In this document: positions 1-64,000 of the stretch, piece by piece
How the letters are laid out: every line of letters starts with the position of its first letter
How positions within the stretch are numbered: the first letter of the stretch is position 1
Assembly (NCBI GenBank): GCA_017962085.1
Contig: JAGCWA010000059.1
Location: 87,625 to 151,624 of the forward strand
Length of the DNA stretch: 64,000 nucleotides
Origin: Paludibacteraceae bacterium
GTDB taxonomy: Bacteria > Bacteroidota > Bacteroidia > Bacteroidales > Paludibacteraceae
Direction: 5' to 3'
Notes under the pieces: generated by a model
What the model was told of the DNA's origin: nothing
What the model saw: only the letters and a program-made list of their open reading frames with translations
Database searches by the model: none
Program-made: the position numbers and the translations under genes

Positions 1-3000
1 TATCGTGACATGTTCTCCGGCTGCACCAGCCTGACGCAGGCGCCTGCATTGCCAGCCACAAAATTAGCTGAAAGCTGTTATGCCAATATGTTCTCAGGTT
101 GTGCCAAAGTGTCCGAAATCCATGTCTCCTTTGAGGATTGGGGGTATTATTGGGCGACCACTGGATGGCTCAAGGACGTAGCCCCTACCGGCACCTTCAT
201 TTGCCCGAAAGCATTGCCGCTTGAGTATGGAGTGGACAGAATACCGGAAGGGTGGACGGTGAAATATATTGACGATACGGTTGCGGCTGAGACCAACTAT
301 CTCACCTTCACGGCAGAGGAGGATGGCTCTTCGTTCGGAATCGTGAACAACGAAGGAAATAATCCAGACGTGCAGTATTCATTGGATGGCGGAAAAACAT
401 GGACCGCACTGGCTGCAGGGGATACCATCACGTTGGCCCACAAGGGGGACAAGGCTTTGTTGAGAGGGGATAATCCGGAAGGGTTCTCAAAGGATTATGA
501 AATATACTCGTCTTTTACGATGACGGGCAAGATAGCCGCCAGTGGTAGTGTGATGAGCCTAATTGACGGCATGGGCAAAACCCTTGTCATTCCTTCTCTT
601 TATTGCTTCTATAAGTTGTTCTCTGGTTGCACCAGTCTGACGCAAGCCCCTGAATTGCCTGCCACAACGTTGGCAGGTTGTTGTTATCAATATATGTTCA
701 AAGGTTGCACCAGTTTGACGCAAGCGCCCGCATTGCCGGCTATGACATTGGCGGATCGTTGTTATCAATATATGTTCGAAGGATGCACCAGCCTGACGCA
801 GGCACCAGCATTGCCGGCGACAACATTGTCCGAATGGTGCTATGGATACATGTTCAAAGGTTGCACCAGCCTGACGCAAGCCCCAGAATTGCCAGCAACG
901 ACGTTGGTAAGTGCTTGTTATCAATACATGTTCTCAGGTTGCACCAGTCTGACACAAGCTCCAAAATTGCCAGCTCCAGAATTGCTGGCCAACTCAAATG
1001 CGAAAAATAGTTGTTATCTCGGAATGTTCTCAGGGTGTACGAACTTGTCTGAAATCAGTGTAGCCTTCGTCGAGTGGAAAGACAGCTCTGATCAGGAGGA
1101 CAACACTTATCGTTGGGTCGAAAACGTCGCCCCTACCGGCACCTTCATCTGCCCGAAAGCCTTGCCGCTTGAGTATGGAGAGGATAGGATACCGGAAGGT
1201 TGGACGGTGAAATATATCGAGGACCTAGCCAATTACCTCACCTTCACGGCGGAGGAGGATAGTTCTTCGTTCGGAATTGTGAACAACGGTGACAACAACC
1301 CAGACGTGCAGTATTCATTAGATGGCGGGGCGACATGGATCGCCTTGTCGGGAGGCAAGATGGTCACGTTAGCCCATAAGGGAGACAAGGCTTTGCTGAA
1401 GGGAAATAATCCCCAAGGGTTCTCAAAGAATTATGATCAATATTCATCCTTTAAGATGACCGGGAAAGTGGCCGCAAGCGGTAGTGTGATGAGCCTGATC
1501 GATGGCGTAGGCCTTTCTACGGAGATTCCTAATAGTCATTGTTTCTTTGTTTTGTTCGAGTATTGCAGAGGATTGACACAAGCGCCCGAATTGCCAGCCA
1601 CGACATTGACCGAATTGTGTTATTGGTATATGTTTAGGTCTTGCACCAGCCTGAAGCAAGCCCCTGAACTGCCGGCCATGACATTGGCTAATAAATGTTA
1701 TTGCCTTATGTTCTCAGGTTGCACGAGTCTGACGCAAGCTCCGGCACTTCCTGCCACGACCTTGGCTCCTTATTGTTATAGGAACATGTTCTCCGGCTGC
1801 AAGGGTCTGACGCAGGCACCGGAATTGCCAGCGACAACATTGGCAGAATCCTGTTATTATAATATGTTTGAAGATTGCACTAGTCTGACGCGAGCTCCGC
1901 ATTTGCCAGCCACGACGTTAGCTGATTATTGTTATATGGGAATGTTCTCAGGTTGCACAAGCCTATCCCAAATCAGTGTCTCATTTGATGATTGGGGGGA
2001 AAATCGTGGCACTTATGGATGGGTCAGTAACGTTGCCCCTACCGGCACCTTCATCTGCCCTAACGCTTTGGCTCAGAGATATGGTGAGGATAGGATTCCT
2101 GTGGGTTGGACATTGGAATATAATAGGATCGATCCTAACTACCTCACCTTCACGGCCGAGGAGGATGGCTCTTCGTTCGGAATCGTGAACATAAATAATA
2201 ATAATCCTGACGTGCAGTATTCATTGGATGGAGGGAAGACGTGGACTGCCTTGGCGGAAGGTGACACGGTCGTATTAGCCCATAAGGGTGACAAGGCATT
2301 GTTGAAGGGAAATAATCCCGAAGGTTTCTCATTCTCAAAGTTGGATAATTCATCTTTTAGGATGACAGGGAAAGTGGCCGCCAGCGGTAGTGTGATGAGT
2401 CTGATCGATGGAGTAGGTGTTTCTACGGAAGTTCCTGGGAATTTCTGTTTCTATAAATTGTTCCAAGGTTGCACCAGTCTGACGCAAGCCCCCGAATTGC
2501 CAGCGACGATATTGGCTGATAATTGTTATTGGGGGATGTTCTATCATTGCACCAGTCTGACGCAAGCCCCAGAATTGCCAGCTACAACGTTGGCTGAGGG
2601 CTGTTATTACGAGATGTTCTCAGGTTGCACCAGCCTGTCGGAAATCAAAGTGCCCTTTGATGATTGGAATCACGGTGATTACACTGCTGAATGGGTCATT
2701 GACGTAGCCCCTACCGGCACCTTCATCTGCCCGAAAGCATTGCCTCTTGAGTATGGATGGGAAAGTATACCGGAAGGTTGGACGGTGAAATATATCGAGG
2801 ACATGGCCAATTACCTCACCTTCACGGCCGAGGAGGATGGTTCCACGTTCGGAATCGTGAACAACGCTGGCAACAACCCAGACTTGCAGTATTCTTTGGA
2901 CGGTGGGAAGACATGGACTGCCTTGGCTGGGGGCGACTCGGTCTTATTAGCCCATAAGGGAGACAAGGCCTTGCTGAAGGGAGACAATCCACAAGGGTTC

Positions 3001-6000
3001 TCAAAGAGCTTTTATCAACCAACCTTTAAGATGACAGGGAAAGTGGCCGCCAGCGGTAGTGTGATGAGTCTAATCTGTGGAACAGGACTTTCTACGGAAA
3101 TTTTGGGGAATTCTTGTTTCGTGAATTTATTTAAGGATTGCACCAGCCTGACGCAAGCCCCTGAGTTGCCAGCCACGATATTGACAGAATACTGTTATGA
3201 TGGTATGTTCTCCGGTTGCACCAGCTTGACGCAAGCGCCTGAATTGCCGGCCACGACATTGGATTATGTTTGTTATGCGAATATGTTCGAGGGTTGCACC
3301 GGTCTGACGCAAGCTCCAAAATTGCCAGCCACAACGTTATTGGAAGGTTGCTATGCGAATATGTTCTCAGGTTGTACAAGCCTATCGGAAATCAATGTCT
3401 CATTTGAAGATTGGGATTATGGTATGGGGACTGGTCGTTGGGTCACCAACGTAGCTCCTACCGGCACCTTCATCTGTCCGAAAGCACTGGCTCTTGAGTA
3501 TGGAGAGAATAGAATCCCTGAAGGTTGGACGGTGAAATATATCGATGATACGGTTGCGGCTGAGCCCAACTATTTGACCTTCACGGCCGAGGAGGATGGC
3601 TCTACGTTCGGAATCGTGAACAACGGTGACAACAACCCAGACGTGCAGTATTCATTGGATGGTGGGGAAACTTGGACCGCACTGGCTGCAGGCGATACCA
3701 TCACGTTGGCCCATAAGGGTGACAAGGCTTTGTTGAGGGGAAATAATCCGGAAGGGTTCTCAAAGGATATAAAAATATGCTCGTCTTTTACGATGACGGG
3801 CAAGATAGCCGCCAGCGGTAGCGTGATGAGCCTGATCGACGGAACAGGACTTTCTACGGAGATTCCTAATGAGTACTGTTTCTGTAGATTGTTCAGAGCT
3901 TGCACCAGTCTCACCCGAGCCCCTGAATTACCTGCTACGAAATTGGCTAGAGGTTGTTATGAATCTATGTTCTCAGGTTGCACCAGTCTGACGCAAGCCC
4001 CTGAATTGCCTGCTACAACGTTGGCAAGTTGTTGTTATGAATTCATGTTCTCAGGTTGCACAAGTCTTACGCAAGCCCCTGCATTGCCAGCCACGACGTT
4101 GGCGGAAAGTTGTTATGATGGAATGTTCTCAGGTTGCACCAGCCTGTCGCAAGCTCCTGAACTGCCAGCGACGACATTGGCACCAACCTGTTATTGCGAA
4201 ATGTTCTCCGGATGTACGAGTTTGACGCAAGCCCCTGAATTACCTGCTACGACATTGGTTGAAGGTTGTTACTACGGTATGTTCAAAGGTTGCACCAGTC
4301 TAACTGAAGCCCCTGAATTACCTGCCACGACATTGGCTGGTTATTGTTATTCCAGTATGTTCAAAGGTTGCACCAGTCTAACTGAAGCCCCTGAATTACC
4401 TGCCACGACATTGGCTGATTATTGTTATTCCAGTATGTTCTACGGTTGTACAAACCTGTCTCAAATCGATGTTGCCTTTGAGGAGTGGCCTATCAATGAA
4501 GGAACTTATAATTATGTCGCAAACGTCGCCCCAACCGGCACCTTCATCTGCCCGAAAACGTTGGCTCTCGAATATGGAATAAGCAGGATACCGGAGGGTT
4601 GGACGGTGAAATATATAGAGGACATGCCTAACTACCTCACCTTCACGGCAGAGGAGGATGGCTCTACGTTCAGAATCGTGAACAACGGTGACAACAACCC
4701 AGACGTGCAGTATTCCTTGGATGGTGGAGAAACCTGGACCGCCTTAGCTGCAGGAGATACCATCACGTTGGCCCATAAGGGTGACAAGGCTTTGTTGAGG
4801 GGAAATAATCCGGAAGGGTTCTCAAAGGATGGGAATCAATATTCAACATTTAAAATGACAGGGAAAGTGGCTGCCAGCGGTAGTGTGATGAGCTTAATCG
4901 ATGGAACGGGTCTTTCTACGGAAATTCCTGGGAATTACTGTTTCTATAGTTTGTTCTCGGGGTGTACAGGTCTGACGCAGACGCCTGAATTACCAGCTAT
5001 GACATTGGCTAATTATTGTTATGGTTATATGTTCTCCGGTTGCACCAGTCTGACGCAAGCCCCCAAATTGCCGGCTACGACATTGGCTGTGGGTTGTTAT
5101 TCCTTCATGTTCTCCGGTTGCACCAGTCTGACGCAAGCCCCCGAACTGCCAGCTACTACGTTGGCTGAAGATTGTTATTCTTTTATGTTCTCAGGCTGCA
5201 CCGGCCTGACACAAGCCCCAAAATTGCCAGCTACAACGTTGGCTGATGCTTGTTATTACGAGATGTTCTCAGGTTGCACCAGTCTGACGCAAGCCCCCGA
5301 ATTGCCAGCGACGAATTTAGCTGCTTCTTGTTATTGGAGAATGTTCTCAGGTTGCACCAGTCTGACGCAAGCCCCCGAACTGCCAGCTACTACGTTGGCT
5401 GAAGATTGTTATTCTTTTATGTTCTCAGGCTGCACCGGCCTGGCCCAGGCCCCTGAATTGCCTGCTACTACATTGGCTTATGGTTGTTATAATGGTATAT
5501 TCGTAGGTTGCGAAAGCCTATCCCAGATTCGTGTCTCATTTGATGAATGGTCTTACGCCTTCACTGGTGACTGGGCTGTACGTGTAGCCCCTACCGGCAC
5601 CTTCATCTGCCCGAAAGACCTGCCTCTCGAGTATGGAGATAGCAGAATACCGGAAGGTTGGACGGTGAAATATATCGAAGATACGGTTGCGGTGGAGGCC
5701 AACTACCTCACCTTCACGGCAGAGGAGGATGGCTCTACGTTCGGAATCGTGAACAAAGATAACAATCCCGACATCCAGTATTCATTGGATGGTGGGGAAA
5801 CCTGGACCGCACTGGCTGCAGGCGATACCATCACGTTGGCCCATAAGGGAGACAAGGCTTTGTTGAAGGGAAATAATCCCGGAGGTTTCTCAAAGTATTG
5901 GGAGCAATATTCAACCTTTAAGATGACCGGGAAAGTGGCCGCCAGTGGTAGTGTGATGAGTCTAATCGATGGAGTAGGACTTTCTACGGAGATTCCTAAT

Positions 6001-6669
6001 GGTGAATGTTTTAACAGTTTATTCAAGGATTGCGCTAGTCTGACTCAAGCGCCGGAATTGCCAGCGACGAAATTGCAATGGAGTTGTTATGAATCTATGT
6101 TCGCTGGTTGCACCAGTCTGACTCAAGCTCCCGAATTGCCAGCGACGAATTTAGCTGCTTCTTGTTATTGGAGAATGTTCTCAGGTTGCACGAGTCTGCT
6201 GCAAGCCCCAGAATTGCCGGCTACGAATTTGTTGGAGAAGAGTTCATATGCATTGATGTTCTCAGGTTGTACAAGCCTATCGGAAATCAATGTCTCATTT
6301 GAATATTGGGATTATGGTATGGGGACTGAAGAATGGGTCAAAGACGTCGCCCCTACCGGCACCTTCATCTGCCCGAAGACCTTGCCTCTTGAGTATGGAG
6401 AGAGCAGAATACCGGAAGGATGGACGGTGAAATATATAGAGGATGGTTCTGGCGTAAATACCACCTTGGCCGACAATATCTCCGTATGGAGCGATGATTT
6501 AACTATCTTTGTGCGCGGTGCGGAGGGGGAGGTTTCCCTTTATGATATGTCGGGCAAGCGAGTGGCAGTCTCCAACTCCGCGGACGAGGAGCGTGCGTTG
6601 AGCGTGCCGTCCAAGGGTGTTTATGTGGTTCGGACGAGCGGAGGGGAGAGGTCCGTGCTGGTGCGCTAA
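1..6669 (+). CDS. Giant secreted Cys-rich BspA/LRR-like repeat protein with type IX sorting domain (5' end outside window)
   Basis: The reading frame is open from base 1 (first codons TAT CGT GAC ATG), so the true start and signal peptide lie upstream; at least 2222 codons are present. The protein is seven full modules plus the tail of an eighth. Each module opens with NYLTFTAEEDGS and a 'YSLDGGxTWTALAxGDxxxLAHKGDKALL' type segment, then MTGKxAASGSVMSLIDG. A run of about 26-residue repeats follows (consensus MFSGCTSLTQAPELPATTLA..CY..), and the module closes with VAPTGTFICPK and RIPEGWTVKY. Two cysteines recur in every repeat. The last 70 or so residues (SLYDMSGKRVAVS ... GVYVVRTSGG) match the Por/type IX C-terminal sorting domain. 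Export across the outer membrane and surface attachment are inferred from that domain; ligand or function is unknown. It is the first of five paralogues on this strand. Confidence 0.9.
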   Translation, partial: YRDMFSGCTSLTQAPALPATKLAESCYANMFSGCAKVSEIHVSFEDWGYYWATTGWLKDVAPTGTFICPKALPLEYGVDRIPEGWTVKYIDDTVAAETNYLTFTAEEDGSSFGIVNNEGNNPDVQYSLDGGKTWTALAAGDTITLAHKGDKALLRGDNPEGFSKDYEIYSSFTMTGKIAASGSVMSLIDGMGKTLVIPSLYCFYKLFSGCTSLTQAPELPATTLAGCCYQYMFKGCTSLTQAPALPAMTLADRCYQYMFEGCTSLTQAPALPATTLSEWCYGYMFKGCTSLTQAPELPATTLVSACYQYMFSGCTSLTQAPKLPAPELLANSNAKNSCYLGMFSGCTNLSEISVAFVEWKDSSDQEDNTYRWVENVAPTGTFICPKALPLEYGEDRIPEGWTVKYIEDLANYLTFTAEEDSSSFGIVNNGDNNPDVQYSLDGGATWIALSGGKMVTLAHKGDKALLKGNNPQGFSKNYDQYSSFKMTGKVAASGSVMSLIDGVGLSTEIPNSHCFFVLFEYCRGLTQAPELPATTLTELCYWYMFRSCTSLKQAPELPAMTLANKCYCLMFSGCTSLTQAPALPATTLAPYCYRNMFSGCKGLTQAPELPATTLAESCYYNMFEDCTSLTRAPHLPATTLADYCYMGMFSGCTSLSQISVSFDDWGENRGTYGWVSNVAPTGTFICPNALAQRYGEDRIPVGWTLEYNRIDPNYLTFTAEEDGSSFGIVNINNNNPDVQYSLDGGKTWTALAEGDTVVLAHKGDKALLKGNNPEGFSFSKLDNSSFRMTGKVAASGSVMSLIDGVGVSTEVPGNFCFYKLFQGCTSLTQAPELPATILADNCYWGMFYHCTSLTQAPELPATTLAEGCYYEMFSGCTSLSEIKVPFDDWNHGDYTAEWVIDVAPTGTFICPKALPLEYGWESIPEGWTVKYIEDMANYLTFTAEEDGSTFGIVNNAGNNPDLQYSLDGGKTWTALAGGDSVLLAHKGDKALLKGDNPQGFSKSFYQPTFKMTGKVAASGSVMSLICGTGLSTEILGNSCFVNLFKDCTSLTQAPELPATILTEYCYDGMFSGCTSLTQAPELPATTLDYVCYANMFEGCTGLTQAPKLPATTLLEGCYANMFSGCTSLSEINVSFEDWDYGMGTGRWVTNVAPTGTFICPKALALEYGENRIPEGWTVKYIDDTVAAEPNYLTFTAEEDGSTFGIVNNGDNNPDVQYSLDGGETWTALAAGDTITLAHKGDKALLRGNNPEGFSKDIKICSSFTMTGKIAASGSVMSLIDGTGLSTEIPNEYCFCRLFRACTSLTRAPELPATKLARGCYESMFSGCTSLTQAPELPATTLASCCYEFMFSGCTSLTQAPALPATTLAESCYDGMFSGCTSLSQAPELPATTLAPTCYCEMFSGCTSLTQAPELPATTLVEGCYYGMFKGCTSLTEAPELPATTLAGYCYSSMFKGCTSLTEAPELPATTLADYCYSSMFYGCTNLSQIDVAFEEWPINEGTYNYVANVAPTGTFICPKTLALEYGISRIPEGWTVKYIEDMPNYLTFTAEEDGSTFRIVNNGDNNPDVQYSLDGGETWTALAAGDTITLAHKGDKALLRGNNPEGFSKDGNQYSTFKMTGKVAASGSVMSLIDGTGLSTEIPGNYCFYSLFSGCTGLTQTPELPAMTLANYCYGYMFSGCTSLTQAPKLPATTLAVGCYSFMFSGCTSLTQAPELPATTLAEDCYSFMFSGCTGLTQAPKLPATTLADACYYEMFSGCTSLTQAPELPATNLAASCYWRMFSGCTSLTQAPELPATTLAEDCYSFMFSGCTGLAQAPELPATTLAYGCYNGIFVGCESLSQIRVSFDEWSYAFTGDWAVRVAPTGTFICPKDLPLEYGDSRIPEGWTVKYIEDTVAVEANYLTFTAEEDGSTFGIVNKDNNPDIQYSLDGGETWTALAAGDTITLAHKGDKALLKGNNPGGFSKYWEQYSTFKMTGKVAASGSVMSLIDGVGLSTEIPNGECFNSLFKDCASLTQAPELPATKLQWSCYESMFAGCTSLTQAPELPATNLAASCYWRMFSGCTSLLQAPELPATNLLEKSSYALMFSGCTSLSEINVSFEYWDYGMGTEEWVKDVAPTGTFICPKTLPLEYGESRIPEGWTVKYIEDGSGVNTTLADNISVWSDDLTIFVRGAEGEVSLYDMSGKRVAVSNSADEERALSVPSKGVYVVRTSGGERSVLVR

Positions 6670-6716
6670 GGCGGCGCTGGCGGGGAAATATTAGTGTAGA
6701 ATAAAATTTTTAAGTT

Positions 6717-9700
6717 ATGAGAAAAATATTTACTGCTTTCATGATGATGCTTTGCGCCGTCTGTATGGCGAGCGCGGCCAATTACCTCACCTTTACGGCG
6801 GAGGAGGATAGTTCTACGTTCGGAATAGATTTCGGGAAAAATATCAATCCTAACGTGCAGTATTCGTTAGATGGTGGGAATACATGGAAAGAGTTAACGA
6901 ATGGAGACACGGCCGTGTTAGTCCATAAGGGAGACAAGGCCTTGTTGAAAGGAAATAATCCGCACGAGTTCTCAAGGTCTACGGAACCATACTCCAGCGC
7001 CAGTTTTACGATGACAGGTAAGATTGCGGCTAGTGGTAGTGTGATGAGCCTGATTGATGGAGTAGGCCTTTCCACAGAAATTCCTTGCGATTTCTGTTTT
7101 TATTCTTTGTTTAGACTTTGTGCTAATTTGACTCAAGCCCCTGAATTGCCTGCCACGAAATTGACTAAAGGTTGTTATTTAAAGATGTTCTCAAGTTGCA
7201 TGAGTCTGACGCAAGCACCCGAATTACCAGCTACTACATTGGCTGAACATTGTTATGAATCTATGTTCTGGAATTGCACTGGCCTGACACAAACTCCCGA
7301 ATTACCTGCGACTACATTGGCTGATAGTTGTTATTTTGGAATGTTCTATGGATGTACCAGTCTGACGCAAGCCCCCGAATTGCCAGCCACGACATTGACT
7401 ATATATTGTTACGAATCTATGTTCTATGGATGTACCAGTCTGACGCAAGCCCCCGAATTGCCTGCTACAGTGTTGGCGGGAAATTGTTATGATGAAATGT
7501 TCTCAGGATGCACCAGTTTGACGCAAGCCCCCGAATTATCAGCTACAACAATGGCCAAAGCCTGTTATTATGGAATGTTCAGAGGATGTACCAGTCTGAC
7601 GCAAGCCCCCAAACTGCCTGCTACGACATTAGCTAAATTGTGTTATAGTTATATGTTCTCTAACTGTTCCAGTCTGACGCAAGCCCCCGAATTGCCAGCC
7701 ACAACGTTGGCAGATGGTTGTTATGGAGGAATGTTCTCAGGTTGCACCAGCCTGACACAAGCCCCCGAATTGCCAGCTACAACGTTGGCTAATAATTGTT
7801 ATAATAGCATGTTCTCAGGTTGCACCAGTCTGACGCAAGCCCCCGAATTGCCAGTTACAGCATTGGCTGAAAGATGTTATTCTGGAATGTTCTATCTTTG
7901 CACCAGTCTGACGCAAGCACCCGAACTGCCAGCCACGACATTGACTATATATTGTTACGAATCTATGTTCCAAGGTTGCATCAGTCTGACGCAAGCCCCC
8001 GAACTGCCTGCTACCACATTGGATGCATACTGTTATAAAGATATGTTCGCGAGTTGCGCTAGTTTGACGCAAGCCCCTGAATTGCCTGCCACGACACTAA
8101 AAAAACAATGTTATTATGGGATGTTTTATGGTTGCAAAAACCTATCCCAGATCCATGTTTCATTTGAAAGTTGGGGTAATAATGAGGAGACTAATGGATG
8201 GGTTCAATACGTCGCCAGTACCGGTACCTTCATCTGCCCGAAAGACCTGCCCCTCGAGTATAGAATAAGCAGGATACCAAAGGGTTGGACAGCGCAATAT
8301 GTCGATGATACGGTTGCTATCCATGATACGGTTGCTATCCATGATACGGTTGTGGTGGAGACCAACTACCTCACCTTCACGGCGGAGGAGGATGGCTCTT
8401 CGTTCGGAATCGTGAACAACGGCGGCAACAACCCAGACGTGCAGTATTCATTGGACGGTGGGAAGACATGGACTGCCTTGGCTGGAGGCGACTCGGTCTT
8501 ATTAGCCCATAAGGGAGACAAGGCTTTGCTGAAGGGAAACAATCCTCAAGGTTTCTCGAAGGATTATGATCATTATTCAGCCTTTAAGATGATAGGGAAA
8601 GTGGCCGCCAGCGGTAGTGTGATGAGTTTAATCGACAGCACAGGCCTCTCCACAAAGATTCCTAAGAGTTACTGCTTCTTGTATTTGTTTAAGGATTGCA
8701 CGAGTCTGACGCAAGCCCCTGAATTGCCAGCTACCACGTTGGTTGAGTCTTGCTACGTTGAGATGTTCTCAGGCTGCACGAGTCTGACGCAAGCACCCGA
8801 ATTGCCAGCCACGACGTTGGCAGATGGTTGTTATTATGGCATGTTCTCAGATTGCACCAGTCTGACGCAAGCCCCTGAACTGCCGGTCACGTCACTCTCT
8901 TTTTATTGTTATGCGGGTATGTTCAGCGGTTGTACCAGCCTGACGCAGGCTCCTGAGTTGCCTGCTACGACATTGGCTGAAGGTTGTTATGCAACTATGT
9001 TCTGGAATTGCACCAGCCTGACGCGGGCCCCGGAATTGCCTGCTACGACATTGGCTGTTGATTGTTATCGCAATATGTTCCAAGGTTGCACTAGCCTGAC
9101 GCAAGCCCCAGAATTGCCGGCTACGACGTTGGCTGATAATTGTTATTTCGGGATGTTCAAAGGTTGCGCCAGTCTGACGCAAGCTCCTGAACTACCTGCC
9201 ACTACGCTGAACAGGGGATGTTATTCCGAGATGTTCATAAGTTGCACCAGCCTGTCGGAAATCAAAGTCTCCTTTGATGATTGGAAAGACGAGGATTACA
9301 CTCTTGAATGGGTCGTAGACGTAGCCCCTACCGGCACCTTCATCTGTCCGAAAACGTTGGCTCTCGAATATGGAATAAGCTGGATCCCTGAGGGTTGGAC
9401 GGTGAAATATATAGAGGACATGGCCAACTACCTCACTTTCACAGCCGAAGAGGATAGTTCCACGTTCGGATTTGTGAACGCAAGGAAAAATAATCCGAAC
9501 GTGCAGTATTCGTTGGATGGCGGGGAGACATGGACCTCATTGGCCGAAGGTAAAACGGTCGTATTAGCCCATAAGGGAGACAAGGCCTTGTTGCGAGGAG
9601 ATAATCCCAAAGGTTTCTCAAAGGATTGGTATCAGTATTCATATTTTAAGATGACAGGGAAAGTGGCCGCCAGCGGTAGCGTGATGAGCCTAATCGATGG

Positions 9701-11384
9701 AATAGGTCTTTCCACAAAAATTCCTGATAGCAGTTCTTTCTATAGTTTATTCGGCGATTGCACCAGTCTGACGCAGGCTCCGGAATTGCCTGCCACGACA
9801 TTAAGGCCTGGTTGCTATTGGTATATGTTCTCAGGTTGCACGGGTCTAACGCAAGCCCCGGCGTTGCCTGCGACAACATTGGCTGAAATTTGTTATGGTG
9901 ATATGTTCGAAAATTGCACCAGTCTGACGCAAGCCCCGGAACTTCCTGCAACGACGTTGGAACCTACTTGTTATCAATCTATGTTCGCGGGTTGCACCGG
10001 CCTGACACAAGCACCCGAATTGCCTGCTACCACATTGGCTATATTCTGTTATAAACTTATGTTTGCGGGTTGCACCAGCTTGACGCGAGCACCCGAATTA
10101 CCTGCTGCCACATTGGTTGAATGGTGCTATGCACAAATGTTCGCAAATTGCTCAAATTTAACGGAGATCAATGTGTCCTTTGACGAATGGCCTGTCGATA
10201 ACTATGCCACTCCTGACTGGGTTTTAGACGTAGCCCCTACCGGCACCTTCATCTGCCCGAAGGCATTGCATCTTGAGTGTGGTGCGAATAGGATCCCTGC
10301 AGGTTGGACGGTGAAATATATCGAAGATACGGTTGCGGCCAACTACCTCACCTTCTCGGCCGAGGAGGATGGTTCTTCGTTCGGGATTGTGAATAACGGT
10401 GACAACAACCCAGACGTGCAGTATTCTTTGGACGGTGGGGAGACGTGGACTGCCTTAACACAAGGTGACTCGGTCGTATTAGCCCATAAGGGAGACAAGG
10501 CTTTGCTGAGAGGAAATAATCCCGAAGGGCTCTCGAAGGATGGGAATCAATATTCAACATTTAAAATGACAGGGAAAGTGGCTGCCAGCGGTAGTGTGAT
10601 GAGCCTAATCGATGGAGTAGGTGTTTCTACGGAGATTCCTAAAGCTGAATGTTTTAATAGTTTATTCAATGATTGCGCTAGTCTGACGCAAGCTCCGGAA
10701 TTGCCAGCGACGAAATTGAACTGGCGCTGTTATGAATCTATGTTCGCTGGTTGCACCAGTCTGACGCAAGCCCCCGAATTGCCTGCTACGACATTGGTTG
10801 ATGGTTGTTACTGGGAGATGTTCTCGGGTTGCACCAGTCTGACACAAGCCCCGGAATTGCCTGCCACGAAGACTGATCGTTATTGTTATCAATACATGTT
10901 CTCTGGCTGCACCAGTCTGACGAAGGCCCCTGTATTGCCTGCCACGTTCTTGGCTGGTTATTGTTATTATAGCATGTTCTCCGGTTGCACCAGTTTGTCG
11001 GAAATCAATGTCTCATTTGATGAATGGTCTGACGTCTTCACTGGTGACTGGGCTGTAAGTGTAGCCCCTACCGGCACCTTCATCTGCCCGAAAGAATTGC
11101 CTCTTGAGTATGGAGTGAGCAGGATACCGGAGGGTTGGACGGTGAAATATATAGAGGATGGTTCTGGCGTAAATACCACCTTGGCCGACAACATCTCCGT
11201 ATGGACCGATGGCCTCACCGTCTACGTCCATGGGGCGGAGGGGAAGGTCTCCCTCTATGACATGTCGGGCAAGAGAGTCGCAGTCTCCAACTCCAAGGCC
11301 GAGGAGCGTGCGCTGAGCGTCCCGGCTAAGGGTGTCTATGTGGTCCGGACGAATAATGGTACATCGGATGTGTTGGTGCGCTAA
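6717..11384 (+). CDS. Giant secreted Cys-rich BspA/LRR-like repeat protein, paralogue 2
   Basis: A 1555-residue protein starting with a clear Sec signal peptide (MRKIFTAFMMMLCAVCMASA, cleavage expected just before ANYLTF). It has four NYLTF-type modules. The first module carries about 14 of the MFxxCxSLTQAPELPATTLA repeats, the longest run in the cluster. A linker between modules 1 and 2 contains a tandem duplication of the hexapeptide DTVAIH. The C-terminus has the type IX sorting domain (GKVSLYDMSGKRVAVS). The gene starts 47 bp after the stop of paralogue 1, so co-transcription is plausible. An 86-bp stretch (8541-8626) is identical to part of paralogue 4. Surface-exposed adhesin or binding protein is the usual suggestion for BspA-like repeats, but nothing here identifies a ligand. 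Confidence 0.92.
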   Translation: MRKIFTAFMMMLCAVCMASAANYLTFTAEEDSSTFGIDFGKNINPNVQYSLDGGNTWKELTNGDTAVLVHKGDKALLKGNNPHEFSRSTEPYSSASFTMTGKIAASGSVMSLIDGVGLSTEIPCDFCFYSLFRLCANLTQAPELPATKLTKGCYLKMFSSCMSLTQAPELPATTLAEHCYESMFWNCTGLTQTPELPATTLADSCYFGMFYGCTSLTQAPELPATTLTIYCYESMFYGCTSLTQAPELPATVLAGNCYDEMFSGCTSLTQAPELSATTMAKACYYGMFRGCTSLTQAPKLPATTLAKLCYSYMFSNCSSLTQAPELPATTLADGCYGGMFSGCTSLTQAPELPATTLANNCYNSMFSGCTSLTQAPELPVTALAERCYSGMFYLCTSLTQAPELPATTLTIYCYESMFQGCISLTQAPELPATTLDAYCYKDMFASCASLTQAPELPATTLKKQCYYGMFYGCKNLSQIHVSFESWGNNEETNGWVQYVASTGTFICPKDLPLEYRISRIPKGWTAQYVDDTVAIHDTVAIHDTVVVETNYLTFTAEEDGSSFGIVNNGGNNPDVQYSLDGGKTWTALAGGDSVLLAHKGDKALLKGNNPQGFSKDYDHYSAFKMIGKVAASGSVMSLIDSTGLSTKIPKSYCFLYLFKDCTSLTQAPELPATTLVESCYVEMFSGCTSLTQAPELPATTLADGCYYGMFSDCTSLTQAPELPVTSLSFYCYAGMFSGCTSLTQAPELPATTLAEGCYATMFWNCTSLTRAPELPATTLAVDCYRNMFQGCTSLTQAPELPATTLADNCYFGMFKGCASLTQAPELPATTLNRGCYSEMFISCTSLSEIKVSFDDWKDEDYTLEWVVDVAPTGTFICPKTLALEYGISWIPEGWTVKYIEDMANYLTFTAEEDSSTFGFVNARKNNPNVQYSLDGGETWTSLAEGKTVVLAHKGDKALLRGDNPKGFSKDWYQYSYFKMTGKVAASGSVMSLIDGIGLSTKIPDSSSFYSLFGDCTSLTQAPELPATTLRPGCYWYMFSGCTGLTQAPALPATTLAEICYGDMFENCTSLTQAPELPATTLEPTCYQSMFAGCTGLTQAPELPATTLAIFCYKLMFAGCTSLTRAPELPAATLVEWCYAQMFANCSNLTEINVSFDEWPVDNYATPDWVLDVAPTGTFICPKALHLECGANRIPAGWTVKYIEDTVAANYLTFSAEEDGSSFGIVNNGDNNPDVQYSLDGGETWTALTQGDSVVLAHKGDKALLRGNNPEGLSKDGNQYSTFKMTGKVAASGSVMSLIDGVGVSTEIPKAECFNSLFNDCASLTQAPELPATKLNWRCYESMFAGCTSLTQAPELPATTLVDGCYWEMFSGCTSLTQAPELPATKTDRYCYQYMFSGCTSLTKAPVLPATFLAGYCYYSMFSGCTSLSEINVSFDEWSDVFTGDWAVSVAPTGTFICPKELPLEYGVSRIPEGWTVKYIEDGSGVNTTLADNISVWTDGLTVYVHGAEGKVSLYDMSGKRVAVSNSKAEERALSVPAKGVYVVRTNNGTSDVLVR

Positions 11385-11418
11385 GGGGCACCAACGCAAT
11401 CCGGTTATAAATACTAGG

Positions 11419-11612
11419 GTGTCGCCCTTTCAGGGCTATGATTGCACCGCCGCATTATTCACAGGGGTTTACACCCCTGCCTGGGGGATGTCGCCCTTTC
11501 AGGGCTATCAATAATGTGCCTGTCGTTTCACACACACACAGGGGTTCACACCCCTGCCTGTGTTGTCACCGCCCCGTTGGGGCTCAGGTCGTGCGGGTCG
11601 GGTAAGGATGCG
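11419..11612. repeat. Composite palindromic intergenic repeat, locus 1
   Basis: Several short perfect inverted repeats follow each other: GCCCTTTCAGGGC at 11424-11436 and again at 11493-11505, CAGGGGTTTACACCCCTG at 11462-11479, a variant CAGGGGTTCACACCCCTG at 11539-11556, and GCCCCGTTGGGGC at 11571-11583. The same ordered set recurs at 25354-25437 and 31326-31407. It resembles a REP-like element. It sits in the spacer between repeat-protein paralogues 2 and 3. Confidence 0.85.
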
Positions 11613-11649
11613 CTGGAGAGAAGTTTAAGTAGAAAAAAATATATAGCTT

Positions 11650-14600
11650 ATGAAGAAAATATTTACAGCTTTCATGATGATGCTCTGCGCCGCATGTGTG
11701 GCGAGTGCGGCTAACTACCTGACCTTCACGGCTGCGGAGGATGGGTCTACGTTTGGAATAAAAAACACGTATAACGACCCTGATGTCCAATACTCGTTGG
11801 ATGACGGGGCGACGTGGAACCTCTTGGCGGATGGTGCCTCGATCCCTTTGGCAAAGAAAGGGGATAGGGCTTTGTTGAAGGGTAATAATCCTGAGGGCTT
11901 CTCCTCTGATTATTTGAATTGCACGCAATTCGTGATGTCCGGCTCCATCTCCGCCAGCGGAAGCGTGATGAGTTTGATTGACGGTAAGGGTGAAAGCCTT
12001 ACCATCCCGAACAAAAAATGTTTCTATTATTTGTTCAGCAATTGTGAAAGCTTGGTACAGGCGCCCGAACTGCCCGCCACCCATTTGGCGGATAGTTGCT
12101 ATGCTAACATGTTCTATTTCTGTACCAACTTGGAGAAGGCGCCCGAACTACCTGCCACAGAGTTGGCGGAGTATTGTTATTTTGCCACGTTCGCCTGCTG
12201 CCGCAAAATGGTGGATGTGCCACAGTTGCCCGCCAGTGTGATGGTCAAGGGATGCTATAATTCCATGTTCCTCGGATGCTATAGCTTGAAACAAGCACCC
12301 GAATTGCCTTCCACCGAGTTGGCCAATAGTTGCTACGCGAATATGTTCGCCTATTGCATCGGTTTGGAGAAAGCCCCTGAACTTCCGGCGACGGTAGTGG
12401 TGGACAGTTGTTATCTCTGTATGTTCTCCCGCTGTGACAGTCTGACGCAGGCGCCGGCACTGCCTGCCACCGAGTTGGCGTACAGGTGCTACTATAGCAT
12501 GTTCGATTATTGCGTATCCCTGGAGGTCGCGCCTGAATTGCCGGCCACAACATTGGCGGAGCAGTGTTACTACAATATGTTCTCGGAATGTTTCAGTCTG
12601 AAAAAGGCTCCGGAACTGCCCGCCACCGAGTTGGTGAAGGGTTGCTACACGTTCATGTTCCATGATTGCACAAGCCTCTCTGAAGTCAAAGCGCACTTCA
12701 CTTCGTGGGAATATGTGGGCTATACTTATTGGTTGTCGGCAGTCGCCTGGCCGGGTACATTCTATTGCCCGAGGGAACTTGCCAAAGACACCTTCCCTTC
12801 TGATATTCCTTACAGATGGGTGGTGAAATACAATGAGGGGATCGACACCACCGCCAACTACCTTACTTTCACGGCCGAGGAGGATGGCTCATCCTTCATG
12901 ATAGAGCACCACTATATGGAGAGATTCCCGAATATCCGGTATTCCTTGGATGGCGGAGAGTCGTGGGCCGCTTTGATGTATGGTGACACGGTTTTCTTGC
13001 CGAAGAAAGGGGACAGGGCGATGTTGAGTGGAAATAATCCGGCGGGTCTTTCTCAGTCTTACACCTCATATTCGAGCTTCATCATGAATGGGAAAATAGC
13101 GGCCAGCGGTAGTGTGATGAGCCTGATTGACGTGGATGGCCTTTCCACGGAAATCCCTAACGGACATTGCTTCTGTCGATTGTTCGAGGGTTGCACCAGT
13201 CTGACGCAAGCCCCTGAATTACCAGCCACGACATTGACAGAGAAGTGTTACGGCGAAATGTTCTTGGGTTGCACCAGCCTGTCGGAAATCCATGTCTCAT
13301 TTTCTGACTGGGGTTCTGACTCGTGGACTGGTAGTTGGGTGAAAGACGTTGCCCCGACCGGCACCTTCATCTGCCCGTACACCCTGCCTCTGCGCTATGG
13401 AGAGAGCTGGATACCGAAGGATTGGGCGGTGAAATATGCTGGGGGTGAAGCCAACTACCTCACCTTCACCGCTGAGGAGGATGGTTCTACGTTCGGAATC
13501 ATAAATAACGATGGAAATAATCCGAATATCCAGTACTCATTAGATGGCGGGTCGACATGGTCCGTATTAACAGCTGACGATTTGGTTACCTTGCGGAAGA
13601 AAGGTGATCAAGCCATGTTGAGGGGATTAAATCCTAATGGATTCTCTCGCATGGAGACATCTGTGAAAATCTCTCGTTTCAAGATGACCGGCAAGATCGC
13701 GGCCAGCGGAAGCGTGATGAGCCTTGTGGACGGAGTGGGCAACTCAACCGTTATCCCTGTCAAGGGATGTTTCAAAAATCTCTTCTCTATGTGTTCCTGC
13801 CTTACGCAGGCTCCTGAGTTGCCTGCTACTACGTTGACCGATTATTGCTATAGTGGAATGTTCAATCAATGTACTGGTCTGAAAAAGGTCCCTGCATTGC
13901 CCGCCACGACGTTGAAACCTGACTGTTATGATGGAATGTTCGCGGATTGCACCAGTCTGATCGAAGCTCCTGAGATGTCTGCTACGACGCTGGACGAGTA
14001 TTGCTACAGCTATATGTTCTTGGGGTGTAAAAAGCTAAAAAATGCCCCTGCATTGCCAGCCACGAAATTGGCATATGCTTGTTACGCGTCCATGTTCGAT
14101 GGTTGCGTCAGCCTAACTGAAGCTCCGGAATTGCCGGCCACGGAGTTGGCGGAGTCCTGTTATGAAGAGATGTTCAAAGGGTGCAAAAGTTTAAAGAAAG
14201 CACCTGCACTGCCCGCTCCTGTATTGGTTAATATGTGTTACAATAGAATGTTCTGGGGCTGTGCGAATTTGTCTGAGATTGAAGTCTCCATCGAGGACTG
14301 GATTCTTGAAGGATCGTACGGGAACACAGCCTATGAATGGGTATATAACGTTGCGCCGACCGGCACCTTCGTCTGCCCGAAAGCCTTGCCGCTGGAGTAT
14401 GGTTCGTGCAGAATACCGGATGGTTGGACGGTGAAATATCTTGACGATACGGCTGTGGTCGTGTATGTGGTCGGCCAGCTCTCCTTCACCGCTGAGGAGG
14501 AAGAATCCACATTCGAATTGGTGAATAATGGTAACACCCCGAATGTCGAGTACTCCAAGGATGGGGGAAAAACTTGGACCCCTCTCACCCCAGGGGAACC

Positions 14601-16755
14601 TGTCGTTTTGGATGAAATAGGCGAAACGGCCCTGCTGAGGGGAAATAACCCTGATGGTTTCTCGCAATCATGGGACAACTATTCGAATTTCTCGATGACG
14701 GGAAGGATCTCCGCCAGAGGAAACGTGATGAGCCTGTTGGATGGAACGGGCGAATCCACCGTCATCCCTAATGATTATTGTTTCTGTCGACTGTTCGAGA
14801 ATTGCGAAGCTTTGGTGAAAGCCCCTGTATTGCCTGCCACCACCTTGACGAAGGGGTGCTACAAGGCCATGTTTATGGAGTGCGTGGATTTAAAGATGGC
14901 GCCTGAATTGCCTGCCACGACATTGGCTGATAGTTGTTATGCGTATATGTTCTTCCATTGCGAAGACATTGGTCAAACTCCAGTGTTGCCCGCCATGACG
15001 ATGTCTGTCGGCTGTTATGCATATATGTTCTCATGTTGCTATTGTCTGCTTGATATCGTGGATTTACCTGCCACGACGCTGGCGGAGAGCTGTTATGCGA
15101 ATATGTTCAATGGTTGTGAGAGCTTGATGAATGCACCTGCGTTGCCCGCCACAACGTTAAAAAAGTGTTGTTATGCATATATGTTCGCGGGTACTACATT
15201 ACATCAGGCGCCAGAATTGCCAGCCACGACGTTAGCTGATAGTTGTTATGCATATATGTTTGTCTCATGTAACTTCCCTGAGGCTCCGAAATTGCCAGCC
15301 ATGACGCTGGCGGAGGGATGTTATAGCCATATGTTCGTGGGATGCTGCTCCATAGATAAGACGCCAGAACTGCCTGCCACCACATTGGCTACTGGCTGTT
15401 ATTCGTATATGTTCGATGATTGTTCGCAATTTCAGGAGATCCCGGAATTGCCAGCCACGACGTTGGCTAAGGATTGCTATTCTTACATGTTCCGTGATTG
15501 TTATTACTTACATAGTGTCGTATTGCCAGCCACGACGTTGGCGGAAGATTGCTATTCCTATATGTTCGCTGGTTGTGATGAATTGTCGGAAGTCAGGGTT
15601 TCTTTTGATCAGTGGCAAACTGCGGACGGGAAGGAGTCTAGTGTCATGTTCCTCGCAGGGGTGCGCGATACTGGTACTTTCTACTGCCCGAAAGCCTTGG
15701 CGCTGGAATATGGAAGGAACAGGATACCTAGTGGTTGGACGGTGAAATATATCGAGGAAGAACCAAACTATCTGACATTCACGGCTGAGGAGGATAACGT
15801 CAGCGTCGTGGTCACGGAAGGTGAAGCGGGCGGCGGTGACATCCAGCCTGCCCCTTATCCGCAACTCTCGGATGAGTCCGCCGTTGCCTCTGTGGAGGGG
15901 GAGAAGAGACCGGTTATGAGAAGGAACCTCCCTTCTACGGGTGTTGACCTGAAGTATTCGACGGACGGCGGCGAGACGTGGACGGAGATGAAACCTGGCA
16001 CGCCTGTCACCTTGGCGAAGAAGGGGGATAAAATCCTGTTCAAGGGTAATAACCCGTCCGGATTCTCCACCGAGACGCAACGCATCCAATTTGATATCGA
16101 GGGTACCGCCTCCGCGAGCGGAAGCGTGATGAGCCTGATAGACGAGATAGGAGGGACTACAACCATCCCGAACGAGTATTGCTTCGCCAGCCTCTTCGAA
16201 AACTGCGCAGGGCTCACGAAAATGCCTGATTTGAGCGCTACGACGCTGAAGGCATACTGCTACAAGGATATGTTCCGCGGGTGCACGAGCCTGACGTCAA
16301 CAACCGAGTTGCCTGCCACCACGCTCGAGGAGGGTAGCTATGAGGGAATGTTCTATGACTGCGAGAACCTCTCCGAGGTGAGCGTGTCGTTCTCCGACTG
16401 GGCGGACGGAACGGAGGATTGGCTCCATGGGGTCGCTCCTGAAGGTAAGGTCATCAGTCCTGCCAGCCTTGCGCCAAACGTCGGGGATGATTATGTGCCG
16501 GATGGGTGGGCGCTCGTTCCGGATAGCATCCTCACAGGCGTGGCCAATGCCTTAGCCAGCGGCGTCACCGTATGGAGCGATGGTCTCACCATCTACGTCC
16601 GTGGTGCGGAGGGGGAGGTTTCCCTCTATGATCTGTCGGGCAAGCGGGTGGCGGTCTCCAGCTCCGCGGATGAGGTACGTGCGTTGAGCGTGCCAGCCAA
16701 GGGTGTTTATGTGGTCCGCACCAGTGACGGGGAGAAATCCGTGCTAGTGCGCTAA
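11650..16755 (+). CDS. Giant secreted Cys-rich BspA/LRR-like repeat protein, paralogue 3 (most diverged)
   Basis: A 1701-residue protein with signal peptide (MKKIFTAFMMMLCAACVASA) and five modules. It is the most diverged copy. Many repeats lack the canonical TSLTQAP core (for example LEKAPELPATELA or IDKTPELPATTLA), module 4 opens with QLSFTAEEEEST instead of NYLTFTAEEDGS, and module 5 carries an insertion of about 40 residues with a Gly-rich stretch (EAGGGDIQPAPYPQL) before the YSTDGGETWTEM segment. The type IX sorting domain is present (EVSLYDLSGKRVAVSS). The 265-bp gap before it holds a palindromic repeat array. The spread of repeat variants suggests this copy escaped the homogenisation seen between its neighbours. 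Confidence 0.92.
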   Translation: MKKIFTAFMMMLCAACVASAANYLTFTAAEDGSTFGIKNTYNDPDVQYSLDDGATWNLLADGASIPLAKKGDRALLKGNNPEGFSSDYLNCTQFVMSGSISASGSVMSLIDGKGESLTIPNKKCFYYLFSNCESLVQAPELPATHLADSCYANMFYFCTNLEKAPELPATELAEYCYFATFACCRKMVDVPQLPASVMVKGCYNSMFLGCYSLKQAPELPSTELANSCYANMFAYCIGLEKAPELPATVVVDSCYLCMFSRCDSLTQAPALPATELAYRCYYSMFDYCVSLEVAPELPATTLAEQCYYNMFSECFSLKKAPELPATELVKGCYTFMFHDCTSLSEVKAHFTSWEYVGYTYWLSAVAWPGTFYCPRELAKDTFPSDIPYRWVVKYNEGIDTTANYLTFTAEEDGSSFMIEHHYMERFPNIRYSLDGGESWAALMYGDTVFLPKKGDRAMLSGNNPAGLSQSYTSYSSFIMNGKIAASGSVMSLIDVDGLSTEIPNGHCFCRLFEGCTSLTQAPELPATTLTEKCYGEMFLGCTSLSEIHVSFSDWGSDSWTGSWVKDVAPTGTFICPYTLPLRYGESWIPKDWAVKYAGGEANYLTFTAEEDGSTFGIINNDGNNPNIQYSLDGGSTWSVLTADDLVTLRKKGDQAMLRGLNPNGFSRMETSVKISRFKMTGKIAASGSVMSLVDGVGNSTVIPVKGCFKNLFSMCSCLTQAPELPATTLTDYCYSGMFNQCTGLKKVPALPATTLKPDCYDGMFADCTSLIEAPEMSATTLDEYCYSYMFLGCKKLKNAPALPATKLAYACYASMFDGCVSLTEAPELPATELAESCYEEMFKGCKSLKKAPALPAPVLVNMCYNRMFWGCANLSEIEVSIEDWILEGSYGNTAYEWVYNVAPTGTFVCPKALPLEYGSCRIPDGWTVKYLDDTAVVVYVVGQLSFTAEEEESTFELVNNGNTPNVEYSKDGGKTWTPLTPGEPVVLDEIGETALLRGNNPDGFSQSWDNYSNFSMTGRISARGNVMSLLDGTGESTVIPNDYCFCRLFENCEALVKAPVLPATTLTKGCYKAMFMECVDLKMAPELPATTLADSCYAYMFFHCEDIGQTPVLPAMTMSVGCYAYMFSCCYCLLDIVDLPATTLAESCYANMFNGCESLMNAPALPATTLKKCCYAYMFAGTTLHQAPELPATTLADSCYAYMFVSCNFPEAPKLPAMTLAEGCYSHMFVGCCSIDKTPELPATTLATGCYSYMFDDCSQFQEIPELPATTLAKDCYSYMFRDCYYLHSVVLPATTLAEDCYSYMFAGCDELSEVRVSFDQWQTADGKESSVMFLAGVRDTGTFYCPKALALEYGRNRIPSGWTVKYIEEEPNYLTFTAEEDNVSVVVTEGEAGGGDIQPAPYPQLSDESAVASVEGEKRPVMRRNLPSTGVDLKYSTDGGETWTEMKPGTPVTLAKKGDKILFKGNNPSGFSTETQRIQFDIEGTASASGSVMSLIDEIGGTTTIPNEYCFASLFENCAGLTKMPDLSATTLKAYCYKDMFRGCTSLTSTTELPATTLEEGSYEGMFYDCENLSEVSVSFSDWADGTEDWLHGVAPEGKVISPASLAPNVGDDYVPDGWALVPDSILTGVANALASGVTVWSDGLTIYVRGAEGEVSLYDLSGKRVAVSSSADEVRALSVPAKGVYVVRTSDGEKSVLVR

Positions 16756-16801
16756 GGGTGCGCTGGCGAGAAGATTAAGTAGAAAAAAAATTTTTTAGCT
16801 T

Positions 16802-19800
16802 ATGAAGAGAATATTTACAGCTTTCATGATGATGCTCTGCGCCGCATGCGTGGCGAGCGCGGCCAACTACCTTACCTTCACGGCGGAGGAGGATAGTTCT
16901 TCGTTTGGAATTGTGAACGCAGGGAATAATCCTGACGTGCAGTATTCATTGGATGGTGGAGAAACCTGGACCGCACTGGCTGCAGGCGATACCATCACGT
17001 TGGCCCATAAGGGTGACAAGGCTTTGTTGAGGGGAGATAATCCGGAAGGGTTCTCAAAGAGTAGGAGTCAGTATTCAACCTTTAAGATGACCGGGAAGGT
17101 GGCCGCCAGCGGTAGCGTGATGAGCCTGATCGATGGCGTAGGCCTTTCTACGGAGATTCCTAATGGGTACTGTTTCTGTAGATCGTTCAGAGCTTGCACC
17201 AGTCTCACCCGAGCCCCTGAATTGCCTGCCACGACATTGACCGCTTTTTGTTATGACGCGATGTTCTTAGGTTGCACGAATCTGAAACAAGTTCCTACGC
17301 TGCCTGCCACGACGTTGGCTAATTTTTGTTATGACGGGATGTTCGCGGGATGCACGAGTCTGACGCAAACCCCTGAACTGCCAGTTACGACATTGGCAAG
17401 TGGTTGTTATTATTCCATGTTCTCGGATTGCAAGAGTCTGACGCAAGCCCCCGCATTGCCTGCGACGACGTTAGCGGATAGTTGTTACATGTATATGTTC
17501 TCAGGTTGCACCGGTCTATCTGAGATCCATGTCTCATTTGACGATTGGAGGAATGCCGGTTATTCCACTGCTTATTGGGTCGAAAACGTAGCTCCAAGCG
17601 GCACCTTCATCTGTCCTGAGAATTTGCCTCTTGAATATGGGGCGAATAGGATACCGTTAGGTTGGAGGGTGAAAAAAGTTATTGATGGAGATACTGTAGA
17701 TGTGCTGCCTGTCAACCGCGATTTACTCACCTTCACGGCAGAGGAGGATGGCTCTACGTTCGGAATTATGAACGAAAAAAATAATCCCAACGTGCAGTAT
17801 TCCTTGAATGGTGGAGAAACATGGAACGCCTTAGCTGCAGGAGATACCATCACGTTGGCCCATAAGGGTGACAAGGCTTTGTTGAGGGGAAATAATCCGG
17901 AAGGGTTCTCAAGGAGTAGAACTCAATATTCAACTTTCGAGATGACCGGGAAAGTGTCCGCCAGCGGCAGTGTGATGAGCCTGATTGACGGCGTAGGCAA
18001 AACTCTTGTTGTCCCTGCTAGTTTTTGTTTCCATAGTCTGTTCGAAGGTTGCACGAGTCTGACGCAAGCCCCTGAATTGCCAGCTACGACGTTGACTGAA
18101 AATTGTTACAGAGCAATATTCTCTGGTTGCACCAGTTTGACGCAAGCCCCCGCATTGCCTGCCACGACATTGGCTTATAGTTGTTATGAATCTATGTTCT
18201 CAGGTTGCACCAGTCTGACGCAAGCGCCCAAACTGCCAGCAACTACGTTGGCTGAAGCTTGTTATTTCGGGATGTTCTCTAGTTGTACCAGTCTGACGCA
18301 AGCACCCGAATTGCCTGCGACGACATTGGCTTATAGTTGTTATAAAAAAATGTTCAGTTCATGTGACCTCCTCCGTCAAGCCCCAGAATTGCCAGCAACG
18401 ACGTTGGTAAGTGCTTGTTATCAATACATGTTCTCAGGTTGCACCAGTCTGACGCAAGCCCCCGAATTGCCAGCTCCTGAATTGATAGCCCACTCAAACG
18501 TGGAAATTAGTTGTTATTTCGGAATGTTCTCAGAGTGTACGAACTTGTCTGAAATCAGTGTGGCCTTCGTCAAGTGGAAAGATAGCACTGATCGTTGGGA
18601 AGACAACACTTATCGTTGGGTCGAAAACGTCGCCCCTACCGGCACCTTCATCTGCCCGAAAGCCTTGCCGCTTGAATATGGAGAGAATAGAATACCGGAA
18701 GGGTGGACGGTGAAATATATAGAGGATATGGCCAACTACCTCACCTTCACGGCTGAGGAGGATGGCTCCACGTTCGGAATTGTGAACGGAAGGAATAGCC
18801 CTAACGTGCTGTATTCGTTAGACGGTGGGAAGACGTGGACCGCTTTGGCGGGAGGCGATACGGTCGTATTAGCCCATAAGGGAGACAAGGCCTTGCTGAA
18901 AGGAAATAATCCACATGGGTTCTCACAGAATTATATGGAATATCAGTCGTCTTTCAAGATGACAGGGAAAATTGCCGCCAGTGGCAGCGTGATGAGCCTG
19001 ATTGATGGAACAGGTCTTTCTTCAGAAATACGTGGGGTTGAATGTTTCGGTAGTTTATTCGAAAACTGCACTAGCCTGACGCAAGCCCCTGAATTGCCTG
19101 CCGTGACATTGGCTAATTATTGTTATGCATATATGTTCAGAGGTTGTACGAGTCTGACGCGAGCCCCCGAATTGCCGGCTACGACGTTGGCTGATGGTTG
19201 TTACTGGGAGATGTTCTCAGGTTGCACCAGTCTGACGCAAGCCCCTGAATTGCCTGCTACGACGTTGACGGAAGATTGTTATGCATATATGTTCAGAGGT
19301 TGTACGAGTCTGACGCAAGCTCCTGCATTGATAGCGACGAAATTGGCTGGAGGTTGTTACTGTGAGATGTTCTCAGGTTGCACCAGTCTGACGCAAGCCC
19401 CTGCATTGCCTGCTACTACATTGGCCGATGCTTGTTATTCTTATATGTTCTCTAGTTGCACCAGCCTCACAGAAGCGCCTGCATTGCCTGCGACGACATT
19501 GGCTAATAATTGTTATTATAGCATGTTCTCGGGTTGCACCAGTCTGACGAAAGCTCCGAATTTGCCGGCTCCGGAATTGCCAGCCCCCGTAAATAAGAAT
19601 TTTTGTTACGGATCTATGTTCTTAAACTGTACTAACTTGTCGGAAATCAGTGTCGCCTTCAACGTGTGGGATGACAACACTTCTTGGTGGGTCAAAGACG
19701 TTGCCCCTACCGGCACCTTCATCTGTCCGAAAGACTTGCCTCTTGAGTATGGGGTGAGCAGGATACCAGAGGGTTGGACGGTGAAATATATAGAGGACAT

Positions 19801-21256
19801 GCCTAACTACCTCACCTTCACGGCGGAGGAGGATGGCTCTTCGTTCGGAATCGTGAACAACGGCGGCAACAACCCTGACGTGCGGTATTCATTGGATGGC
19901 GGAGAGACATGGACCGCCTTAGCGGGAGGCAAAATGGTCACGTTAGCCCATAAGGGTGACAAGGCCTTGCTGAAGGGAAATAATCCTCAAGGTTTCTCGA
20001 AGGATTATGATCATTATTCAGCCTTTAAGATGATAGGGAAAGTGGCCGCCAGCGGTAGTGTGATGAGCCTGATCGATGAAACAGACCTTTCTACGGAGAT
20101 CCCTAATGGGTACTGTTTCTGTAGATTGTTCAGAAATTGCACCAGCCTGACGCAAGCACCCGAATTGCCTGCCACGACATTGGCTAGTGGTTGTTATTAT
20201 GAAATGTTCTCCAATTGCACGAGTCTGACGCAAGCACCCGAATTGCCAACTACAACGTTGGCTAATAATTGTTATTATGGCATGTTCTCAGATTGCACGA
20301 GTCTGACGCAAGCCCCGGAATTGCCAGCTACTACGTTGGCTGAGGCTTGTTATTATAGTATGTTCTCACGTTGCACTAGTCTGGTGCAAGCTCCCGAATT
20401 GCCGACCACGACATTGGCTGATTATTGCTATTGTTTCATGTTCTCAGGATGCACAAGTCTTGCGCAGGCTCCAACACTTTCTTCCATGGTGATGGTTGAA
20501 GGTTGTTATTCGTATATGTTCTCCGGTTGCACGAGTCTGACGCAAGCCCCCGAATTGCCTGCTACAACATTGCCAACTGTCATAGAGTGTGGTTGTTATC
20601 AAGGAATGTTCTCACGTTGCACGAGTCTGACGCAGGCCCCGGAATTGCCAGCTACGACATTGGCTAATTTTTGCTATCGTGAAATGTTCTCCGGTTGCGC
20701 CAACCTGACGCAAGCCCCTGAATTGCCGGCGACGGAATTGGTATTTGCTTGTTATGAATCTATGTTCTCCGGTTGCACCAGTTTGACGCAAGCCCCTGCA
20801 TTGCCTGCCACTACGTTGGCTGATTTTTGTTATGACGCGATGTTCAGAGGTTGCACCAGCCTATCCCAAATCCGTGTCTCATTTGATGATTGGAATGACG
20901 GCCTTCACACTGATAGATGGGTCGCAGACGTCGCCCCTACCGGCACCTTCATCTGCCCGAAAACATTGGCTCTTGAGTATGGAGAGGATAGGATACCTGA
21001 GGGTTGGACGGTGAAATATATTGGTGAGGAAGGTTCTGGCGTAAGCTCCGCCTTGGCCGATGACATCACCGTATGGACCGACGGACTCACCGTCTACGTG
21101 TGTGGTGTGGAAGGGGAGGTTTCCCTCTATGATATGTCGGGCAGGATAGTCGCGGTCTCCAACTCTGCGGACGAGGAGCGTGCGCTGTGCGTTCCGGCCA
21201 AGGGTGCCTATGTGGTTCGTACGAATGGTGGATCATCGGTTGTGTTGGTGCGGTAA
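16802..21256 (+). CDS. Giant secreted Cys-rich BspA/LRR-like repeat protein, paralogue 4
   Basis: A 1484-residue protein with signal peptide (MKRIFTAFMMMLCAACVASA), four modules (the second opens with LLTFTAEEDGST) and a type IX sorting domain. One module contains a longer spacer repeat (LPATTLPTVIECGCYQGMFS). Two modules end in an ELPAPEL or LPAPELPAP variant before the last repeat, shared with paralogue 1. The SLYDMSGRIVAVS segment of the sorting domain deviates slightly from the other copies. The gene starts 46 bp after paralogue 3, with a spacer nearly identical to the leader of paralogue 3. An 86-bp stretch at 19982-20067 is identical to paralogue 2, including the rare MIGK in place of MTGK. 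Confidence 0.92.
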   Translation: MKRIFTAFMMMLCAACVASAANYLTFTAEEDSSSFGIVNAGNNPDVQYSLDGGETWTALAAGDTITLAHKGDKALLRGDNPEGFSKSRSQYSTFKMTGKVAASGSVMSLIDGVGLSTEIPNGYCFCRSFRACTSLTRAPELPATTLTAFCYDAMFLGCTNLKQVPTLPATTLANFCYDGMFAGCTSLTQTPELPVTTLASGCYYSMFSDCKSLTQAPALPATTLADSCYMYMFSGCTGLSEIHVSFDDWRNAGYSTAYWVENVAPSGTFICPENLPLEYGANRIPLGWRVKKVIDGDTVDVLPVNRDLLTFTAEEDGSTFGIMNEKNNPNVQYSLNGGETWNALAAGDTITLAHKGDKALLRGNNPEGFSRSRTQYSTFEMTGKVSASGSVMSLIDGVGKTLVVPASFCFHSLFEGCTSLTQAPELPATTLTENCYRAIFSGCTSLTQAPALPATTLAYSCYESMFSGCTSLTQAPKLPATTLAEACYFGMFSSCTSLTQAPELPATTLAYSCYKKMFSSCDLLRQAPELPATTLVSACYQYMFSGCTSLTQAPELPAPELIAHSNVEISCYFGMFSECTNLSEISVAFVKWKDSTDRWEDNTYRWVENVAPTGTFICPKALPLEYGENRIPEGWTVKYIEDMANYLTFTAEEDGSTFGIVNGRNSPNVLYSLDGGKTWTALAGGDTVVLAHKGDKALLKGNNPHGFSQNYMEYQSSFKMTGKIAASGSVMSLIDGTGLSSEIRGVECFGSLFENCTSLTQAPELPAVTLANYCYAYMFRGCTSLTRAPELPATTLADGCYWEMFSGCTSLTQAPELPATTLTEDCYAYMFRGCTSLTQAPALIATKLAGGCYCEMFSGCTSLTQAPALPATTLADACYSYMFSSCTSLTEAPALPATTLANNCYYSMFSGCTSLTKAPNLPAPELPAPVNKNFCYGSMFLNCTNLSEISVAFNVWDDNTSWWVKDVAPTGTFICPKDLPLEYGVSRIPEGWTVKYIEDMPNYLTFTAEEDGSSFGIVNNGGNNPDVRYSLDGGETWTALAGGKMVTLAHKGDKALLKGNNPQGFSKDYDHYSAFKMIGKVAASGSVMSLIDETDLSTEIPNGYCFCRLFRNCTSLTQAPELPATTLASGCYYEMFSNCTSLTQAPELPTTTLANNCYYGMFSDCTSLTQAPELPATTLAEACYYSMFSRCTSLVQAPELPTTTLADYCYCFMFSGCTSLAQAPTLSSMVMVEGCYSYMFSGCTSLTQAPELPATTLPTVIECGCYQGMFSRCTSLTQAPELPATTLANFCYREMFSGCANLTQAPELPATELVFACYESMFSGCTSLTQAPALPATTLADFCYDAMFRGCTSLSQIRVSFDDWNDGLHTDRWVADVAPTGTFICPKTLALEYGEDRIPEGWTVKYIGEEGSGVSSALADDITVWTDGLTVYVCGVEGEVSLYDMSGRIVAVSNSADEERALCVPAKGAYVVRTNGGSSVVLVR

Positions 21257-21300
21257 GGCTGCGCCGGCGGGAAATGTTAGGTGGAAAAAATATTTAGATT

Positions 21301-24300
21301 ATGAGGAAAATAATAATTGCTTTTGTGATGATGCTTTGCGCCGCCTGCGTGGCGAGTGCGGCTAACTACCTCACCTTCACGGCGGAGGAGGACAGTTCAA
21401 CGTTTGGGATAGACTACTACTATCTCACTCCAGATGTGCAATACTCCTTGGACGGAGGAGCGTCGTGGGCTGAATTGACGGTCAGAGATACAATCCTATT
21501 GGCAAAAAAAGGAGATAAGGCACTCCTCAGAGGATATAATGAGAACGGACTGGGAAGTAATGGAAAGCAATTCGTTCACTTCGTCATGACGGGTGCTATC
21601 GCCGCCAGCGGCAGTGTGATGAGCCTGATAGATGGAATAGGTCTTTCTACAGAAATTCCTAATGAGGATTGTTTCCGTAGTTTGTTTTATTATTGCACGA
21701 GCCTGACGCAAGCTCCCGAATTGCCAGCCACGACCTTGGCTGATTATTGTTATCAGGATATGTTCTATCATTGCACTAGCCTGACCAAAGCCCCTGAATT
21801 GCCAGCTGCAACATTGGCTGGGCGTTGTTATGTTGGAATGTTCGAAGGCTGCTCCAGTCTGACGCAGGCACCTGTTCTTCCAGCTGTGACGTTGGCTGAA
21901 GGTTGTTATGCATCGATGTTCTATCGTTGCACTAGTCTTACCCAAGCCCCTGAATTGCCAGCTGCAACATTGGCTGGGGGTTGTTATTCTGAAATGTTCT
22001 CCGGTTGCACGAGCCTTACGCAGGCTCCTGAACTGCCAGCTGCAACATTGGCTTATCAGTGTTATTATAAAATGTTCGAGGATTGCACCAGTCTGACCAA
22101 GGCTCCTGAACTGCCAGCCACGACATTGGATGTAAGTTGTTATTATGGTATGTTCAAGGGATGTAATAGCCTATCGGAAATTAATGTGTCATTTGATGAT
22201 TGGAATTATAAATCCGCGACTTCCAAATGGGTTGAAAATGTAGCGTCTTCAGGCACATTCACCTGTCCGAAGACATTGGCTCTCGAATATGGCGTGGACA
22301 GGATACCTGAAAGTTGGATTGTGAAATATAACGATGATACGGTTGTGGTTAAGCCTAACTACCTCACCTTCACGGCGGATGAGGATAGTTCCACGTTCAG
22401 AATCATAAATGAGCGTGGAAATAATCCCAATGTGCAGTATTCATTAGATGGCGGAGTGACATGGACCGCACTTGCTGCAGGAGATATCATCACATTGGCC
22501 CATAAGGGAGACAGGGCCTTGCTGAAGGGAAAAAATCTGGAAGGATTCTCAAATGGGAGCAGTAAATACTCGTCTTTTACGATGACGGGAAAGATAGCTG
22601 CCAGCGGTAGTGTGATGAGTCTGATCGATGGGGCAGGCGTTTCTACTACAATTCCTAATACTTATTGTTTCAATAATTTATTTGCTGGCTGTACGAGTCT
22701 GACGCAGGCGCCTGAACTGCCTGCAACTAAACTTGATGGGTATTGTTATGCATCCATGTTCTCAGGTTGTACGGGTCTGACACAAGCCCCTGAATTGCCT
22801 GCGACCAAACTCGTCTGGTATTGTTATAATAGCATGTTCAAGGGCTGCACAAGCCTTACAAAAGCCCCAAAATTGTCAGTAGCAGAAATTGAAGGAAAAT
22901 ATTGCTATGGTGAGATGTTCTACGGTTGCACAAACATGTCTCAAATCGATGTCGCCTTCGAGGAGTGGCCTGTTAATGATGGAACTTATAATTGGGTAAA
23001 AAACGTGGCTCCAACAGGACTCTTCATCTGCTCGAAGACGTTGCCACTTGAGTGTGGAGTGAATAGAATACCGGAAGGGTGGACGTTGAAATTTATCGAT
23101 GATATTACTCCTGATAGTGCCAACTACCTCACCTTCACAGCTGAGGAGGATAGTTCTACGTTTGGAATCGTGGACAACTATAAGAATTTTGACGTGTTGT
23201 ATTCTTTAGATGGTGGAGAGACATGGAATGCTTTGACTGAAGAATACTCAGTTACGTTAGCCCATAAAGGAGACAAAGCTTTGATCCGAGGATACAATCC
23301 TAATGGGTTCAATTTTGTGAGTCGGTGCAGAAAATTCACAATGACAGGAAAAATCGCCGCTAATGGTAGTGTAATGAGTCTAATTGATGGAGTAGGCAAC
23401 ACAACTGTTATTCCTTCTGGATACTGTTTCTTCCGGCTCTTCTATAGGTGTTCCAGCCTTACACAGGCTCCTGAATTGCCTGCTACTACGTTGACTAATA
23501 TTTGTTACGAAGAAATGTTCGAGGGTTGTACTAATCTGACAAAAGCACCAGAATTACCAGCTACTACGTTGGCTGAAAGTTGCTATGCCAGCATGTTCTC
23601 AGGTTGTGCTAATCTGACGCAAGCACCCGAACTACCTGCTACTACGTTGGCTGATTATTGTTATGCATCTATGTTCTCTGAGTGTACAAACTTAAAAGAG
23701 GCATCAGAATTACCAGCTACTACGTTGGCTGAATATTGTTATGAGGGTATGTTCTCAGGTTGCACTAATTTAACGCAAGCTCCCGAATTACCTGCTACTA
23801 CTTTGGCAGAATGGTGCTATTCTTATATGTTTAATGGTTGCACTAATCTGACGCAAGCACCAAAATTACCTGCAATTACTTTGAATTATATGTGTTACTA
23901 TGAAATGTTCTCAGGTTGCACTAATCTGACGCAAGCACCAGAATTGCCAGCTACTACGTTGGCTGAGCAATGCTATTCGCTTATGTTCTATGGTTGCACC
24001 AGTCTATCACAGATTCATGTCTCTTTTGACAATTGGAGTGATGCCAATTATCCTACCAGTAACTGGGTTGAGGACGTTGCCCCTACTGGCACCTTCATCT
24101 GCCCGAAGGCTTTGGCTGAAGAGTATGGGGAGAGCAGAATACCGGAAGGTTGGACGGTGAAATATATCGATGATACAGTTGCGGTTGAGGCCAACTACCT
24201 CACCTTCACGGCTGAGGAGGATGGTTCTTCGTTCGGAATCGTGACTAACGCTGGCAACAACCCAGACGTGCAGTATTCTTTGGACGGTGGGGAGACGTGG

Positions 24301-25239
24301 ACTGCCTTAACACAAGGTGACTCGGTCGTATTAGCCCATAAGGGAGACAAGGCTTTGTTGAAGGGTAATAATCCCGAAGGGTTCTCAAAGAGTAGAAGTC
24401 AATATTCAACTTTCGAGATGACCGGGAAAGTGTCCGCCAGCGGTAGTGTGATGAGCCTAATCGATGGAGTAGGTGTTTCCACGGAAATTCCTGAGGGTTA
24501 TTGTTTCTGTAGTTTGTTTGAAAATTGTACAAGCCTGACCAAGGCTCCCGAATTGCCAGCAACGACATTGGCTCATGGTTGTTATAGTAGTATGTTCTCA
24601 GGTTGTACCAGTCTGACGAAAGCGCCGGAATTGCCTGCTACGAATATAGATCGTAGTTGTTATGAGTCTATGTTCGCTGGCTGTACGAGTCTGACGAAGG
24701 CCCCTGCATTGCCAGCTATGTCATTGCCTGGTGGTTGTTATTATGGCATGTTCGCTGGCTGCACGAGTCTGATGCAAGCCCCTGCATTGCTTGCCACGTC
24801 GTTGGGTGGAAGTTGTTATGAAAGGATGTTCTCCGGTTGCACCAGTTTGTCGGAAATCAATGTTTCATTTACTAGTTGGGCGTATTTGGTGACTGAAGAA
24901 TGGGTCGAAAACGTAGCCCCAACCGGCACCTTCATCTGCCCGAAAGATTTGCCTCTTGAGTATGGAGTGAGCTGGATACCAGAGGGTTGGACGGTGAAAT
25001 ATATCGAAGGCGAAGGCTCTGGCGTAAGCTCCGCCTTGGCCGATGGCATCACCGTATGGACCGACGGACTCACCGTCCACGTCCGTGGGGCGGAGGGGGA
25101 GGTTTCCCTTTATGATATGTCGGGCAAGCGGGTGGCGGTCTCCAGCTCCGCGGATGGGGAGCGTGCGCTGAGCGTTCCGGCTAAGGGCGTTTATGTGGTT
25201 CGCGCGAATGGTGGATCATCGGTTGTGCTGGTGCGGTAA
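21301..25239 (+). CDS. Giant secreted Cys-rich BspA/LRR-like repeat protein, paralogue 5
   Basis: A 1312-residue protein, the shortest of the five, with signal peptide (MRKIIIAFVMMLCAACVASA), four NYLTF-type modules and a type IX sorting domain (EVSLYDMSGKRVAVSS). In module 3 the repeats prefer TNLTQAP over TSLTQAP throughout, so that block probably expanded locally from one repeat type. It starts 44 bp after paralogue 4 and is followed by palindromic repeats, making it the likely last gene of this set. Repeats with paired cysteines could form a disulphide-stapled solenoid outside the cell; this is inference. Confidence 0.92.
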   Translation: MRKIIIAFVMMLCAACVASAANYLTFTAEEDSSTFGIDYYYLTPDVQYSLDGGASWAELTVRDTILLAKKGDKALLRGYNENGLGSNGKQFVHFVMTGAIAASGSVMSLIDGIGLSTEIPNEDCFRSLFYYCTSLTQAPELPATTLADYCYQDMFYHCTSLTKAPELPAATLAGRCYVGMFEGCSSLTQAPVLPAVTLAEGCYASMFYRCTSLTQAPELPAATLAGGCYSEMFSGCTSLTQAPELPAATLAYQCYYKMFEDCTSLTKAPELPATTLDVSCYYGMFKGCNSLSEINVSFDDWNYKSATSKWVENVASSGTFTCPKTLALEYGVDRIPESWIVKYNDDTVVVKPNYLTFTADEDSSTFRIINERGNNPNVQYSLDGGVTWTALAAGDIITLAHKGDRALLKGKNLEGFSNGSSKYSSFTMTGKIAASGSVMSLIDGAGVSTTIPNTYCFNNLFAGCTSLTQAPELPATKLDGYCYASMFSGCTGLTQAPELPATKLVWYCYNSMFKGCTSLTKAPKLSVAEIEGKYCYGEMFYGCTNMSQIDVAFEEWPVNDGTYNWVKNVAPTGLFICSKTLPLECGVNRIPEGWTLKFIDDITPDSANYLTFTAEEDSSTFGIVDNYKNFDVLYSLDGGETWNALTEEYSVTLAHKGDKALIRGYNPNGFNFVSRCRKFTMTGKIAANGSVMSLIDGVGNTTVIPSGYCFFRLFYRCSSLTQAPELPATTLTNICYEEMFEGCTNLTKAPELPATTLAESCYASMFSGCANLTQAPELPATTLADYCYASMFSECTNLKEASELPATTLAEYCYEGMFSGCTNLTQAPELPATTLAEWCYSYMFNGCTNLTQAPKLPAITLNYMCYYEMFSGCTNLTQAPELPATTLAEQCYSLMFYGCTSLSQIHVSFDNWSDANYPTSNWVEDVAPTGTFICPKALAEEYGESRIPEGWTVKYIDDTVAVEANYLTFTAEEDGSSFGIVTNAGNNPDVQYSLDGGETWTALTQGDSVVLAHKGDKALLKGNNPEGFSKSRSQYSTFEMTGKVSASGSVMSLIDGVGVSTEIPEGYCFCSLFENCTSLTKAPELPATTLAHGCYSSMFSGCTSLTKAPELPATNIDRSCYESMFAGCTSLTKAPALPAMSLPGGCYYGMFAGCTSLMQAPALLATSLGGSCYERMFSGCTSLSEINVSFTSWAYLVTEEWVENVAPTGTFICPKDLPLEYGVSWIPEGWTVKYIEGEGSGVSSALADGITVWTDGLTVHVRGAEGEVSLYDMSGKRVAVSSSADGERALSVPAKGVYVVRANGGSSVVLVR

Positions 25240-25280
25240 GGGCGCATCAACATACGAATTAACGTTTCGTAATTCAATTA

Positions 25281-25470
25281 GCCCAGGGCAACGCCCTGGG
25301 CTATATTTGTATATGTGCCGCCCTAGGGCGATGCCCTAGGCTATATATGTGCCGCCCCTTCAGGGCTATAACCGCACCCGCCGTTTCGTGCACAGGGGTT
25401 TACACCCCTGCCTGTGTTGTCACCGACCCGTTGGGGCTTAGGATGTGCGTGTCGTGTGGGGATGCGCATC
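25281..25470. repeat. Composite palindromic intergenic repeat, locus 2
   Basis: Two extra hairpins come first: GCCCAGGGC-AAC-GCCCTGGGC at 25281-25301 and CCTAGGGC-GAT-GCCCTAGG at 25322-25340. The shared set follows: GCCCCTTCAGGGC at 25354-25366, CAGGGGTTTACACCCCTG at 25393-25410 and GACCCGTTGGGGCT near 25425-25438. A GGATGCGCATC tail also appears at locus 3. The whole 324-bp gap 25240-25563 is made of these repeats plus an AT-rich repeat; I see no gene in it. The first hairpins could also end transcription of paralogue 5. Confidence 0.85.
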
Positions 25471-25543
25471 TCCCTGTTTTAATTTATGATAAAAGAAAAG
25501 GGACGAATGTTATTCGCCCCTACCATATCGAACTAACGTTCCT

Positions 25544-25576
25544 AAATTTTTAACTCTTAACTCTTAATTCTTAATT
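25544..25576. repeat. AT-rich dispersed repeat (TTAACTCTTAATTCTTAATT type), copy A
   Basis: The string reads as repeats of TTAATTC / TTAACTC and closely matches copies at 31445-31478 and (reverse orientation) 56221-56253. It supplies the stop codon and last codons of the lipoprotein gene on the minus strand. Confidence 0.7.
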
Positions 25577-26094
25577 GCGTTTCTGACCGCCTCTTCGGTC
25601 GTGGCGATCTCCTCTACGATCCTTTTGTCGTGGATAGGTGTTCTGACGCTGTCGGACTGGGAGAGGAAGGCGTGGCTCCATGTGCCGGTCATCATGAACG
25701 GTCCCTTCTTAGGGGTGGTGTCTGGTTCGCCCGGACTGAGTTTCCCCTTCAGCAGGCTATCCATCGTGGCGATGGCGCTGGAGTCAAGCTGGCTGTTGGG
25801 TAGGGTGAAGGTGGTGTCCGCCGGGCGGAACCTGAGCTCCCTCACGTGAAAGAGGGTGCTGTCCTTCCCCGGAAGGATCTCGTAGCCGATGTTGCCGCCG
25901 CCCTTCCGTTGGTAGTAGATGTTGGCGTAGAGGAGCGTGTCCTTCGCCGCCACCTCCTCCTGTATGGTGTCAGGAGGGGTGAGGACGATGGCTTGTGTGA
26001 TTTTGGGCTCACTTTTTTTGCTCTTCCCGCAACAACTGTAGATTGTCATGACACCAGCTATGGTGAAAAACAATATGACCTGTCTCTTTCCCAT
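25564..26094 (-). CDS. Predicted lipoprotein of unknown function
   Basis: A 176-residue protein with a signal sequence ending in a lipobox-like YSCC (cysteine near residue 21), so it is probably lipid-anchored. After a Lys/Ser-rich linker comes a region rich in polar residues (REEVAAKDTLLYANIYYQR type). I do not recognise a domain. It begins 36 bp downstream of the first ATP-grasp gene on the same strand and may be the last gene of that operon. The final codons and stop fall inside an AT-rich dispersed repeat, so the original C-terminus may have been different. Confidence 0.7.
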   Translation of the reverse strand: MGKRQVILFFTIAGVMTIYSCCGKSKKSEPKITQAIVLTPPDTIQEEVAAKDTLLYANIYYQRKGGGNIGYEILPGKDSTLFHVRELRFRPADTTFTLPNSQLDSSAIATMDSLLKGKLSPGEPDTTPKKGPFMMTGTWSHAFLSQSDSVRTPIHDKRIVEEIATTEEAVRNAIKN

Positions 26095-26130
26095 CTTCTT
26101 CTCCGTTTAAGTGTCCGTATCTTTTCGAAA

Positions 26131-27225
26131 TCAGTCGATGACGATTTTCTTGTCCGCCTTGTAGATGATATAACCGTTGCGTGTGTAGTTGTCGACGGCG
26201 TAGGTCAGCTCGGTGCCAGGCGTGTATGAACGCTCGATTTCCCAAGGCTGTTTCTCTAGGAAATATTTCAGTCGGTTCGCCCGTTGCTTGCAGAGGAAAT
26301 AGATGCCGGCGTAGCTCTTGTGGGAGACCTTCGGCTCTTCGAACGTGCCTAGGGCCACGTCGATCATGGCCTTGAGGTAGTCGTATCCGATGCTTTCTCC
26401 GATGAGCGTGCAGATCTGGTCTCCCGCACCTCTCGGGTTCAGTTCGATCAAGTAGATGTTGTTCTCTTGGTCGATTTTCATCTCTATGTGGGAGGCTCCG
26501 TTGATGAGGCCCACACGGTTGAGTATCTCCGGTACGATCTGTTTGACCTTCTCCTTTACCGCTTCGCTGAGGTCGGCGGGTTGGTGGTGGGAGAGTTCCA
26601 CGAAGTGCGGCGCACCATCGTTCTCCTTGTCCGTCATCTGTAGGATGTGGTGCTTCCCCTTGTAGGAGATGGACTCCACAGAGAACTCCCTTGTGCCGAC
26701 GAACTTCTCGATCAGGATGACAGCGTCTCCGTCCGATCGCGCATAGTCGACCGCCTTCTTCAGTTCCTCCTTGTTGTTCACGAAGGAGACACCCTTCTTG
26801 GAGGATCCCACGGTCGGTTTCACGATGCATGGATAATCCACTTTCATCCCCTCCTTGTACAGATGACTCCTCACCTGACACAGGTTGGGTATGTCGTTCG
26901 TCAGTTCCCGCATCTTGGCTTTGTCCCTGACGAACTGGAATTTCTCGTAGTCGTTCGCGACGAGTCCCAGTTGGCTCGCCACGTACGAGGCTATTTCTGA
27001 GGTGAGGTCGGATGCGTTGGATACGACACCCTGCACACCTTCCTGCTTGCATGCTTCGACGATCTTATCCTTCTCGAGGATCGATATGGGGTAGAATTTG
27101 TCCGCATACTCCTTGCAGACCGCGCCATTGTCCCATGCGAAACTGATCACGGTATGCCCTAGCTCTTTCGCTTTCAGGGTGAGGGGGAGTTGCCCCGTCG
27201 AAGCTCCTATGATTGCTAATTTCAT
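26131..27225 (-). CDS. ATP-grasp domain ligase
   Basis: A 364-residue protein. The N-terminus MKLAIIGASTGQLPLTLKAK looks like the Rossmann-like pre-ATP-grasp domain. The ATP-grasp core follows, with YPCIVKPTVGSSKKGV (ATP-binding Lys and Gly/Ser-rich loop, around residues 130-150), VILIEKFV (adenine-binding strand) and YLIELNPRGAGDQ (metal-binding Glu/Asn near residues 275-285). Known members ligate a carboxylate to an amine or thiol nucleophile through an acyl-phosphate; the substrate here is unknown. The gene lies 30 bp after another ATP-grasp gene and shares an operon with an epimerase, which suggests modification of a small molecule or of a surface glycan. Confidence 0.85.
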   Translation of the reverse strand: MKLAIIGASTGQLPLTLKAKELGHTVISFAWDNGAVCKEYADKFYPISILEKDKIVEACKQEGVQGVVSNASDLTSEIASYVASQLGLVANDYEKFQFVRDKAKMRELTNDIPNLCQVRSHLYKEGMKVDYPCIVKPTVGSSKKGVSFVNNKEELKKAVDYARSDGDAVILIEKFVGTREFSVESISYKGKHHILQMTDKENDGAPHFVELSHHQPADLSEAVKEKVKQIVPEILNRVGLINGASHIEMKIDQENNIYLIELNPRGAGDQICTLIGESIGYDYLKAMIDVALGTFEEPKVSHKSYAGIYFLCKQRANRLKYFLEKQPWEIERSYTPGTELTYAVDNYTRNGYIIYKADKKIVID

Positions 27226-27255
27226 CTTCTTGGATATGTTGTGCCGGCGAAGGGA

Positions 27256-28353
27256 TTAATCGTCGAAGAAGTCGTCGAACATCTTCTTCACACCTTCACG
27301 CTCCGCATACTCGCATACGATCTGGCCCCAGTTGCCTTCCACGAGCACCCACTCTTTGTTGACCGTGTAGGCGAGGTCCCAACCCACGTAAGGGTAGAAA
27401 GGAATCGTGCGGTGAACTTCCTCGGCGAACTTGAGCAGTTTGTCCCAGTCAGGGATTTGGAATCCTTCATATTTGGCACCACTGTCCGGATGTCTTTCGA
27501 AGATGCCTCCGAACTCGTCGTAGCCCTTTGTCCTGCAGATACCGGTCTTCTCGTCGATGACGGAGAAGATACCACCGTTTCCGGCGTTGTCCACCACTGA
27601 GCCTGTACGGCCGGTGCGGAACACTGGTCGCATGATATGGAAACCGGTCTTGTTCAGGAAGGCCGGGAGACGTACCGTATTGACGGAGGATGGGTTGAAC
27701 TGCTTGGTGCTCTCGTCCTGTTGGATGAGCTCCTCCACAATGAATTTGCCTTTGGACTTCAGGTAGTCGAATGCCTTGTCCGGGTCGTTGTCGTGGTCTG
27801 CCAAGTGCAGGATCTCCACACCCTTTCCGCACTGTCCTGCGATAGGCTTGCAGATGAAGGAGTCATGCTTCTTGCAGAACTCGGTGAAGGCTTCCCTTGT
27901 GACGGTCTCGTTGAACTTGATGACGTCACGTTTGAAGAATTGTCCGAAGTGGTCGTAGAAATTGTTCTTGTCCTCCAAGAGGTCCCAGTTCTCGCCACGT
28001 CCGACCTTCTCGGTCATGACATTGTCCTTGTGGCGTGTGGTGAGGTAGGTGGCGCGTTTCTTGTCGTCGGAGTGCGGGAAGTCCATGAGGAAATACTCCC
28101 TTGGCACCGCACCGAAGCGATAGTAGCACCAAACCATGTCTATACGCATGTCCTCTTTGAGCTTCTCGTCCGCCATCTCCTTCTCGGTTAAGAATATGCC
28201 GAATACGTGCTCGATTTCCTCCCCGAAGGTGAGTTCACCTCCCCATCTCATTGATTTGAACGATAGGTAATAATCCCTGTTGGATTTGATGATCGCTTTT
28301 CCAAAAGCCTTGGAACCCAAGATTTTGAAACGAATTTTTTCTTTTAATGTCAT
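27256..28353 (-). CDS. Sugar-transfer-associated ATP-grasp family protein
   Basis: A 365-residue protein resembling the ATP-grasp family often found beside glycosyltransferases (ATPgrasp_ST type). The N-terminal half is helical and specific to this family (FKSMRWGGELTFGEE). The ATP-binding part includes HDSFICKPIAGQCGKGVEI, FIVEELIQQ and the C-terminal VGWDLAYTVNKEWVLVEGNW, which supplies the metal-binding Glu and Asn. Two ATP-grasp proteins of different subfamilies side by side suggest successive ligations in one pathway. Its start is 9 bp after the stop of the epimerase gene, a tight operon. The substrate cannot be inferred. Confidence 0.8.
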   Translation of the reverse strand: MTLKEKIRFKILGSKAFGKAIIKSNRDYYLSFKSMRWGGELTFGEEIEHVFGIFLTEKEMADEKLKEDMRIDMVWCYYRFGAVPREYFLMDFPHSDDKKRATYLTTRHKDNVMTEKVGRGENWDLLEDKNNFYDHFGQFFKRDVIKFNETVTREAFTEFCKKHDSFICKPIAGQCGKGVEILHLADHDNDPDKAFDYLKSKGKFIVEELIQQDESTKQFNPSSVNTVRLPAFLNKTGFHIMRPVFRTGRTGSVVDNAGNGGIFSVIDEKTGICRTKGYDEFGGIFERHPDSGAKYEGFQIPDWDKLLKFAEEVHRTIPFYPYVGWDLAYTVNKEWVLVEGNWGQIVCEYAEREGVKKMFDDFFDD

Positions 28354-28362
28354 GATATGTTT

Positions 28363-29370
28363 TTATTTAATATAATCTGATTCATAGCCCCATAGCTCGC
28401 CGAAAGGTTGCTCCTCCATCTCCTTCTTGAAGTCCAGGAGATACTCCTTCCAGGTGTAGCGGGGTTCGTAGCCTAGTTCTTTTTTTGTCTTTGTGATGTC
28501 CAACACGAATTGTTGGGAACTTCTCTTTTCGGGACAATAGATGATGTTGGATCGTTTGTCCTTCGGGTTGAAGACCTCCGCGATGGCTTTCACGCGCTCG
28601 TCCAGTGTGCTGCCGCCGCTCCCTATGTTGTAGATGCCGCCCTCGACGTTGGCCGTGAGCGTCTTCTCCACGATCTGCAGGAAGTCCTTGACGCAGCAGG
28701 TCTCCAAGAGACGGTCCGGGTCGCCCCAAATCTGCAGCTCGGCGCCCTTCATCGCTTGGTAGATGAAGAAACGGTCTGAGATGAGGGTCTTCTCTCCGTC
28801 GGTGAAGGTGTATGGGTTCGGGTCGTACATGTAGACCCTGGAAAGCCTCAGGATGAAACGCTTGAGACCGAACTTGGCGTGGTAGTGCTCTATGAGTTCC
28901 ACGGCCGCGTTCTTGGCGATGACGTAGACGGCATGGTCGCCCGTCAGCGGTGCTTTCCGCTCAGCGTCCGCCGGGATTGGGGTCTTGCTGCCGAAGAGGT
29001 AGCTGACGTCGAAGAGGGATTGCGGGAAGACGATACGGTCCGCCCCCACCTTCAGGGTGTAGTCCAACACGTTCAGTGTGCCTTGCACGATGGAGGAGAT
29101 GTATTGCTCGGGATGGTAGCCCTCCATGGAGGCGGGAAGCGCTCCCGCGAAGTTGAGCACCGCATAGATGTCCTTCTGGGGCAACTTGTCGAAATCCTCC
29201 TTCTTGCAGATGTCGGCGGAGATATATTCCATGCCTAATTTGGCGAAGAACCCGTTGTCGCTCTTGCGTCGTCCGACCGCGACGACGTTGTATCCGATCC
29301 TCTTCAGGTGGACTGCTATGTTAGTGCCCAAATGCCCGGTGGCACCTAGTACGATGACGTTCTTTCCCAT
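28363..29370 (-). CDS. NAD-dependent epimerase/dehydratase (extended SDR)
   Basis: A 335-residue short-chain dehydrogenase of the extended type. The dinucleotide-binding motif GATGHLG lies at residues 9-15, a basic patch (VGRRKSD) follows the second strand, and the catalytic YxxxK is seen as YVIAK. An insertion-free extended-SDR C-terminal half (YNIGSGGSTLDE) binds the sugar nucleotide in relatives. It is the first gene of the run epimerase, sugar-transfer ATP-grasp, ATP-grasp, lipoprotein, and a good promoter lies 94-125 bp upstream. Likely acts on a nucleotide sugar; which one cannot be told. Confidence 0.85.
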   Translation of the reverse strand: MGKNVIVLGATGHLGTNIAVHLKRIGYNVVAVGRRKSDNGFFAKLGMEYISADICKKEDFDKLPQKDIYAVLNFAGALPASMEGYHPEQYISSIVQGTLNVLDYTLKVGADRIVFPQSLFDVSYLFGSKTPIPADAERKAPLTGDHAVYVIAKNAAVELIEHYHAKFGLKRFILRLSRVYMYDPNPYTFTDGEKTLISDRFFIYQAMKGAELQIWGDPDRLLETCCVKDFLQIVEKTLTANVEGGIYNIGSGGSTLDERVKAIAEVFNPKDKRSNIIYCPEKRSSQQFVLDITKTKKELGYEPRYTWKEYLLDFKKEMEEQPFGELWGYESDYIK

Positions 29371-29463
29371 GTTTTCTGCTCTTTTTTCTCCTTACTACAC
29401 TACAGATATGTTCTTAATCGTCAGGTGAATCACGGAAATATGCATGATAAACCGTCCGTTTCG

Positions 29464-29494
29464 CAAATTTATTGTGTTCGAGCCTTGTTTCCAA
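29464..29494 (-). promoter_or_regulatory. Predicted Bacteroidota-type promoter of the epimerase/ATP-grasp operon
   Basis: On the minus strand, a TTG (29492-29494) and TAAATTTG (29464-29471) are separated by 20 bp, matching the sigma-ABfr pattern TTTG/TTG-N19-21-TAnnTTTG. The leader to the epimerase start would be about 90 nt. Confidence 0.65.
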
Positions 29495-29610
29495 CTTTTT
29501 TGAGGATTTTTTCAGAAGATTTTGAGAAATGTTGGACGTGCGATTCGCACCCACGGATATTTCATTTGTAAGTGCCGGAATAGAGCCCAGTCTGTCTCCT
29601 TGCGCCTTCC

Positions 29611-29770
29611 AAATAGTAAATCGTAAATAGCTAAATAGTAAATTGTTAAATAATAAATCCCAAATAGTAAATCGTAAATAGTCAAATAGTAAATAGAACC
29701 CCCCAAATAGTAAATCGTAAATAGTTAAATAGTAAATAACAGTAAATTGTAAATAGCTAAATAGTAAATC
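29611..29770. repeat. AT-rich tandem-like repeat array (AAATAGTAAATCGTAAATAG units)
   Basis: The 20-bp unit aaatagtaaatcgtaaatag occurs exactly at 29611-29630, 29662-29681 and 29705-29724, with degenerate copies between and after them. A related short block lies at 41861-41905, upstream of topA. The 505-bp gap 29371-29875 contains this array, the divergent promoters on either side, and no convincing gene. Confidence 0.8.
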
Positions 29771-29786
29771 ACTTTGATTTATTTCT

Positions 29787-29794
29787 TATATTTG
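29787..29794 (+). promoter_or_regulatory. Possible promoter -7 element for the membrane protein gene
   Basis: TATATTTG fits the Bacteroidota -7 consensus TAnnTTTG and sits 82 bp before the next plus-strand start. No TTTG at the usual distance is visible, so confidence is limited. Confidence 0.4.
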
Positions 29795-29875
29795 TGGAAA
29801 ATCGTGAGCCTTTTTTCAGTGGGAGGCCGCGGTGTTTTCTTATTGGTTTAATAATGATAAATAATACAGGTACTT

Positions 29876-30493
29876 ATGAGTGAAGTAGTTGAATTGTCTT
29901 ATTTGACTCAACGCAAGGTGATTGGATGGTTGGGTCTCTTTTTGCCTTTGATGTGTTTGGCGGGTGGTTGGATGATTTCGGACCGTCCGGACGAGTGGTG
30001 GTACAGCTTGAGCGCGACCTATCATTTGACGCCTGTCCTTACGATGATGTTGAGTTGCTCGGCCATCTTCCTGATGACCTATTATGGATATGACAAGGGT
30101 GACAGGATCATCAATTTCTCTTCGGGCGTGTGCGCCTTGGGGGTTATCCTTTTCCCTTGCAACACGACGTTCCTGCCGCAGGATACCCCGATCGGCTTTT
30201 TCCAGCTGATGCCGGCCACTAGCCACGTCATTCACACGATCGCCGCTTCTGTCTTGTTCGCGCTCTTCAGCATCAATATCCTGGTGCAGTTCACGAAGGG
30301 AAATAGCCGGAAGAAGAACCGTATCTTCCGTATCTGCGGATGGAGCATGGTCACATGCCTGGTCTGCTTCCTTCTGGTGAAGGTCTTCCATCTTGTCCCT
30401 CGCTATGTCACGATGATTGTTGAGGCTATCCTGCTGATCCTTTATGGTGTGGCATGGTTGGTGAAGGGTAAGATGATTGAGATAGAGGATTGA
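29876..30493 (+). CDS. Multi-pass integral membrane protein of unknown function
   Basis: A 205-residue protein with about six hydrophobic segments: near residues 15-35, 50-70, 80-100, 115-140, 155-175 and 180-200. The first loop has an acidic/aromatic stretch (SDRPDEWWYSLSATYH), and the fifth segment is preceded by a basic loop (GNSRKKNRIFR). The overall look is close to DUF998-like small membrane proteins, but I cannot assign a family firmly. It is a single gene followed at 119 bp by a flavin reductase on the same strand. Confidence 0.7.
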   Translation: MSEVVELSYLTQRKVIGWLGLFLPLMCLAGGWMISDRPDEWWYSLSATYHLTPVLTMMLSCSAIFLMTYYGYDKGDRIINFSSGVCALGVILFPCNTTFLPQDTPIGFFQLMPATSHVIHTIAASVLFALFSINILVQFTKGNSRKKNRIFRICGWSMVTCLVCFLLVKVFHLVPRYVTMIVEAILLILYGVAWLVKGKMIEIED

Positions 30494-30612
30494 TATCTTG
30501 TGTGTTACGGTCGTTCCTCCGAGAATCGTCCGTGGGCGTCGTTGGCGTGTGTGTTGAATTTTATACCTTCGCGGAGGATTCTCTGTGTGGAATGATTCAA
30601 GGATAGACGTAC

Positions 30613-31206
30613 ATGAAAGAACGGTTCAAACCAGGAACGATGATTTACCCGGTGCCTGCCGCACTGATTTCCTGCGGCAAGGACGAGGAGGAATACAACC
30701 TCTTTACGGCTAGTTGGACGGGCACGATATGCACGGACCCGCCCATGTGCTACGTCTCCATTCGCCCGACCCGGCACTCCTACGAGATCATCAAACGCAA
30801 CGGGGAGTTCGTCATCAACCTCACCAACGAGGCGCTCGCCTATGCGACCGACTGGTGCGGTGTGCGTTCGGGCCGGGATTTCAATAAGTTCAAGGAGATG
30901 AAGCTCACCCCCGCACCGACGGAGGTCATCCATAGCGTGTTCGTCGAGGAGGCGCCCCTCTCCATCGAGTGCAAGGTGGAGCAGATCGTCCCGCTCGGCT
31001 CGCACGACATGTTCATCGCCCGGGTGGTGAATGTCTTGGCGGACCGCCGGTACATGGATAATGAGACGGGTGCGTTCAAATTGTCGGAGGCGAAACTCAT
31101 CGCCTACAATCATGGGCATTATTACAAGTTGGGGGAGATGATCGGCAAGTTCGGTTGGAGCGTGCAGAAACCGGTCAAAGGGAAAGGAGCTAAACGCAAA
31201 AAATAG
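30613..31206 (+). CDS. Flavin reductase family protein (FMN-binding split barrel)
   Basis: A 197-residue protein with the fold-defining pattern of the DIM6/NTAB flavin reductases. It starts with PGTMIYPVPAALISC, followed by NLFTASWTGTICTDPPMCYVSIRPTRHSYEII, where the Thr/Ser-rich turn binds FMN phosphate in relatives. It then has GEFVINLTNEALA and the typical second half with HDMFIARVVNV. The C-terminus is Lys/Arg-rich (KPVKGKGAKRKK). Likely an FMN-dependent reductase; partner and substrate unknown. It appears to stand alone, with a repeat-filled gap after it. Confidence 0.85.
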   Translation: MKERFKPGTMIYPVPAALISCGKDEEEYNLFTASWTGTICTDPPMCYVSIRPTRHSYEIIKRNGEFVINLTNEALAYATDWCGVRSGRDFNKFKEMKLTPAPTEVIHSVFVEEAPLSIECKVEQIVPLGSHDMFIARVVNVLADRRYMDNETGAFKLSEAKLIAYNHGHYYKLGEMIGKFGWSVQKPVKGKGAKRKK

Positions 31207-31241
31207 GGCTGAGGTTACGCACATCGAGACGCCCGACCCCC

Positions 31242-31301
31242 AATTGACTACGTCGAACTGACGTTTCTTAATTCATAATTGACTACGTCGAACTGACGTT
31301 T
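31242..31301. repeat. 25-bp direct repeat pair
   Basis: A 25-bp sequence beginning AATTGACTACGTCGAACTG occurs exactly at 31242-31266 and 31277-31301. A related shorter string (TCGAACTAACGTT) lies at 25527-25539 beside the other palindromic array. Confidence 0.8.
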
Positions 31302-31325
31302 CAAAATTATTAATTACCATGTGTC

Positions 31326-31440
31326 GCCCTTTCAGGGCTATAACCGCACCGTCGCGTTATTCACAGGGGTTTACACCCCTGCCTGGGGGATGTCGCCCCG
31401 TCGGGGCTTAGGTCGTGCGTGTCATGTGGCGATGCGCATC
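31326..31440. repeat. Composite palindromic intergenic repeat, locus 3
   Basis: Same order of inverted repeats as at loci 1 and 2: GCCCTTTCAGGGC at 31326-31338, CAGGGGTTTACACCCCTG at 31363-31380, GCCCCGTCGGGGC at 31395-31407, then the GATGCGCATC tail. The 279-bp gap 31207-31485 holds only repeats. Confidence 0.85.
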
Positions 31441-31444
31441 CCCC

Positions 31445-31478
31445 TAATTTTTAATTCTTAATTCTTAACTCTTAATTC
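31445..31478. repeat. AT-rich dispersed repeat (TTAATTCTTAACTC type), copy B
   Basis: Near-identical to copies at 25544-25576 and 56221-56253. As at locus 2 it directly follows the palindromic composite and abuts the 3' end of a minus-strand gene. Confidence 0.7.
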
Positions 31479-31485
31479 ATAATTC

Positions 31486-31986
31486 TCAATTGGACCGTTT
31501 CATTTCTACTACTTCTAAGTCTCGTATGTCTGCTCCATCGATGACGAAACGCATCAAGGTGCGCACCTGATGGAACCCGTAGGTGCCCGCGGCGCCGGGG
31601 TTTAAGCAGAGCATCTGCCTCGTCGGGTCATACTGCGCCTTGAGGATGTGGGAATGTCCGCAAACAAACAATTTAGGTTTCAACAGATTCAGACGGTTGG
31701 TGATGCCCGGCGCATACTTGCCGGGGTATCCGCCGATGTGCGTCATCAAGACGTTCACCCCTTCGCAGCGGAACGACTCCTCCTTCTTCAGGAACTTGCG
31801 GAGGTCTTGTCCGTCGATGTTGCCGACCACCGCCCGCAGGGTCTTGCCCAACGACTCAAACTTTTCGTAGAGCTCCAACCCTCCGATGTCACCCGCATGC
31901 CAAATCTCGTCACACTTCTCGAAATACTTCGCGTAGCGGTCATCCCAGCATGAATGCGTGTCAGACAGTAGGCCAATCGTCACCAT
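31486..31986 (-). CDS. YfcE/MJ0936-type metallophosphoesterase
   Basis: A 166-residue calcineurin-like phosphoesterase with the full set of metal-ligand motifs: SDTH at residues 8-11, GDIGG at 32-36, GNIDGQD in the middle, a THIGG histidine motif, and CGHSH near residue 110. The length fits the YfcE family, whose members hydrolyse phosphodiesters with divalent metals; the natural substrate is generally unknown. Its start overlaps the end of the upstream membrane-protein gene by 26 bp, and that gene overlaps the DUF4954 gene by 1 bp, so the three are translationally coupled. Confidence 0.85.
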   Translation of the reverse strand: MVTIGLLSDTHSCWDDRYAKYFEKCDEIWHAGDIGGLELYEKFESLGKTLRAVVGNIDGQDLRKFLKKEESFRCEGVNVLMTHIGGYPGKYAPGITNRLNLLKPKLFVCGHSHILKAQYDPTRQMLCLNPGAAGTYGFHQVRTLMRFVIDGADIRDLEVVEMKRSN

Positions 31987-32587
31987 CGGTAAAATCCAAT
32001 ACTTTATTCTTCAAGAGAGCTTGCTTCACGTAGTCGCAGAAAGGAATCTGATAGATCTTGTGGAGCAGGTTGCCCAACTTCACGATTTCGGCGACAGCCC
32101 TGAAATCGCTGGCGGATACGAATGAGACGAACGTGTTGTCCGGCTTGACGAAGCGCAGGTCATAGACGTGCTCCTCCACATGACGGTTCATGAGGAAACC
32201 GAACTGGTATTCGAAGTTCTTGTCGTACTTCTGGAACGCGATGAACTTATACCCGTCCAACACGAGGGGCTTCCACTCGCCCCTGCGGAACGATAGGAAC
32301 TGTGCCCCTCGGAAGTAGGTTTTCTTTTCAGGATCGAAGCAGGTGATCCGCCTCGTGGAAAGGAGAAAGAAGCCAACGGCGGAGAGCAATACCATCAATG
32401 GAAATTCAAACTTGAGAAACTCGACGATGATGGTCCCCCAAGGCTTGAATATATCGATTGTCAGACTGTAATATAGCTTACAGATAAGCAAAGACAATGC
32501 TCCCATCAAGAGTATGAATCCTATCGCGACAACCACTGTAGGGAAGTAGCTGCCCGAATTGACTTCTATCACTTTCCTCTCTTCCAT
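31961..32587 (-). CDS. Membrane-anchored protein of unknown function
   Basis: A 208-residue protein with two hydrophobic segments near the N-terminus (around residues 15-40 and 48-68), followed by a soluble domain that begins after STRRITCFDPEKKTYFRG. The soluble part looks like a mixed alpha/beta domain, but I recognise no family. The gene's ATG shares its A with the TAA stop of the DUF4954 gene (TAATG), and it overlaps the downstream phosphoesterase by 26 bp. A role tied to those two genes is likely but undefined. Confidence 0.75.
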   Translation of the reverse strand: MEERKVIEVNSGSYFPTVVVAIGFILLMGALSLLICKLYYSLTIDIFKPWGTIIVEFLKFEFPLMVLLSAVGFFLLSTRRITCFDPEKKTYFRGAQFLSFRRGEWKPLVLDGYKFIAFQKYDKNFEYQFGFLMNRHVEEHVYDLRFVKPDNTFVSFVSASDFRAVAEIVKLGNLLHKIYQIPFCDYVKQALLKNKVLDFTDGDDWPTV

Positions 32588-34575
32588 TATTTTATGTTTT
32601 TAATTCTATCAATCAGCTCGTTACCAAGGGCTTCCTTGGCGGCGATGTGCTTCTGCACCTCTATCACGAATGGGTTCTCGTCGAATGCGCCACGCACGTT
32701 CTCGAAGTCCTTTTGCCTGCGGAGGTCGCCTCCATCCACGCCGAAACCGGTCTGCACCGTTAGGGTGAACTCCTTCTTGGCATCCTCGTAGAGGGTCTTG
32801 TCGAGGGAGATGACCGCAGTCTTCCAATCCTCCACCAACTTGATGATGTCCTCGACCGTGATCTCGTCGATCGTCTTGTTCAGACGCTTCTGGATCTTGT
32901 CGATGGCCCACGTCCACTCCAAGGTGTAGTAGTTCTTATGCAGGTTGATGAAGTCGTTGTTCAGATCCTTTACGGAAGCGTATTGCTTGTTCTCCACCTT
33001 CTTGATGATATCCTCGACGCAGTGCTTAGGTGCGATCAGACCGGAGATGTCGAGCCACTCGCCCAAACCGTCCTGCACGTCTGGTTTCAGACGCTCGCGG
33101 ATCTCTTGTATGTTCTTGAACTTGGTGATTTCCAACCGTTTGATGATGGAGTTGCCCAAGAACTTGCAGATGGCGGTGTCGTATAGTTTCACACCCTTTA
33201 TCAGGGAAGTGCGTTTGATGCGGGTGTTGTGGTAGTAGTAGCGGTCGCACTCCTCGCCGGAGAGTTTCTTCAGCGACTCCAACGCCTCGATACCGTTCAT
33301 CATCTTCTGGATGGTGTATGGGCTCAACAGGTTGAAGTTGATCTGATCCAGCTTGTCCGGGTCGGTACGGCGGTCACGTTTCGGCCACTTCTGCGCGTCA
33401 CGGATGGTTCCGACGCTTCGGAGGTTGGCGGCTGGCACCAACAAGGTCTCGTTGGAGTTCTCTATCATGTAGGAGAACGGAAGGTCCGTCGTGTCCGGAT
33501 GGGTGGTGTGGCGTCCCATGATCAACGTGAAGGCGCCCACCTTGGCTGGCCACAGCACGTAGGAGTCGCTCGTGGTCTTCGAACCACGCTCCACGACGCC
33601 TTGGTGGATAGGCCCCAGCTTATACATGTGGTTGCTCTGGTTGCTTCCCGAACCGGCGTTCAGGAAGGAGAACATACCAGCGATTAACAAGCTGGACTTA
33701 TGGTGTGTGACGGTGAATGGTCCCGCAAAGACGGAGGCCGCCTCACCGTGGAATCCTTGGCAGTTGGAGAAGAAGAGGGTGTCTGTGGCGGAGTACTGCT
33801 TGCCGATCTGGCAGGCCTGGCCGACGAAGCAACGGTCGATCATCGCTCCTTCGGTGATTTCGCTACCGGAGGAGATGATGAAGTTGCGCGCCATCACGTG
33901 CGTGCCCAACTTCACTGGAGCGTATTGGTTACCGTTGACGCTACCGTTGAGCAATTCTGCGCAACCGTCCGCCTCCGTGCAGTCGCCGAACTTCACGTTC
34001 ACGATCTTACCGCAGTTGCGGATCATGACGGAACGGCCGATGTGACCCATGTCAGAAGCGATGCTCTCGGTATATTTAGCCGCCAATTCCTGGAGGTTGT
34101 GCGTCAGCTCCGGACGGTGGCGGTAGAGCGCCATCATGTAGGCGGTATGGGCGGAGAGGAGGTCGAAGATAGGCACCTCACGTCCACCGCCCTCGTTCAG
34201 TGCGGAGACCATCGTGCCGTTTCCGAACGAGTTCTTCTCCGTGACGATCAGCATATCGACGTTCTCGATGTATGAATCCTCGCCGATCTCGTAGTTGGCG
34301 ATGTAGTTCGCTATACGTCCGATGTAGACGTTGTCGCCCACGACGCAGTTGTGGAGCGTGGCGTTCGTGATACCTGAGTGGCGGGACAATCCGCCTTCCA
34401 ATGTGTAGCTCTTCTCGAAGGCACCCATCCTGATCTGTCCGGTGAAGATGGTGTATCGAACCCTCGTGGCGTCAAAGTTGTTCGTCACTTGAATGTTGTC
34501 CCAATCGTCCGCATTACAGCCCTGTGATCTCAGTGTCTCAATCTCAGGAGCGGTCAGTTTCCTATATTTCCCCAT
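32587..34575 (-). CDS. DUF4954 family protein (left-handed beta-helix)
   Basis: A 662-residue protein opening MGKYRKLTAPEIETLRSQGCNADDW, typical of DUF4954, a family largely limited to Bacteroidota. Residues about 60-360 contain hexapeptide-like turns (HNCVVGDNVYIGRIANYIANY, IGRSVMIRNCGKIVNVKFG, ITEGAMIDRCFVGQACQIG), as in left-handed beta-helix acyl- or nucleotidyl-transferases. The C-terminal third is helical. The biochemical function is not established; a sugar-nucleotide or acyl transferase role is sometimes inferred from the fold. First gene of a three-gene coupled operon. Confidence 0.85.
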   Translation of the reverse strand: MGKYRKLTAPEIETLRSQGCNADDWDNIQVTNNFDATRVRYTIFTGQIRMGAFEKSYTLEGGLSRHSGITNATLHNCVVGDNVYIGRIANYIANYEIGEDSYIENVDMLIVTEKNSFGNGTMVSALNEGGGREVPIFDLLSAHTAYMMALYRHRPELTHNLQELAAKYTESIASDMGHIGRSVMIRNCGKIVNVKFGDCTEADGCAELLNGSVNGNQYAPVKLGTHVMARNFIISSGSEITEGAMIDRCFVGQACQIGKQYSATDTLFFSNCQGFHGEAASVFAGPFTVTHHKSSLLIAGMFSFLNAGSGSNQSNHMYKLGPIHQGVVERGSKTTSDSYVLWPAKVGAFTLIMGRHTTHPDTTDLPFSYMIENSNETLLVPAANLRSVGTIRDAQKWPKRDRRTDPDKLDQINFNLLSPYTIQKMMNGIEALESLKKLSGEECDRYYYHNTRIKRTSLIKGVKLYDTAICKFLGNSIIKRLEITKFKNIQEIRERLKPDVQDGLGEWLDISGLIAPKHCVEDIIKKVENKQYASVKDLNNDFINLHKNYYTLEWTWAIDKIQKRLNKTIDEITVEDIIKLVEDWKTAVISLDKTLYEDAKKEFTLTVQTGFGVDGGDLRRQKDFENVRGAFDENPFVIEVQKHIAAKEALGNELIDRIKNIK

Positions 34576-34621
34576 ACTGTTATATTTCTTTTAGTTCTTA
34601 ATAATCTAATTCAAAAAAAGA

Positions 34622-34653
34622 GGAGGAGATAGCCTCTCTATTCTATCTCCTCC
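34622..34653 (-). terminator. Rho-independent terminator of recA-hflX
   Basis: Perfect 11-bp arms GGAGGAGATAG (34622-34632) and CTATCTCCTCC (34643-34653), with a run of seven T on the minus strand just beyond (AAAAAAA on the plus strand at 34614-34620). The upstream arm overlaps the last codons of hflX. Confidence 0.8.
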
Positions 34654-35879
34654 GCATTATCGTCATATTTCTGATAAATAAAATCGTTGTAAGGGAATCT
34701 GGTTACATGAATCTCTTTCACTTTGTTGTAGAGTAGTGTCTTCAACTCCTCCAGGTTCGTCTTGTCCTTGGCTGAAATGAAGATGCAGTTCTCATGCATC
34801 TTCGACATCCAGGTTTTCTTCAGTTCCTCCAGACTGATGTTCTCCCGCGTCATCGGGGTGAGGTCGTCCTCCTCCTTAGGCGTGTAGGTGAAGGCGTCGA
34901 TCTTGTTGAAGACCAGGATCGTCGGCTTGTCCGCTGAATTGATATCCTTCAGCGTCTTCTCCACCACGGCGATTTGGTCCTCGAAGTTCGGGTGGGAGAT
35001 GTCCACCACGTGCACCAAGAGGTCCGCCTCCCGCACCTCGTCCAGCGTCGATTTGAAGGACTCCACCAGGTCGGTAGGCAACTTGCGGATGAACCCTACC
35101 GTATCCGTCAGCAGGAAGGGGAGGTTCTCGATGATCACCTTGCGCACGGTCGTGTCCAATGTGGCGAAGAGCTTGTTCTCCGCGAAGACGTCCGATTTGC
35201 TGATGGTGTTCATGATGGTGGACTTGCCCACGTTGGTGTATCCGACCAAGGCGACGCGCACCATCTTGCCACGGTTCTTCCGCTGGGTGGTCTTCTGCTT
35301 ATCGATGGAGACCAGTTCCTCCTTGAGGAGGGATATCTTTGTGAGGATGATACGACGGTCCGTCTCGATCTGGGTCTCACCCGGACCACGCATACCGATA
35401 CCTCCTCGTTGACGTTCGAGGTGGGTCCACATACCCGTCAGGCGGGGCAACAAGTATTTGTATTGCGCCAGCTCCACCTGCGTCTTGGCGTGGGCGGTCT
35501 GCGCCCGTTTGGCGAAGATGTCCAGGATGAGGCTGGTACGGTCGAGGATCTTCACGCCCAACTCCTTCTCGATGTTGCGGAGTTGCTTCGGGGAGAGCTC
35601 GTCGTCGAAGAGCACGAGACCGATTTCATTCTCCGTCTCTTCCTGCTCTTTGACGTAGTTCTTGATCTCCTCCAGCTTACCGGGGCCGACGAACGTGTTA
35701 GAGTTCGGACCATCCACCCGTTGGAAGAAGGTCTTCACAGGGTGTGCGCCCGCCGTCTCCGCGAGGAAGGCGAGCTCGTCCATGTACTCCTTCGCTTTCT
35801 GCTCGTTCTGCTGGGGCGTGATCAGTCCGACCAGGACCGCCTGCTCCTCGTATATTTCAGTTTTTACGATTTGTCCCAT
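34638..35879 (-). CDS. hflX: GTPase HflX
   Basis: A 413-residue ribosome-associated GTPase. The N-terminal HflX domain carries a glycine-rich linker RGGIGMRGPGETQIETDRR (158-176), diagnostic of the family. G1 is GYTNVGKS (213-220), G3 is DTVGFIRKLP, and G4 is NKID. In other bacteria HflX binds the 50S subunit and splits stalled ribosomes under stress. It begins 1 bp after the recA stop, so the two form an operon ending at the hairpin at 34622-34653. The pairing with recA suggests a shared stress response here, which is inference. Confidence 0.95.
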   Translation of the reverse strand: MGQIVKTEIYEEQAVLVGLITPQQNEQKAKEYMDELAFLAETAGAHPVKTFFQRVDGPNSNTFVGPGKLEEIKNYVKEQEETENEIGLVLFDDELSPKQLRNIEKELGVKILDRTSLILDIFAKRAQTAHAKTQVELAQYKYLLPRLTGMWTHLERQRGGIGMRGPGETQIETDRRIILTKISLLKEELVSIDKQKTTQRKNRGKMVRVALVGYTNVGKSTIMNTISKSDVFAENKLFATLDTTVRKVIIENLPFLLTDTVGFIRKLPTDLVESFKSTLDEVREADLLVHVVDISHPNFEDQIAVVEKTLKDINSADKPTILVFNKIDAFTYTPKEEDDLTPMTRENISLEELKKTWMSKMHENCIFISAKDKTNLEELKTLLYNKVKEIHVTRFPYNDFIYQKYDDNAEEIE

Positions 35880-35880
35880 C

Positions 35881-36894
35881 TTAGTTATTCGCTTTCTTAG
35901 CCGCCTCGCGCACCTTGACCTCGATCTCCTCGGCCAGTTCAGGATTGTCGCGCAGCAGGTCTTTCGTAGCGTCGCGCCCTTGCGCCAGCTTTGTGTCGCC
36001 GTAGCTGAACCACGAACCGCTCTTCTTGATGATACCGAACTCGACGCCCATGTCGATCAATTCACCGATCTTGGAGATACCCTCGCCGAACATGATGTCG
36101 AACTCCGCCTTCTTGAACGGAGGCGCCACTTTGTTCTTCACCACCTTCACGCGGGTCTGGTTACCGATCACGTTCTCGCCGTCCTTGAGCTGTCCGATCC
36201 TGCGGATGTCGAGGCGGACGGAAGCGTAGAACTTCAGGGCGTTACCACCCGTTGTCGTCTCAGGGTTGCCGAACATGACACCGATCTTTTCGCGCAATTG
36301 GTTGATGAAGATGCAGGTGGTGTTCGTCTTGTTGATCGTACCCGTCAGTTTTCTCAGGGCTTGGGACATCAAGCGGGCTTGCAGACCCATCTTGGAGTCG
36401 CCCATGTCGCCCTCGATCTCCGCCTTAGGCGTCAATGCCGCGACAGAGTCAATCACGACGATGTCCAATGCGGAGGAGCGGATCAGCTGGTCCGCGATCT
36501 CCAACGCCTGCTCACCGTTGTCCGGTTGGGAGATCAATAGGTTGGAGACATCCACGCCCAGTTTCTCCGCATAGAAGCGGTCGAAGGCGTGTTCCGCGTC
36601 GATGATGGCGGCGATGCCACCGTTCTTTTGTGCCTGAGCGATCGCATGGATGGCAAGCGTAGTCTTACCTGACGACTCAGGACCGAATATTTCAATGACC
36701 CTACCTCTCGGGTATCCACCGACACCCAATGCGAGGTCTAAGCCAATAGATCCAGTTGAAATCACAGGTATTTCTTCAATTTTGTTGTCGCCCATCTTCA
36801 TGATGGTGCCCTTTCCATGGTCTTTTTCAATCTTTTCCATCGCTAGCTGCAAAGCCTTCAGCTTCTCGCTCGATGGTTGAATTCCTTCTGCCAT
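35881..36894 (-). CDS. recA: Recombinase RecA
   Basis: A 337-residue RecA of normal length. Walker [10 protein letters not shown] lies at 71-79. Other family marks are the Gly-rich [14 protein letters not shown] before it, AEHAFD (residues about 96-101), the L1 and L2 DNA-binding loops ([17 protein letters not shown], then [18 protein letters not shown]) and a basic/acidic tail. It catalyses homologous pairing and strand exchange and activates the SOS response. First gene of recA-hflX. I see no obvious LexA-type box upstream, only a -7-like element. Confidence 0.98.
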
Positions 36895-36924
36895 TTTTCC
36901 TATTTTTTAAAATTTACATTGCTA

Positions 36925-36932
36925 CAAATTTA
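36925..36932 (-). promoter_or_regulatory. Possible promoter -7 element of recA
   Basis: TAAATTTG on the minus strand, 31 bp before the recA start, matches TAnnTTTG. No TTTG at the expected 19-21 bp distance was found. Confidence 0.45.
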
Positions 36933-37069
36933 TACAAAAAATCATGATTCCGCACACGACTTGTGTTTTTTTTAATCCGATTGGTTATCTCTTAGTTGTC
37001 TTGTCCTTGCAGAGTGTCAGTAGCGGGAATTGTCTTTTCTATTTTTCAGAGACTTTTCCAATGCCTTTT

Positions 37070-37450
37070 TCATTTTCTTTTGGTGAAAACAAATTTTTTT
37101 GTAATATTTGCATCGTTAGGAAAATCTATTTCCGAAAACATAGAGTTGGTTGTTATGGTCGGTAGCAATTGGAGCTGCCCAGCCTCTGACAACCAACTTT
37201 TTATTTTTGTACTATCGTAATAATGGATATTATTGAGCACACTTGCGGAAACAATCTTCTCCACTACTTTGTAGTTTTCTTTAGAATAAACACTTGCTAT
37301 AAGATTATACTTACCTTTATTGTCAAAGACGACGTGCGAAGAATGTTGTTTTGCAATTGTTTGTAGGTCTCCAAAACAGGGTCTTGTTGACGCTTCCTCC
37401 TCAGACTTTCTGGAGAAATCAGTTAGAAATTGGCCTGCGTTCTTCTTCAC
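37070..37450 (-). CDS. Small ORF of unknown function, possibly a fragment
   Basis: A 126-codon frame beginning at GTG right after an in-frame TAA, with no ATG before residue 103 or so. It overlaps the HEPN-like fragment in another frame. The sequence (NKGKYNLIASVYSKENYKVVEKI ... YYDSTKIKSWLSEAGQ) looks like real protein but I do not recognise it. Together with the toxin-antitoxin remains immediately upstream, it may be the 3' part of a disrupted gene fused by deletion rather than an intact gene. Confidence 0.4.
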   Translation of the reverse strand: MKKNAGQFLTDFSRKSEEEASTRPCFGDLQTIAKQHSSHVVFDNKGKYNLIASVYSKENYKVVEKIVSASVLNNIHYYDSTKIKSWLSEAGQLQLLPTITTNSMFSEIDFPNDANITKKFVFTKRK

Positions 37451-37460
37451 TTAAGCTCAT
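37419..37460 (-). pseudogene. 5' stub of a HEPN-type toxin gene
   Basis: Thirteen codons starting ATG (MSLSEEERRPISN) then TGA. It begins 2 bp after the stop of the nucleotidyltransferase remnant, which is the usual gene order and spacing of MNT-HEPN pairs. The MxLSEEER opening resembles many HEPN proteins of this kind. The rest of the gene is missing or frameshifted into the adjoining 126-codon frame. Confidence 0.4.
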
Positions 37461-37462
37461 AG

Positions 37463-37627
37463 TCAGGCAATTAAAATTTTTTCTTGCTCAACATTCTTAT
37501 AAAAGGGGGTGAAGCTATTGCTTTCCCATTCGTTTCTTGTATACAAGACAGGGATAATCATCTCACCCAACTCCCAACCAAGGGATGTGATAGGATTCTT
37601 CTCTTGTACGCATAATCTTGCCTTAGT
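37463..37627 (-). pseudogene. C-terminal remnant of an MNT-type nucleotidyltransferase (antitoxin of an MNT-HEPN pair)
   Basis: A 54-codon open stretch with no start codon at its head, in a gap that otherwise appears empty. It encodes SLGWELGEMIIPVLYTRNEW followed by FTPFYKNVEQEKILIA, the usual ending of minimal nucleotidyltransferases (aromatic-Tyr-x-Asn-Val near the C-terminus). The nucleotidyl-transfer motif (GSxxR, DxD) would lie upstream and is absent: an in-frame TAG and the stop of the next gene cut it off. Assignment rests on my recognition of the family, not on a search. Confidence 0.5.
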
Positions 37628-38567
37628 CTATACCAGGGTTCATCTCTTTGGGCGTCTTCCAATCTATGCCGTGTCTTTTTAGCACTTTCTTTTGGTAATA
37701 CCAAACGTTATGACAACCCCAATCCCAGCCGTCCATGGAGCACTTTTCCAAGTGCTGTGTTATCGAGTCCACCACCTCCTCCATCACGTCACAGATGATG
37801 GCTTTGTATGCTGGTGAATATTCGACGAGATCGACTTTGAATGTGTCCGGTTTCCAATCGGTAACATTGTTTCCACGGATGACACCCCTGACGGGAGATC
37901 CGTAGAATCGATACAACTCCACCACATAATCCATTGGGACAGCCTTGTGGGATTTTCGGATATATGGCTTTCCTTCATCGTCATAATCGATGAGTTCTTC
38001 GTCATAACATAGATTTGAGGACCAATAAAGTCCGTGTATTCCCTTATTCGGCTTGATGATATCCGCCTCCATTATGCGGGGGAGGAAAATGGATTTCCCA
38101 TTGTGCTTGGAGGTGAATATGGTGCCGGAGATTCCGCTTCCTTTGTAATTGTCCGTGTTATATTGATCACATTCCAACCTCAGCTCAAGGAACTCCAAGT
38201 AGGTCGGTGTCACCCATCTACCGCCCATGTTCGCAGTGGCGGCATCGTCGCATGGCTCCAAGATCCTTAGCGTGTCGTAGTATGGGGACTTGGGGTAAAA
38301 GACATATTTGGTCATGGTCGAGTCGGACGAGATGTACTTGTAGTTGTCCCAGCCAAACCTCTCTTTGGGTTGGGTCTCTCCCCATGCGAAGTAGTCGCCG
38401 ACGTCGTAGGGGTGTTCCGCCCCGACATTGCAGGTCGCCCAAAGGGTTCCGCTCGGAAGACCCAAATCGACATATTCGAATCCATTCTCTTTCGTTTCGC
38501 AGCCGCAGAGAATAATCATCGTGATTATCAGTATTTTGCCTTTTATGCCCATCTTGTTCTGTTTCAT
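37623..38567 (-). CDS. Lipoprotein with Bacteroidota 'VDLGLPSGTLWATCN' domain
   Basis: A 314-residue predicted lipoprotein: hydrophobic signal after MKQNKMGIKGK, lipobox ILCGC with the lipidated Cys near residue 24. The mature protein begins with YVDLGLPSGTLWATCNVGAEHPYDVGDYFAWGET, a domain widespread in Bacteroidota surface proteins (related to DUF1566/Fibrobacter paralogous domain). The C-terminal 70 residues (KAIICDVMEEVVDSITQHLEKC ... NVWYYQKKVLKRHGIDW) are extra and unrelated to the domain. Its function is unknown. It ends in contact with the nucleotidyltransferase remnant. Confidence 0.8.
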   Translation of the reverse strand: MKQNKMGIKGKILIITMIILCGCETKENGFEYVDLGLPSGTLWATCNVGAEHPYDVGDYFAWGETQPKERFGWDNYKYISSDSTMTKYVFYPKSPYYDTLRILEPCDDAATANMGGRWVTPTYLEFLELRLECDQYNTDNYKGSGISGTIFTSKHNGKSIFLPRIMEADIIKPNKGIHGLYWSSNLCYDEELIDYDDEGKPYIRKSHKAVPMDYVVELYRFYGSPVRGVIRGNNVTDWKPDTFKVDLVEYSPAYKAIICDVMEEVVDSITQHLEKCSMDGWDWGCHNVWYYQKKVLKRHGIDWKTPKEMNPGID

Positions 38568-38621
38568 ATTTTCATGTGTTTACAAAAACCAACATCCAAT
38601 TGAATCAAACTTTCTTGCGCT

Positions 38622-39008
38622 TCATTTGTCAATCATTTTTCTCGCCAGAAAGTAATATATACAAACCAGAATGATCAGTAGAAAAGAAGACCCTATGGAC
38701 CTGAGCGTTGTTAATATCCCGCTGAAAAACAATAAGCTTGGCAATATGAAATTGATTATGCTTACAACGGTGGTGACAAATACGATTAGTGAAGACTTGC
38801 GTCTTTTCCATCCGTCAGGGAAAATTATAGAAATGATGGATATCAGCAGCATTCCATATAGAGCGTATGAACAATACAACTTAGGGCCATAATTTATCCC
38901 CCCAAACGTTTCTTCGCACCATAAAAGGAACCATCCATAGAAAAAACATGGCGTGAAAGTCAGGAGGTATATCAGTAGATAAATTATCTTTTTAACGATT
39001 TTCTTCAT
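38622..39008 (-). CDS. Small multi-pass membrane protein
   Basis: A 128-residue protein with about four hydrophobic segments (residues 8-30, 45-63, 73-95, 103-122) and a basic loop (DGWKRRKSS). I recognise no family. It is one of three small membrane proteins in a row on the minus strand in this AT-richer island, with gaps of 12 and 51 bp, so co-transcription is likely. Confidence 0.65.
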   Translation of the reverse strand: MKKIVKKIIYLLIYLLTFTPCFFYGWFLLWCEETFGGINYGPKLYCSYALYGMLLISIISIIFPDGWKRRKSSLIVFVTTVVSIINFILPSLLFFSGILTTLRSIGSSFLLIILVCIYYFLARKMIDK

Positions 39009-39020
39009 GATAAATTCTTT

Positions 39021-39401
39021 TTATTTCATGCCAATGAGAAAAAACCTATCATCATTCTTTTTGCTAATGAAAAAGAGACGGAAAGGGAATATCATATGAT
39101 TCTTTATCTGAAAAGAGGTCACTTTGAGCTTAAATTTGGCTTTGTTACCCACATAATACGATTCAGATCCAATCAAAAAACTACCTTCTCGCGCAGTAAA
39201 TCTTTCACCGATAACATAGTTGTATTTCACATTGCCCACAGATTCGATTTCAAAGGTATAGTCTACAAAGGCTGCGCTAGTGCCATCCTCAAAAGTTACT
39301 CTACACACCGCATCGCACGTCTCGGAGCTTGCATTTTTCCACAATAAAAAGCAATAGCCTAAACCTAATATGAGAACTATAAGTATTATTGCGCGTTTCA
39401 T
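39021..39401 (-). CDS. Membrane-anchored small protein of unknown function
   Basis: A 126-residue protein with a single N-terminal hydrophobic segment (residues 4-20), then an extracytoplasmic domain rich in beta-strand-like stretches (CRVTFEDGTSAAFVDYTFEIESVG, YNYVIGERFTAREGSFLIG). A cysteine pair (ETCDAVC) follows the membrane segment. No family is recognised. It lies 12 bp upstream of the four-segment membrane protein gene. Confidence 0.65.
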   Translation of the reverse strand: MKRAIILIVLILGLGYCFLLWKNASSETCDAVCRVTFEDGTSAAFVDYTFEIESVGNVKYNYVIGERFTAREGSFLIGSESYYVGNKAKFKLKVTSFQIKNHMIFPFRLFFISKKNDDRFFLIGMK

Positions 39402-39452
39402 GATGTTATAGCTTTTCTTGTTGTAAATTATCTGTTGACGGTTGAATTGAAG

Positions 39453-39737
39453 TCAAATGCCCCATGCTGCTAAAAACAGGAACGAATAAAGGAATAGAAC
39501 AAACAAAATGACCAAACCTATAAAAAGTATCATTCTTACTTTGTCTGAAATTGGCAAGTGGAGCAAAATGAACCTCAGGATCAACATGAATATGCCTTGG
39601 ACAATAAGTGATGCCAAAGAGAAATACTGCCAGAACTGCCTGGTTTCAGCGATTCCCACACCCAATGCTTCCAATATGTATTCCACCAAAAACCATAGGA
39701 CATAAATCAAACTTACGACTATAATGATTTTCTTCAT
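39453..39737 (-). CDS. Small membrane protein of unknown function
   Basis: A 94-residue protein with three hydrophobic segments (residues 4-24, 38-62, 68-92) and few charged residues. No family recognised. The gene belongs to the same run of small membrane protein genes. A pattern of many small unrelated membrane proteins is common in immunity-gene clusters next to toxin systems, but no toxin is visible here. Confidence 0.6.
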   Translation of the reverse strand: MKKIIIVVSLIYVLWFLVEYILEALGVGIAETRQFWQYFSLASLIVQGIFMLILRFILLHLPISDKVRMILFIGLVILFVLFLYSFLFLAAWGI

Positions 39738-39806
39738 GGCGTAGTCCTCTAATTTAAGGGTTATTTCCTTTAGTTTGCAAATGTAACATTTTCAGCAGTA
39801 TTATAT

Positions 39807-40244
39807 TTATTCAATCCATGAATATTCTATCTTAGTAGCATCAATCACTAAAGAGAAACATTTGTCGTCAATTTGTTTCCCTTCTGAAACCTTGCCTGTT
39901 ATCATGAATGAACCGTATCCAACCCACATATCTAAAACAATTAAAGAAATTTTATCCTTCTGCATAAAGGAATTGAATTCATCAGCATATAATCTTTTCC
40001 CCTCTGATATCTTTAAATGTTTCATATTATATACATCCAAATAAGCGGAGCATGACACTTCATCTGTTCCTTCTTTCATTCCAAAAAATTCTAAAATCGC
40101 CTTACTTCCACGAATATAATCAGAGCAAACAGCATCAAAACATAGTTGTATGCTATTCTCAGTAAGAATTATCCTATTGATTTCTTGATCGTGCATCTGG
40201 AATGGAATATTATCCAGATTTAAGTTATATATATCCTTTTTCAT
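39807..40244 (-). CDS. Hypothetical protein, possible immunity-type
   Basis: A 145-residue protein if started at the ATG at 40244 (MKKDIYNLNLDNIPFQMHD). I chose this start over the in-frame ATG 30 bp earlier because the minus strand reads GGAGGATTTATG, a good ribosome-binding site at the right distance. The sequence is acidic and soluble with a beta-rich look (LCFDAVCSDYIRGSKAILEFFG, ISLIVLDMWVGYGSFMITG). I recognise no family. The start lies 11 bp after a short coding-like frame that may be the real end of the upstream gene. Confidence 0.6.
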   Translation of the reverse strand: MKKDIYNLNLDNIPFQMHDQEINRIILTENSIQLCFDAVCSDYIRGSKAILEFFGMKEGTDEVSCSAYLDVYNMKHLKISEGKRLYADEFNSFMQKDKISLIVLDMWVGYGSFMITGKVSEGKQIDDKCFSLVIDATKIEYSWIE

Positions 40245-40255
40245 AAATCCTCCAA

Positions 40256-40330
40256 TTATGTTTTCTTGCACCATGCTTCAATATGGTCAAGCACGTCTCT
40301 TTTGTTGCCGTCTTTATCCACCCTTGCCAT
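40256..40330 (-). other. Coding-like out-of-frame tail after the 471-aa gene
   Basis: A 24-codon ATG frame (VDKDGNKRDVLDHIEAWCKKT at its end) overlaps the last 17 bp of the upstream gene and ends 11 bp before the next start. The reading stays open further upstream in the same frame inside the 471-aa gene. The composition looks like a genuine protein C-terminus. It may show that the upstream gene is frameshifted near its 3' end, or be a separate tiny ORF. Confidence 0.35.
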
Positions 40331-41729
40331 GGGAGTGCGTATTAGGCCTGAACTTGCTCTGCCTGGTTCCAGATTGTTTCTCCCGTATTTTAGACCGGCA
40401 ATAATCGGCCACATAGTCGTATAGGGTTATGGTCTTCTCCCCGCGAATCCATGCCTTGCCGCCGGTTTCGCCTTTTTCAATCAGAGAAGTGACCAACGTA
40501 AGGGCATCCTCATATCGTTTTCGATAAAGCATTTCAAGCATACAGGCCAAGTCGACATTTTCGCTTGAACCTGCTAAGTCATCGTCTTCCAGCGTGAACA
40601 AATCGACGTCGGGGTTCTTCGTCAGAAATGCGTTCATCTGCTGTTGCGTTTCCTTGAAAACATCGTCCCAAACCCTTTCACAGTTTTCCGCTGTAAAATC
40701 GTTGTTCTTTATCAGTGGAATATCACGCTTAAACAAAAGGAACCCAGGCGTATCGGAACAGATTGCCCGATAGCTGTCAGATGTGTTCCAGTTGGGTTTG
40801 TTTATATCGTTCCACATTAAATCATCATAATAGCATGGCTTCACGTAAAAAGAGACCGATCCGAAACCAACATGCAAAGCGTAGAAAAAATAGCCATCCC
40901 GGATCAGCCAGTTGCACCAGGACGATTGTCTGAATCCATATCGCTTCCCGGCTGATTTACGGGCCGTATCCTCTATTTTCGCTTTTTCTTTTGACGAGAG
41001 ACTCTTCTTCTCAACCATGTTGCCCGAAATGGTTTGGGATGATGTTTTTTTCTGCACCAATTCCACGCGACCATCTAAGACGGACTGACGATAGGCGTCG
41101 GAAGCCAATTCAATCACGTTCGCCTCATGTAAAGTAGACCCGTTTTTTCTCAAGACCGTTTCCGCAGCCTTAAACCATTCAAACGGCACACCATCCACTT
41201 TCTTATCAGGCTGACATTCAAGCTCTTGGCAAAAGTCACCTTTGCCCACACTCTCTATCGTTTCCTGCGATAGTTTCGCCATCCGCTTCGCGACATCGCT
41301 CTGAAGGATCTGCTGTATAAGCTTCGGATTAGAGGAAAATCTTTTGTACGTTAATTCAACAACCTCCAAGAAACTATTCACATCAGTTTCATCCATTCCG
41401 TCCCACCACAGATCTTTCACGTTGGGATTCTCCTCCTTCGAGTAATGCGCGCGCTCTTCATCTGTCAGGGCATAAGATATTCTTTCGTATGAAAGCCAAG
41501 GTTTGCCACCCAAAGCATACCCCCACCTCGTCGTGGGGGCAAGGGTATATTCTCCCGTAAATTGGGAATCGTACCAGCGGCTGATGGTCAGGGACAGTGT
41601 GAGGTATAGCTTGTCATCCACCTTCATTTTGAAAGTGCCCGTCTCGCCAGTCTCCTTGAAGTATGTAAATCCCAACGATTTAAGCTTGGATTTTAATATG
41701 GATATTAATTTCGCTTTTGTCAGTTTCAT
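40314..41729 (-). CDS. Hypothetical protein with DUF4304-like regions
   Basis: A 471-residue cytoplasmic-looking protein. The N-terminus (ISILKSKLKSLGFTYFKETGETGTFKMKVDD) and a second region near residue 265 (SAGKRYGFRQSSWCNWLIRDGYFFYALHVGFG) both resemble the start of DUF4304-type domains, suggesting an internal duplication. The segment after residue 375 is helical with TPR-like spacing. I cannot assign a function. The last 30 residues are Arg/Ser/His-rich with no clear structure, while another frame looks more protein-like over the same bases, so a late frameshift is possible. Confidence 0.6.
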   Translation of the reverse strand: MKLTKAKLISILKSKLKSLGFTYFKETGETGTFKMKVDDKLYLTLSLTISRWYDSQFTGEYTLAPTTRWGYALGGKPWLSYERISYALTDEERAHYSKEENPNVKDLWWDGMDETDVNSFLEVVELTYKRFSSNPKLIQQILQSDVAKRMAKLSQETIESVGKGDFCQELECQPDKKVDGVPFEWFKAAETVLRKNGSTLHEANVIELASDAYRQSVLDGRVELVQKKTSSQTISGNMVEKKSLSSKEKAKIEDTARKSAGKRYGFRQSSWCNWLIRDGYFFYALHVGFGSVSFYVKPCYYDDLMWNDINKPNWNTSDSYRAICSDTPGFLLFKRDIPLIKNNDFTAENCERVWDDVFKETQQQMNAFLTKNPDVDLFTLEDDDLAGSSENVDLACMLEMLYRKRYEDALTLVTSLIEKGETGGKAWIRGEKTITLYDYVADYCRSKIREKQSGTRQSKFRPNTHSHGKGG

Positions 41730-41860
41730 GCCAGACTATACGTTTAGATTGCGGGGGTGGAAACCGCTGTGTTACAGAATGTGCAATTGTATGGAATAAA
41801 ATCCACATCACCATGATTTTCTTGAAAAAAAACACCTCGGCAACGTGGAAAATTCATTTA

Positions 41861-41905
41861 TAGTAAATCGCTAAATCGTAAATTGTAAATAGCTAAATAG
41901 TAAAT
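41861..41905. repeat. Second copy of the AAATAGTAAATCGTAAATAG-type AT repeat
   Basis: Units TAGTAAATCG, TAAATCGTAAATTG and TAAATAGCTAAATAGTAAATC match those of the array at 29611-29770. The block sits about 75 bp upstream of the topA -7 element. The remainder of the 287-bp gap 41730-42016 shows no gene. Confidence 0.75.
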
Positions 41906-41979
41906 CCATTCACTGCATTTCCCTTTTTGTTAAACAAGGTGAATTTTTAGAACTCGCCTGAATTCCCAATTAATTTTCT

Positions 41980-41987
41980 TATCTTTG
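41980..41987 (+). promoter_or_regulatory. Predicted promoter -7 element of topA
   Basis: TATCTTTG matches TAnnTTTG and lies 29 bp before the topA start. A convincing -33 TTTG is not seen. Confidence 0.5.
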
Positions 41988-42016
41988 CACCCGATTTCGA
42001 AATACACAGGACTATT

Positions 42017-44434
42017 ATGCAGAAAAATTTAGTTATTGTCGAGTCCCCTGCGAAGGCCAAAACCATAGAGAAATTCTTGGGAAAAGACTATTCTGTCTTG
42101 TCTAGTTTCGGTCATATCCGAGACCTGAAAAAGAAGGGGATAGGCATAGACATAGAACATAACTTCGAACCCGACTACGAGATACCATCCGACAAGAAGG
42201 CTTTGGTGACGGAGCTGAAGAAGAAAGCGAAGGAGGCGGAGGTTGTCTGGCTCGCATCCGATGAGGACCGCGAGGGAGAGGCCATCGCGTGGCATCTGTT
42301 CCATGTGTTGGGTCTAAAGAAAGAAAATACCAGGAGAATTGTTTTCCATGAAATAACGAAAGAAGCCATTCTGAAGGCGATAGAGAACCCTAGGGACATC
42401 GACGATAACCTCGTCTGCGCACAGCAGGCACGCCGCGTCCTTGACCGTATCGTGGGTTTCGAGCTCTCTCCGATTCTGTGGCGCAAGGTGAGACCGGCCC
42501 TTTCGGCTGGACGTGTGCAGTCCGTCACCGTACGCCTGATTGTGGACAGGGAGCGTGAGATACAGAAATTCTCGGCGGAGCCTTCCTTCCGTGTGCAGGC
42601 TGTCTTCTCCGTCACGGACGTGAACGGAAAGCAGACGCAACTGAACGCGGAGTTGTCCGAGCGACTGAAGACGAAGGAGGAGACGCTGGCTTTCCTGAAA
42701 CGTTGCCAGAACGCCCAGTTCGTCATCGAGAACATAGAGAAGAAGCCTGCCAAGAAATGTCCGGCACCGCCGTTCACCACCTCCACCCTCCAACAGGAGG
42801 CTTCGAGGAAGTTGGGCTTCTCCGTTTCGCAGACCATGATGGTGGCGCAACGCTTGTACGAGTCGGGAAAGATTACCTACATGCGTACCGACTCCGTCAA
42901 CCTCTCCAGCTTGGCGCTCAACACCGCTAAGGAGGAGATCGAGAACATGGCGGGCGAGAAGTACGTGAAGATCAGACAATACCAGACGAAGACCAAGGGT
43001 GCCCAGGAGGCGCACGAGGCCATCCGTCCTACCTATATCAGCCACCACACCATCGAGGGTAATGCACAGGAGAAGAGACTCTACGAACTCATCTGGAAGC
43101 GTACCATCGCCTCCCAAATGGCGGACGCCGAACTGGAGCGCACCATCGTGACGGTGAACATCTCAGGCGAGAAGTTGCGTTTCGTCGCTGAGGGTGAGGT
43201 GCTGAAATTCGATGGATTCCTGAAGGTATACATGGAGTCGTCGGACGATGACACGGACCAGACCGAGGGCGCTTTGCTGCCTGACCTGAAGAAGGGCACA
43301 TCGCTGAAATGCCAGTCGACCAAGGCTGTGGAGCGTTTCTCCCAACGCCCGCCACGCTACACGGAGGCGAGCCTCGTGCGTAAGCTTGAGGAGTTGGGCA
43401 TCGGACGTCCTTCCACCTACGCGCCGACCATCTCCACCATCCAAGCCAGAGGCTACGTGGAGAAGGGTGACAAGGAGGGTGAGTCCAGGTCGTATGAGAC
43501 CATCACGCTGCAAGGCGGAAAGATAACGGAGAAGACGGAGACGGAGGTGTATGGCACCGAACGCTCTAAACTCTTCCCGACAGACACGGGAATCGTGGTG
43601 AACGATTTCCTTATCGAGTATTTCCCTGACATCATGGAGTATAACTTCACCGCGAACGTGGAGAAGGAGTTCGACGACGTGGCGGAGGGAAGCGCTCAAT
43701 GGACAACGACAATCGATAAGTTCTATAAACATTTCCACCCGATGGTGGAGGATTCCGGCAAGATGTCGGAGCACAAGGTGGGCGAACGCATTTTGGGCAA
43801 CGATCCAGTCTCCGGCAAGCCTGTGTCGGCTAAGATTGGCCGTTTCGGACCAATCGTGCAGATCGGTACGGCGGAGGATGAGGAGAAGCCTCGTTTCGCT
43901 TCCCTCAGGAAAAACCAGTCCATCGAGACCATCACGCTGGAGGAGGCGCTGGAGCTCTTCAAGTTGCCGCGCGACTTGGGCGAGTACGAGGGGAAGGTGA
44001 TGAGTGTGGGCGTGGGACGCTTCGGCGCCTACGTGAAACACGACGGCAAGTATGTCTCCCTGAAGAAGACGGATGATCCGTTGGACATCACGCCGGAGCG
44101 CGCCATCGAGCTCATCGAGGAGAAGAGGGAACAGGAACGTAATAAGTTCATCAAAGTGTTCGAGGCAGAAGGCATCGAGATATGCAACGGCCGTTTCGGA
44201 CCATACATCGCCTACAACGGGGCGAACTACAAGATCCCTAAGAGCGCTGTCCCTGCGGATTTGACCGTGGAGGAGTGCCAGAAGCTCATCAAGGAGCAGG
44301 GCGAGAAGAAGCCAGCCAGAAGATCCCGCGCGGCCGCCAAGAGCACTGCAGCTAAGGCGGAGACGGCGGAGAAAAAGAGCACGGCTAAGAAGACCACAAA
44401 GAGTGCCAAGAGCACTGCAAAGAAGGCGAAGTAG
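42017..44434 (+). CDS. topA: DNA topoisomerase I
   Basis: An 805-residue type IA topoisomerase that relaxes negative supercoils. The Toprim domain is at the N-terminus (NLVIVESPAKAKTIEKFLG; acidic triad in ASDEDREGEAIAWHL). The active-site tyrosine is Tyr288 in YMRTDS, followed by NLSSLAL. No zinc-finger cysteine clusters are present. The C-terminal part instead has repeated GRFGPIVQIG / GRFGAYVKHDG / GRFGPYIAYNG units of the topoisomerase C-repeat type, then a Lys/Ala-rich tail (KSTAKKTTKSAKSTAKKAK) as often seen in Bacteroidota and Actinobacteria. Convergent with hemG; a bidirectional hairpin lies between them. Confidence 0.97.
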   Translation: MQKNLVIVESPAKAKTIEKFLGKDYSVLSSFGHIRDLKKKGIGIDIEHNFEPDYEIPSDKKALVTELKKKAKEAEVVWLASDEDREGEAIAWHLFHVLGLKKENTRRIVFHEITKEAILKAIENPRDIDDNLVCAQQARRVLDRIVGFELSPILWRKVRPALSAGRVQSVTVRLIVDREREIQKFSAEPSFRVQAVFSVTDVNGKQTQLNAELSERLKTKEETLAFLKRCQNAQFVIENIEKKPAKKCPAPPFTTSTLQQEASRKLGFSVSQTMMVAQRLYESGKITYMRTDSVNLSSLALNTAKEEIENMAGEKYVKIRQYQTKTKGAQEAHEAIRPTYISHHTIEGNAQEKRLYELIWKRTIASQMADAELERTIVTVNISGEKLRFVAEGEVLKFDGFLKVYMESSDDDTDQTEGALLPDLKKGTSLKCQSTKAVERFSQRPPRYTEASLVRKLEELGIGRPSTYAPTISTIQARGYVEKGDKEGESRSYETITLQGGKITEKTETEVYGTERSKLFPTDTGIVVNDFLIEYFPDIMEYNFTANVEKEFDDVAEGSAQWTTTIDKFYKHFHPMVEDSGKMSEHKVGERILGNDPVSGKPVSAKIGRFGPIVQIGTAEDEEKPRFASLRKNQSIETITLEEALELFKLPRDLGEYEGKVMSVGVGRFGAYVKHDGKYVSLKKTDDPLDITPERAIELIEEKREQERNKFIKVFEAEGIEICNGRFGPYIAYNGANYKIPKSAVPADLTVEECQKLIKEQGEKKPARRSRAAAKSTAAKAETAEKKSTAKKTTKSAKSTAKKAK

Positions 44435-44470
44435 GGCACTACCCTATCGCTTGTCGATAGAAAAAGAGAA

Positions 44471-44502
44471 GGCAGAAGCGTGAATCGTTTCTGCCTTTTT
44501 TG
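44471..44502 (+). terminator. Terminator between topA and hemG
   Basis: Stem GGCAGAAGCG / CGTTTCTGCC (44471-44480 with 44486-44495, one G-T pair), loop TGAAT, then TTTTTT-G-TTT on the plus strand. An A-rich stretch before it gives T's on the minus strand, so it can serve both convergent genes. Confidence 0.8.
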
Positions 44503-44503
44503 T

Positions 44504-45886
44504 TTATTCGTGCGGCTCGCCTAGTATTTTCCTCGCCACATCGAAAGCCTGTTTGATCCTATCCCCTATGCCTATACCGTCCCGCAGGTTTCCCGCAATC
44601 GTCAGGGTGGGGTACTGCTCCTCCAGTTGGGCGATCGCCTGCAAGCGGATGTCCGACGACGCCTCATATTGCGGGATGGCCCGCTCATGGCGGAAGATCC
44701 GCACCTTGTCCGCCCGTTTCTCCTTCGGGTATTGAAGCATTTCGCTGAGGGATTGATTCACCCATTGGGTCAGCTCCTCATCGCTCTTCTGCAAGTAATC
44801 GGGATGGCGGGAGCCTCCGATGAAGTAGGAGAAGGTCGCACCGCCTTGTGGCGCGCGCCCTTGGAAGCAGGCGGAAGGGAATAGTATGCCTAACAGATTC
44901 TTTTTCTCGCAGGAAGGGACTAATCCTCCGAAGGCCTTCCATTCGTTGCCTTGGCAATCCTCTATTCCGACGCCCACCTGAATGACCGGCGCGTAGTAGA
45001 GGTTGCTGATGTTGTGCATCTGCGTCTCGCTGACGAAGGGCAAAAGCTGCGGAAGCGCATAGGCGCCACAGGTGGTCACCACATGGTCGGCGTGCAATTG
45101 GAGGCTCTCTCCTCCTTTTTTGTATTGGATATTCCACCCTCCCTCGTTGTCAGGTGTTATGGATATATTCATGGCGGAAGTGGTGATGTGCTCGCTTCCG
45201 ATAGCCTCCGCGATCGCCTCGACAAGGTTGGAGAAGCCACCCTTGGAGGAGAACACCTTGCGGCTGACCCGTTTCTGTTGCTCCGTCTTAGGCATTTTAG
45301 CTTTGGCGATACTGCCCCTGATGAAGGAGCCATATTGTTGCTCCAAGGCATAGAGGCGGGGCAATGCCAGACGTACGGGGAGCTTGTATGGGTCACCCGC
45401 ATAGACACCGGAGAGAAACGGATCAACGGCGTAGTCTACATAGGATTTGCCCAGCCTACGTTCAGCCAAGGAACCCACCGACTCGTTGGGGTCTGTCCCC
45501 TTCGCCCGCCATGGCTCGCCTAAGATCCTGAACTTATCCTTCCAGGTGAACAATGGTGTGCGCAAGGCGCTGACCAGACCGGAAGGCAATGCGTGGAAGC
45601 GATCCTTCTTCCATATCAGGCGTCTCTTGCTTGACTCCAGCGCAGTCTCCATCTGGCACCGCTCCGATAGCTGGTCGAAGAGCTCCACCACCTCATAGTG
45701 CTTCACGACACCCGTGTTCGGACCGCTTTCGAACGTGAAGCCCGCATCGCTCCATGTCTTGATCTGTCCGCCTATTCTATCCATGCATTCCAGTACCATC
45801 ACGTCCTTGCCTTTCCTCGCGAGTTGGAAAGCGCACGTCAGCCCGGTTATGCCTGCACCAATGATTACGATATCATGATTCGTCAT
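44504..45886 (-). CDS. hemG: Protoporphyrinogen oxidase (HemY-type, FAD)
   Basis: A 460-residue flavoprotein with the FAD-binding motif IIGAGITGLTCAFQLARKG and EC-MDRIGGQIKTW (residues 8-47), and the C-terminal FAD-contact GNLRDGIGIGDRI near residue 440. The family uses oxygen (or another acceptor) to convert protoporphyrinogen IX to protoporphyrin IX. Family naming is hemG in Bacteroidota databases, although the protein is of the hemY/PPOX type. Last gene of the hem operon; it begins 3 bp after the hemN stop. An oxygen-dependent type next to oxygen-independent HemN is notable for presumably anaerobic cells. Confidence 0.93.
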   Translation of the reverse strand: MTNHDIVIIGAGITGLTCAFQLARKGKDVMVLECMDRIGGQIKTWSDAGFTFESGPNTGVVKHYEVVELFDQLSERCQMETALESSKRRLIWKKDRFHALPSGLVSALRTPLFTWKDKFRILGEPWRAKGTDPNESVGSLAERRLGKSYVDYAVDPFLSGVYAGDPYKLPVRLALPRLYALEQQYGSFIRGSIAKAKMPKTEQQKRVSRKVFSSKGGFSNLVEAIAEAIGSEHITTSAMNISITPDNEGGWNIQYKKGGESLQLHADHVVTTCGAYALPQLLPFVSETQMHNISNLYYAPVIQVGVGIEDCQGNEWKAFGGLVPSCEKKNLLGILFPSACFQGRAPQGGATFSYFIGGSRHPDYLQKSDEELTQWVNQSLSEMLQYPKEKRADKVRIFRHERAIPQYEASSDIRLQAIAQLEEQYPTLTIAGNLRDGIGIGDRIKQAFDVARKILGEPHE

Positions 45887-45889
45887 ATG

Positions 45890-47257
45890 CTATATGGGTT
45901 TTGAAAATTGTTTCGTCGTAGCCTGCATGAGGGGATCGAACGCCGCCGCCACGTTCCGCACGAACGGGTGACCCGCCTCTGTCATGGAGAGTCCCTTCTC
46001 TTCCTTCCGAAGGATACCGTCCGCCGCCATCTCGTCAAGCACCGATTCGTCGTATCGGATGGCTCTTTTTATCTCCGGGACGGGGATGCCTAAGGTCCCG
46101 GACAACTCTTCCCAGACGATTCTATAGTTGCACATCAACCGTTCGATCACCTCCCGGACGATCCGCTCGTCCGCCGTCAGGTGATAGCCTTTCCGCACGG
46201 GCAGTTCTCCCCGCTTCACGGCGCTGATGTATTCGCTGATGTCCTTGGTGTTTTGGGCGTAGCTGCCGTCCAATTGGCTGATGCCCGTCACCCCTAAGGC
46301 GTAGACCTGCCCCGTTGTCCGCAGGGTGCAATAGCCCTGAAAATTACGGTGTAGCAGTCCCTCCCTGAAAGCCACGTGGAGCTCGTCCGAAGGCAGGACG
46401 AAATGGTCCAGTCCGATGCTTTCGTAGCCCGCCTCGCGAAGCCTTTCGGCGGCTTGCTCATACATGCGTTTCTTCACTTCCCCGCTTGGCAGGCCATGCT
46501 TCTCCAGAATGAGCTGGCGCTTGAAGACCCAAGGAACATGTCCGTAGCCAAAGGTGACCAGCCTATCAGGGCGTAGCGCAATAGCTTGCTCTATGCTTTC
46601 CACGAAAGATTCTGGGGTCTGATAGGGCAGGCCGTAGAGAAAGTCCATGTTGACAGAGGCGTTCGCCGCACGAAGGATATCCATGATCTCCCGCAAGGGT
46701 ATCTGGGCAAGGGTTCGTCCGACACACTGCAGAACCTTCACGTCAAAGTCCTGTATGCCAATGCTATATCGGTTAAAACAACCGCTTGTCAGCGCCTCCC
46801 AATCCGTGCGGGAAAGGTAGCCCGGATGACATTCGATGGAGATCTCCTTCCCTTCGATGCAAGGGAAGAGGGAGAGGATATGGTCGTTCAGTTCATGGAG
46901 GACCGAGACTGGCAGGGAGGTAGGGGTGCCTCCGCCGTAGTGTATTTGGCTTACCGGCCTGTCCCTATCCAGCAGGGAGGCTATCCGATCGATCTCCAGA
47001 TGCAGGGCTTCGATGTATTGCTCCACAGTGCCCTGGTCCGGCATGATGTAGGAGTTGCACCCGCAGTAGTGGCAGAGCCTTCTGCAGAAAGGGATGTGCA
47101 GGTAGAAGGATAGGTTGCGCCTACCCACACGGTTAGACTCCTCCACGGAGGCGATATATTCCTTCTCCTCCATCGCACGGAAATAATTGGCGGGCGGGTA
47201 GCTCGTATACCTCGGCACGGATACGTTATATTTTTCCAACAAATCCATCTGAGTCAT
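45890..47257 (-). CDS. hemN: Oxygen-independent coproporphyrinogen III dehydrogenase (radical SAM)
   Basis: A 455-residue radical SAM enzyme. The [4Fe-4S] cluster motif CxxxCxxCxC is FCRRLCHYCGC (Cys58, 62, 65, 67), preceded by SFYLHIPF. GGGTPTSLP (SAM binding) and GIQDFDVKVLQCVGR follow. The C-terminal HemN domain is present (FQGYCTLRTTGQVYALGVTGISQLDGSYAQNTKDI), which separates true HemN from HemW. It decarboxylates two propionates of coproporphyrinogen III to give protoporphyrinogen IX. The gene sits 13 bp after the hemL stop and 3 bp before hemG. Confidence 0.95.
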   Translation of the reverse strand: MTQMDLLEKYNVSVPRYTSYPPANYFRAMEEKEYIASVEESNRVGRRNLSFYLHIPFCRRLCHYCGCNSYIMPDQGTVEQYIEALHLEIDRIASLLDRDRPVSQIHYGGGTPTSLPVSVLHELNDHILSLFPCIEGKEISIECHPGYLSRTDWEALTSGCFNRYSIGIQDFDVKVLQCVGRTLAQIPLREIMDILRAANASVNMDFLYGLPYQTPESFVESIEQAIALRPDRLVTFGYGHVPWVFKRQLILEKHGLPSGEVKKRMYEQAAERLREAGYESIGLDHFVLPSDELHVAFREGLLHRNFQGYCTLRTTGQVYALGVTGISQLDGSYAQNTKDISEYISAVKRGELPVRKGYHLTADERIVREVIERLMCNYRIVWEELSGTLGIPVPEIKRAIRYDESVLDEMAADGILRKEEKGLSMTEAGHPFVRNVAAAFDPLMQATTKQFSKPI

Positions 47258-47270
47258 TGTCTATGGGAAA

Positions 47271-48542
47271 TCAGTCGTTGAAGTCGCGCACGAGTTCGAC
47301 GAATCGGTCCAACTCCTCTTTCGTATGTTTGATGGAGATGAAATTGCTTTCGAACTGGGAAGGGGAGACGTATACGCCATGGCGCAGCATGTAGCGGAAG
47401 AACGCCGCGAAACGTTGCTGGTCCGTCCGATTGACGTCCGAGAAGTTCCGCACCTCGCCTTGGGTGAAGAACAATGTGAACATGGGTCCGACACGATTCA
47501 GCACCATGTTTTTCACCTTGGCAACCTCCCGCAACTCTTTGTCGAACGCGTCGACCCTGCCATTCAACTCTTCGTAAAAACCTTTCCGCATCAGCTGTGT
47601 GAGCGTCGCGATGCCTGCGCTCATGGCGACAGGATTACCACTGAGGGTACCCGCCTGGTAGACGGGGCCATTCGGTGCGAGCAGATCCATGATCTCCGCA
47701 CGTCCACCAAAGACCGCGGCGGGGAATCCACCCCCGACGATCTTCCCTAGGGTTGTCAAGTCCGGTTCAATGCCGAACCACTTCTGCGCCCCGCCGGAGG
47801 AGAGGCGGAAGCCCGTAATGACCTCGTCGAATATTAGCAGAGATTGGTATGCCGAGGTGATCTCCCTCAGGAAAGGGAGGAAGTTATTGTCAGGAAGCAC
47901 CACACCCATATTGGCGGCCACAGGTTCTAATATGACGGCGGCAATCTCTTGCCCATATTCCTCGAATATCTTTTTCACAGCCTCCGTATCGTTGTAAGGA
48001 GCCACTAGTGTCTGCGACACGAATTCACGGGGCACCCCGGCGGAGGAGGCGTTCCCTAGCCGAGCGACGCCGGAGCCTGCGCTGACGAGCAGATGGTCCG
48101 CATGCCCGTGATAGTTCCCCTCGAACTTGACGATGTATTTCCGGTTGGTGTATCCCCTCGCCAGACGGATCGCGCTCATCGTGGCTTCCGTGCCCGAATT
48201 GACGAAGCGCATCCGTTGCATCGAAGGGAAACATTTCTGCACCAGCTTGGCCAACTCCGTCTCCGGTAGGGAGGGGATACCGTAGCTGGAACCCCGCTCG
48301 ACGGCCTCGTGCACGGCTTGGTTGACCGAAGGATGCGCATGACCCAACAGGAAGACACCCCATGACAGGCAATAGTCCGTATAGGCATTGCCGTCGATAT
48401 CGTATATCTTATTATCCACCGCATGGTCGATGAACAGGGGCGTTTCACCCACCGCCTTCAACGCTCTGACAGGGCTGTTCACCCCTCCCGCGATATATTG
48501 GACGGCCTCCTCAAAGGCCTTTTTCGATCTTTCTCTTTCCAT
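47271..48542 (-). CDS. hemL: Glutamate-1-semialdehyde 2,1-aminomutase
   Basis: A 423-residue PLP enzyme of class III aminotransferases. IAGGVNSPVRALKAVG at the N-terminus, ANSGTEA-type FVNSGTEATMSAIRLARG at 114-130, IFDEVITGFR (PLP-ring Asp) at 238-246 and the PLP lysine Lys267 in LTTLGKIVGGGFPAA are all visible. It turns glutamate-1-semialdehyde into 5-aminolaevulinate. Its presence with hemA shows that the C5 route is used. The gene lies 6 bp after hemA. Confidence 0.97.
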   Translation of the reverse strand: MERERSKKAFEEAVQYIAGGVNSPVRALKAVGETPLFIDHAVDNKIYDIDGNAYTDYCLSWGVFLLGHAHPSVNQAVHEAVERGSSYGIPSLPETELAKLVQKCFPSMQRMRFVNSGTEATMSAIRLARGYTNRKYIVKFEGNYHGHADHLLVSAGSGVARLGNASSAGVPREFVSQTLVAPYNDTEAVKKIFEEYGQEIAAVILEPVAANMGVVLPDNNFLPFLREITSAYQSLLIFDEVITGFRLSSGGAQKWFGIEPDLTTLGKIVGGGFPAAVFGGRAEIMDLLAPNGPVYQAGTLSGNPVAMSAGIATLTQLMRKGFYEELNGRVDAFDKELREVAKVKNMVLNRVGPMFTLFFTQGEVRNFSDVNRTDQQRFAAFFRYMLRHGVYVSPSQFESNFISIKHTKEELDRFVELVRDFND

Positions 48543-48548
48543 GGTCTG

Positions 48549-49448
48549 CTATTTTGTTTGAGTGGTTTTATTGAGCGATAGGTCTTGCCACTTCATGAAC
48601 TTATCAAGTTCTTCGTGGATGATGACATCCGCCTTCCCAATCTCCTCGTGACGCAACTTGATGTTTTGATTGGCGATCCTTTCGATGTCTTCAATGTTGT
48701 AGAGAAAGATGCCGGGCAGTTCTCCCACCGACTCGTCCACATCCCTAGGGAACGCCAGGTCTACGACCAATATCTCCCGCCCCGCTGGGAAATCCTCTTT
48801 GGAGAAGATGGTGTGGGGGGCGGAAGTGGCACTGATCAGCACATCCGTTTCCTCCAACAACGTTCTGAGGGAAGTGAGTGCCACCGCCTTGTACCCGTAA
48901 TTACCCGCCACAGGCAAAGCCTTCTCTTGGTGACGGTTGACCACAACGACATTCTTCGCCTCCTTGGCGGAGAGGAATTTCAGGATATCCTCGTTCAATT
49001 TGTTTATACCGACCACCTTGATTCTACTTGTCTGGAAATCAATATTGTGTTGGGCGAGAACGTCTACTGCGACTTGGCTGTGGGAAACCGCGCCTTCGGA
49101 GATGCGGGTCTCTGTCCGTACCCGTTTCCCGGTGTGCATGGCGTACTGGAACACCTTGTTGAGGCCGGCAGATAGGTTATACTGCTCCATCGCCTCCTGA
49201 TAAGCCAGTTTGATTTGCCCTTGGATGGCACGTTCCCCCACGATCGCAGACTCCAGTCCGGAGGCGATGCGAAACAGGTGCTCGGCCATCTCCAGGGGCA
49301 CCTCTCCGTCGCCCCAGTACAGCTCCGTACGGTTGCACGTGGCCAACAGGACGTGCGGGATGTTCTTGTTGACGGCAAGGTCCGCGATCAGTTTCTCGCG
49401 TTCCTGCAGGTTATGCTCTTTGTTGTTTATTACTCGACTCTCAATCAT
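48549..49448 (-). CDS. hemA: Glutamyl-tRNA reductase, short form without C-terminal dimerisation domain
   Basis: A 299-residue protein, about 100 residues shorter than most family members. The catalytic domain is present: VINNKEHNLQERE, then LLATCNRTELYWG with catalytic Cys38, and GLESAIVGERAIQGQIK. The NADPH-binding domain follows (IKVVGINKLNEDILKFLSAK ... VDLAFPRDVDES), but here the usual GxGxxG is replaced by VGINKL. The protein ends after KADVIIHEELDKFMKWQD, before the usual dimerisation helices. It makes glutamate-1-semialdehyde from glutamyl-tRNA. Activity of this short form must be assumed rather than shown. Confidence 0.88.
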   Translation of the reverse strand: MIESRVINNKEHNLQEREKLIADLAVNKNIPHVLLATCNRTELYWGDGEVPLEMAEHLFRIASGLESAIVGERAIQGQIKLAYQEAMEQYNLSAGLNKVFQYAMHTGKRVRTETRISEGAVSHSQVAVDVLAQHNIDFQTSRIKVVGINKLNEDILKFLSAKEAKNVVVVNRHQEKALPVAGNYGYKAVALTSLRTLLEETDVLISATSAPHTIFSKEDFPAGREILVVDLAFPRDVDESVGELPGIFLYNIEDIERIANQNIKLRHEEIGKADVIIHEELDKFMKWQDLSLNKTTQTK

Positions 49449-49475
49449 CTTTCGTTCTCTAAAGCTGGCATCCGG

Positions 49476-50441
49476 TCATTGTTTGAAAAAATCTTTCGCG
49501 TAATAGGATATGATATAATCCGCCCCGGCACGTTTCATGGCGACCAGGCTTTCGAAGAATATCTTCTTCTCGTCGAAATATCCCTGCTTGGCGCCATTCT
49601 TCAGCATGGAGTATTCGCCCGACACCTGATAGGTGACCATCGGGTAGTCTGGGTACATCTGGTGCGCACGGCAGACGATGTCCAGGTATGCGAGGGCGGG
49701 CTTGACCATGATCCAGTCGGCTCCCTCCGCGATGTCCGCCGCAATCTCCTCCAAGCCCTGATCCTTCGTGCGGAAATCCATCTGGTAGGTTTTCCTGTCG
49801 CCGAAGGAAGGGGCGCTGTCCGCCGCATCCCGGAAGGGCCCATAATATGACGACGCATATTTGGCGGAGTATGCCAGTACCTTTGTCCGTGTCAATCCCC
49901 CCTTGTCCAATCGTTGGCGGATAGCCTCCACCTGTCCGTCCATCATGGCGGAAGGCGCCACGAAATCGGCTCCCGCCAAGGCATGCTGATAGGCCATCTC
50001 AGCGAGCAGTGGTAGCGTGCTGTCATTGTCGACGTCGCAGTCGCAAAGGAGTCCGCAATGCCCGTGCGAGGTATATTCGCATAGACAGACGTCCGTGAAG
50101 ACGATCACCTGCGGGAAGTGCTCCTTGATCGCCCGAACCGTCTTGCTGATGATATTGTCCGGCTGATATGCCGCGGAGCCTCGCTCGTCCTTCTCTTCCT
50201 GGGGGATGACGCCGAACAAGAGCACCTTGTTGATCCCGAAGGATAGCAGCTCCTCGATGTCGATGAGCAATTGGTCGATGGAGAAGCGGAAGACACCCTC
50301 CATGGTGGAGATCTCCTCTTTCACACCGTTCCCCTCCATCACGAAATAGGGGTAAATAAATGTCTCCGGACTAATCGGAGGGACATCTGCGTATTGGTCC
50401 CGAATGGCCTGAGAAATCCTCAGTGTTCTGAATCGTTTCAT
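49476..50441 (-). CDS. hemB: Porphobilinogen synthase (ALA dehydratase)
   Basis: A 321-residue enzyme joining two 5-aminolaevulinates to porphobilinogen. Schiff-base lysines are Lys194 (LAYSAKYASSYYGPF) and Lys247 (WIMVKPALAYLD). The zinc-site cysteines are visible in DVCLCEYTSHGHCG (Cys119, 121, 129), so it is the zinc-dependent type. The extra Glu/Arg metal site GEYSMLKN is also present. It begins 27 bp upstream of hemA's start region and 10 bp after the fusion gene's stop. Confidence 0.97.
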   Translation of the reverse strand: MKRFRTLRISQAIRDQYADVPPISPETFIYPYFVMEGNGVKEEISTMEGVFRFSIDQLLIDIEELLSFGINKVLLFGVIPQEEKDERGSAAYQPDNIISKTVRAIKEHFPQVIVFTDVCLCEYTSHGHCGLLCDCDVDNDSTLPLLAEMAYQHALAGADFVAPSAMMDGQVEAIRQRLDKGGLTRTKVLAYSAKYASSYYGPFRDAADSAPSFGDRKTYQMDFRTKDQGLEEIAADIAEGADWIMVKPALAYLDIVCRAHQMYPDYPMVTYQVSGEYSMLKNGAKQGYFDEKKIFFESLVAMKRAGADYIISYYAKDFFKQ

Positions 50442-50451
50442 GTTAATCAGT

Positions 50452-51984
50452 TTATTGTATTGAAGCTAATATCTCCTTCGCGGTCGTCTCGCCTATGCTT
50501 GTCAGCGGCACATCGTTGGGAAGCCCACCGTAACGTTCCATAAAGGCGCGCACGCCTGACGGGGAGGAGAAGAGTATTTCGTTGTATACCGACAGATCCT
50601 TCACCACCTCCGACTCCGGGTCGGTCTCCGTCTTGTAAATAGGCAAATCGGTCACCTCGTTCCCTAACCTTCTCAGCTCGAGGGGAAGGGCGGCGATGCC
50701 GATGGCGGAGCGAGGCAAAAGGATTCGTTTCCCGGAGAGACCGTTTCGCTCGAAATAGGCGACGATGCCCTTGGCTGAAGCGCTCTCCGACTCGTAAACG
50801 GGGGTTATCCCAAGGTCGTTTAAGGACCGCGTGGTGGCCTGCCCGACGCTGATCACCTTGGCTTCCTTCAACAGGGAGAGATCGTCCGCGCTCAGTTGTT
50901 CCGTGAAGTATCTCACACCGTTGCGGCTGGTGAAAAGGATATAGTCGAAGGCCTTCCCCCCTTGAAGAGTGAAGGATTCGCCGATCGGCAGGCGTTCGGT
51001 TCGGATGAGCGGTGTGTGCGTGACGGTTCCCCGTCCTTCCGCCCACTGCGTCGTGGAGCCAGTGACCAACACACTCCTTGCCTGAGTCTTCGGACTGACC
51101 CGCTCTCCGACCAGCATTAGAATAGGGGATGAGGAAAGAATCCTTGTATGTTGTAGTTCGTTTAGATGAAAGAAAAAGCCCTTTTCTTTTTCGCCTCCTA
51201 AATTGCAGATCAGTAATACGGGCGTTTGCATGTCAATCCCCATCCCCATTAAACGACTGATACGGTCTGGTATTTGTTCCCCACGCAGGTAATAGGCTTG
51301 GGTCTGGTGGTCGCCTGAGCGGTGTAGCTTATCGGGGGAGAATATGTGTTGGATCGTCTCGTCTCCAGTTCTCCCTACGATCGCGATGTGGCCCTGCAAG
51401 GGGTGCGTCTCGAAGGGGAGAGGTTCCGCTATCCTATCGCTTAGGCCTAGGCGGTGCAGGGCGCAGGAGGCGACGATCAGACCTTCGAAGTCCCCCCTGT
51501 CCAATTGGGCGATCCGTTCTCCGATTGTGCCGCGCACATCCACGACACGCAGGTCTTCCCGCAACCTCAGCAACTCCTTTTTACGCATGACGGAGCTGGT
51601 GGCTATCCTTGCGCCCGAGGGTAGTTGGGCCAAGGTCAGATGGTCCCTGCTCACCAATGAATCACTCTTGTCGAAAGCATCTGTCAGGGCATATATCTCC
51701 AACCCTTTCGGAAGAGGGAAGGGCAAGTCTTTCGCAGAATGGATGGCGATATCCGCCTTTCCCTCCAGCACCGCCGCGTCCAATTCCCTGGTGAAGAAAT
51801 CCGAGGGGATGCCTCCCGTCAGCGATTGTTCCTTGTGTCTGTCTCCGTAGGATTCGCAGGTGACCAGCTCATATTCCAGGCCATCCATCAGCGAGAACAC
51901 CTCCTCCACCTGTAGCAGGGAGAGTTGGGACGAACGCGCCACCACCCGTAGTTTCCTATTGCTCATCTCCTTTGAACGATTCAT
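50452..51984 (-). CDS. hemC/hemD: Fusion: truncated porphobilinogen deaminase - methyltransferase-like segment - uroporphyrinogen-III synthase
   Basis: A 510-residue fusion. Residues 11-208 align to domains 1 and 2 of porphobilinogen deaminase: VARSSQLSLLQ, the catalytic Asp86 in IHSAKDLP, ATSSVMRKK, and Arg151, 157 and 178 corresponding to E. coli Arg149, 155 and 176. Residues 226-296 look like the C-terminal half of a uroporphyrinogen-III methyltransferase (DMQTPVLLICNL ... SSSPILMLVGERV). Residues 302-510 are the uroporphyrinogen-III synthase domain (SVLVTGST, FDYILFTSRNGVRYF, EILFSSPSGVRAF, TSIGETTA). Domain 3 of the deaminase, which holds the dipyrromethane-binding Cys (E. coli Cys242), is missing; only Cys43, 174 and 260 exist. 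E. coli Arg131 corresponds to Met133. The gene overlaps hemE by 4 bp (ATGA). Confidence 0.8.
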   Translation of the reverse strand: MNRSKEMSNRKLRVVARSSQLSLLQVEEVFSLMDGLEYELVTCESYGDRHKEQSLTGGIPSDFFTRELDAAVLEGKADIAIHSAKDLPFPLPKGLEIYALTDAFDKSDSLVSRDHLTLAQLPSGARIATSSVMRKKELLRLREDLRVVDVRGTIGERIAQLDRGDFEGLIVASCALHRLGLSDRIAEPLPFETHPLQGHIAIVGRTGDETIQHIFSPDKLHRSGDHQTQAYYLRGEQIPDRISRLMGMGIDMQTPVLLICNLGGEKEKGFFFHLNELQHTRILSSSPILMLVGERVSPKTQARSVLVTGSTTQWAEGRGTVTHTPLIRTERLPIGESFTLQGGKAFDYILFTSRNGVRYFTEQLSADDLSLLKEAKVISVGQATTRSLNDLGITPVYESESASAKGIVAYFERNGLSGKRILLPRSAIGIAALPLELRRLGNEVTDLPIYKTETDPESEVVKDLSVYNEILFSSPSGVRAFMERYGGLPNDVPLTSIGETTAKEILASIQ

Positions 51985-53006
51985 TTCCAGTTGTTTTCAT
52001 CTTTTATCCATTCCGTCAGGAACCGAAGGTTGTCGAAAGGCGTGTTCGCCAATACACCGTGTCCCAGGTTGAGTATCCACCTACCGCCATGTTCTTTGAA
52101 GAATGGCACGTAAATGGATTCCATCGCGCCGACAATCCGTTCTGGGGTTGTCAGCAGCAAGTATGGGTCTATATTCCCCTGTAATCCGACCTCAGGGTGT
52201 ACCAGTCTCCGGGCCGTAGTGAGAGGCGTCTGCCAATCCACGCTCACGTAGTCGCACACGTCGGGCGTCATGAGGGAGAGCCCCGCACCTATGCCTTTGG
52301 GGAAATAGATGAAGGGGATGTTGCGTTTTCTGACGGCCGTGGCGAATCTCTTCACCGCAGGCAGGAACAGCTCCTCGTATAGTGTTTGCGGAATCACCCC
52401 CGCATGGGTGTCGAACAGTTGGAAAGCGTCGATGCCATGATCGATCTGCCTCAATGCATGCTCTATGCTGAATTCGGTCAGGAGGTCTATGCAATAGCGG
52501 GTCTCTTGGGGTCTCTCGTAAAAGTATCTCCTCGCATCCGGGAACTCTTGCCTTCCGCTCATTCCCTGTAGCATATAGCACAAGGTGGTCAGCGGGGCGC
52601 CGCAGAAGCCTATTGTGGGCACCTGCGACCGTTTTTTCACGATGTCCAAGGCATCGTACACGTGAGAAAGCTTGTTTGGGTCGGGGCGGAGGATTGTGCG
52701 GGGATCCATCTTTTCGCAGAGAGGCCTTTTGAAACGAGGCCCATGGTCGGTCCATTCGAGTTCCATCCCCAAGGCGGTTGGTACGGATAGGATGTCGCTG
52801 AAGACGATGGCGGCATCCACACCTAGATCGGAGACCGGCAACAGCGTCACAGCCGCCGCCAACTCCGGGTTGTGCATCAACTCCTCGAACGAGTATTTTT
52901 CCCTTAGTTTTTTGTAATTAGGCAGCGCTCTGCCGGCTTGGCGCATATACCACACAGGAGGCCGGTTGCCTCTCTTCCCTTTCCGCTCATCGTCACCTAT
53001 GAACAT
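51981..53006 (-). CDS. hemE: Uroporphyrinogen decarboxylase
   Basis: A 341-residue protein if started at the ATG at 53006 (MFIGDDERKGKRG). I prefer this over a GTG 48 bp earlier because the GTG lies inside the promoter -7 element. Family marks are RPPVWYMRQAGRALPNY at the N-terminus, IVFSDILSVPTALG with the catalytic Asp, GFCGAPLTTLCYMLQG, and FDTHAGVI. It decarboxylates four acetates of uroporphyrinogen III to coproporphyrinogen III. First gene of the operon hemE-hemCD-hemB-hemA-hemL-hemN-hemG. Confidence 0.95.
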   Translation of the reverse strand: MFIGDDERKGKRGNRPPVWYMRQAGRALPNYKKLREKYSFEELMHNPELAAAVTLLPVSDLGVDAAIVFSDILSVPTALGMELEWTDHGPRFKRPLCEKMDPRTILRPDPNKLSHVYDALDIVKKRSQVPTIGFCGAPLTTLCYMLQGMSGRQEFPDARRYFYERPQETRYCIDLLTEFSIEHALRQIDHGIDAFQLFDTHAGVIPQTLYEELFLPAVKRFATAVRKRNIPFIYFPKGIGAGLSLMTPDVCDYVSVDWQTPLTTARRLVHPEVGLQGNIDPYLLLTTPERIVGAMESIYVPFFKEHGGRWILNLGHGVLANTPFDNLRFLTEWIKDENNWK

Positions 53007-53053
53007 GCTTGGATCTCTTTGTTTTCGGATAATAAATAAAAAGTCTTCAGCCA

Positions 53054-53061
53054 CAAAATTA
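53054..53061 (-). promoter_or_regulatory. Predicted -7 element of the hem operon promoter
   Basis: TAATTTTG on the minus strand matches TAnnTTTG and would place the start of transcription near 53050, about 44 nt before hemE. No TTTG is present 19-21 bp upstream, so transcription probably needs an activator bound at the two sites just upstream. Confidence 0.6.
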
Positions 53062-53084
53062 CATCTGTGGCATGAGATGTTCCT

Positions 53085-53124
53085 TCCTCATTTGTGAGGA
53101 TTGGACTTCCTCATTTGTGAGGAT
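53085..53124. promoter_or_regulatory. Tandem inverted-repeat operator sites upstream of hemE
   Basis: TCCTCATTTGTGAGGAT occurs twice, exactly, at 53085-53101 and 53108-53124. Each is an inverted repeat (CCTCA-TTTG-TGAGG), 23 bp apart, about two helical turns. The proximal centre (53092.5) is about 42 bp upstream of the predicted start of transcription, the usual position of a class II activator. A 15/17 match lies at 53819-53835 upstream of the regulator gene. Confidence 0.75.
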
Positions 53125-53148
53125 AGTGGGGGGAAATGGTAGTTTTTC

Positions 53149-53724
53149 CTAGAGGTCTTCGACGTTGACGACCCCGTTCAGCACGCAGTAGACGATCACG
53201 TCGGCCAGGGAGCGCGCGTGCAGTTTTTCCATGATGTTTTTCCTGTGGGTGATGACGGTAGTCACCGCCAACTCCAGTTGTGCGGCGATCTCTTTGTTGA
53301 TGAAGCCCTTGCATAGTAGGACGGCCACCTCCGTTTCCCGGGTGGATAGCAGTTGCTCGTTGCTTTTGGGGATGTAGTCGGATATCGCATGTCCGTGGCC
53401 CTTGCTATAGAGTCCCATGATGGCAAGGACGATCGCTTTCTCGCTCTGGCAGACGTTGAGCGTGTATACGTCGTTGATGTTCAGGTCTCCGCTCACCAAT
53501 ACGATTGTCTTGCGCTGGTGTTCGCGGAAGAATTGGACGTTCTCGAAATAGATGCGTGAGGATACGAAGAAGTGGACGAACTGGCAGCCATTGTCTTCCT
53601 TCATCTCTTCCATAGAATTGAACACGGAGATTTCGGTCATTGGCAACAGATCGCTCAGCAGTTGCTGCAGTCCAATGCACATCAGAATGTTATAGTCTAT
53701 GATAGCGATCCGAAAAGGAGCCAT
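53149..53724 (-). CDS. LuxR-type response-regulator-like transcription factor
   Basis: A 191-residue protein. Residues 1-115 resemble a receiver domain (FRIAIIDYNILMCIGLQQLL), but where the phospho-accepting Asp is expected the sequence is QFVHFFVSS, with no Asp, so it is probably not controlled by phosphorylation. Residues 124-182 are a clear LuxR/NarL helix-turn-helix (STRETEVAVLLCKGFINKEIAAQL). Five cysteines (16, 47, 92, 138, 180) and a GHGH motif (109-112) are possible ligands for metal, haem or redox sensing; that is speculation. The gene lies 94 bp upstream of the hemE GTG on the same strand, with the operator pair between, so it most likely regulates the hem operon. Confidence 0.8.
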   Translation of the reverse strand: MAPFRIAIIDYNILMCIGLQQLLSDLLPMTEISVFNSMEEMKEDNGCQFVHFFVSSRIYFENVQFFREHQRKTIVLVSGDLNINDVYTLNVCQSEKAIVLAIMGLYSKGHGHAISDYIPKSNEQLLSTRETEVAVLLCKGFINKEIAAQLELAVTTVITHRKNIMEKLHARSLADVIVYCVLNGVVNVEDL

Positions 53725-54040
53725 AAGCTGAACACGGTTTTTTCTTTATCAATACATCGTGTAAATTTATACAAAAAGATTCTTCGCCCTCCTTTTTATG
53801 GGGGATGAAATGGCTCCAATCCTTATAAATGAGGATATGAACGCTGGGTCACCGGGTGCCTTGGGAATGATTTTCCGCTTACGGGAATGCACGTGTTGAG
53901 GCGCTGGAAATACGGAAATGAGTTATTGCTATGTTGCGCACTAAAGGGAGGCTACGTTTGCTCCATTAGAATTTTAGTCGAAAAAGATAGACGAGGCCTG
54001 GGGAACACACAACGTTAATAAAACAATATTTCAATGTCGG
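53725..54040. other. 316-bp intergenic region upstream of the LuxR-type regulator
   Basis: No gene is visible. It contains the third operator-like site (53819-53835) and a weak -7-like TAAATTTA (53762-53769, minus strand) for the regulator. The part beyond 53840 shows nothing I can name. Confidence 0.6.
53819..53835. promoter_or_regulatory. Third operator-like site, upstream of the LuxR-type regulator gene
   Basis: Read on the minus strand, TCCTCATTTATAAGGAT differs from the hemE sites at 2 of 17 positions and keeps the inverted-repeat layout. It lies about 95 bp before the regulator start, suggesting autoregulation. Confidence 0.6.
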
Positions 54041-54262
54041 TTATTTTACCGTCCCCGTTTTTAATTCATTATCAAGGAAAGAGTATACGTACCGAGGACT
54101 TTGATAGTAAAGCCGAGTGTTAGTATTTAACAAACGCTGATAGGTGTCAGAATTGATCACCAATGAGAGAGCCTGTTCTGCGGAAAGAGTAGGATTTTCT
54201 TCTGTCAGCAGGGTTGCTAGGTTTTTAACCATGTCAAGTATCATTTGTTCGTGTTCACTCAT
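54041..54262 (-). CDS. Small third gene of a DUF3791-DUF3990 cassette
   Basis: A 73-residue protein (MSEHEQMILDMVKNLATLLTEE) that looks helical and acidic in its first half and ends with RYVYSFLDNELKTGTVK. I recognise no domain. Its start overlaps the stop of the DUF3990 gene by 4 bp (ATGA), so it is coupled to it. In such cassettes a small third protein of this kind is often present; an antitoxin or accessory role is possible. Confidence 0.75.
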   Translation of the reverse strand: MSEHEQMILDMVKNLATLLTEENPTLSAEQALSLVINSDTYQRLLNTNTRLYYQSPRYVYSFLDNELKTGTVK

Positions 54263-54732
54263 ATCCTTTTCAGAAGTTTAATGGCATTTTCAGTGCCGAA
54301 GAAATATTGAATAGTGACACCTTTCATGTAACGCAGGTTACGTACAAGCGTTGGCAGGTCAATACTATGTGTTTCATATTTCCATAGTTGTACACCCACG
54401 CGGTCATTTGCTATAGGACCAATTACAATATCGTAGTCGTGTGCGGGTTCCCGGTTTGGATTATTGCGATTAAGTAGGATGAACTTTGCCCATTCTTCAC
54501 TGTAAGTGTCGAAACGCAAAAGTCTTAACGAGTTCATTTTTGTCTCGTCAACATCATAAGACATTACAATAGGATTACCAATTTCAAGTTGGTCAACTTT
54601 TGTTTGAGCCATTTCTTGGGCTTGGTTGATATCATCCAACAGATAGAATCCCTGCCCAAAATCTTTGTTGGGCTTAGAGCGAGTGAGATCTATACGGTCA
54701 AACTCGACATTGGTGCCATGATACAGAATCAT
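54259..54732 (-). CDS. DUF3990 protein (ADP-ribosyltransferase-like), possible toxin
   Basis: A 157-residue protein starting MILYHGTNVEFDRIDLTRSKPNKDFGQGFYLL, where YHGT and the following GxGFY pattern are typical of DUF3990 and resemble the NAD-binding start of ADP-ribosyltransferases. DYDIVIGPIANDRVGVQLW and YFFGTENAIKLLKRI are the other conserved parts. It overlaps both neighbours by 4 bp. Family relatives have been proposed as toxins of toxin-antitoxin modules; no activity can be claimed from sequence. Confidence 0.8.
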   Translation of the reverse strand: MILYHGTNVEFDRIDLTRSKPNKDFGQGFYLLDDINQAQEMAQTKVDQLEIGNPIVMSYDVDETKMNSLRLLRFDTYSEEWAKFILLNRNNPNREPAHDYDIVIGPIANDRVGVQLWKYETHSIDLPTLVRNLRYMKGVTIQYFFGTENAIKLLKRI

Positions 54733-54980
54733 ACGAGCATACCTCCTTTCCTACGGCAGTATTCTCCAATGTCATCAATCATCGATTGGAAGGACTGTGT
54801 ATGAACATAACCATAATGCTTGTCAATAAAGTCTATGGCCTGATAACGGCACAGATAGTTGTATGCCTGCTTCAGTGTAAGTCCAAACCGCTGACCGAAC
54901 TCACTAGAGAAGATAAGCATCCATTCCAGTTTATCTTTGATGTCGTATTCTTTAGAAGGACCTGTTGTTGCCATTTTCAA
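54729..54980 (-). CDS. DUF3791 protein, probable partner of the DUF3990 protein
   Basis: An 83-residue protein with LEWMLIFSSEFGQRFGLTLKQAYNYLCRYQAIDFIDKHYGY and a C-terminal DIGEYCRRKGG, as in DUF3791. It is the first gene of the three-gene unit, overlapping the DUF3990 gene by 4 bp. A promoter with both elements lies 20-50 bp upstream. Family function is unestablished; by genetic context it is a candidate antitoxin. Confidence 0.8.
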   Translation of the reverse strand: MKMATTGPSKEYDIKDKLEWMLIFSSEFGQRFGLTLKQAYNYLCRYQAIDFIDKHYGYVHTQSFQSMIDDIGEYCRRKGGMLV

Positions 54981-54999
54981 TCCATATTGTTATCATTTT

Positions 55000-55030
55000 C
55001 AAAAATACGACAATTATTTGGAACAGCAAA
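55000..55030 (-). promoter_or_regulatory. Predicted promoter of the DUF3791-DUF3990 cassette
   Basis: On the minus strand TTTG (55027-55030), 19 bp, TATTTTTG (55000-55007): both elements and spacing fit the Bacteroidota consensus. Confidence 0.7.
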
Positions 55031-55064
55031 GCGAACTTAATATCTTATGAATTACATAAAAAAA

Positions 55065-55092
55065 GTAGAGACGATGTGCACATCGTCTCTAC
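55065..55092 (-). terminator. Rho-independent terminator of ilvE
   Basis: A 28-bp perfect palindrome (12-bp arms GTAGAGACGATG / CATCGTCTCTAC around TGCA), followed on the minus strand by a run of T (AAAAAAA at 55058-55064 on the plus strand). It starts 28 bp after the ilvE stop. Confidence 0.85.
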
Positions 55093-55119
55093 GCATATAC
55101 CAACATTATCAATGTCTTA

Positions 55120-56145
55120 TTAATCCAAAACCGTTACCCAGCCGTGTACATCTGGCTCCTCGCCGTATTGGATGCCACGGAGCTTGTCGTACAACTTCTT
55201 GCTGATAGGGCCTGGCTTGCCGTCCTTGGAGATCACGTATGACTTGTTCATCTCCAAATCATCGATCTTAGAGATCGGGCTGATCACAGCAGCTGTACCG
55301 CATGCGCCGGCCTCTTCCATCGTCTCCAACTCCTCGATAGGAATCTGACGTCTCTCCACCTTCAAACCAAGGTCCTCAGCCAACTGCATCAAGCTCTTGT
55401 TCGTGATGGATGGAAGGATGGAAGTGGATTTAGGCGTGATATAAGTATTGTTCTTGATACCGAAGAAATTAGCGGCACCCGCCTCGTCGATATACTTCTT
55501 CTCCTTAGCGTCCAAATAGAACTCGCAAGCGTAACCCAAGTCGTGGGCCTTCTTGTTAGCCAAGAGGCTGGCAGCGTAGTTACCACCCACCTTGTAGATA
55601 CCCGTACCGAGCGGTGCGGAGCGGTCGTACTCGCGGATGACTACGTATGGGTTGGCGAAGAAACCACCCTTGAAGTATGGGCCAACTGGCGTTACGAATA
55701 TGACGAAGAGATATTCATTCGCTGGATGAACACCTACCTGTGCGCCTGTTCCGATCAACAACGGACGGATGTAGAGGGATGCGCCGCTCTCGTATGGAGG
55801 GATGAAACGCTCGTTCAATTTCACGACCTTCTTGACCATCTCGCAGAACTTCTCAGTGGAAAGCTCTGGCATCAAGATGCCGCGGCAGGTTGACTGCAAA
55901 CGCTCCGCATTGGCTTCCATACGGAAGATACGGATCTTGCCATCCTTGCAACGGTATGCCTTCAATCCCTCGAAAGCCTCTTGACCGTAGTGGAGGCACG
56001 TAGCCGCCATGTGGATGTTGATGTTCTCTTCCGAACTTACTTCTATCTCTCCCCATGCGCCGTTTCTGAAATAACAACGCACATTGTAATCCGTCGGCAT
56101 GTAACCGAACTTAAGATTCGCCCAATCAATGTTTAACTCTGACAT
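55120..56145 (-). CDS. ilvE: Branched-chain amino acid aminotransferase
   Basis: A 341-residue class IV PLP aminotransferase. CLHYGQEAFEGLKAYRCKDGKIRIFRME is the family hallmark near residues 50-78, with LYIRPLLIGTG (about 125) and GIYKVGGNYAASL containing the PLP lysine. EAGACGTAAVISPI near residue 285 binds the PLP phosphate. It interconverts leucine, isoleucine and valine with their 2-keto acids. Single gene with its own -7 element upstream and a strong terminator downstream. Confidence 0.96.
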   Translation of the reverse strand: MSELNIDWANLKFGYMPTDYNVRCYFRNGAWGEIEVSSEENINIHMAATCLHYGQEAFEGLKAYRCKDGKIRIFRMEANAERLQSTCRGILMPELSTEKFCEMVKKVVKLNERFIPPYESGASLYIRPLLIGTGAQVGVHPANEYLFVIFVTPVGPYFKGGFFANPYVVIREYDRSAPLGTGIYKVGGNYAASLLANKKAHDLGYACEFYLDAKEKKYIDEAGAANFFGIKNNTYITPKSTSILPSITNKSLMQLAEDLGLKVERRQIPIEELETMEEAGACGTAAVISPISKIDDLEMNKSYVISKDGKPGPISKKLYDKLRGIQYGEEPDVHGWVTVLD

Positions 56146-56184
56146 AATCTATATCTGTTATTGTTACTCTCGTAAAAAATCCCT

Positions 56185-56192
56185 CAAAGATA
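56185..56192 (-). promoter_or_regulatory. Predicted promoter -7 element of ilvE
   Basis: TATCTTTG on the minus strand matches TAnnTTTG, 39 bp before the ilvE start. No clear -33 element. Confidence 0.5.
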
Positions 56193-56220
56193 GTGATTTT
56201 TAGGGCATGTTGTCCCATTC

Positions 56221-56253
56221 TGAATTAAGAATTAAGAGTTAAGAATTAAAAAT
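56221..56253. repeat. AT-rich dispersed repeat, copy C (reverse orientation)
   Basis: GAATTAAGAATTAAGAGTTA and its continuation are the reverse complement of copies A and B. It lies 57 bp beyond the stop of the DUF4112 gene. Confidence 0.7.
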
Positions 56254-56310
56254 TAAAAAATGTTCGTTCGATGGAGCCGTCAGGAGCACCTAACGATTCT
56301 TCCATCATTT

Positions 56311-56847
56311 TCATCCAAATATTTTCCCCAGCAAAAATTTGACCGTCCAGGCAAGGCTGATGACCACGAGGAACCCGAAGGAGGCGATTAGGTTCACTCT
56401 GCGCTTTATTTTCGTGTCCCCCTCCACAAACCCTTTGATCATCGTGCGGTTGATGTAGCTGCCGCAGAAGACAGCGTCCACAACGGAACCCGCCAAGGGG
56501 ATGAGTCCGATCAGCAGGTCCACCAATGTGACGCACAACACCGCTATCGCCAGGCGAATGGACCTGACGACGAAGAGGCTGAGGAAGATGTAGAGCAGGC
56601 CGAACAGTCCCGAGGCGATGTCTCCTATCTCTTCGAAGAATCCTAAGACAGCGTCGATGATATCGAATCCTATCGCTCGCTTGATCAGTACTTTATAGAG
56701 ACTGTTCTGCTCGATGCGTTGGCGACGGTCCGTCTTTTTGCGCAGTGCCACCTCCGCTGCCGCTTTGGTGCGCTCCATTCGCTTGACCTTCTTGTCGGAG
56801 TCGAACCCGAACTTCTCCTTTGTCTTGGCTCTTCTATAGTTGGACAT
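56311..56847 (-). CDS. DUF4112 membrane protein
   Basis: A 178-residue protein. A basic N-terminal 45 residues (KTKEKFGFDSDKKVKRMERTKAAAEVALRKK) precede two or three membrane segments. The conserved part is VDLLIGLIPLAGSVVDAVFCGSYINRTMI, where the LIPxxGxxxD pattern is the DUF4112 signature, and a final hydrophobic segment ends the protein. Function unknown. Its ATG is 1 bp after the stop of the coiled-coil gene, so the two are surely co-transcribed. Confidence 0.8.
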   Translation of the reverse strand: MSNYRRAKTKEKFGFDSDKKVKRMERTKAAAEVALRKKTDRRQRIEQNSLYKVLIKRAIGFDIIDAVLGFFEEIGDIASGLFGLLYIFLSLFVVRSIRLAIAVLCVTLVDLLIGLIPLAGSVVDAVFCGSYINRTMIKGFVEGDTKIKRRVNLIASFGFLVVISLAWTVKFLLGKIFG

Positions 56848-56848
56848 G

Positions 56849-58981
56849 TTAGATTTCCAGCTTCTTTTTGCCTGATAATATATCTTCGAGGTCGGCCTCC
56901 GTCAGCTTGTCCGCCGGAGTGTCCGTCAGTTCGCCCAATGCCTTGCGGAGCTCCTCCTTGTCGGTCGCCGTGTTGGCCCTTTTTAGTACCTCCACGAGGA
57001 CTTCGTTCTTCTTGTCGATCTCCGATAGGGTAGTGCGGAACTCCTCTTTCAGGCGGTTCATTTCTTCCCTGTATACCGCGTCGGTCAGTTGCTCCTTCAT
57101 CTGTTGCGTCTGCAGGTAACTCCAGTTCTTCAGCAGCTCGGAAGCTTTGTCCACGGCTGAAGCCATGGCCTGACCTGTGGCTGCCGCGTTCTCGGCGCCT
57201 GTGAGCCCGAATTCTTTGAGGACGGACGCTGCCACTTCGCCACCGTTCGACTTGATCTCATCGCATACTTCCCCGACGAACTTGTGCAGGTTCTGCTCGA
57301 TGTCGCTAGGCAGAGAGACCGTCTCCTCCATGGTAGGGGGAACATAGACGTTCAGCAGACTGTCGTCCAGTTTGCTCTCCACGACGACCTTTCCTGTGTG
57401 GAGCAACGACAATAGGCCTTTCAGGTGCTTCAGCGCCTCCGCCTTTTGTTGTGGGGAGCTTTTCAGTTTCTCCGCGATGAGGCGGTTCAGTTCCGCTATC
57501 CGTTTCTTGCAGGATTCGTACTCCTGCTTATCCTCCTCCAATTGAGCGTTGTGCGAGTTGCGGTCTTCCGTGCCTTCCTCCACATCCATCAGGGTGTCTT
57601 GGTAGGCGTTGACCAACTGTCCGTCCTGCTCGTCCCACTCCAGCAATCGTCTGCCGTACTTGCGTTGCGCGACACCGAAGGTGAGCAGTTTCGAGAGCAG
57701 TCCCGGCGCTTCCGGCTTACGGCTCAGCGCCTGTTCGTATTTGTCCTTCTGGGCATCCAGCATGCCCTTCATCTCCACGAGTTGGGCGTCGAAGAGGGAT
57801 ATGTTTTCACTATGGTCGTTGATGCTTCTCTCCAGTTCCCTCGCACGGGTCAGCAGGCGGTCACGCTCCTCCTTCAATGGCAGGGCGTCGCCCGTATAGA
57901 TGCTCTCGAAGAGATGCTTCAGACTGTCGGAGAGCACCTCGTCGCCTCGTCTGACGAAGAGCGCCGCCCGAGGAATGTAGAGGTCGTTCAGCACCTTGTG
58001 GATGGTGGCGAGCCTCATCATATCGCCGCTAATCTGTTGGCGGTCCTTCTTCACACCGTTCTCGAATTGCACGTACTCCTCGCGTACCCGCACCGTCTTC
58101 TCCTGTGCGTCGAGCCAGTGGTTCAGGTAGGTGACGACGCCCACGGCAAGCGATCCGTAGACCCCCATCTTCGAACCCACCTTGGTGCCCACGGTCAGCC
58201 ATTTAGGCATTTGGCTCACCGTCTCGTTGTAGTGGGAGGCTATCTCTCCTAAGAGCAATGTGCAGTTCTCGTCCAGTTTATCGAACTCCAGCCGTTTGCG
58301 CTCCTGCATGGAGGTGACATCCAGATAGCGCACCTGATCGAAGTCGAAGAGTTGGGGCGCCACCACTTTGATGGAGTCTCCGAAGATGTCCACCAAGGCG
58401 TTCGCGTATTGCAGGAAGGTGGAGTTGACGGAAGAACGTAGTTCGGCAAAGTCATGGATATCGTTGCGGACGCTCTTCTCCGCATTGGTGTAGGAGGCGA
58501 CCATCTTCCCGTAGTTCTGCATGAGGGAGAGGCTCTTGGCCTTCACTTCGCTGACACCGTTCGTGCCCTCCAACCATTTGTGGAGCGTCACTAAGTCCTT
58601 GCTCAGCTCAATCGTCAGCACATCCTGGATCTCTTGTTTCGCATCGGACAGTAGGTCTTTTGTCTCTTCCAAGTGTTTTTCCACGATAGAGAGCGCGGTG
58701 TCCGTTTGCTCCTCCTCCAGATGGGCGTCCAGCTCGTATTGCTCCACGATGCCCACGCTGCCGTCGTTGCTTGTGATAGCCCAACGGATAGACTCCGGTT
58801 GGCCCAGATTCATGTAGGCTTGGTAGACCAGCCTGGACAATTCGGAGCCATCCGCACATTCCACACCATATTTGTCTTTCAGGATGAATGCCACATCCGA
58901 CCGGTTGATTTTTTCCTTTTGGTCGAATTGTTTGTCGGCGATTTCCTTAATGCAATCATATACTTTACCTTCTTTCTTCAT
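56849..58981 (-). CDS. Large coiled-coil protein of unknown function
   Basis: A 710-residue protein starting at the ATG at 58981 (MKKEGKVYDCIKEIADKQFDQ). The frame stays open for 312 bp further upstream, but that part lies antisense-free inside the next gene and has Ser/Thr/Arg-rich nonsense composition, so I exclude it. The first 60 residues look like a small winged-helix-type domain (SDVAFILKDKYGVECADGSELSRL). A short glycine/hydrophobic stretch (TKVGSKMGVYGSLAVGVVTYL, near 285) could insert in a membrane, and several long coiled coils lie around residues 100-150 and 390-510. No family is recognised. Paired with a DUF4112 membrane protein. Confidence 0.75.
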   Translation of the reverse strand: MKKEGKVYDCIKEIADKQFDQKEKINRSDVAFILKDKYGVECADGSELSRLVYQAYMNLGQPESIRWAITSNDGSVGIVEQYELDAHLEEEQTDTALSIVEKHLEETKDLLSDAKQEIQDVLTIELSKDLVTLHKWLEGTNGVSEVKAKSLSLMQNYGKMVASYTNAEKSVRNDIHDFAELRSSVNSTFLQYANALVDIFGDSIKVVAPQLFDFDQVRYLDVTSMQERKRLEFDKLDENCTLLLGEIASHYNETVSQMPKWLTVGTKVGSKMGVYGSLAVGVVTYLNHWLDAQEKTVRVREEYVQFENGVKKDRQQISGDMMRLATIHKVLNDLYIPRAALFVRRGDEVLSDSLKHLFESIYTGDALPLKEERDRLLTRARELERSINDHSENISLFDAQLVEMKGMLDAQKDKYEQALSRKPEAPGLLSKLLTFGVAQRKYGRRLLEWDEQDGQLVNAYQDTLMDVEEGTEDRNSHNAQLEEDKQEYESCKKRIAELNRLIAEKLKSSPQQKAEALKHLKGLLSLLHTGKVVVESKLDDSLLNVYVPPTMEETVSLPSDIEQNLHKFVGEVCDEIKSNGGEVAASVLKEFGLTGAENAAATGQAMASAVDKASELLKNWSYLQTQQMKEQLTDAVYREEMNRLKEEFRTTLSEIDKKNEVLVEVLKRANTATDKEELRKALGELTDTPADKLTEADLEDILSGKKKLEI

Positions 58982-59041
58982 AATGAACCGTATTAGGGGT
59001 TGATTACACATTGATAAACAAAGATAAAAAAACGTGGGGAG

Positions 59042-59083
59042 AAAAGCAAAAAAAGGCGGAACATCACGAATGGATGCTCCGCC
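59042..59083 (-). terminator. Rho-independent terminator of the upstream acyl-CoA synthetase gene
   Basis: Stem GGCGGAACATC (59055-59065) with GATGCTCCGCC (59073-59083), one mismatch, 7-nt loop, followed on the minus strand by a T-rich tract (AAAAGCAAAAAAA at 59042-59054 on the plus strand). Confidence 0.8.
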
Positions 59084-59102
59084 TCTCTCTCTCTTATATA
59101 TT

Positions 59103-60773
59103 TTATTTACCTTTTTGGCTCTCGTAGAGGTAACGTTTGATGTTCTTTTTCGGCGTCTTCTCGAACTCGTTCGGGTAGAGACGGATTTCGGAGATCTGCT
59201 CGTAGTTGGCAACCATCTTGTTGTATTTTTTGCGGTTGTCCTCCATGATGGTCTCCAGCTCCTTGTGGTCCATGCCGAGTTCATCCATCGCATTGATGTC
59301 CGGGTATACCAAGGCCACCAACTTCTCCTCGCCCTTTATCACGAGGCATTCCGAAACGAAAGGCATGTTGTTCAACTTAGCCTCCAAGGCTTCCGGGTAG
59401 ATGTTCTGACCGGAAGGACCCAGGATCATCGTCTTGCAACGACCCTTGATGAAGAGGTTGTTGCCCTTGTCCAACGTTCCGATATCACCCGTATGCATCC
59501 AGCCGTCTGGTTCGATGACCTTGGCTGTGTTCTCCTCGTCCTTGTAGTAACCCATCATGACGTTCTGGCCCCTTACGAGGATTTCGCCAGCGACGTTTTC
59601 AGGGTCAGGGGAAAGGATTTTCGCCTCCATGTTAGGGATGACTACGCCGACCGATTTCGTGATGAACTTCTCCATTCCGATGAAACTGATGAGCGGAGCG
59701 CACTCCGTCATACCGTAGCCCACGGCGAACGGGAACTTCAGTTTCTTGAGGCCCTGCTCGATGTCCGCATTGAGTGGTGCGCCACCGATGATGACCTGGC
59801 TGAATTCTCCTCCGAAGAGTTGGATCAGTTTGTTGCGCACGTTCGGATAGATGCTTTGCTCCATCTGCTCCTCCGTCATCTCCGCCGCATGTTTCGTCAG
59901 GATAGGCTCGGCCACGGAACGATAGATCTTCTCCACCACCAATGGCACCGTGAAGATCACGCTCGGACGTACGGCATCGAACGCCTTGATGAGCACGTTA
60001 GGGGCAGGAAGCTTGATCAGGAAGGTGATGTGACCACCGTTCACGATCTGTGAGAGGAAGTCCAACGTACATCCATACGCATGGGCGAGCGGCAGGAAGG
60101 TGAGTATCTTGTTGCCCTTCTTAGACAAGCCAAGCTCTTCGACGAACCCGATGTTGCCGACGATGTTGTCGACGGTCTGGACAACGCCCTTGCTGAAGCC
60201 GGTCGTTCCGGAGGTGTAGTTGATGGCGAATATGTCGTCGCTCTTCCTCTCCGCATATTTGATGTCCTCTTTCTGTATTCCGTTCGGGTATTTCACCTTC
60301 AGCATCTCCCTCAACTCCTGTATCTTTTGAGGAACCGAAGACTTATAGCTTGTATAGAGGCAATACTTCTCATTATAGCAGTAGATGCACTTCACCCGTT
60401 TGATGTTCTCCTCCTGCACCTGATCCTTCAGGTTGTCGCTAATGAAGAGGAGCTTGGACTCGGAGTGGTTCACGATGTGGTGGATATCATCCACAGGGAA
60501 GTTCTGCAAGATTGGAACGATGATTGCTCCGTAAGATATTGTGGCAAGGAAGACCACCGCCCACTCCGGCGTGTTCTTTCCCACGACTGCGATTTTGTCG
60601 TTCGGACGGATGCCCACTTCCTCGAAAAGGATGTGGATTTCCGCGATCGCGGATGCCAAATCTTTGTAACAGTAGGTTTCCCCAGTGACGTAGTTGGTTA
60701 ATGCTGGCAAATCCCAGTTATCCCGCATAGATTTTTCCAACAACTGATTGTAAATTCCTTTGTAATAACGCAT
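59103..60773 (-). CDS. AMP-dependent acyl-CoA synthetase (long-chain type), paralogue 1
   Basis: A 556-residue protein if started at 60773 (MRYYKGIYNQLLEKS), which aligns with the start of the neighbouring paralogue; an open frame continues 120 bp upstream without homology. AMP-binding motifs are NYTSGTTGFSKGV (P-loop like), VGYGMTECAPLI, DGWMHTGDIG and the C-terminal KGRCKTMILGPSGQNIYPE. It activates a carboxylic acid, probably a fatty acid, as acyl-AMP and then acyl-CoA. Substrate chain length cannot be told. It follows paralogue 2 in the same orientation, with a terminator between them. Confidence 0.9.
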   Translation of the reverse strand: MRYYKGIYNQLLEKSMRDNWDLPALTNYVTGETYCYKDLASAIAEIHILFEEVGIRPNDKIAVVGKNTPEWAVVFLATISYGAIIVPILQNFPVDDIHHIVNHSESKLLFISDNLKDQVQEENIKRVKCIYCYNEKYCLYTSYKSSVPQKIQELREMLKVKYPNGIQKEDIKYAERKSDDIFAINYTSGTTGFSKGVVQTVDNIVGNIGFVEELGLSKKGNKILTFLPLAHAYGCTLDFLSQIVNGGHITFLIKLPAPNVLIKAFDAVRPSVIFTVPLVVEKIYRSVAEPILTKHAAEMTEEQMEQSIYPNVRNKLIQLFGGEFSQVIIGGAPLNADIEQGLKKLKFPFAVGYGMTECAPLISFIGMEKFITKSVGVVIPNMEAKILSPDPENVAGEILVRGQNVMMGYYKDEENTAKVIEPDGWMHTGDIGTLDKGNNLFIKGRCKTMILGPSGQNIYPEALEAKLNNMPFVSECLVIKGEEKLVALVYPDINAMDELGMDHKELETIMEDNRKKYNKMVANYEQISEIRLYPNEFEKTPKKNIKRYLYESQKGK

Positions 60774-60868
60774 TGTCTTTTTGGTTTGTCTATATGATTG
60801 AACAATAAGGTTAGAAGCGTCCACAAAATAGTGGATGCCCATCACACGTAAATATGTCTGTAAACGAA

Positions 60869-60899
60869 ATAAAGGTGGGCTATGGAAGCCCACCTTTAT
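60869..60899 (-). terminator. Terminator hairpin of acyl-CoA synthetase paralogue 2
   Basis: Perfect 13-bp arms ATAAAGGTGGGCT and AGCCCACCTTTAT around ATGGA, starting 3 bp beyond the stop. Followed on the minus strand by a short T-rich stretch. Confidence 0.75.
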
Positions 60900-60902
60900 G
60901 CA

Positions 60903-62558
60903 TTAATTTTCGTAAAGATATCTCTTAATGGATTTCTTAGGAGTCTTTTCAAACTCGGTAGGGTGAATGATGATGGCAGACAGACGTTCGTAGGCGGCGA
61001 GTTGCTCGTTCACCTTCTTGCGTTGTTCGTCCATGATAGCGTCCAAATCGGCGCGTTGGATGCCCATCTCGTCCATCGATGCGAAGTCAGGATAAACCAG
61101 TGCGACGATCTTCTCTGAGCGTTGAACGACGATGCACTCGGAAACGAATGGCAAGTTGTTCAGTTTCGCCTCTATCTGCTCAGGGTAGATGTTCTGTCCG
61201 CTCGCACCCAAGATCATCGTCTTGGAACGACCCTTGATGAAGACGTATCCGTTCTTGTCCATTATACCGACGTCGCCTGTGCGCATCCAACCATCCTCCG
61301 TGAATGCGTTGGCGGTGGCTTCCTCGTTCTTGTAATAGCCCTTCATCACGTTTCTACCCTTCACTTGGATCTCTCCAGGGACGTTCTCAGGGTCAGAAGA
61401 GTCGATGCGGACCTCCATATCGTCCACAACGGTACCCACAGAGTTCGGAACATATTTGCCACGTCTGTTCAAGCTGATGAGCGGTCCGCACTCCGTCATG
61501 CCGTAGCCTACGGAGAATGGGAAGCCGATCTTCAGGAGGAACTCCTCCACTTCCTTGTTGAGCGCCGCGCCTCCGATGACGAGCTCTATGAATTCGCCAC
61601 CGAATGTCTTCACGAGGGCATTCTTGATCTCGGAGTGGATCTTACCCGAAAGGATAGGAATGCTCATCGCCAGCTTCATGGAAGTCTTGTTCAACTTCGG
61701 CAATACGTTGTTCTTGTATATCTTCTCAAGGATTAACGGCACACTGAAGATAACCGTAGGCTTCACCTCCTCCATCGCCTTCAGCAAGATCTTAGGACTT
61801 GGAATTCTGTTGAGGAAGGTGATGTGCGCTCCCTTCACGAACTGTGAGAGGAAGTCGAACGCGCAACCGTAAGCGTGAGCCAGCGGCAGGAAGGTAAGGA
61901 TCTCGTAGCCCTTGCCGACCAGATTGGTCGTCGCCGCATACTCCATGTTGCTGCTCAGGTTATCGCCCGTGAGCATTACGCCCTTGCTGTAGCCTGTCGT
62001 ACCTGAGGTGTAGTTGATCACCGCCACTTCGTGGTCATCCTTGTCGCAGTAGTGCACATCCTCTTTCTGTAAACCGTTCGGATAGCGCTCTTTGAACTTG
62101 TTGGCCAACTGCTTCATCGTCATCTGGATGGTCTCTCCCGGACCTTGGTACAGACAACGGAAGTCTGAAATGGAGAATACCCCACGGACTGAATGGAACT
62201 TGCTCTCATCCAAATCCTCCCATTGGTTGTCGCTCAGGAATATCAGCTTCGATTCCGAGTGGTTGATGATGTGTTGCACATCATTCGGATGGAAATCCTG
62301 AAGAATTGGTACCACGATGGCTCCGTATGTGACTGCGGAGAGGAACGTGATTGCCCATTGGGGAGTGTTCCTACCCACTAAGGCTATCTTATCATTCTTC
62401 TGGACATGTAACTCGTCAAAAAGGATGTGTAGTTTCGCAACTTCCTCTCCCACTTGACTGTAAGTGAACGTTGTTTTAGCGACGTAATCAGTCATCGCTT
62501 TTAGATCCCAGAACTCTGTGATCGAACGCTCAAATTGGCGCACAAAGTTATTTGCCAT
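60903..62558 (-). CDS. AMP-dependent acyl-CoA synthetase (long-chain type), paralogue 2
   Basis: A 551-residue protein, similar along its whole length to its neighbour. NYTSGTTGYSKGV, VGYGMTECGPLISL, DGWMRTGDVG and KGRSKTMILGASGQNIYPEQ are the AMP-binding family motifs. The near-identical layout of both (for example ATISYGAIIVPILQNF against AVTYGAIVVPILQDF) points to an old tandem duplication with sequence divergence. A promoter with both elements lies 27-57 bp upstream. Confidence 0.9.
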   Translation of the reverse strand: MANNFVRQFERSITEFWDLKAMTDYVAKTTFTYSQVGEEVAKLHILFDELHVQKNDKIALVGRNTPQWAITFLSAVTYGAIVVPILQDFHPNDVQHIINHSESKLIFLSDNQWEDLDESKFHSVRGVFSISDFRCLYQGPGETIQMTMKQLANKFKERYPNGLQKEDVHYCDKDDHEVAVINYTSGTTGYSKGVMLTGDNLSSNMEYAATTNLVGKGYEILTFLPLAHAYGCAFDFLSQFVKGAHITFLNRIPSPKILLKAMEEVKPTVIFSVPLILEKIYKNNVLPKLNKTSMKLAMSIPILSGKIHSEIKNALVKTFGGEFIELVIGGAALNKEVEEFLLKIGFPFSVGYGMTECGPLISLNRRGKYVPNSVGTVVDDMEVRIDSSDPENVPGEIQVKGRNVMKGYYKNEEATANAFTEDGWMRTGDVGIMDKNGYVFIKGRSKTMILGASGQNIYPEQIEAKLNNLPFVSECIVVQRSEKIVALVYPDFASMDEMGIQRADLDAIMDEQRKKVNEQLAAYERLSAIIIHPTEFEKTPKKSIKRYLYEN

Positions 62559-62584
62559 AAATACTCACTTTGGTTAAAACTGTG

Positions 62585-62615
62585 CAAAAGTACTACAAAT
62601 TTGCACACCCCACAA
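62585..62615 (-). promoter_or_regulatory. Predicted promoter of acyl-CoA synthetase paralogue 2
   Basis: On the minus strand TTG (62613-62615), 20 bp, TACTTTTG (62585-62592), fitting TTG-N20-TAnnTTTG. Confidence 0.6.
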
Positions 62616-62754
62616 TTTTTTGTGCACAAAATGTAAAAAAAGATACTAATGAATTGTAAATCTATTAGATAGAAAACGAAATGGGAACAAAAAAGTTTTC
62701 TTGTTTTGGGTCAATAATTGCCTATACCCCTCCTCAGGCGCATGCACAAACATA

Positions 62755-62799
62755 GCCCACCATCTCCGCCCGACGAATCGTCGAGAAGGAATGGTGGGC
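62755..62799 (-). terminator. Hairpin after the SUFU-domain gene
   Basis: Outer arms GCCCACCAT (62755-62763) and ATGGTGGGC (62791-62799), with a second inverted repeat CGACGA-A-TCGTCG inside (62771-62783). It lies 56 bp after the stop and lacks a strong T-run, so a terminator role is likely but not certain. The rest of the 296-bp gap shows only the promoter of paralogue 2. Confidence 0.5.
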
Positions 62800-62854
62800 C
62801 ATAAAAGTTACCCTATCCATGTCAATTTAAGCTATGAATAGAAGGGATATATTT

Positions 62855-63496
62855 TTATAGACAGAAGTTTCTTCTATTTATATTTACGACAAAATCCAGC
62901 TCGTCATCATCGATTTTCTCGAACAACCCTGCCGTCGAGTGTTCTATTTTATAATCAAGCTCCTCTTGGTACAATGGATAGAGCTGGTAAAAATTCACTC
63001 GACTGAATAAACCTAACCGCATAGGCTCGACGACTTGGTTCTCTTTGCCGACAGAGTGGAGGAGCAAAAAACTATTGAACTTTGTGTTTTCTGCGACAGG
63101 CTTGCCGTCTTCGTCCGCCGACAATGAATGTCCGAACCCAAGCCACGTGTCACATTCGATTGGCAAACGGGCCATTACCTTCAGGTATCTTATCGGCCAA
63201 TAATCTTCCTCCTTATCCGAATGTATATCCCAATCCTTCGGAAGGAAAATCACATACTCCGCCCGCTCAAGCTTACGTCTCCCGAACTCGCGGGGTACAT
63301 TCATCTTAAATGCGCCCGCACCGAATGTCACCAATTTGTAGTATGGCTGGTCGTCTGTCGGCGGAACGACCGCGATGTCGACGTGTATGTCGGGCGAAAC
63401 GATTTCGTGTATGACGGTTTGATACTCACCGAATTCCTTTTCGATATAAGCCTCGATTTTGCTGATCTCTCTTTGAGAATAGAAAAAACCCTTCAT
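62855..63496 (-). CDS. Suppressor-of-fused (SUFU) domain protein
   Basis: A 213-residue protein with the bacterial SUFU layout: HEIVSPDIHVDIAVVPPTDDQPYYKLVTFGAGAFKMNVPRE (residues 30-70), then ERAEYVIFLPKDW and WPIRYLKVMARLP, with GFGHSLSADE in the middle. In bacteria this domain is often an immunity protein in polymorphic toxin systems or stands alone; no toxin gene is adjacent here. Single gene. Role unknown. Confidence 0.85.
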   Translation of the reverse strand: MKGFFYSQREISKIEAYIEKEFGEYQTVIHEIVSPDIHVDIAVVPPTDDQPYYKLVTFGAGAFKMNVPREFGRRKLERAEYVIFLPKDWDIHSDKEEDYWPIRYLKVMARLPIECDTWLGFGHSLSADEDGKPVAENTKFNSFLLLHSVGKENQVVEPMRLGLFSRVNFYQLYPLYQEELDYKIEHSTAGLFEKIDDDELDFVVNINRRNFCL

Positions 63497-63754
63497 GCAT
63501 TTATGTTTTCAGCGCTTAAAAAGCGTTATTAGACACTACTTTTCAACTCTCTCTACCTAACTTTTTCGGACGAATACCCCTACCATGCAACCATCGTGGG
63601 AAACGAACGGGTTTATCAGGTATTTATACAAATATATCAACTCTTAGGCGGATTTCCCATCGTTTATCGCTTTTTTAATTGAGTATTTATCATTTTCTCT
63701 TATCCCTTAAATATATTTATTTGTGTATTTATATCGCAATTTTATGCTAAAATC

Positions 63755-63785
63755 TTTGGAACTTACAGAAAAACAATTACCTTTG
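63755..63785 (+). promoter_or_regulatory. Predicted promoter of the Rpn-family nuclease gene
   Basis: TTTG (63755-63758), 19 bp, TACCTTTG (63778-63785): both elements perfect. Transcription would start near 63792, leaving a very short leader of about 13 nt. The rest of the 308-bp gap 63497-63804 shows no gene. Confidence 0.7.
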
Positions 63786-63804
63786 CGGTGATAAAACGTT
63801 TCAA

Positions 63805-64000
63805 ATGATGAGAGACACCGACTACATACGTTTCGACTGGGCGATCAAGCGGCTGTTGTGCGACAAGGCCAACTTCGGCATCCTCGAGGGTCTCTTCACC
63901 GTGCTGTTAGGCAGGAAGGTGGAGATTGTGGAGGTGTTGGAGAGCGAGAGCAACCAGCAGACACTCGACGACAAGTTCAACCGGGTGGACATGATGGTCA
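63805..64000 (+). CDS. Rpn-family PD-(D/E)XK nuclease / putative transposase (3' end outside window)
   Basis: An open frame from ATG at 63805 to the window end (65 codons). It encodes MMRDTDYIRFDWAIKRLLCD, then FGILEGLFTVLLGRK, EVLESESNQQ and DDKFNRVDMMV. This is the typical N-terminus of the Rpn recombination-promoting nuclease family common in Bacteroidota; the DDKxNRVD motif with the following conserved positions belongs to the nuclease core. Usually about 300 residues, so roughly three quarters is outside. Such genes occur in many scattered copies per genome and are linked to recombination, possibly mobile. Confidence 0.85.
   Translation, partial: MMRDTDYIRFDWAIKRLLCDKANFGILEGLFTVLLGRKVEIVEVLESESNQQTLDDKFNRVDMMV

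Follow-up and report, generated by a model that had tools for sequence, protein, structure and literature searches.

The window, by which we mean the whole 64,000-nucleotide stretch of Paludibacteraceae bacterium DNA analyzed here, encodes a deaminase (HemC) that ends after its two catalytic domains and is fused, through a decayed piece of the methyltransferase SUMT, to uroporphyrinogen III synthase (HemD). On balance, we favor the view that this protein is a working hydroxymethylbilane synthase in which the anchor for the growing chain has moved to Cys174. We read it as a working synthase because it is the only HemC found in the genome, its gene lies among the early heme genes and is under purifying selection, and it belongs to a lineage of HemC proteins without domain 3.

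Table 1. Coordinates of the fusion gene, its parts and the neighboring heme genes in the window.
Feature	Position	Strand	Basis or remark
Flavoprotein	44504..45886	-	PF01593
hemN-type radical SAM enzyme	45890..47257	-	PF04055 + PF06969
Class III aminotransferase	47271..48542	-	PF00202
hemA, short glutamyl-tRNA reductase, 299 aa	48549..49448	-	PF05201 + PF01488
hemB, porphobilinogen synthase, downstream of fusion	49476..50441	-	PF00490
Fusion gene, hemC (domains 1-2)-SUMT remnant-hemD	50452..51984	-	510 aa
HemD domain, residues 319-505	50470..51030	-	PF02602
Remnant, C-terminal third of SUMT, residues 222-302	51079..51321	-	NF004790, collinearity of L055
HemC domains 1-2, residues 1-212	51349..51984	-	PF01379 at 12-212
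Cys174 codon (E. coli HemC position 172), candidate covalent anchor	51463..51465	-	Cys in 85/96 domain-3-less HemCs
Met133 codon, aligned with E. coli Arg131, which binds cofactor ring C1	51586..51588	-	alignment; role from passages of PMC3945110 and PMC7907807
hemE, uroporphyrinogen decarboxylase, upstream of fusion	51981..53054	-	PF01208

The fusion frame has no internal stop, keeps the boundaries first assigned to it, and begins with an ATG that shares four bases with the stop of hemE. Downstream of the fusion and on the same strand, as is hemE upstream, are hemB, hemA, the class III aminotransferase gene, which we take to be hemL, the gene for the hemN-type enzyme and the flavoprotein gene, which presumably encodes protoporphyrinogen oxidase. 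The HemA protein is short: GlutR_N matches best over a stretch that spans only profile positions 90-151, a dimer domain is absent from the Pfam listing, and the HemA parts of three other proteins (L098, L112 and L120) resemble it. The ferrochelatase profile PF00762 has no match in the window's genome (G000), and the cluster nevertheless extends to the protoporphyrinogen oxidase-like gene. A missing ferrochelatase is reported for Bacteroides and Prevotella in passages of PMC6460266.

In the fusion protein, we found that PF01379 matches residues 12-212 with 171.9 bits (Pfam cut-off 22.1), placing HemC domains 1 and 2 in the protein; the TIGR00212 equivalog cut-off is passed as well (169.2 bits against 164), with a match that stops at profile position 213 of 293. 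The HEM4 profile (PF02602) matches residues 319-505 with 117 bits over positions 12-210 of 231, a nearly full-length HemD. PF03900, which represents domain 3, has no match in the fusion protein up to E = 1 in Pfam, and the GGC cofactor loop (Cys242 in E. coli) was found in the frame neither by motif nor by an in-house domain 3 profile. The absence of domain 3 and its cofactor cysteine, as claimed in the initial annotation, thus held, and the profile search uncovered no hidden copy of the domain. Residues 222-302 match positions 161-243 of 250 of the SUMT model NF004790, a match that is weak alone (E = 5.9e-4); the complete SUMT domain (PF00590) was not found in the fusion protein, and the N-terminal half of SUMT is absent. 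The SUMT reading is strengthened because the matching part of a same-genus fusion with 57% identity (L055) is collinear with the end of the full SUMT domains in L048-L051, in an alignment where the window itself is represented by residues 1-212 only. These matches bear out the earlier description of a SUMT-like C-terminal piece joined to HemD. The same description had put this piece in the place of domain 3, and here it fails: relatives have a full SUMT, or none in the frame, and still lack domain 3, which removes the SUMT segment as a substitute for domain 3.

Passages of the literature on three-domain enzymes give the roles of the residues concerned. In known enzymes, a cysteine of domain 3 carries the dipyrromethane cofactor. 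PMC3949521 describes this cofactor cysteine as invariant, and Cys261 is the sole site at which the chain was found attached in the human enzyme (PMC7907807). E. coli R131L and R132L proteins show no cofactor binding (PMC3945110). Human R149, equated with E. coli R131 in PMC3945110, forms a salt bridge with cofactor ring C1 (PMC7907807, Table 2), and human A189 and R195 bind ring C2 (PMC7907807), which correspond to E. coli positions 170 and 176 by an offset of 19 that we set here. When the E. coli enzyme was simulated, A172 came into contact with the chain at P4M-P6M, once four rings had been reached, and it is absent from the contacts given for the terminal ring in the passages of PMC3945110.

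Aligned to E. coli HemC, the window's protein keeps R11, Q19, S81, K83, D84, T127, S128, S129, R132, R149, R155, R176 and Q198 (E. coli numbering) and has Met133 at the Arg131 place, with catalytic Asp84 and the other listed cleft Arg, Lys and Ser residues intact. The initial annotation had named Asp84, Arg132, Arg149, Arg155 and Arg176 as kept and Met as standing for Arg131, and we found the same residues; its gap-free match was not reproduced, as the profile built on the window and its kin (profile A2) shows in E. coli one 4-residue insertion and, close to the end, 1 + 2 further residues. Cys174 falls at E. coli position 172, and a HMMER alignment to PDB sequences agrees with this placement.

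To count these residues across HemC proteins, we reduced 181 sources (the window and 180 loci) by 14 partial or repeated loci and 9 identical rows to 158 rows, plus E. coli. Using the in-house domain 3 profile with a threshold of 12 bits that we set ourselves, 62 rows have domain 3 (at least 17 bits) and 96 lack it (below 6 bits). Cys172 is present in 85 of the 96 domain-3-less rows as compared to one of the 62 rows with domain 3. Arg131 is found in all 62 rows with domain 3, in none of the 85 Cys172 rows, and in 8 of the 11 domain-3-less rows without Cys172. Position 151 is Asn in 62/62 rows with domain 3 and in 6/85 Cys172 rows, and position 173 is Gly in 57/62 rows with domain 3 and Ala in 84/85 Cys172 rows. 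E. coli positions 11, 19, 81, 83, 84, 132, 150, 155, 176 and 198 are invariant in all 158 rows; Arg149 differs in a single row (L087) and is kept in 95 of the 96 domain-3-less rows. Position 151 is a second Cys in 25 of the 85 Cys172 rows, for example in L013, L098, L107 and L109.

Cysteines 43, 174 and 260 had all been put forward as alternative anchors. Only Cys174 is supported as a candidate: its position is Cys in 85/85 Cys172 rows, as compared to 3/85 for the Cys43 position, and Cys260 was found by motif search in one of five genus relatives examined (L012). Cys43 and Cys260 were set aside as not conserved.

Loss of domain 3 does not demand Cys172, since 11 of the 96 domain-3-less HemCs lack it, and these 11 rows break any strict rule that no domain 3 means Cys172. 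They carry cysteines at several other places: at position 77 in L136 (Brevinematales by title), its neighbors L141 and L142, and L143, with another at 200 in L136; at position 107 in L144-L146; directly behind the domain 2 match in L147-L149; and at positions 121, 136 and 146 in L175. Position 77 is also Cys in 2 of the 62 rows with domain 3. L144, L145 and L146, from the Spirochaetota draw, are HemA-HemC fusions with a short tail, no domain 3 match and Arg131 kept. One three-domain HemC, L161, has the cofactor loop and Arg131 and also Cys172.

For a quick tree with IQ-TREE, we used 96 rows and removed columns 131 and 172. The tree contains 50 domain-3-less rows (39 of the 85 with Cys172 and all 11 without it) and 46 rows with domain 3, including E. 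coli; it is unrooted, 36 of its 93 inner branches are weak, and Chlamydiota lie outside the sample. In this unrooted tree the 50 domain-3-less rows make up one side of a branch with an SH-aLRT value of 96, and by this grouping the window's HemC belongs to one lineage of domain-3-less HemCs. L175 sits on a very long branch. On this tree, a single change accounts for domain 3 and two changes account for Cys172 among the 50 rows; thus, the residue counts are not independent and stand for few events.

In the mechanism that we favor, porphobilinogen would still be deaminated at Asp86, and from its position (E. coli 172) in the cleft, on the side of domain 2, Cys174 would replace Cys242 as the chain anchor. 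A Cys at 172 could hold the chain from behind. The anchor would carry either a dipyrromethane that stays in place or the first ring of the product, and the product would then be closed by the fused HemD. The loss of Arg131 suggests that the former use of the C1 site has been given up. Several observations weigh against a Cys174 anchor: 11 of the 96 domain-3-less HemCs lack Cys172 and have cysteines at several places, and several anchors are less simple than none; a three-domain enzyme (L161) has Cys172 too; and the counts reflect few events.

A tentative version, to which we give a distinctly lower probability, has no dipyrromethane cofactor at all: the first porphobilinogen would be placed directly on Cys172, four units would be built there and the tetrapyrrole released, and sister lineages without Cys172 would be anchored at another cysteine or at none. 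Direct priming of this kind fits the loss of Arg131 because Arg131 holds the first cofactor ring. Equally doubtful to us is a two-domain synthase with a non-covalent primer, a dipyrrole or hydroxymethylbilane held by Arg132, Arg149, Arg155 and Arg176 alone, in which Cys172 would be structural or a habit of the lineage. The 11 rows without Cys172 speak for such a primer, particularly as 8 of them keep Arg131, as if the ring site were used without a fixed Cys. However, Cys172 is kept in 85 rows, with two changes only on the tree of 50 domain-3-less rows, and a needless active-site Cys would be expected to vary, as Cys43 does.

Any two-domain synthase, whether anchored at Cys174 or not, has to be set against data on human HMBS. 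Passages of PMC10773753 describe a human variant consisting of the first 217 residues, without domain 3 and C261, as very unstable with almost all activity gone, and in the saturation map of human HMBS Cys261 and Arg149 are intolerant to change (passages of PMC10577081). The variant and the map show what three-domain enzymes need; the natural two-domain forms must offset the loss of domain 3 by other changes. The need of three-domain enzymes for domain 3, and the near inactivity of the human variant without it (passages of PMC10773753), are also what could be said for a domain 3 with its cofactor cysteine supplied in trans by another protein, which we consider very improbable. PF03900 is over the cut-off in 0/17 domain-3-less genomes as compared to 3/3 control genomes with three-domain HemC, although the profile could miss a far-diverged domain, and the neighboring genes that we scanned are known heme genes. 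The window's genome (3.37 Mb, 96.96% complete) has one PF01379 gene and nothing over the cut-off for PF03900 (best E 0.61); 16 of the 17 domain-3-less genomes have a single PF01379 match and G310 has two, and the three controls have both profiles. A second deaminase, or a hemC lying elsewhere, had been proposed at the outset; a second hemC and a separate domain 3 were both searched for in this genome and not found.

To measure selection on the parts of the fusion, we calculated dN/dS by the Nei-Gojobori method for three pairs that were measurable for all parts; four other pairs were wholly or partly saturated at synonymous sites. For the window and L058, dN/dS is 0.09 for HemC, 0.40 for the SUMT remnant (residues 213-305) and 0.21 for HemD, with dS from 0.9 to 1.1. 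The corresponding values are 0.08, 0.22 and 0.19 for L062 and L063, and 0.13, 0.55 and 0.44 for L058 and L061, a pair with few changes. In all three measurable pairs, dN/dS is lower for HemC than for the SUMT remnant or HemD, and by these ratios the fusion gene is under purifying selection. That the HemC part is a decaying remnant, with the fusion acting only as HemD and tetrapyrroles coming from elsewhere, is accordingly hard to credit: 243 of 295 genomes of the order have no PF01379 match, which would suit it, but the low HemC ratios, nine cleft positions invariant in 96/96 domain-3-less rows with Arg149 in 95/96, and hemB, hemA and hemE beside the fusion all argue against it.

We surveyed the genus and found a match in 10 of 16 genomes, including the window's own, and none in the other six. 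G001, G003, G005, G006, G009 and G013 have the same 514-codon frame with 73% identity and a nearly full-length match, and G014 has a match at 57% identity. In G007 and G015, HemC and HemD are separate, and HemC is a protein of 214 residues that ends after domain 2. G009 (4% contamination) has a second partial match, L015, on contig C134, covering residues 168-508 at 69% identity at the contig start. The question raised initially of whether relatives share the architecture is thus answered by further genomes of the genus with the same fusion. A misassembly or frameshift that joined two genes, also raised there, has practically no chance of being right: it is refuted by these genomes, and domain-3-less HemC is found in records of cultured strains as well (e.g. 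Xylanibacter brevis ATCC 19188 and Bacteroides propionicifaciens DSM 19291). The fusion is neither an assembly error nor a spare copy.

The 96 domain-3-less rows differ in what HemC is fused to. We assigned architectures by motif and length, and Pfam confirmed the domains in the proteins that were scanned. By these criteria, 56 rows are HemC-SUMT with a long tail fitting HemD, and five more are HemC-SUMT with a shorter tail. HemA-HemC accounts for 14 rows, HemA-HemC with a short tail for three and HemA-HemC-SUMT with a long tail for one. HemC with a tail of middle length is found in ten rows, nine of the window's type and L087, and HemC is alone in its frame in seven (L128 begins at a contig start). 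HemC ends 7-12 residues past the profile match in the seven HemC-alone and 14 HemA-HemC rows, so nothing fused downstream is needed. The 14 HemA-HemC fusions (L079, L097, L098, L106, L111, L112, L114, L117, L119, L121, L127, L129, L130 and L133; 509-522 aa) come from Prevotella-like and other Bacteroidales records, and their HemC ends 7 residues past the match; Pfam was run on L098 and L112. L120 (3032-5974) is a 981-aa frame with HemA, HemC domains 1-2, SUMT and HemD, four pathway functions in one chain. Because domain-3-less relatives have a full SUMT, HemC alone or HemA-HemC, domain 3 was most likely lost before the N-terminal part of SUMT, the latter in the window's genus.

To see how far domain-3-less HemC extends, we searched wider sets of genomes. 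In a draw of 295 genomes of the order, PF01379 is found in 52 and PF03900 in 45; the seven with PF01379 and without PF03900 are G000, G045, G052, G106 and G277, which we read as domain-3-less, and G258 and G177, which match PF01379 only in part. In a draw of 395 genomes of the phylum, 318 match profile A2, and the two-domain type looks rare outside the order because scores drop from 361.4 bits for the window to 166.2 bits for the next best. A scan of named genomes gave 581 confirmed loci, and the best 80, a set chosen by likeness to the window, have Cys at position 172 in 79 cases and no cofactor loop in place of domain 3 by motif, with a few frames cut by contig ends. Within this best 80, the named records nearest to the window are bins of Paludibacteraceae and Bacteroidales, mostly from rumen, and cultured strains by title are Parabacteroides sp. 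Marseille-P3160, Prevotella sp. MA2016, Xylanibacter brevis ATCC 19188, Bacteroides propionicifaciens DSM 19291 and Prevotella sp. DNF00663. Records titled Elusimicrobia, Spirochaetes and others also occur among the 80, some perhaps misbinned. L065, in a record titled Treponema sp., is a Bacteroidales-like fusion with 63% identity to the window and may likewise be misbinned, and L074 (Parabacteroides sp. Marseille-P3160) has a second partial HemC-like frame (2146-2667) upstream of its full fusion (3944-5956). Among plasmid records, 80 have a HemC match, all below 60% identity, and the 15 matches listed are at 35-40%. HemC fusions of 520-630 codons from the Spirochaetota draw (L168-L174 and L176-L180), which we take to be Leptospira-like, were rejected as further cases because the in-house domain 3 profile matches them above its threshold, with weak scores (17-30 bits) in six. 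Heme-independent growth of the cultured strains was looked for in open-licence papers and not found documented.

A short HemC is already present in annotation, since the NCBIfam model NF002202 (PRK01066.1), a hydroxymethylbilane synthase of 241 positions that we assume was built on chlamydial HemC, is too short for domain 3, and most of the two-domain proteins scanned scored better on it. Of 13 domain-3-less proteins scanned, eight score higher on NF002202 than on TIGR00212 and five lower by 2-12 bits. All are below the NF002202 cut-off of 251, the window with 174.2 and the other 12 with 135-198 bits. In contrast, the three-domain L056 scores 121.6 on NF002202 and 298.1 on TIGR00212.

Compared to the HemC of E. 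coli and human (TIGR00212), the window's protein is alike in domains 1-2 and in its catalytic residues except Arg131, and differs in lacking domain 3, Cys242 and Arg131 and in having Cys at 172. Euryarchaeota fusions of HemC with CobA-HemD, described in passages of PMC11237513, carry these three functions in a single chain as well; of CobA, the window keeps only a remnant, and those passages are silent on domain 3 and the cofactor cysteine. SUMT-HemD (CobA-HemD) fusions, in the same passages, have SUMT and HemD in the order of the window's remnant and HemD, but in the window the N-terminal part of SUMT is gone. Human HMBS p.Gln217Thrfs*33 also ends behind domain 2 without the cofactor cysteine; however, it is an unstable, nearly inactive disease variant (passages of PMC10773753), whereas the window has a conserved natural form with changes at 131, 151, 172 and 173. 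Among the part of the open-licence hits that we viewed, no paper describes a deaminase that naturally lacks domain 3 or whose cysteine has moved.

Taken together, a bacterial lineage with cultured strains among its members appears to form tetrapyrroles without domain 3. Most of the domain-3-less enzymes carry a new conserved active-site cysteine that may take over the holding of the growing chain. Natural enzymes of about 214 residues provide material for testing the need for the cofactor and how the chain of four is counted.
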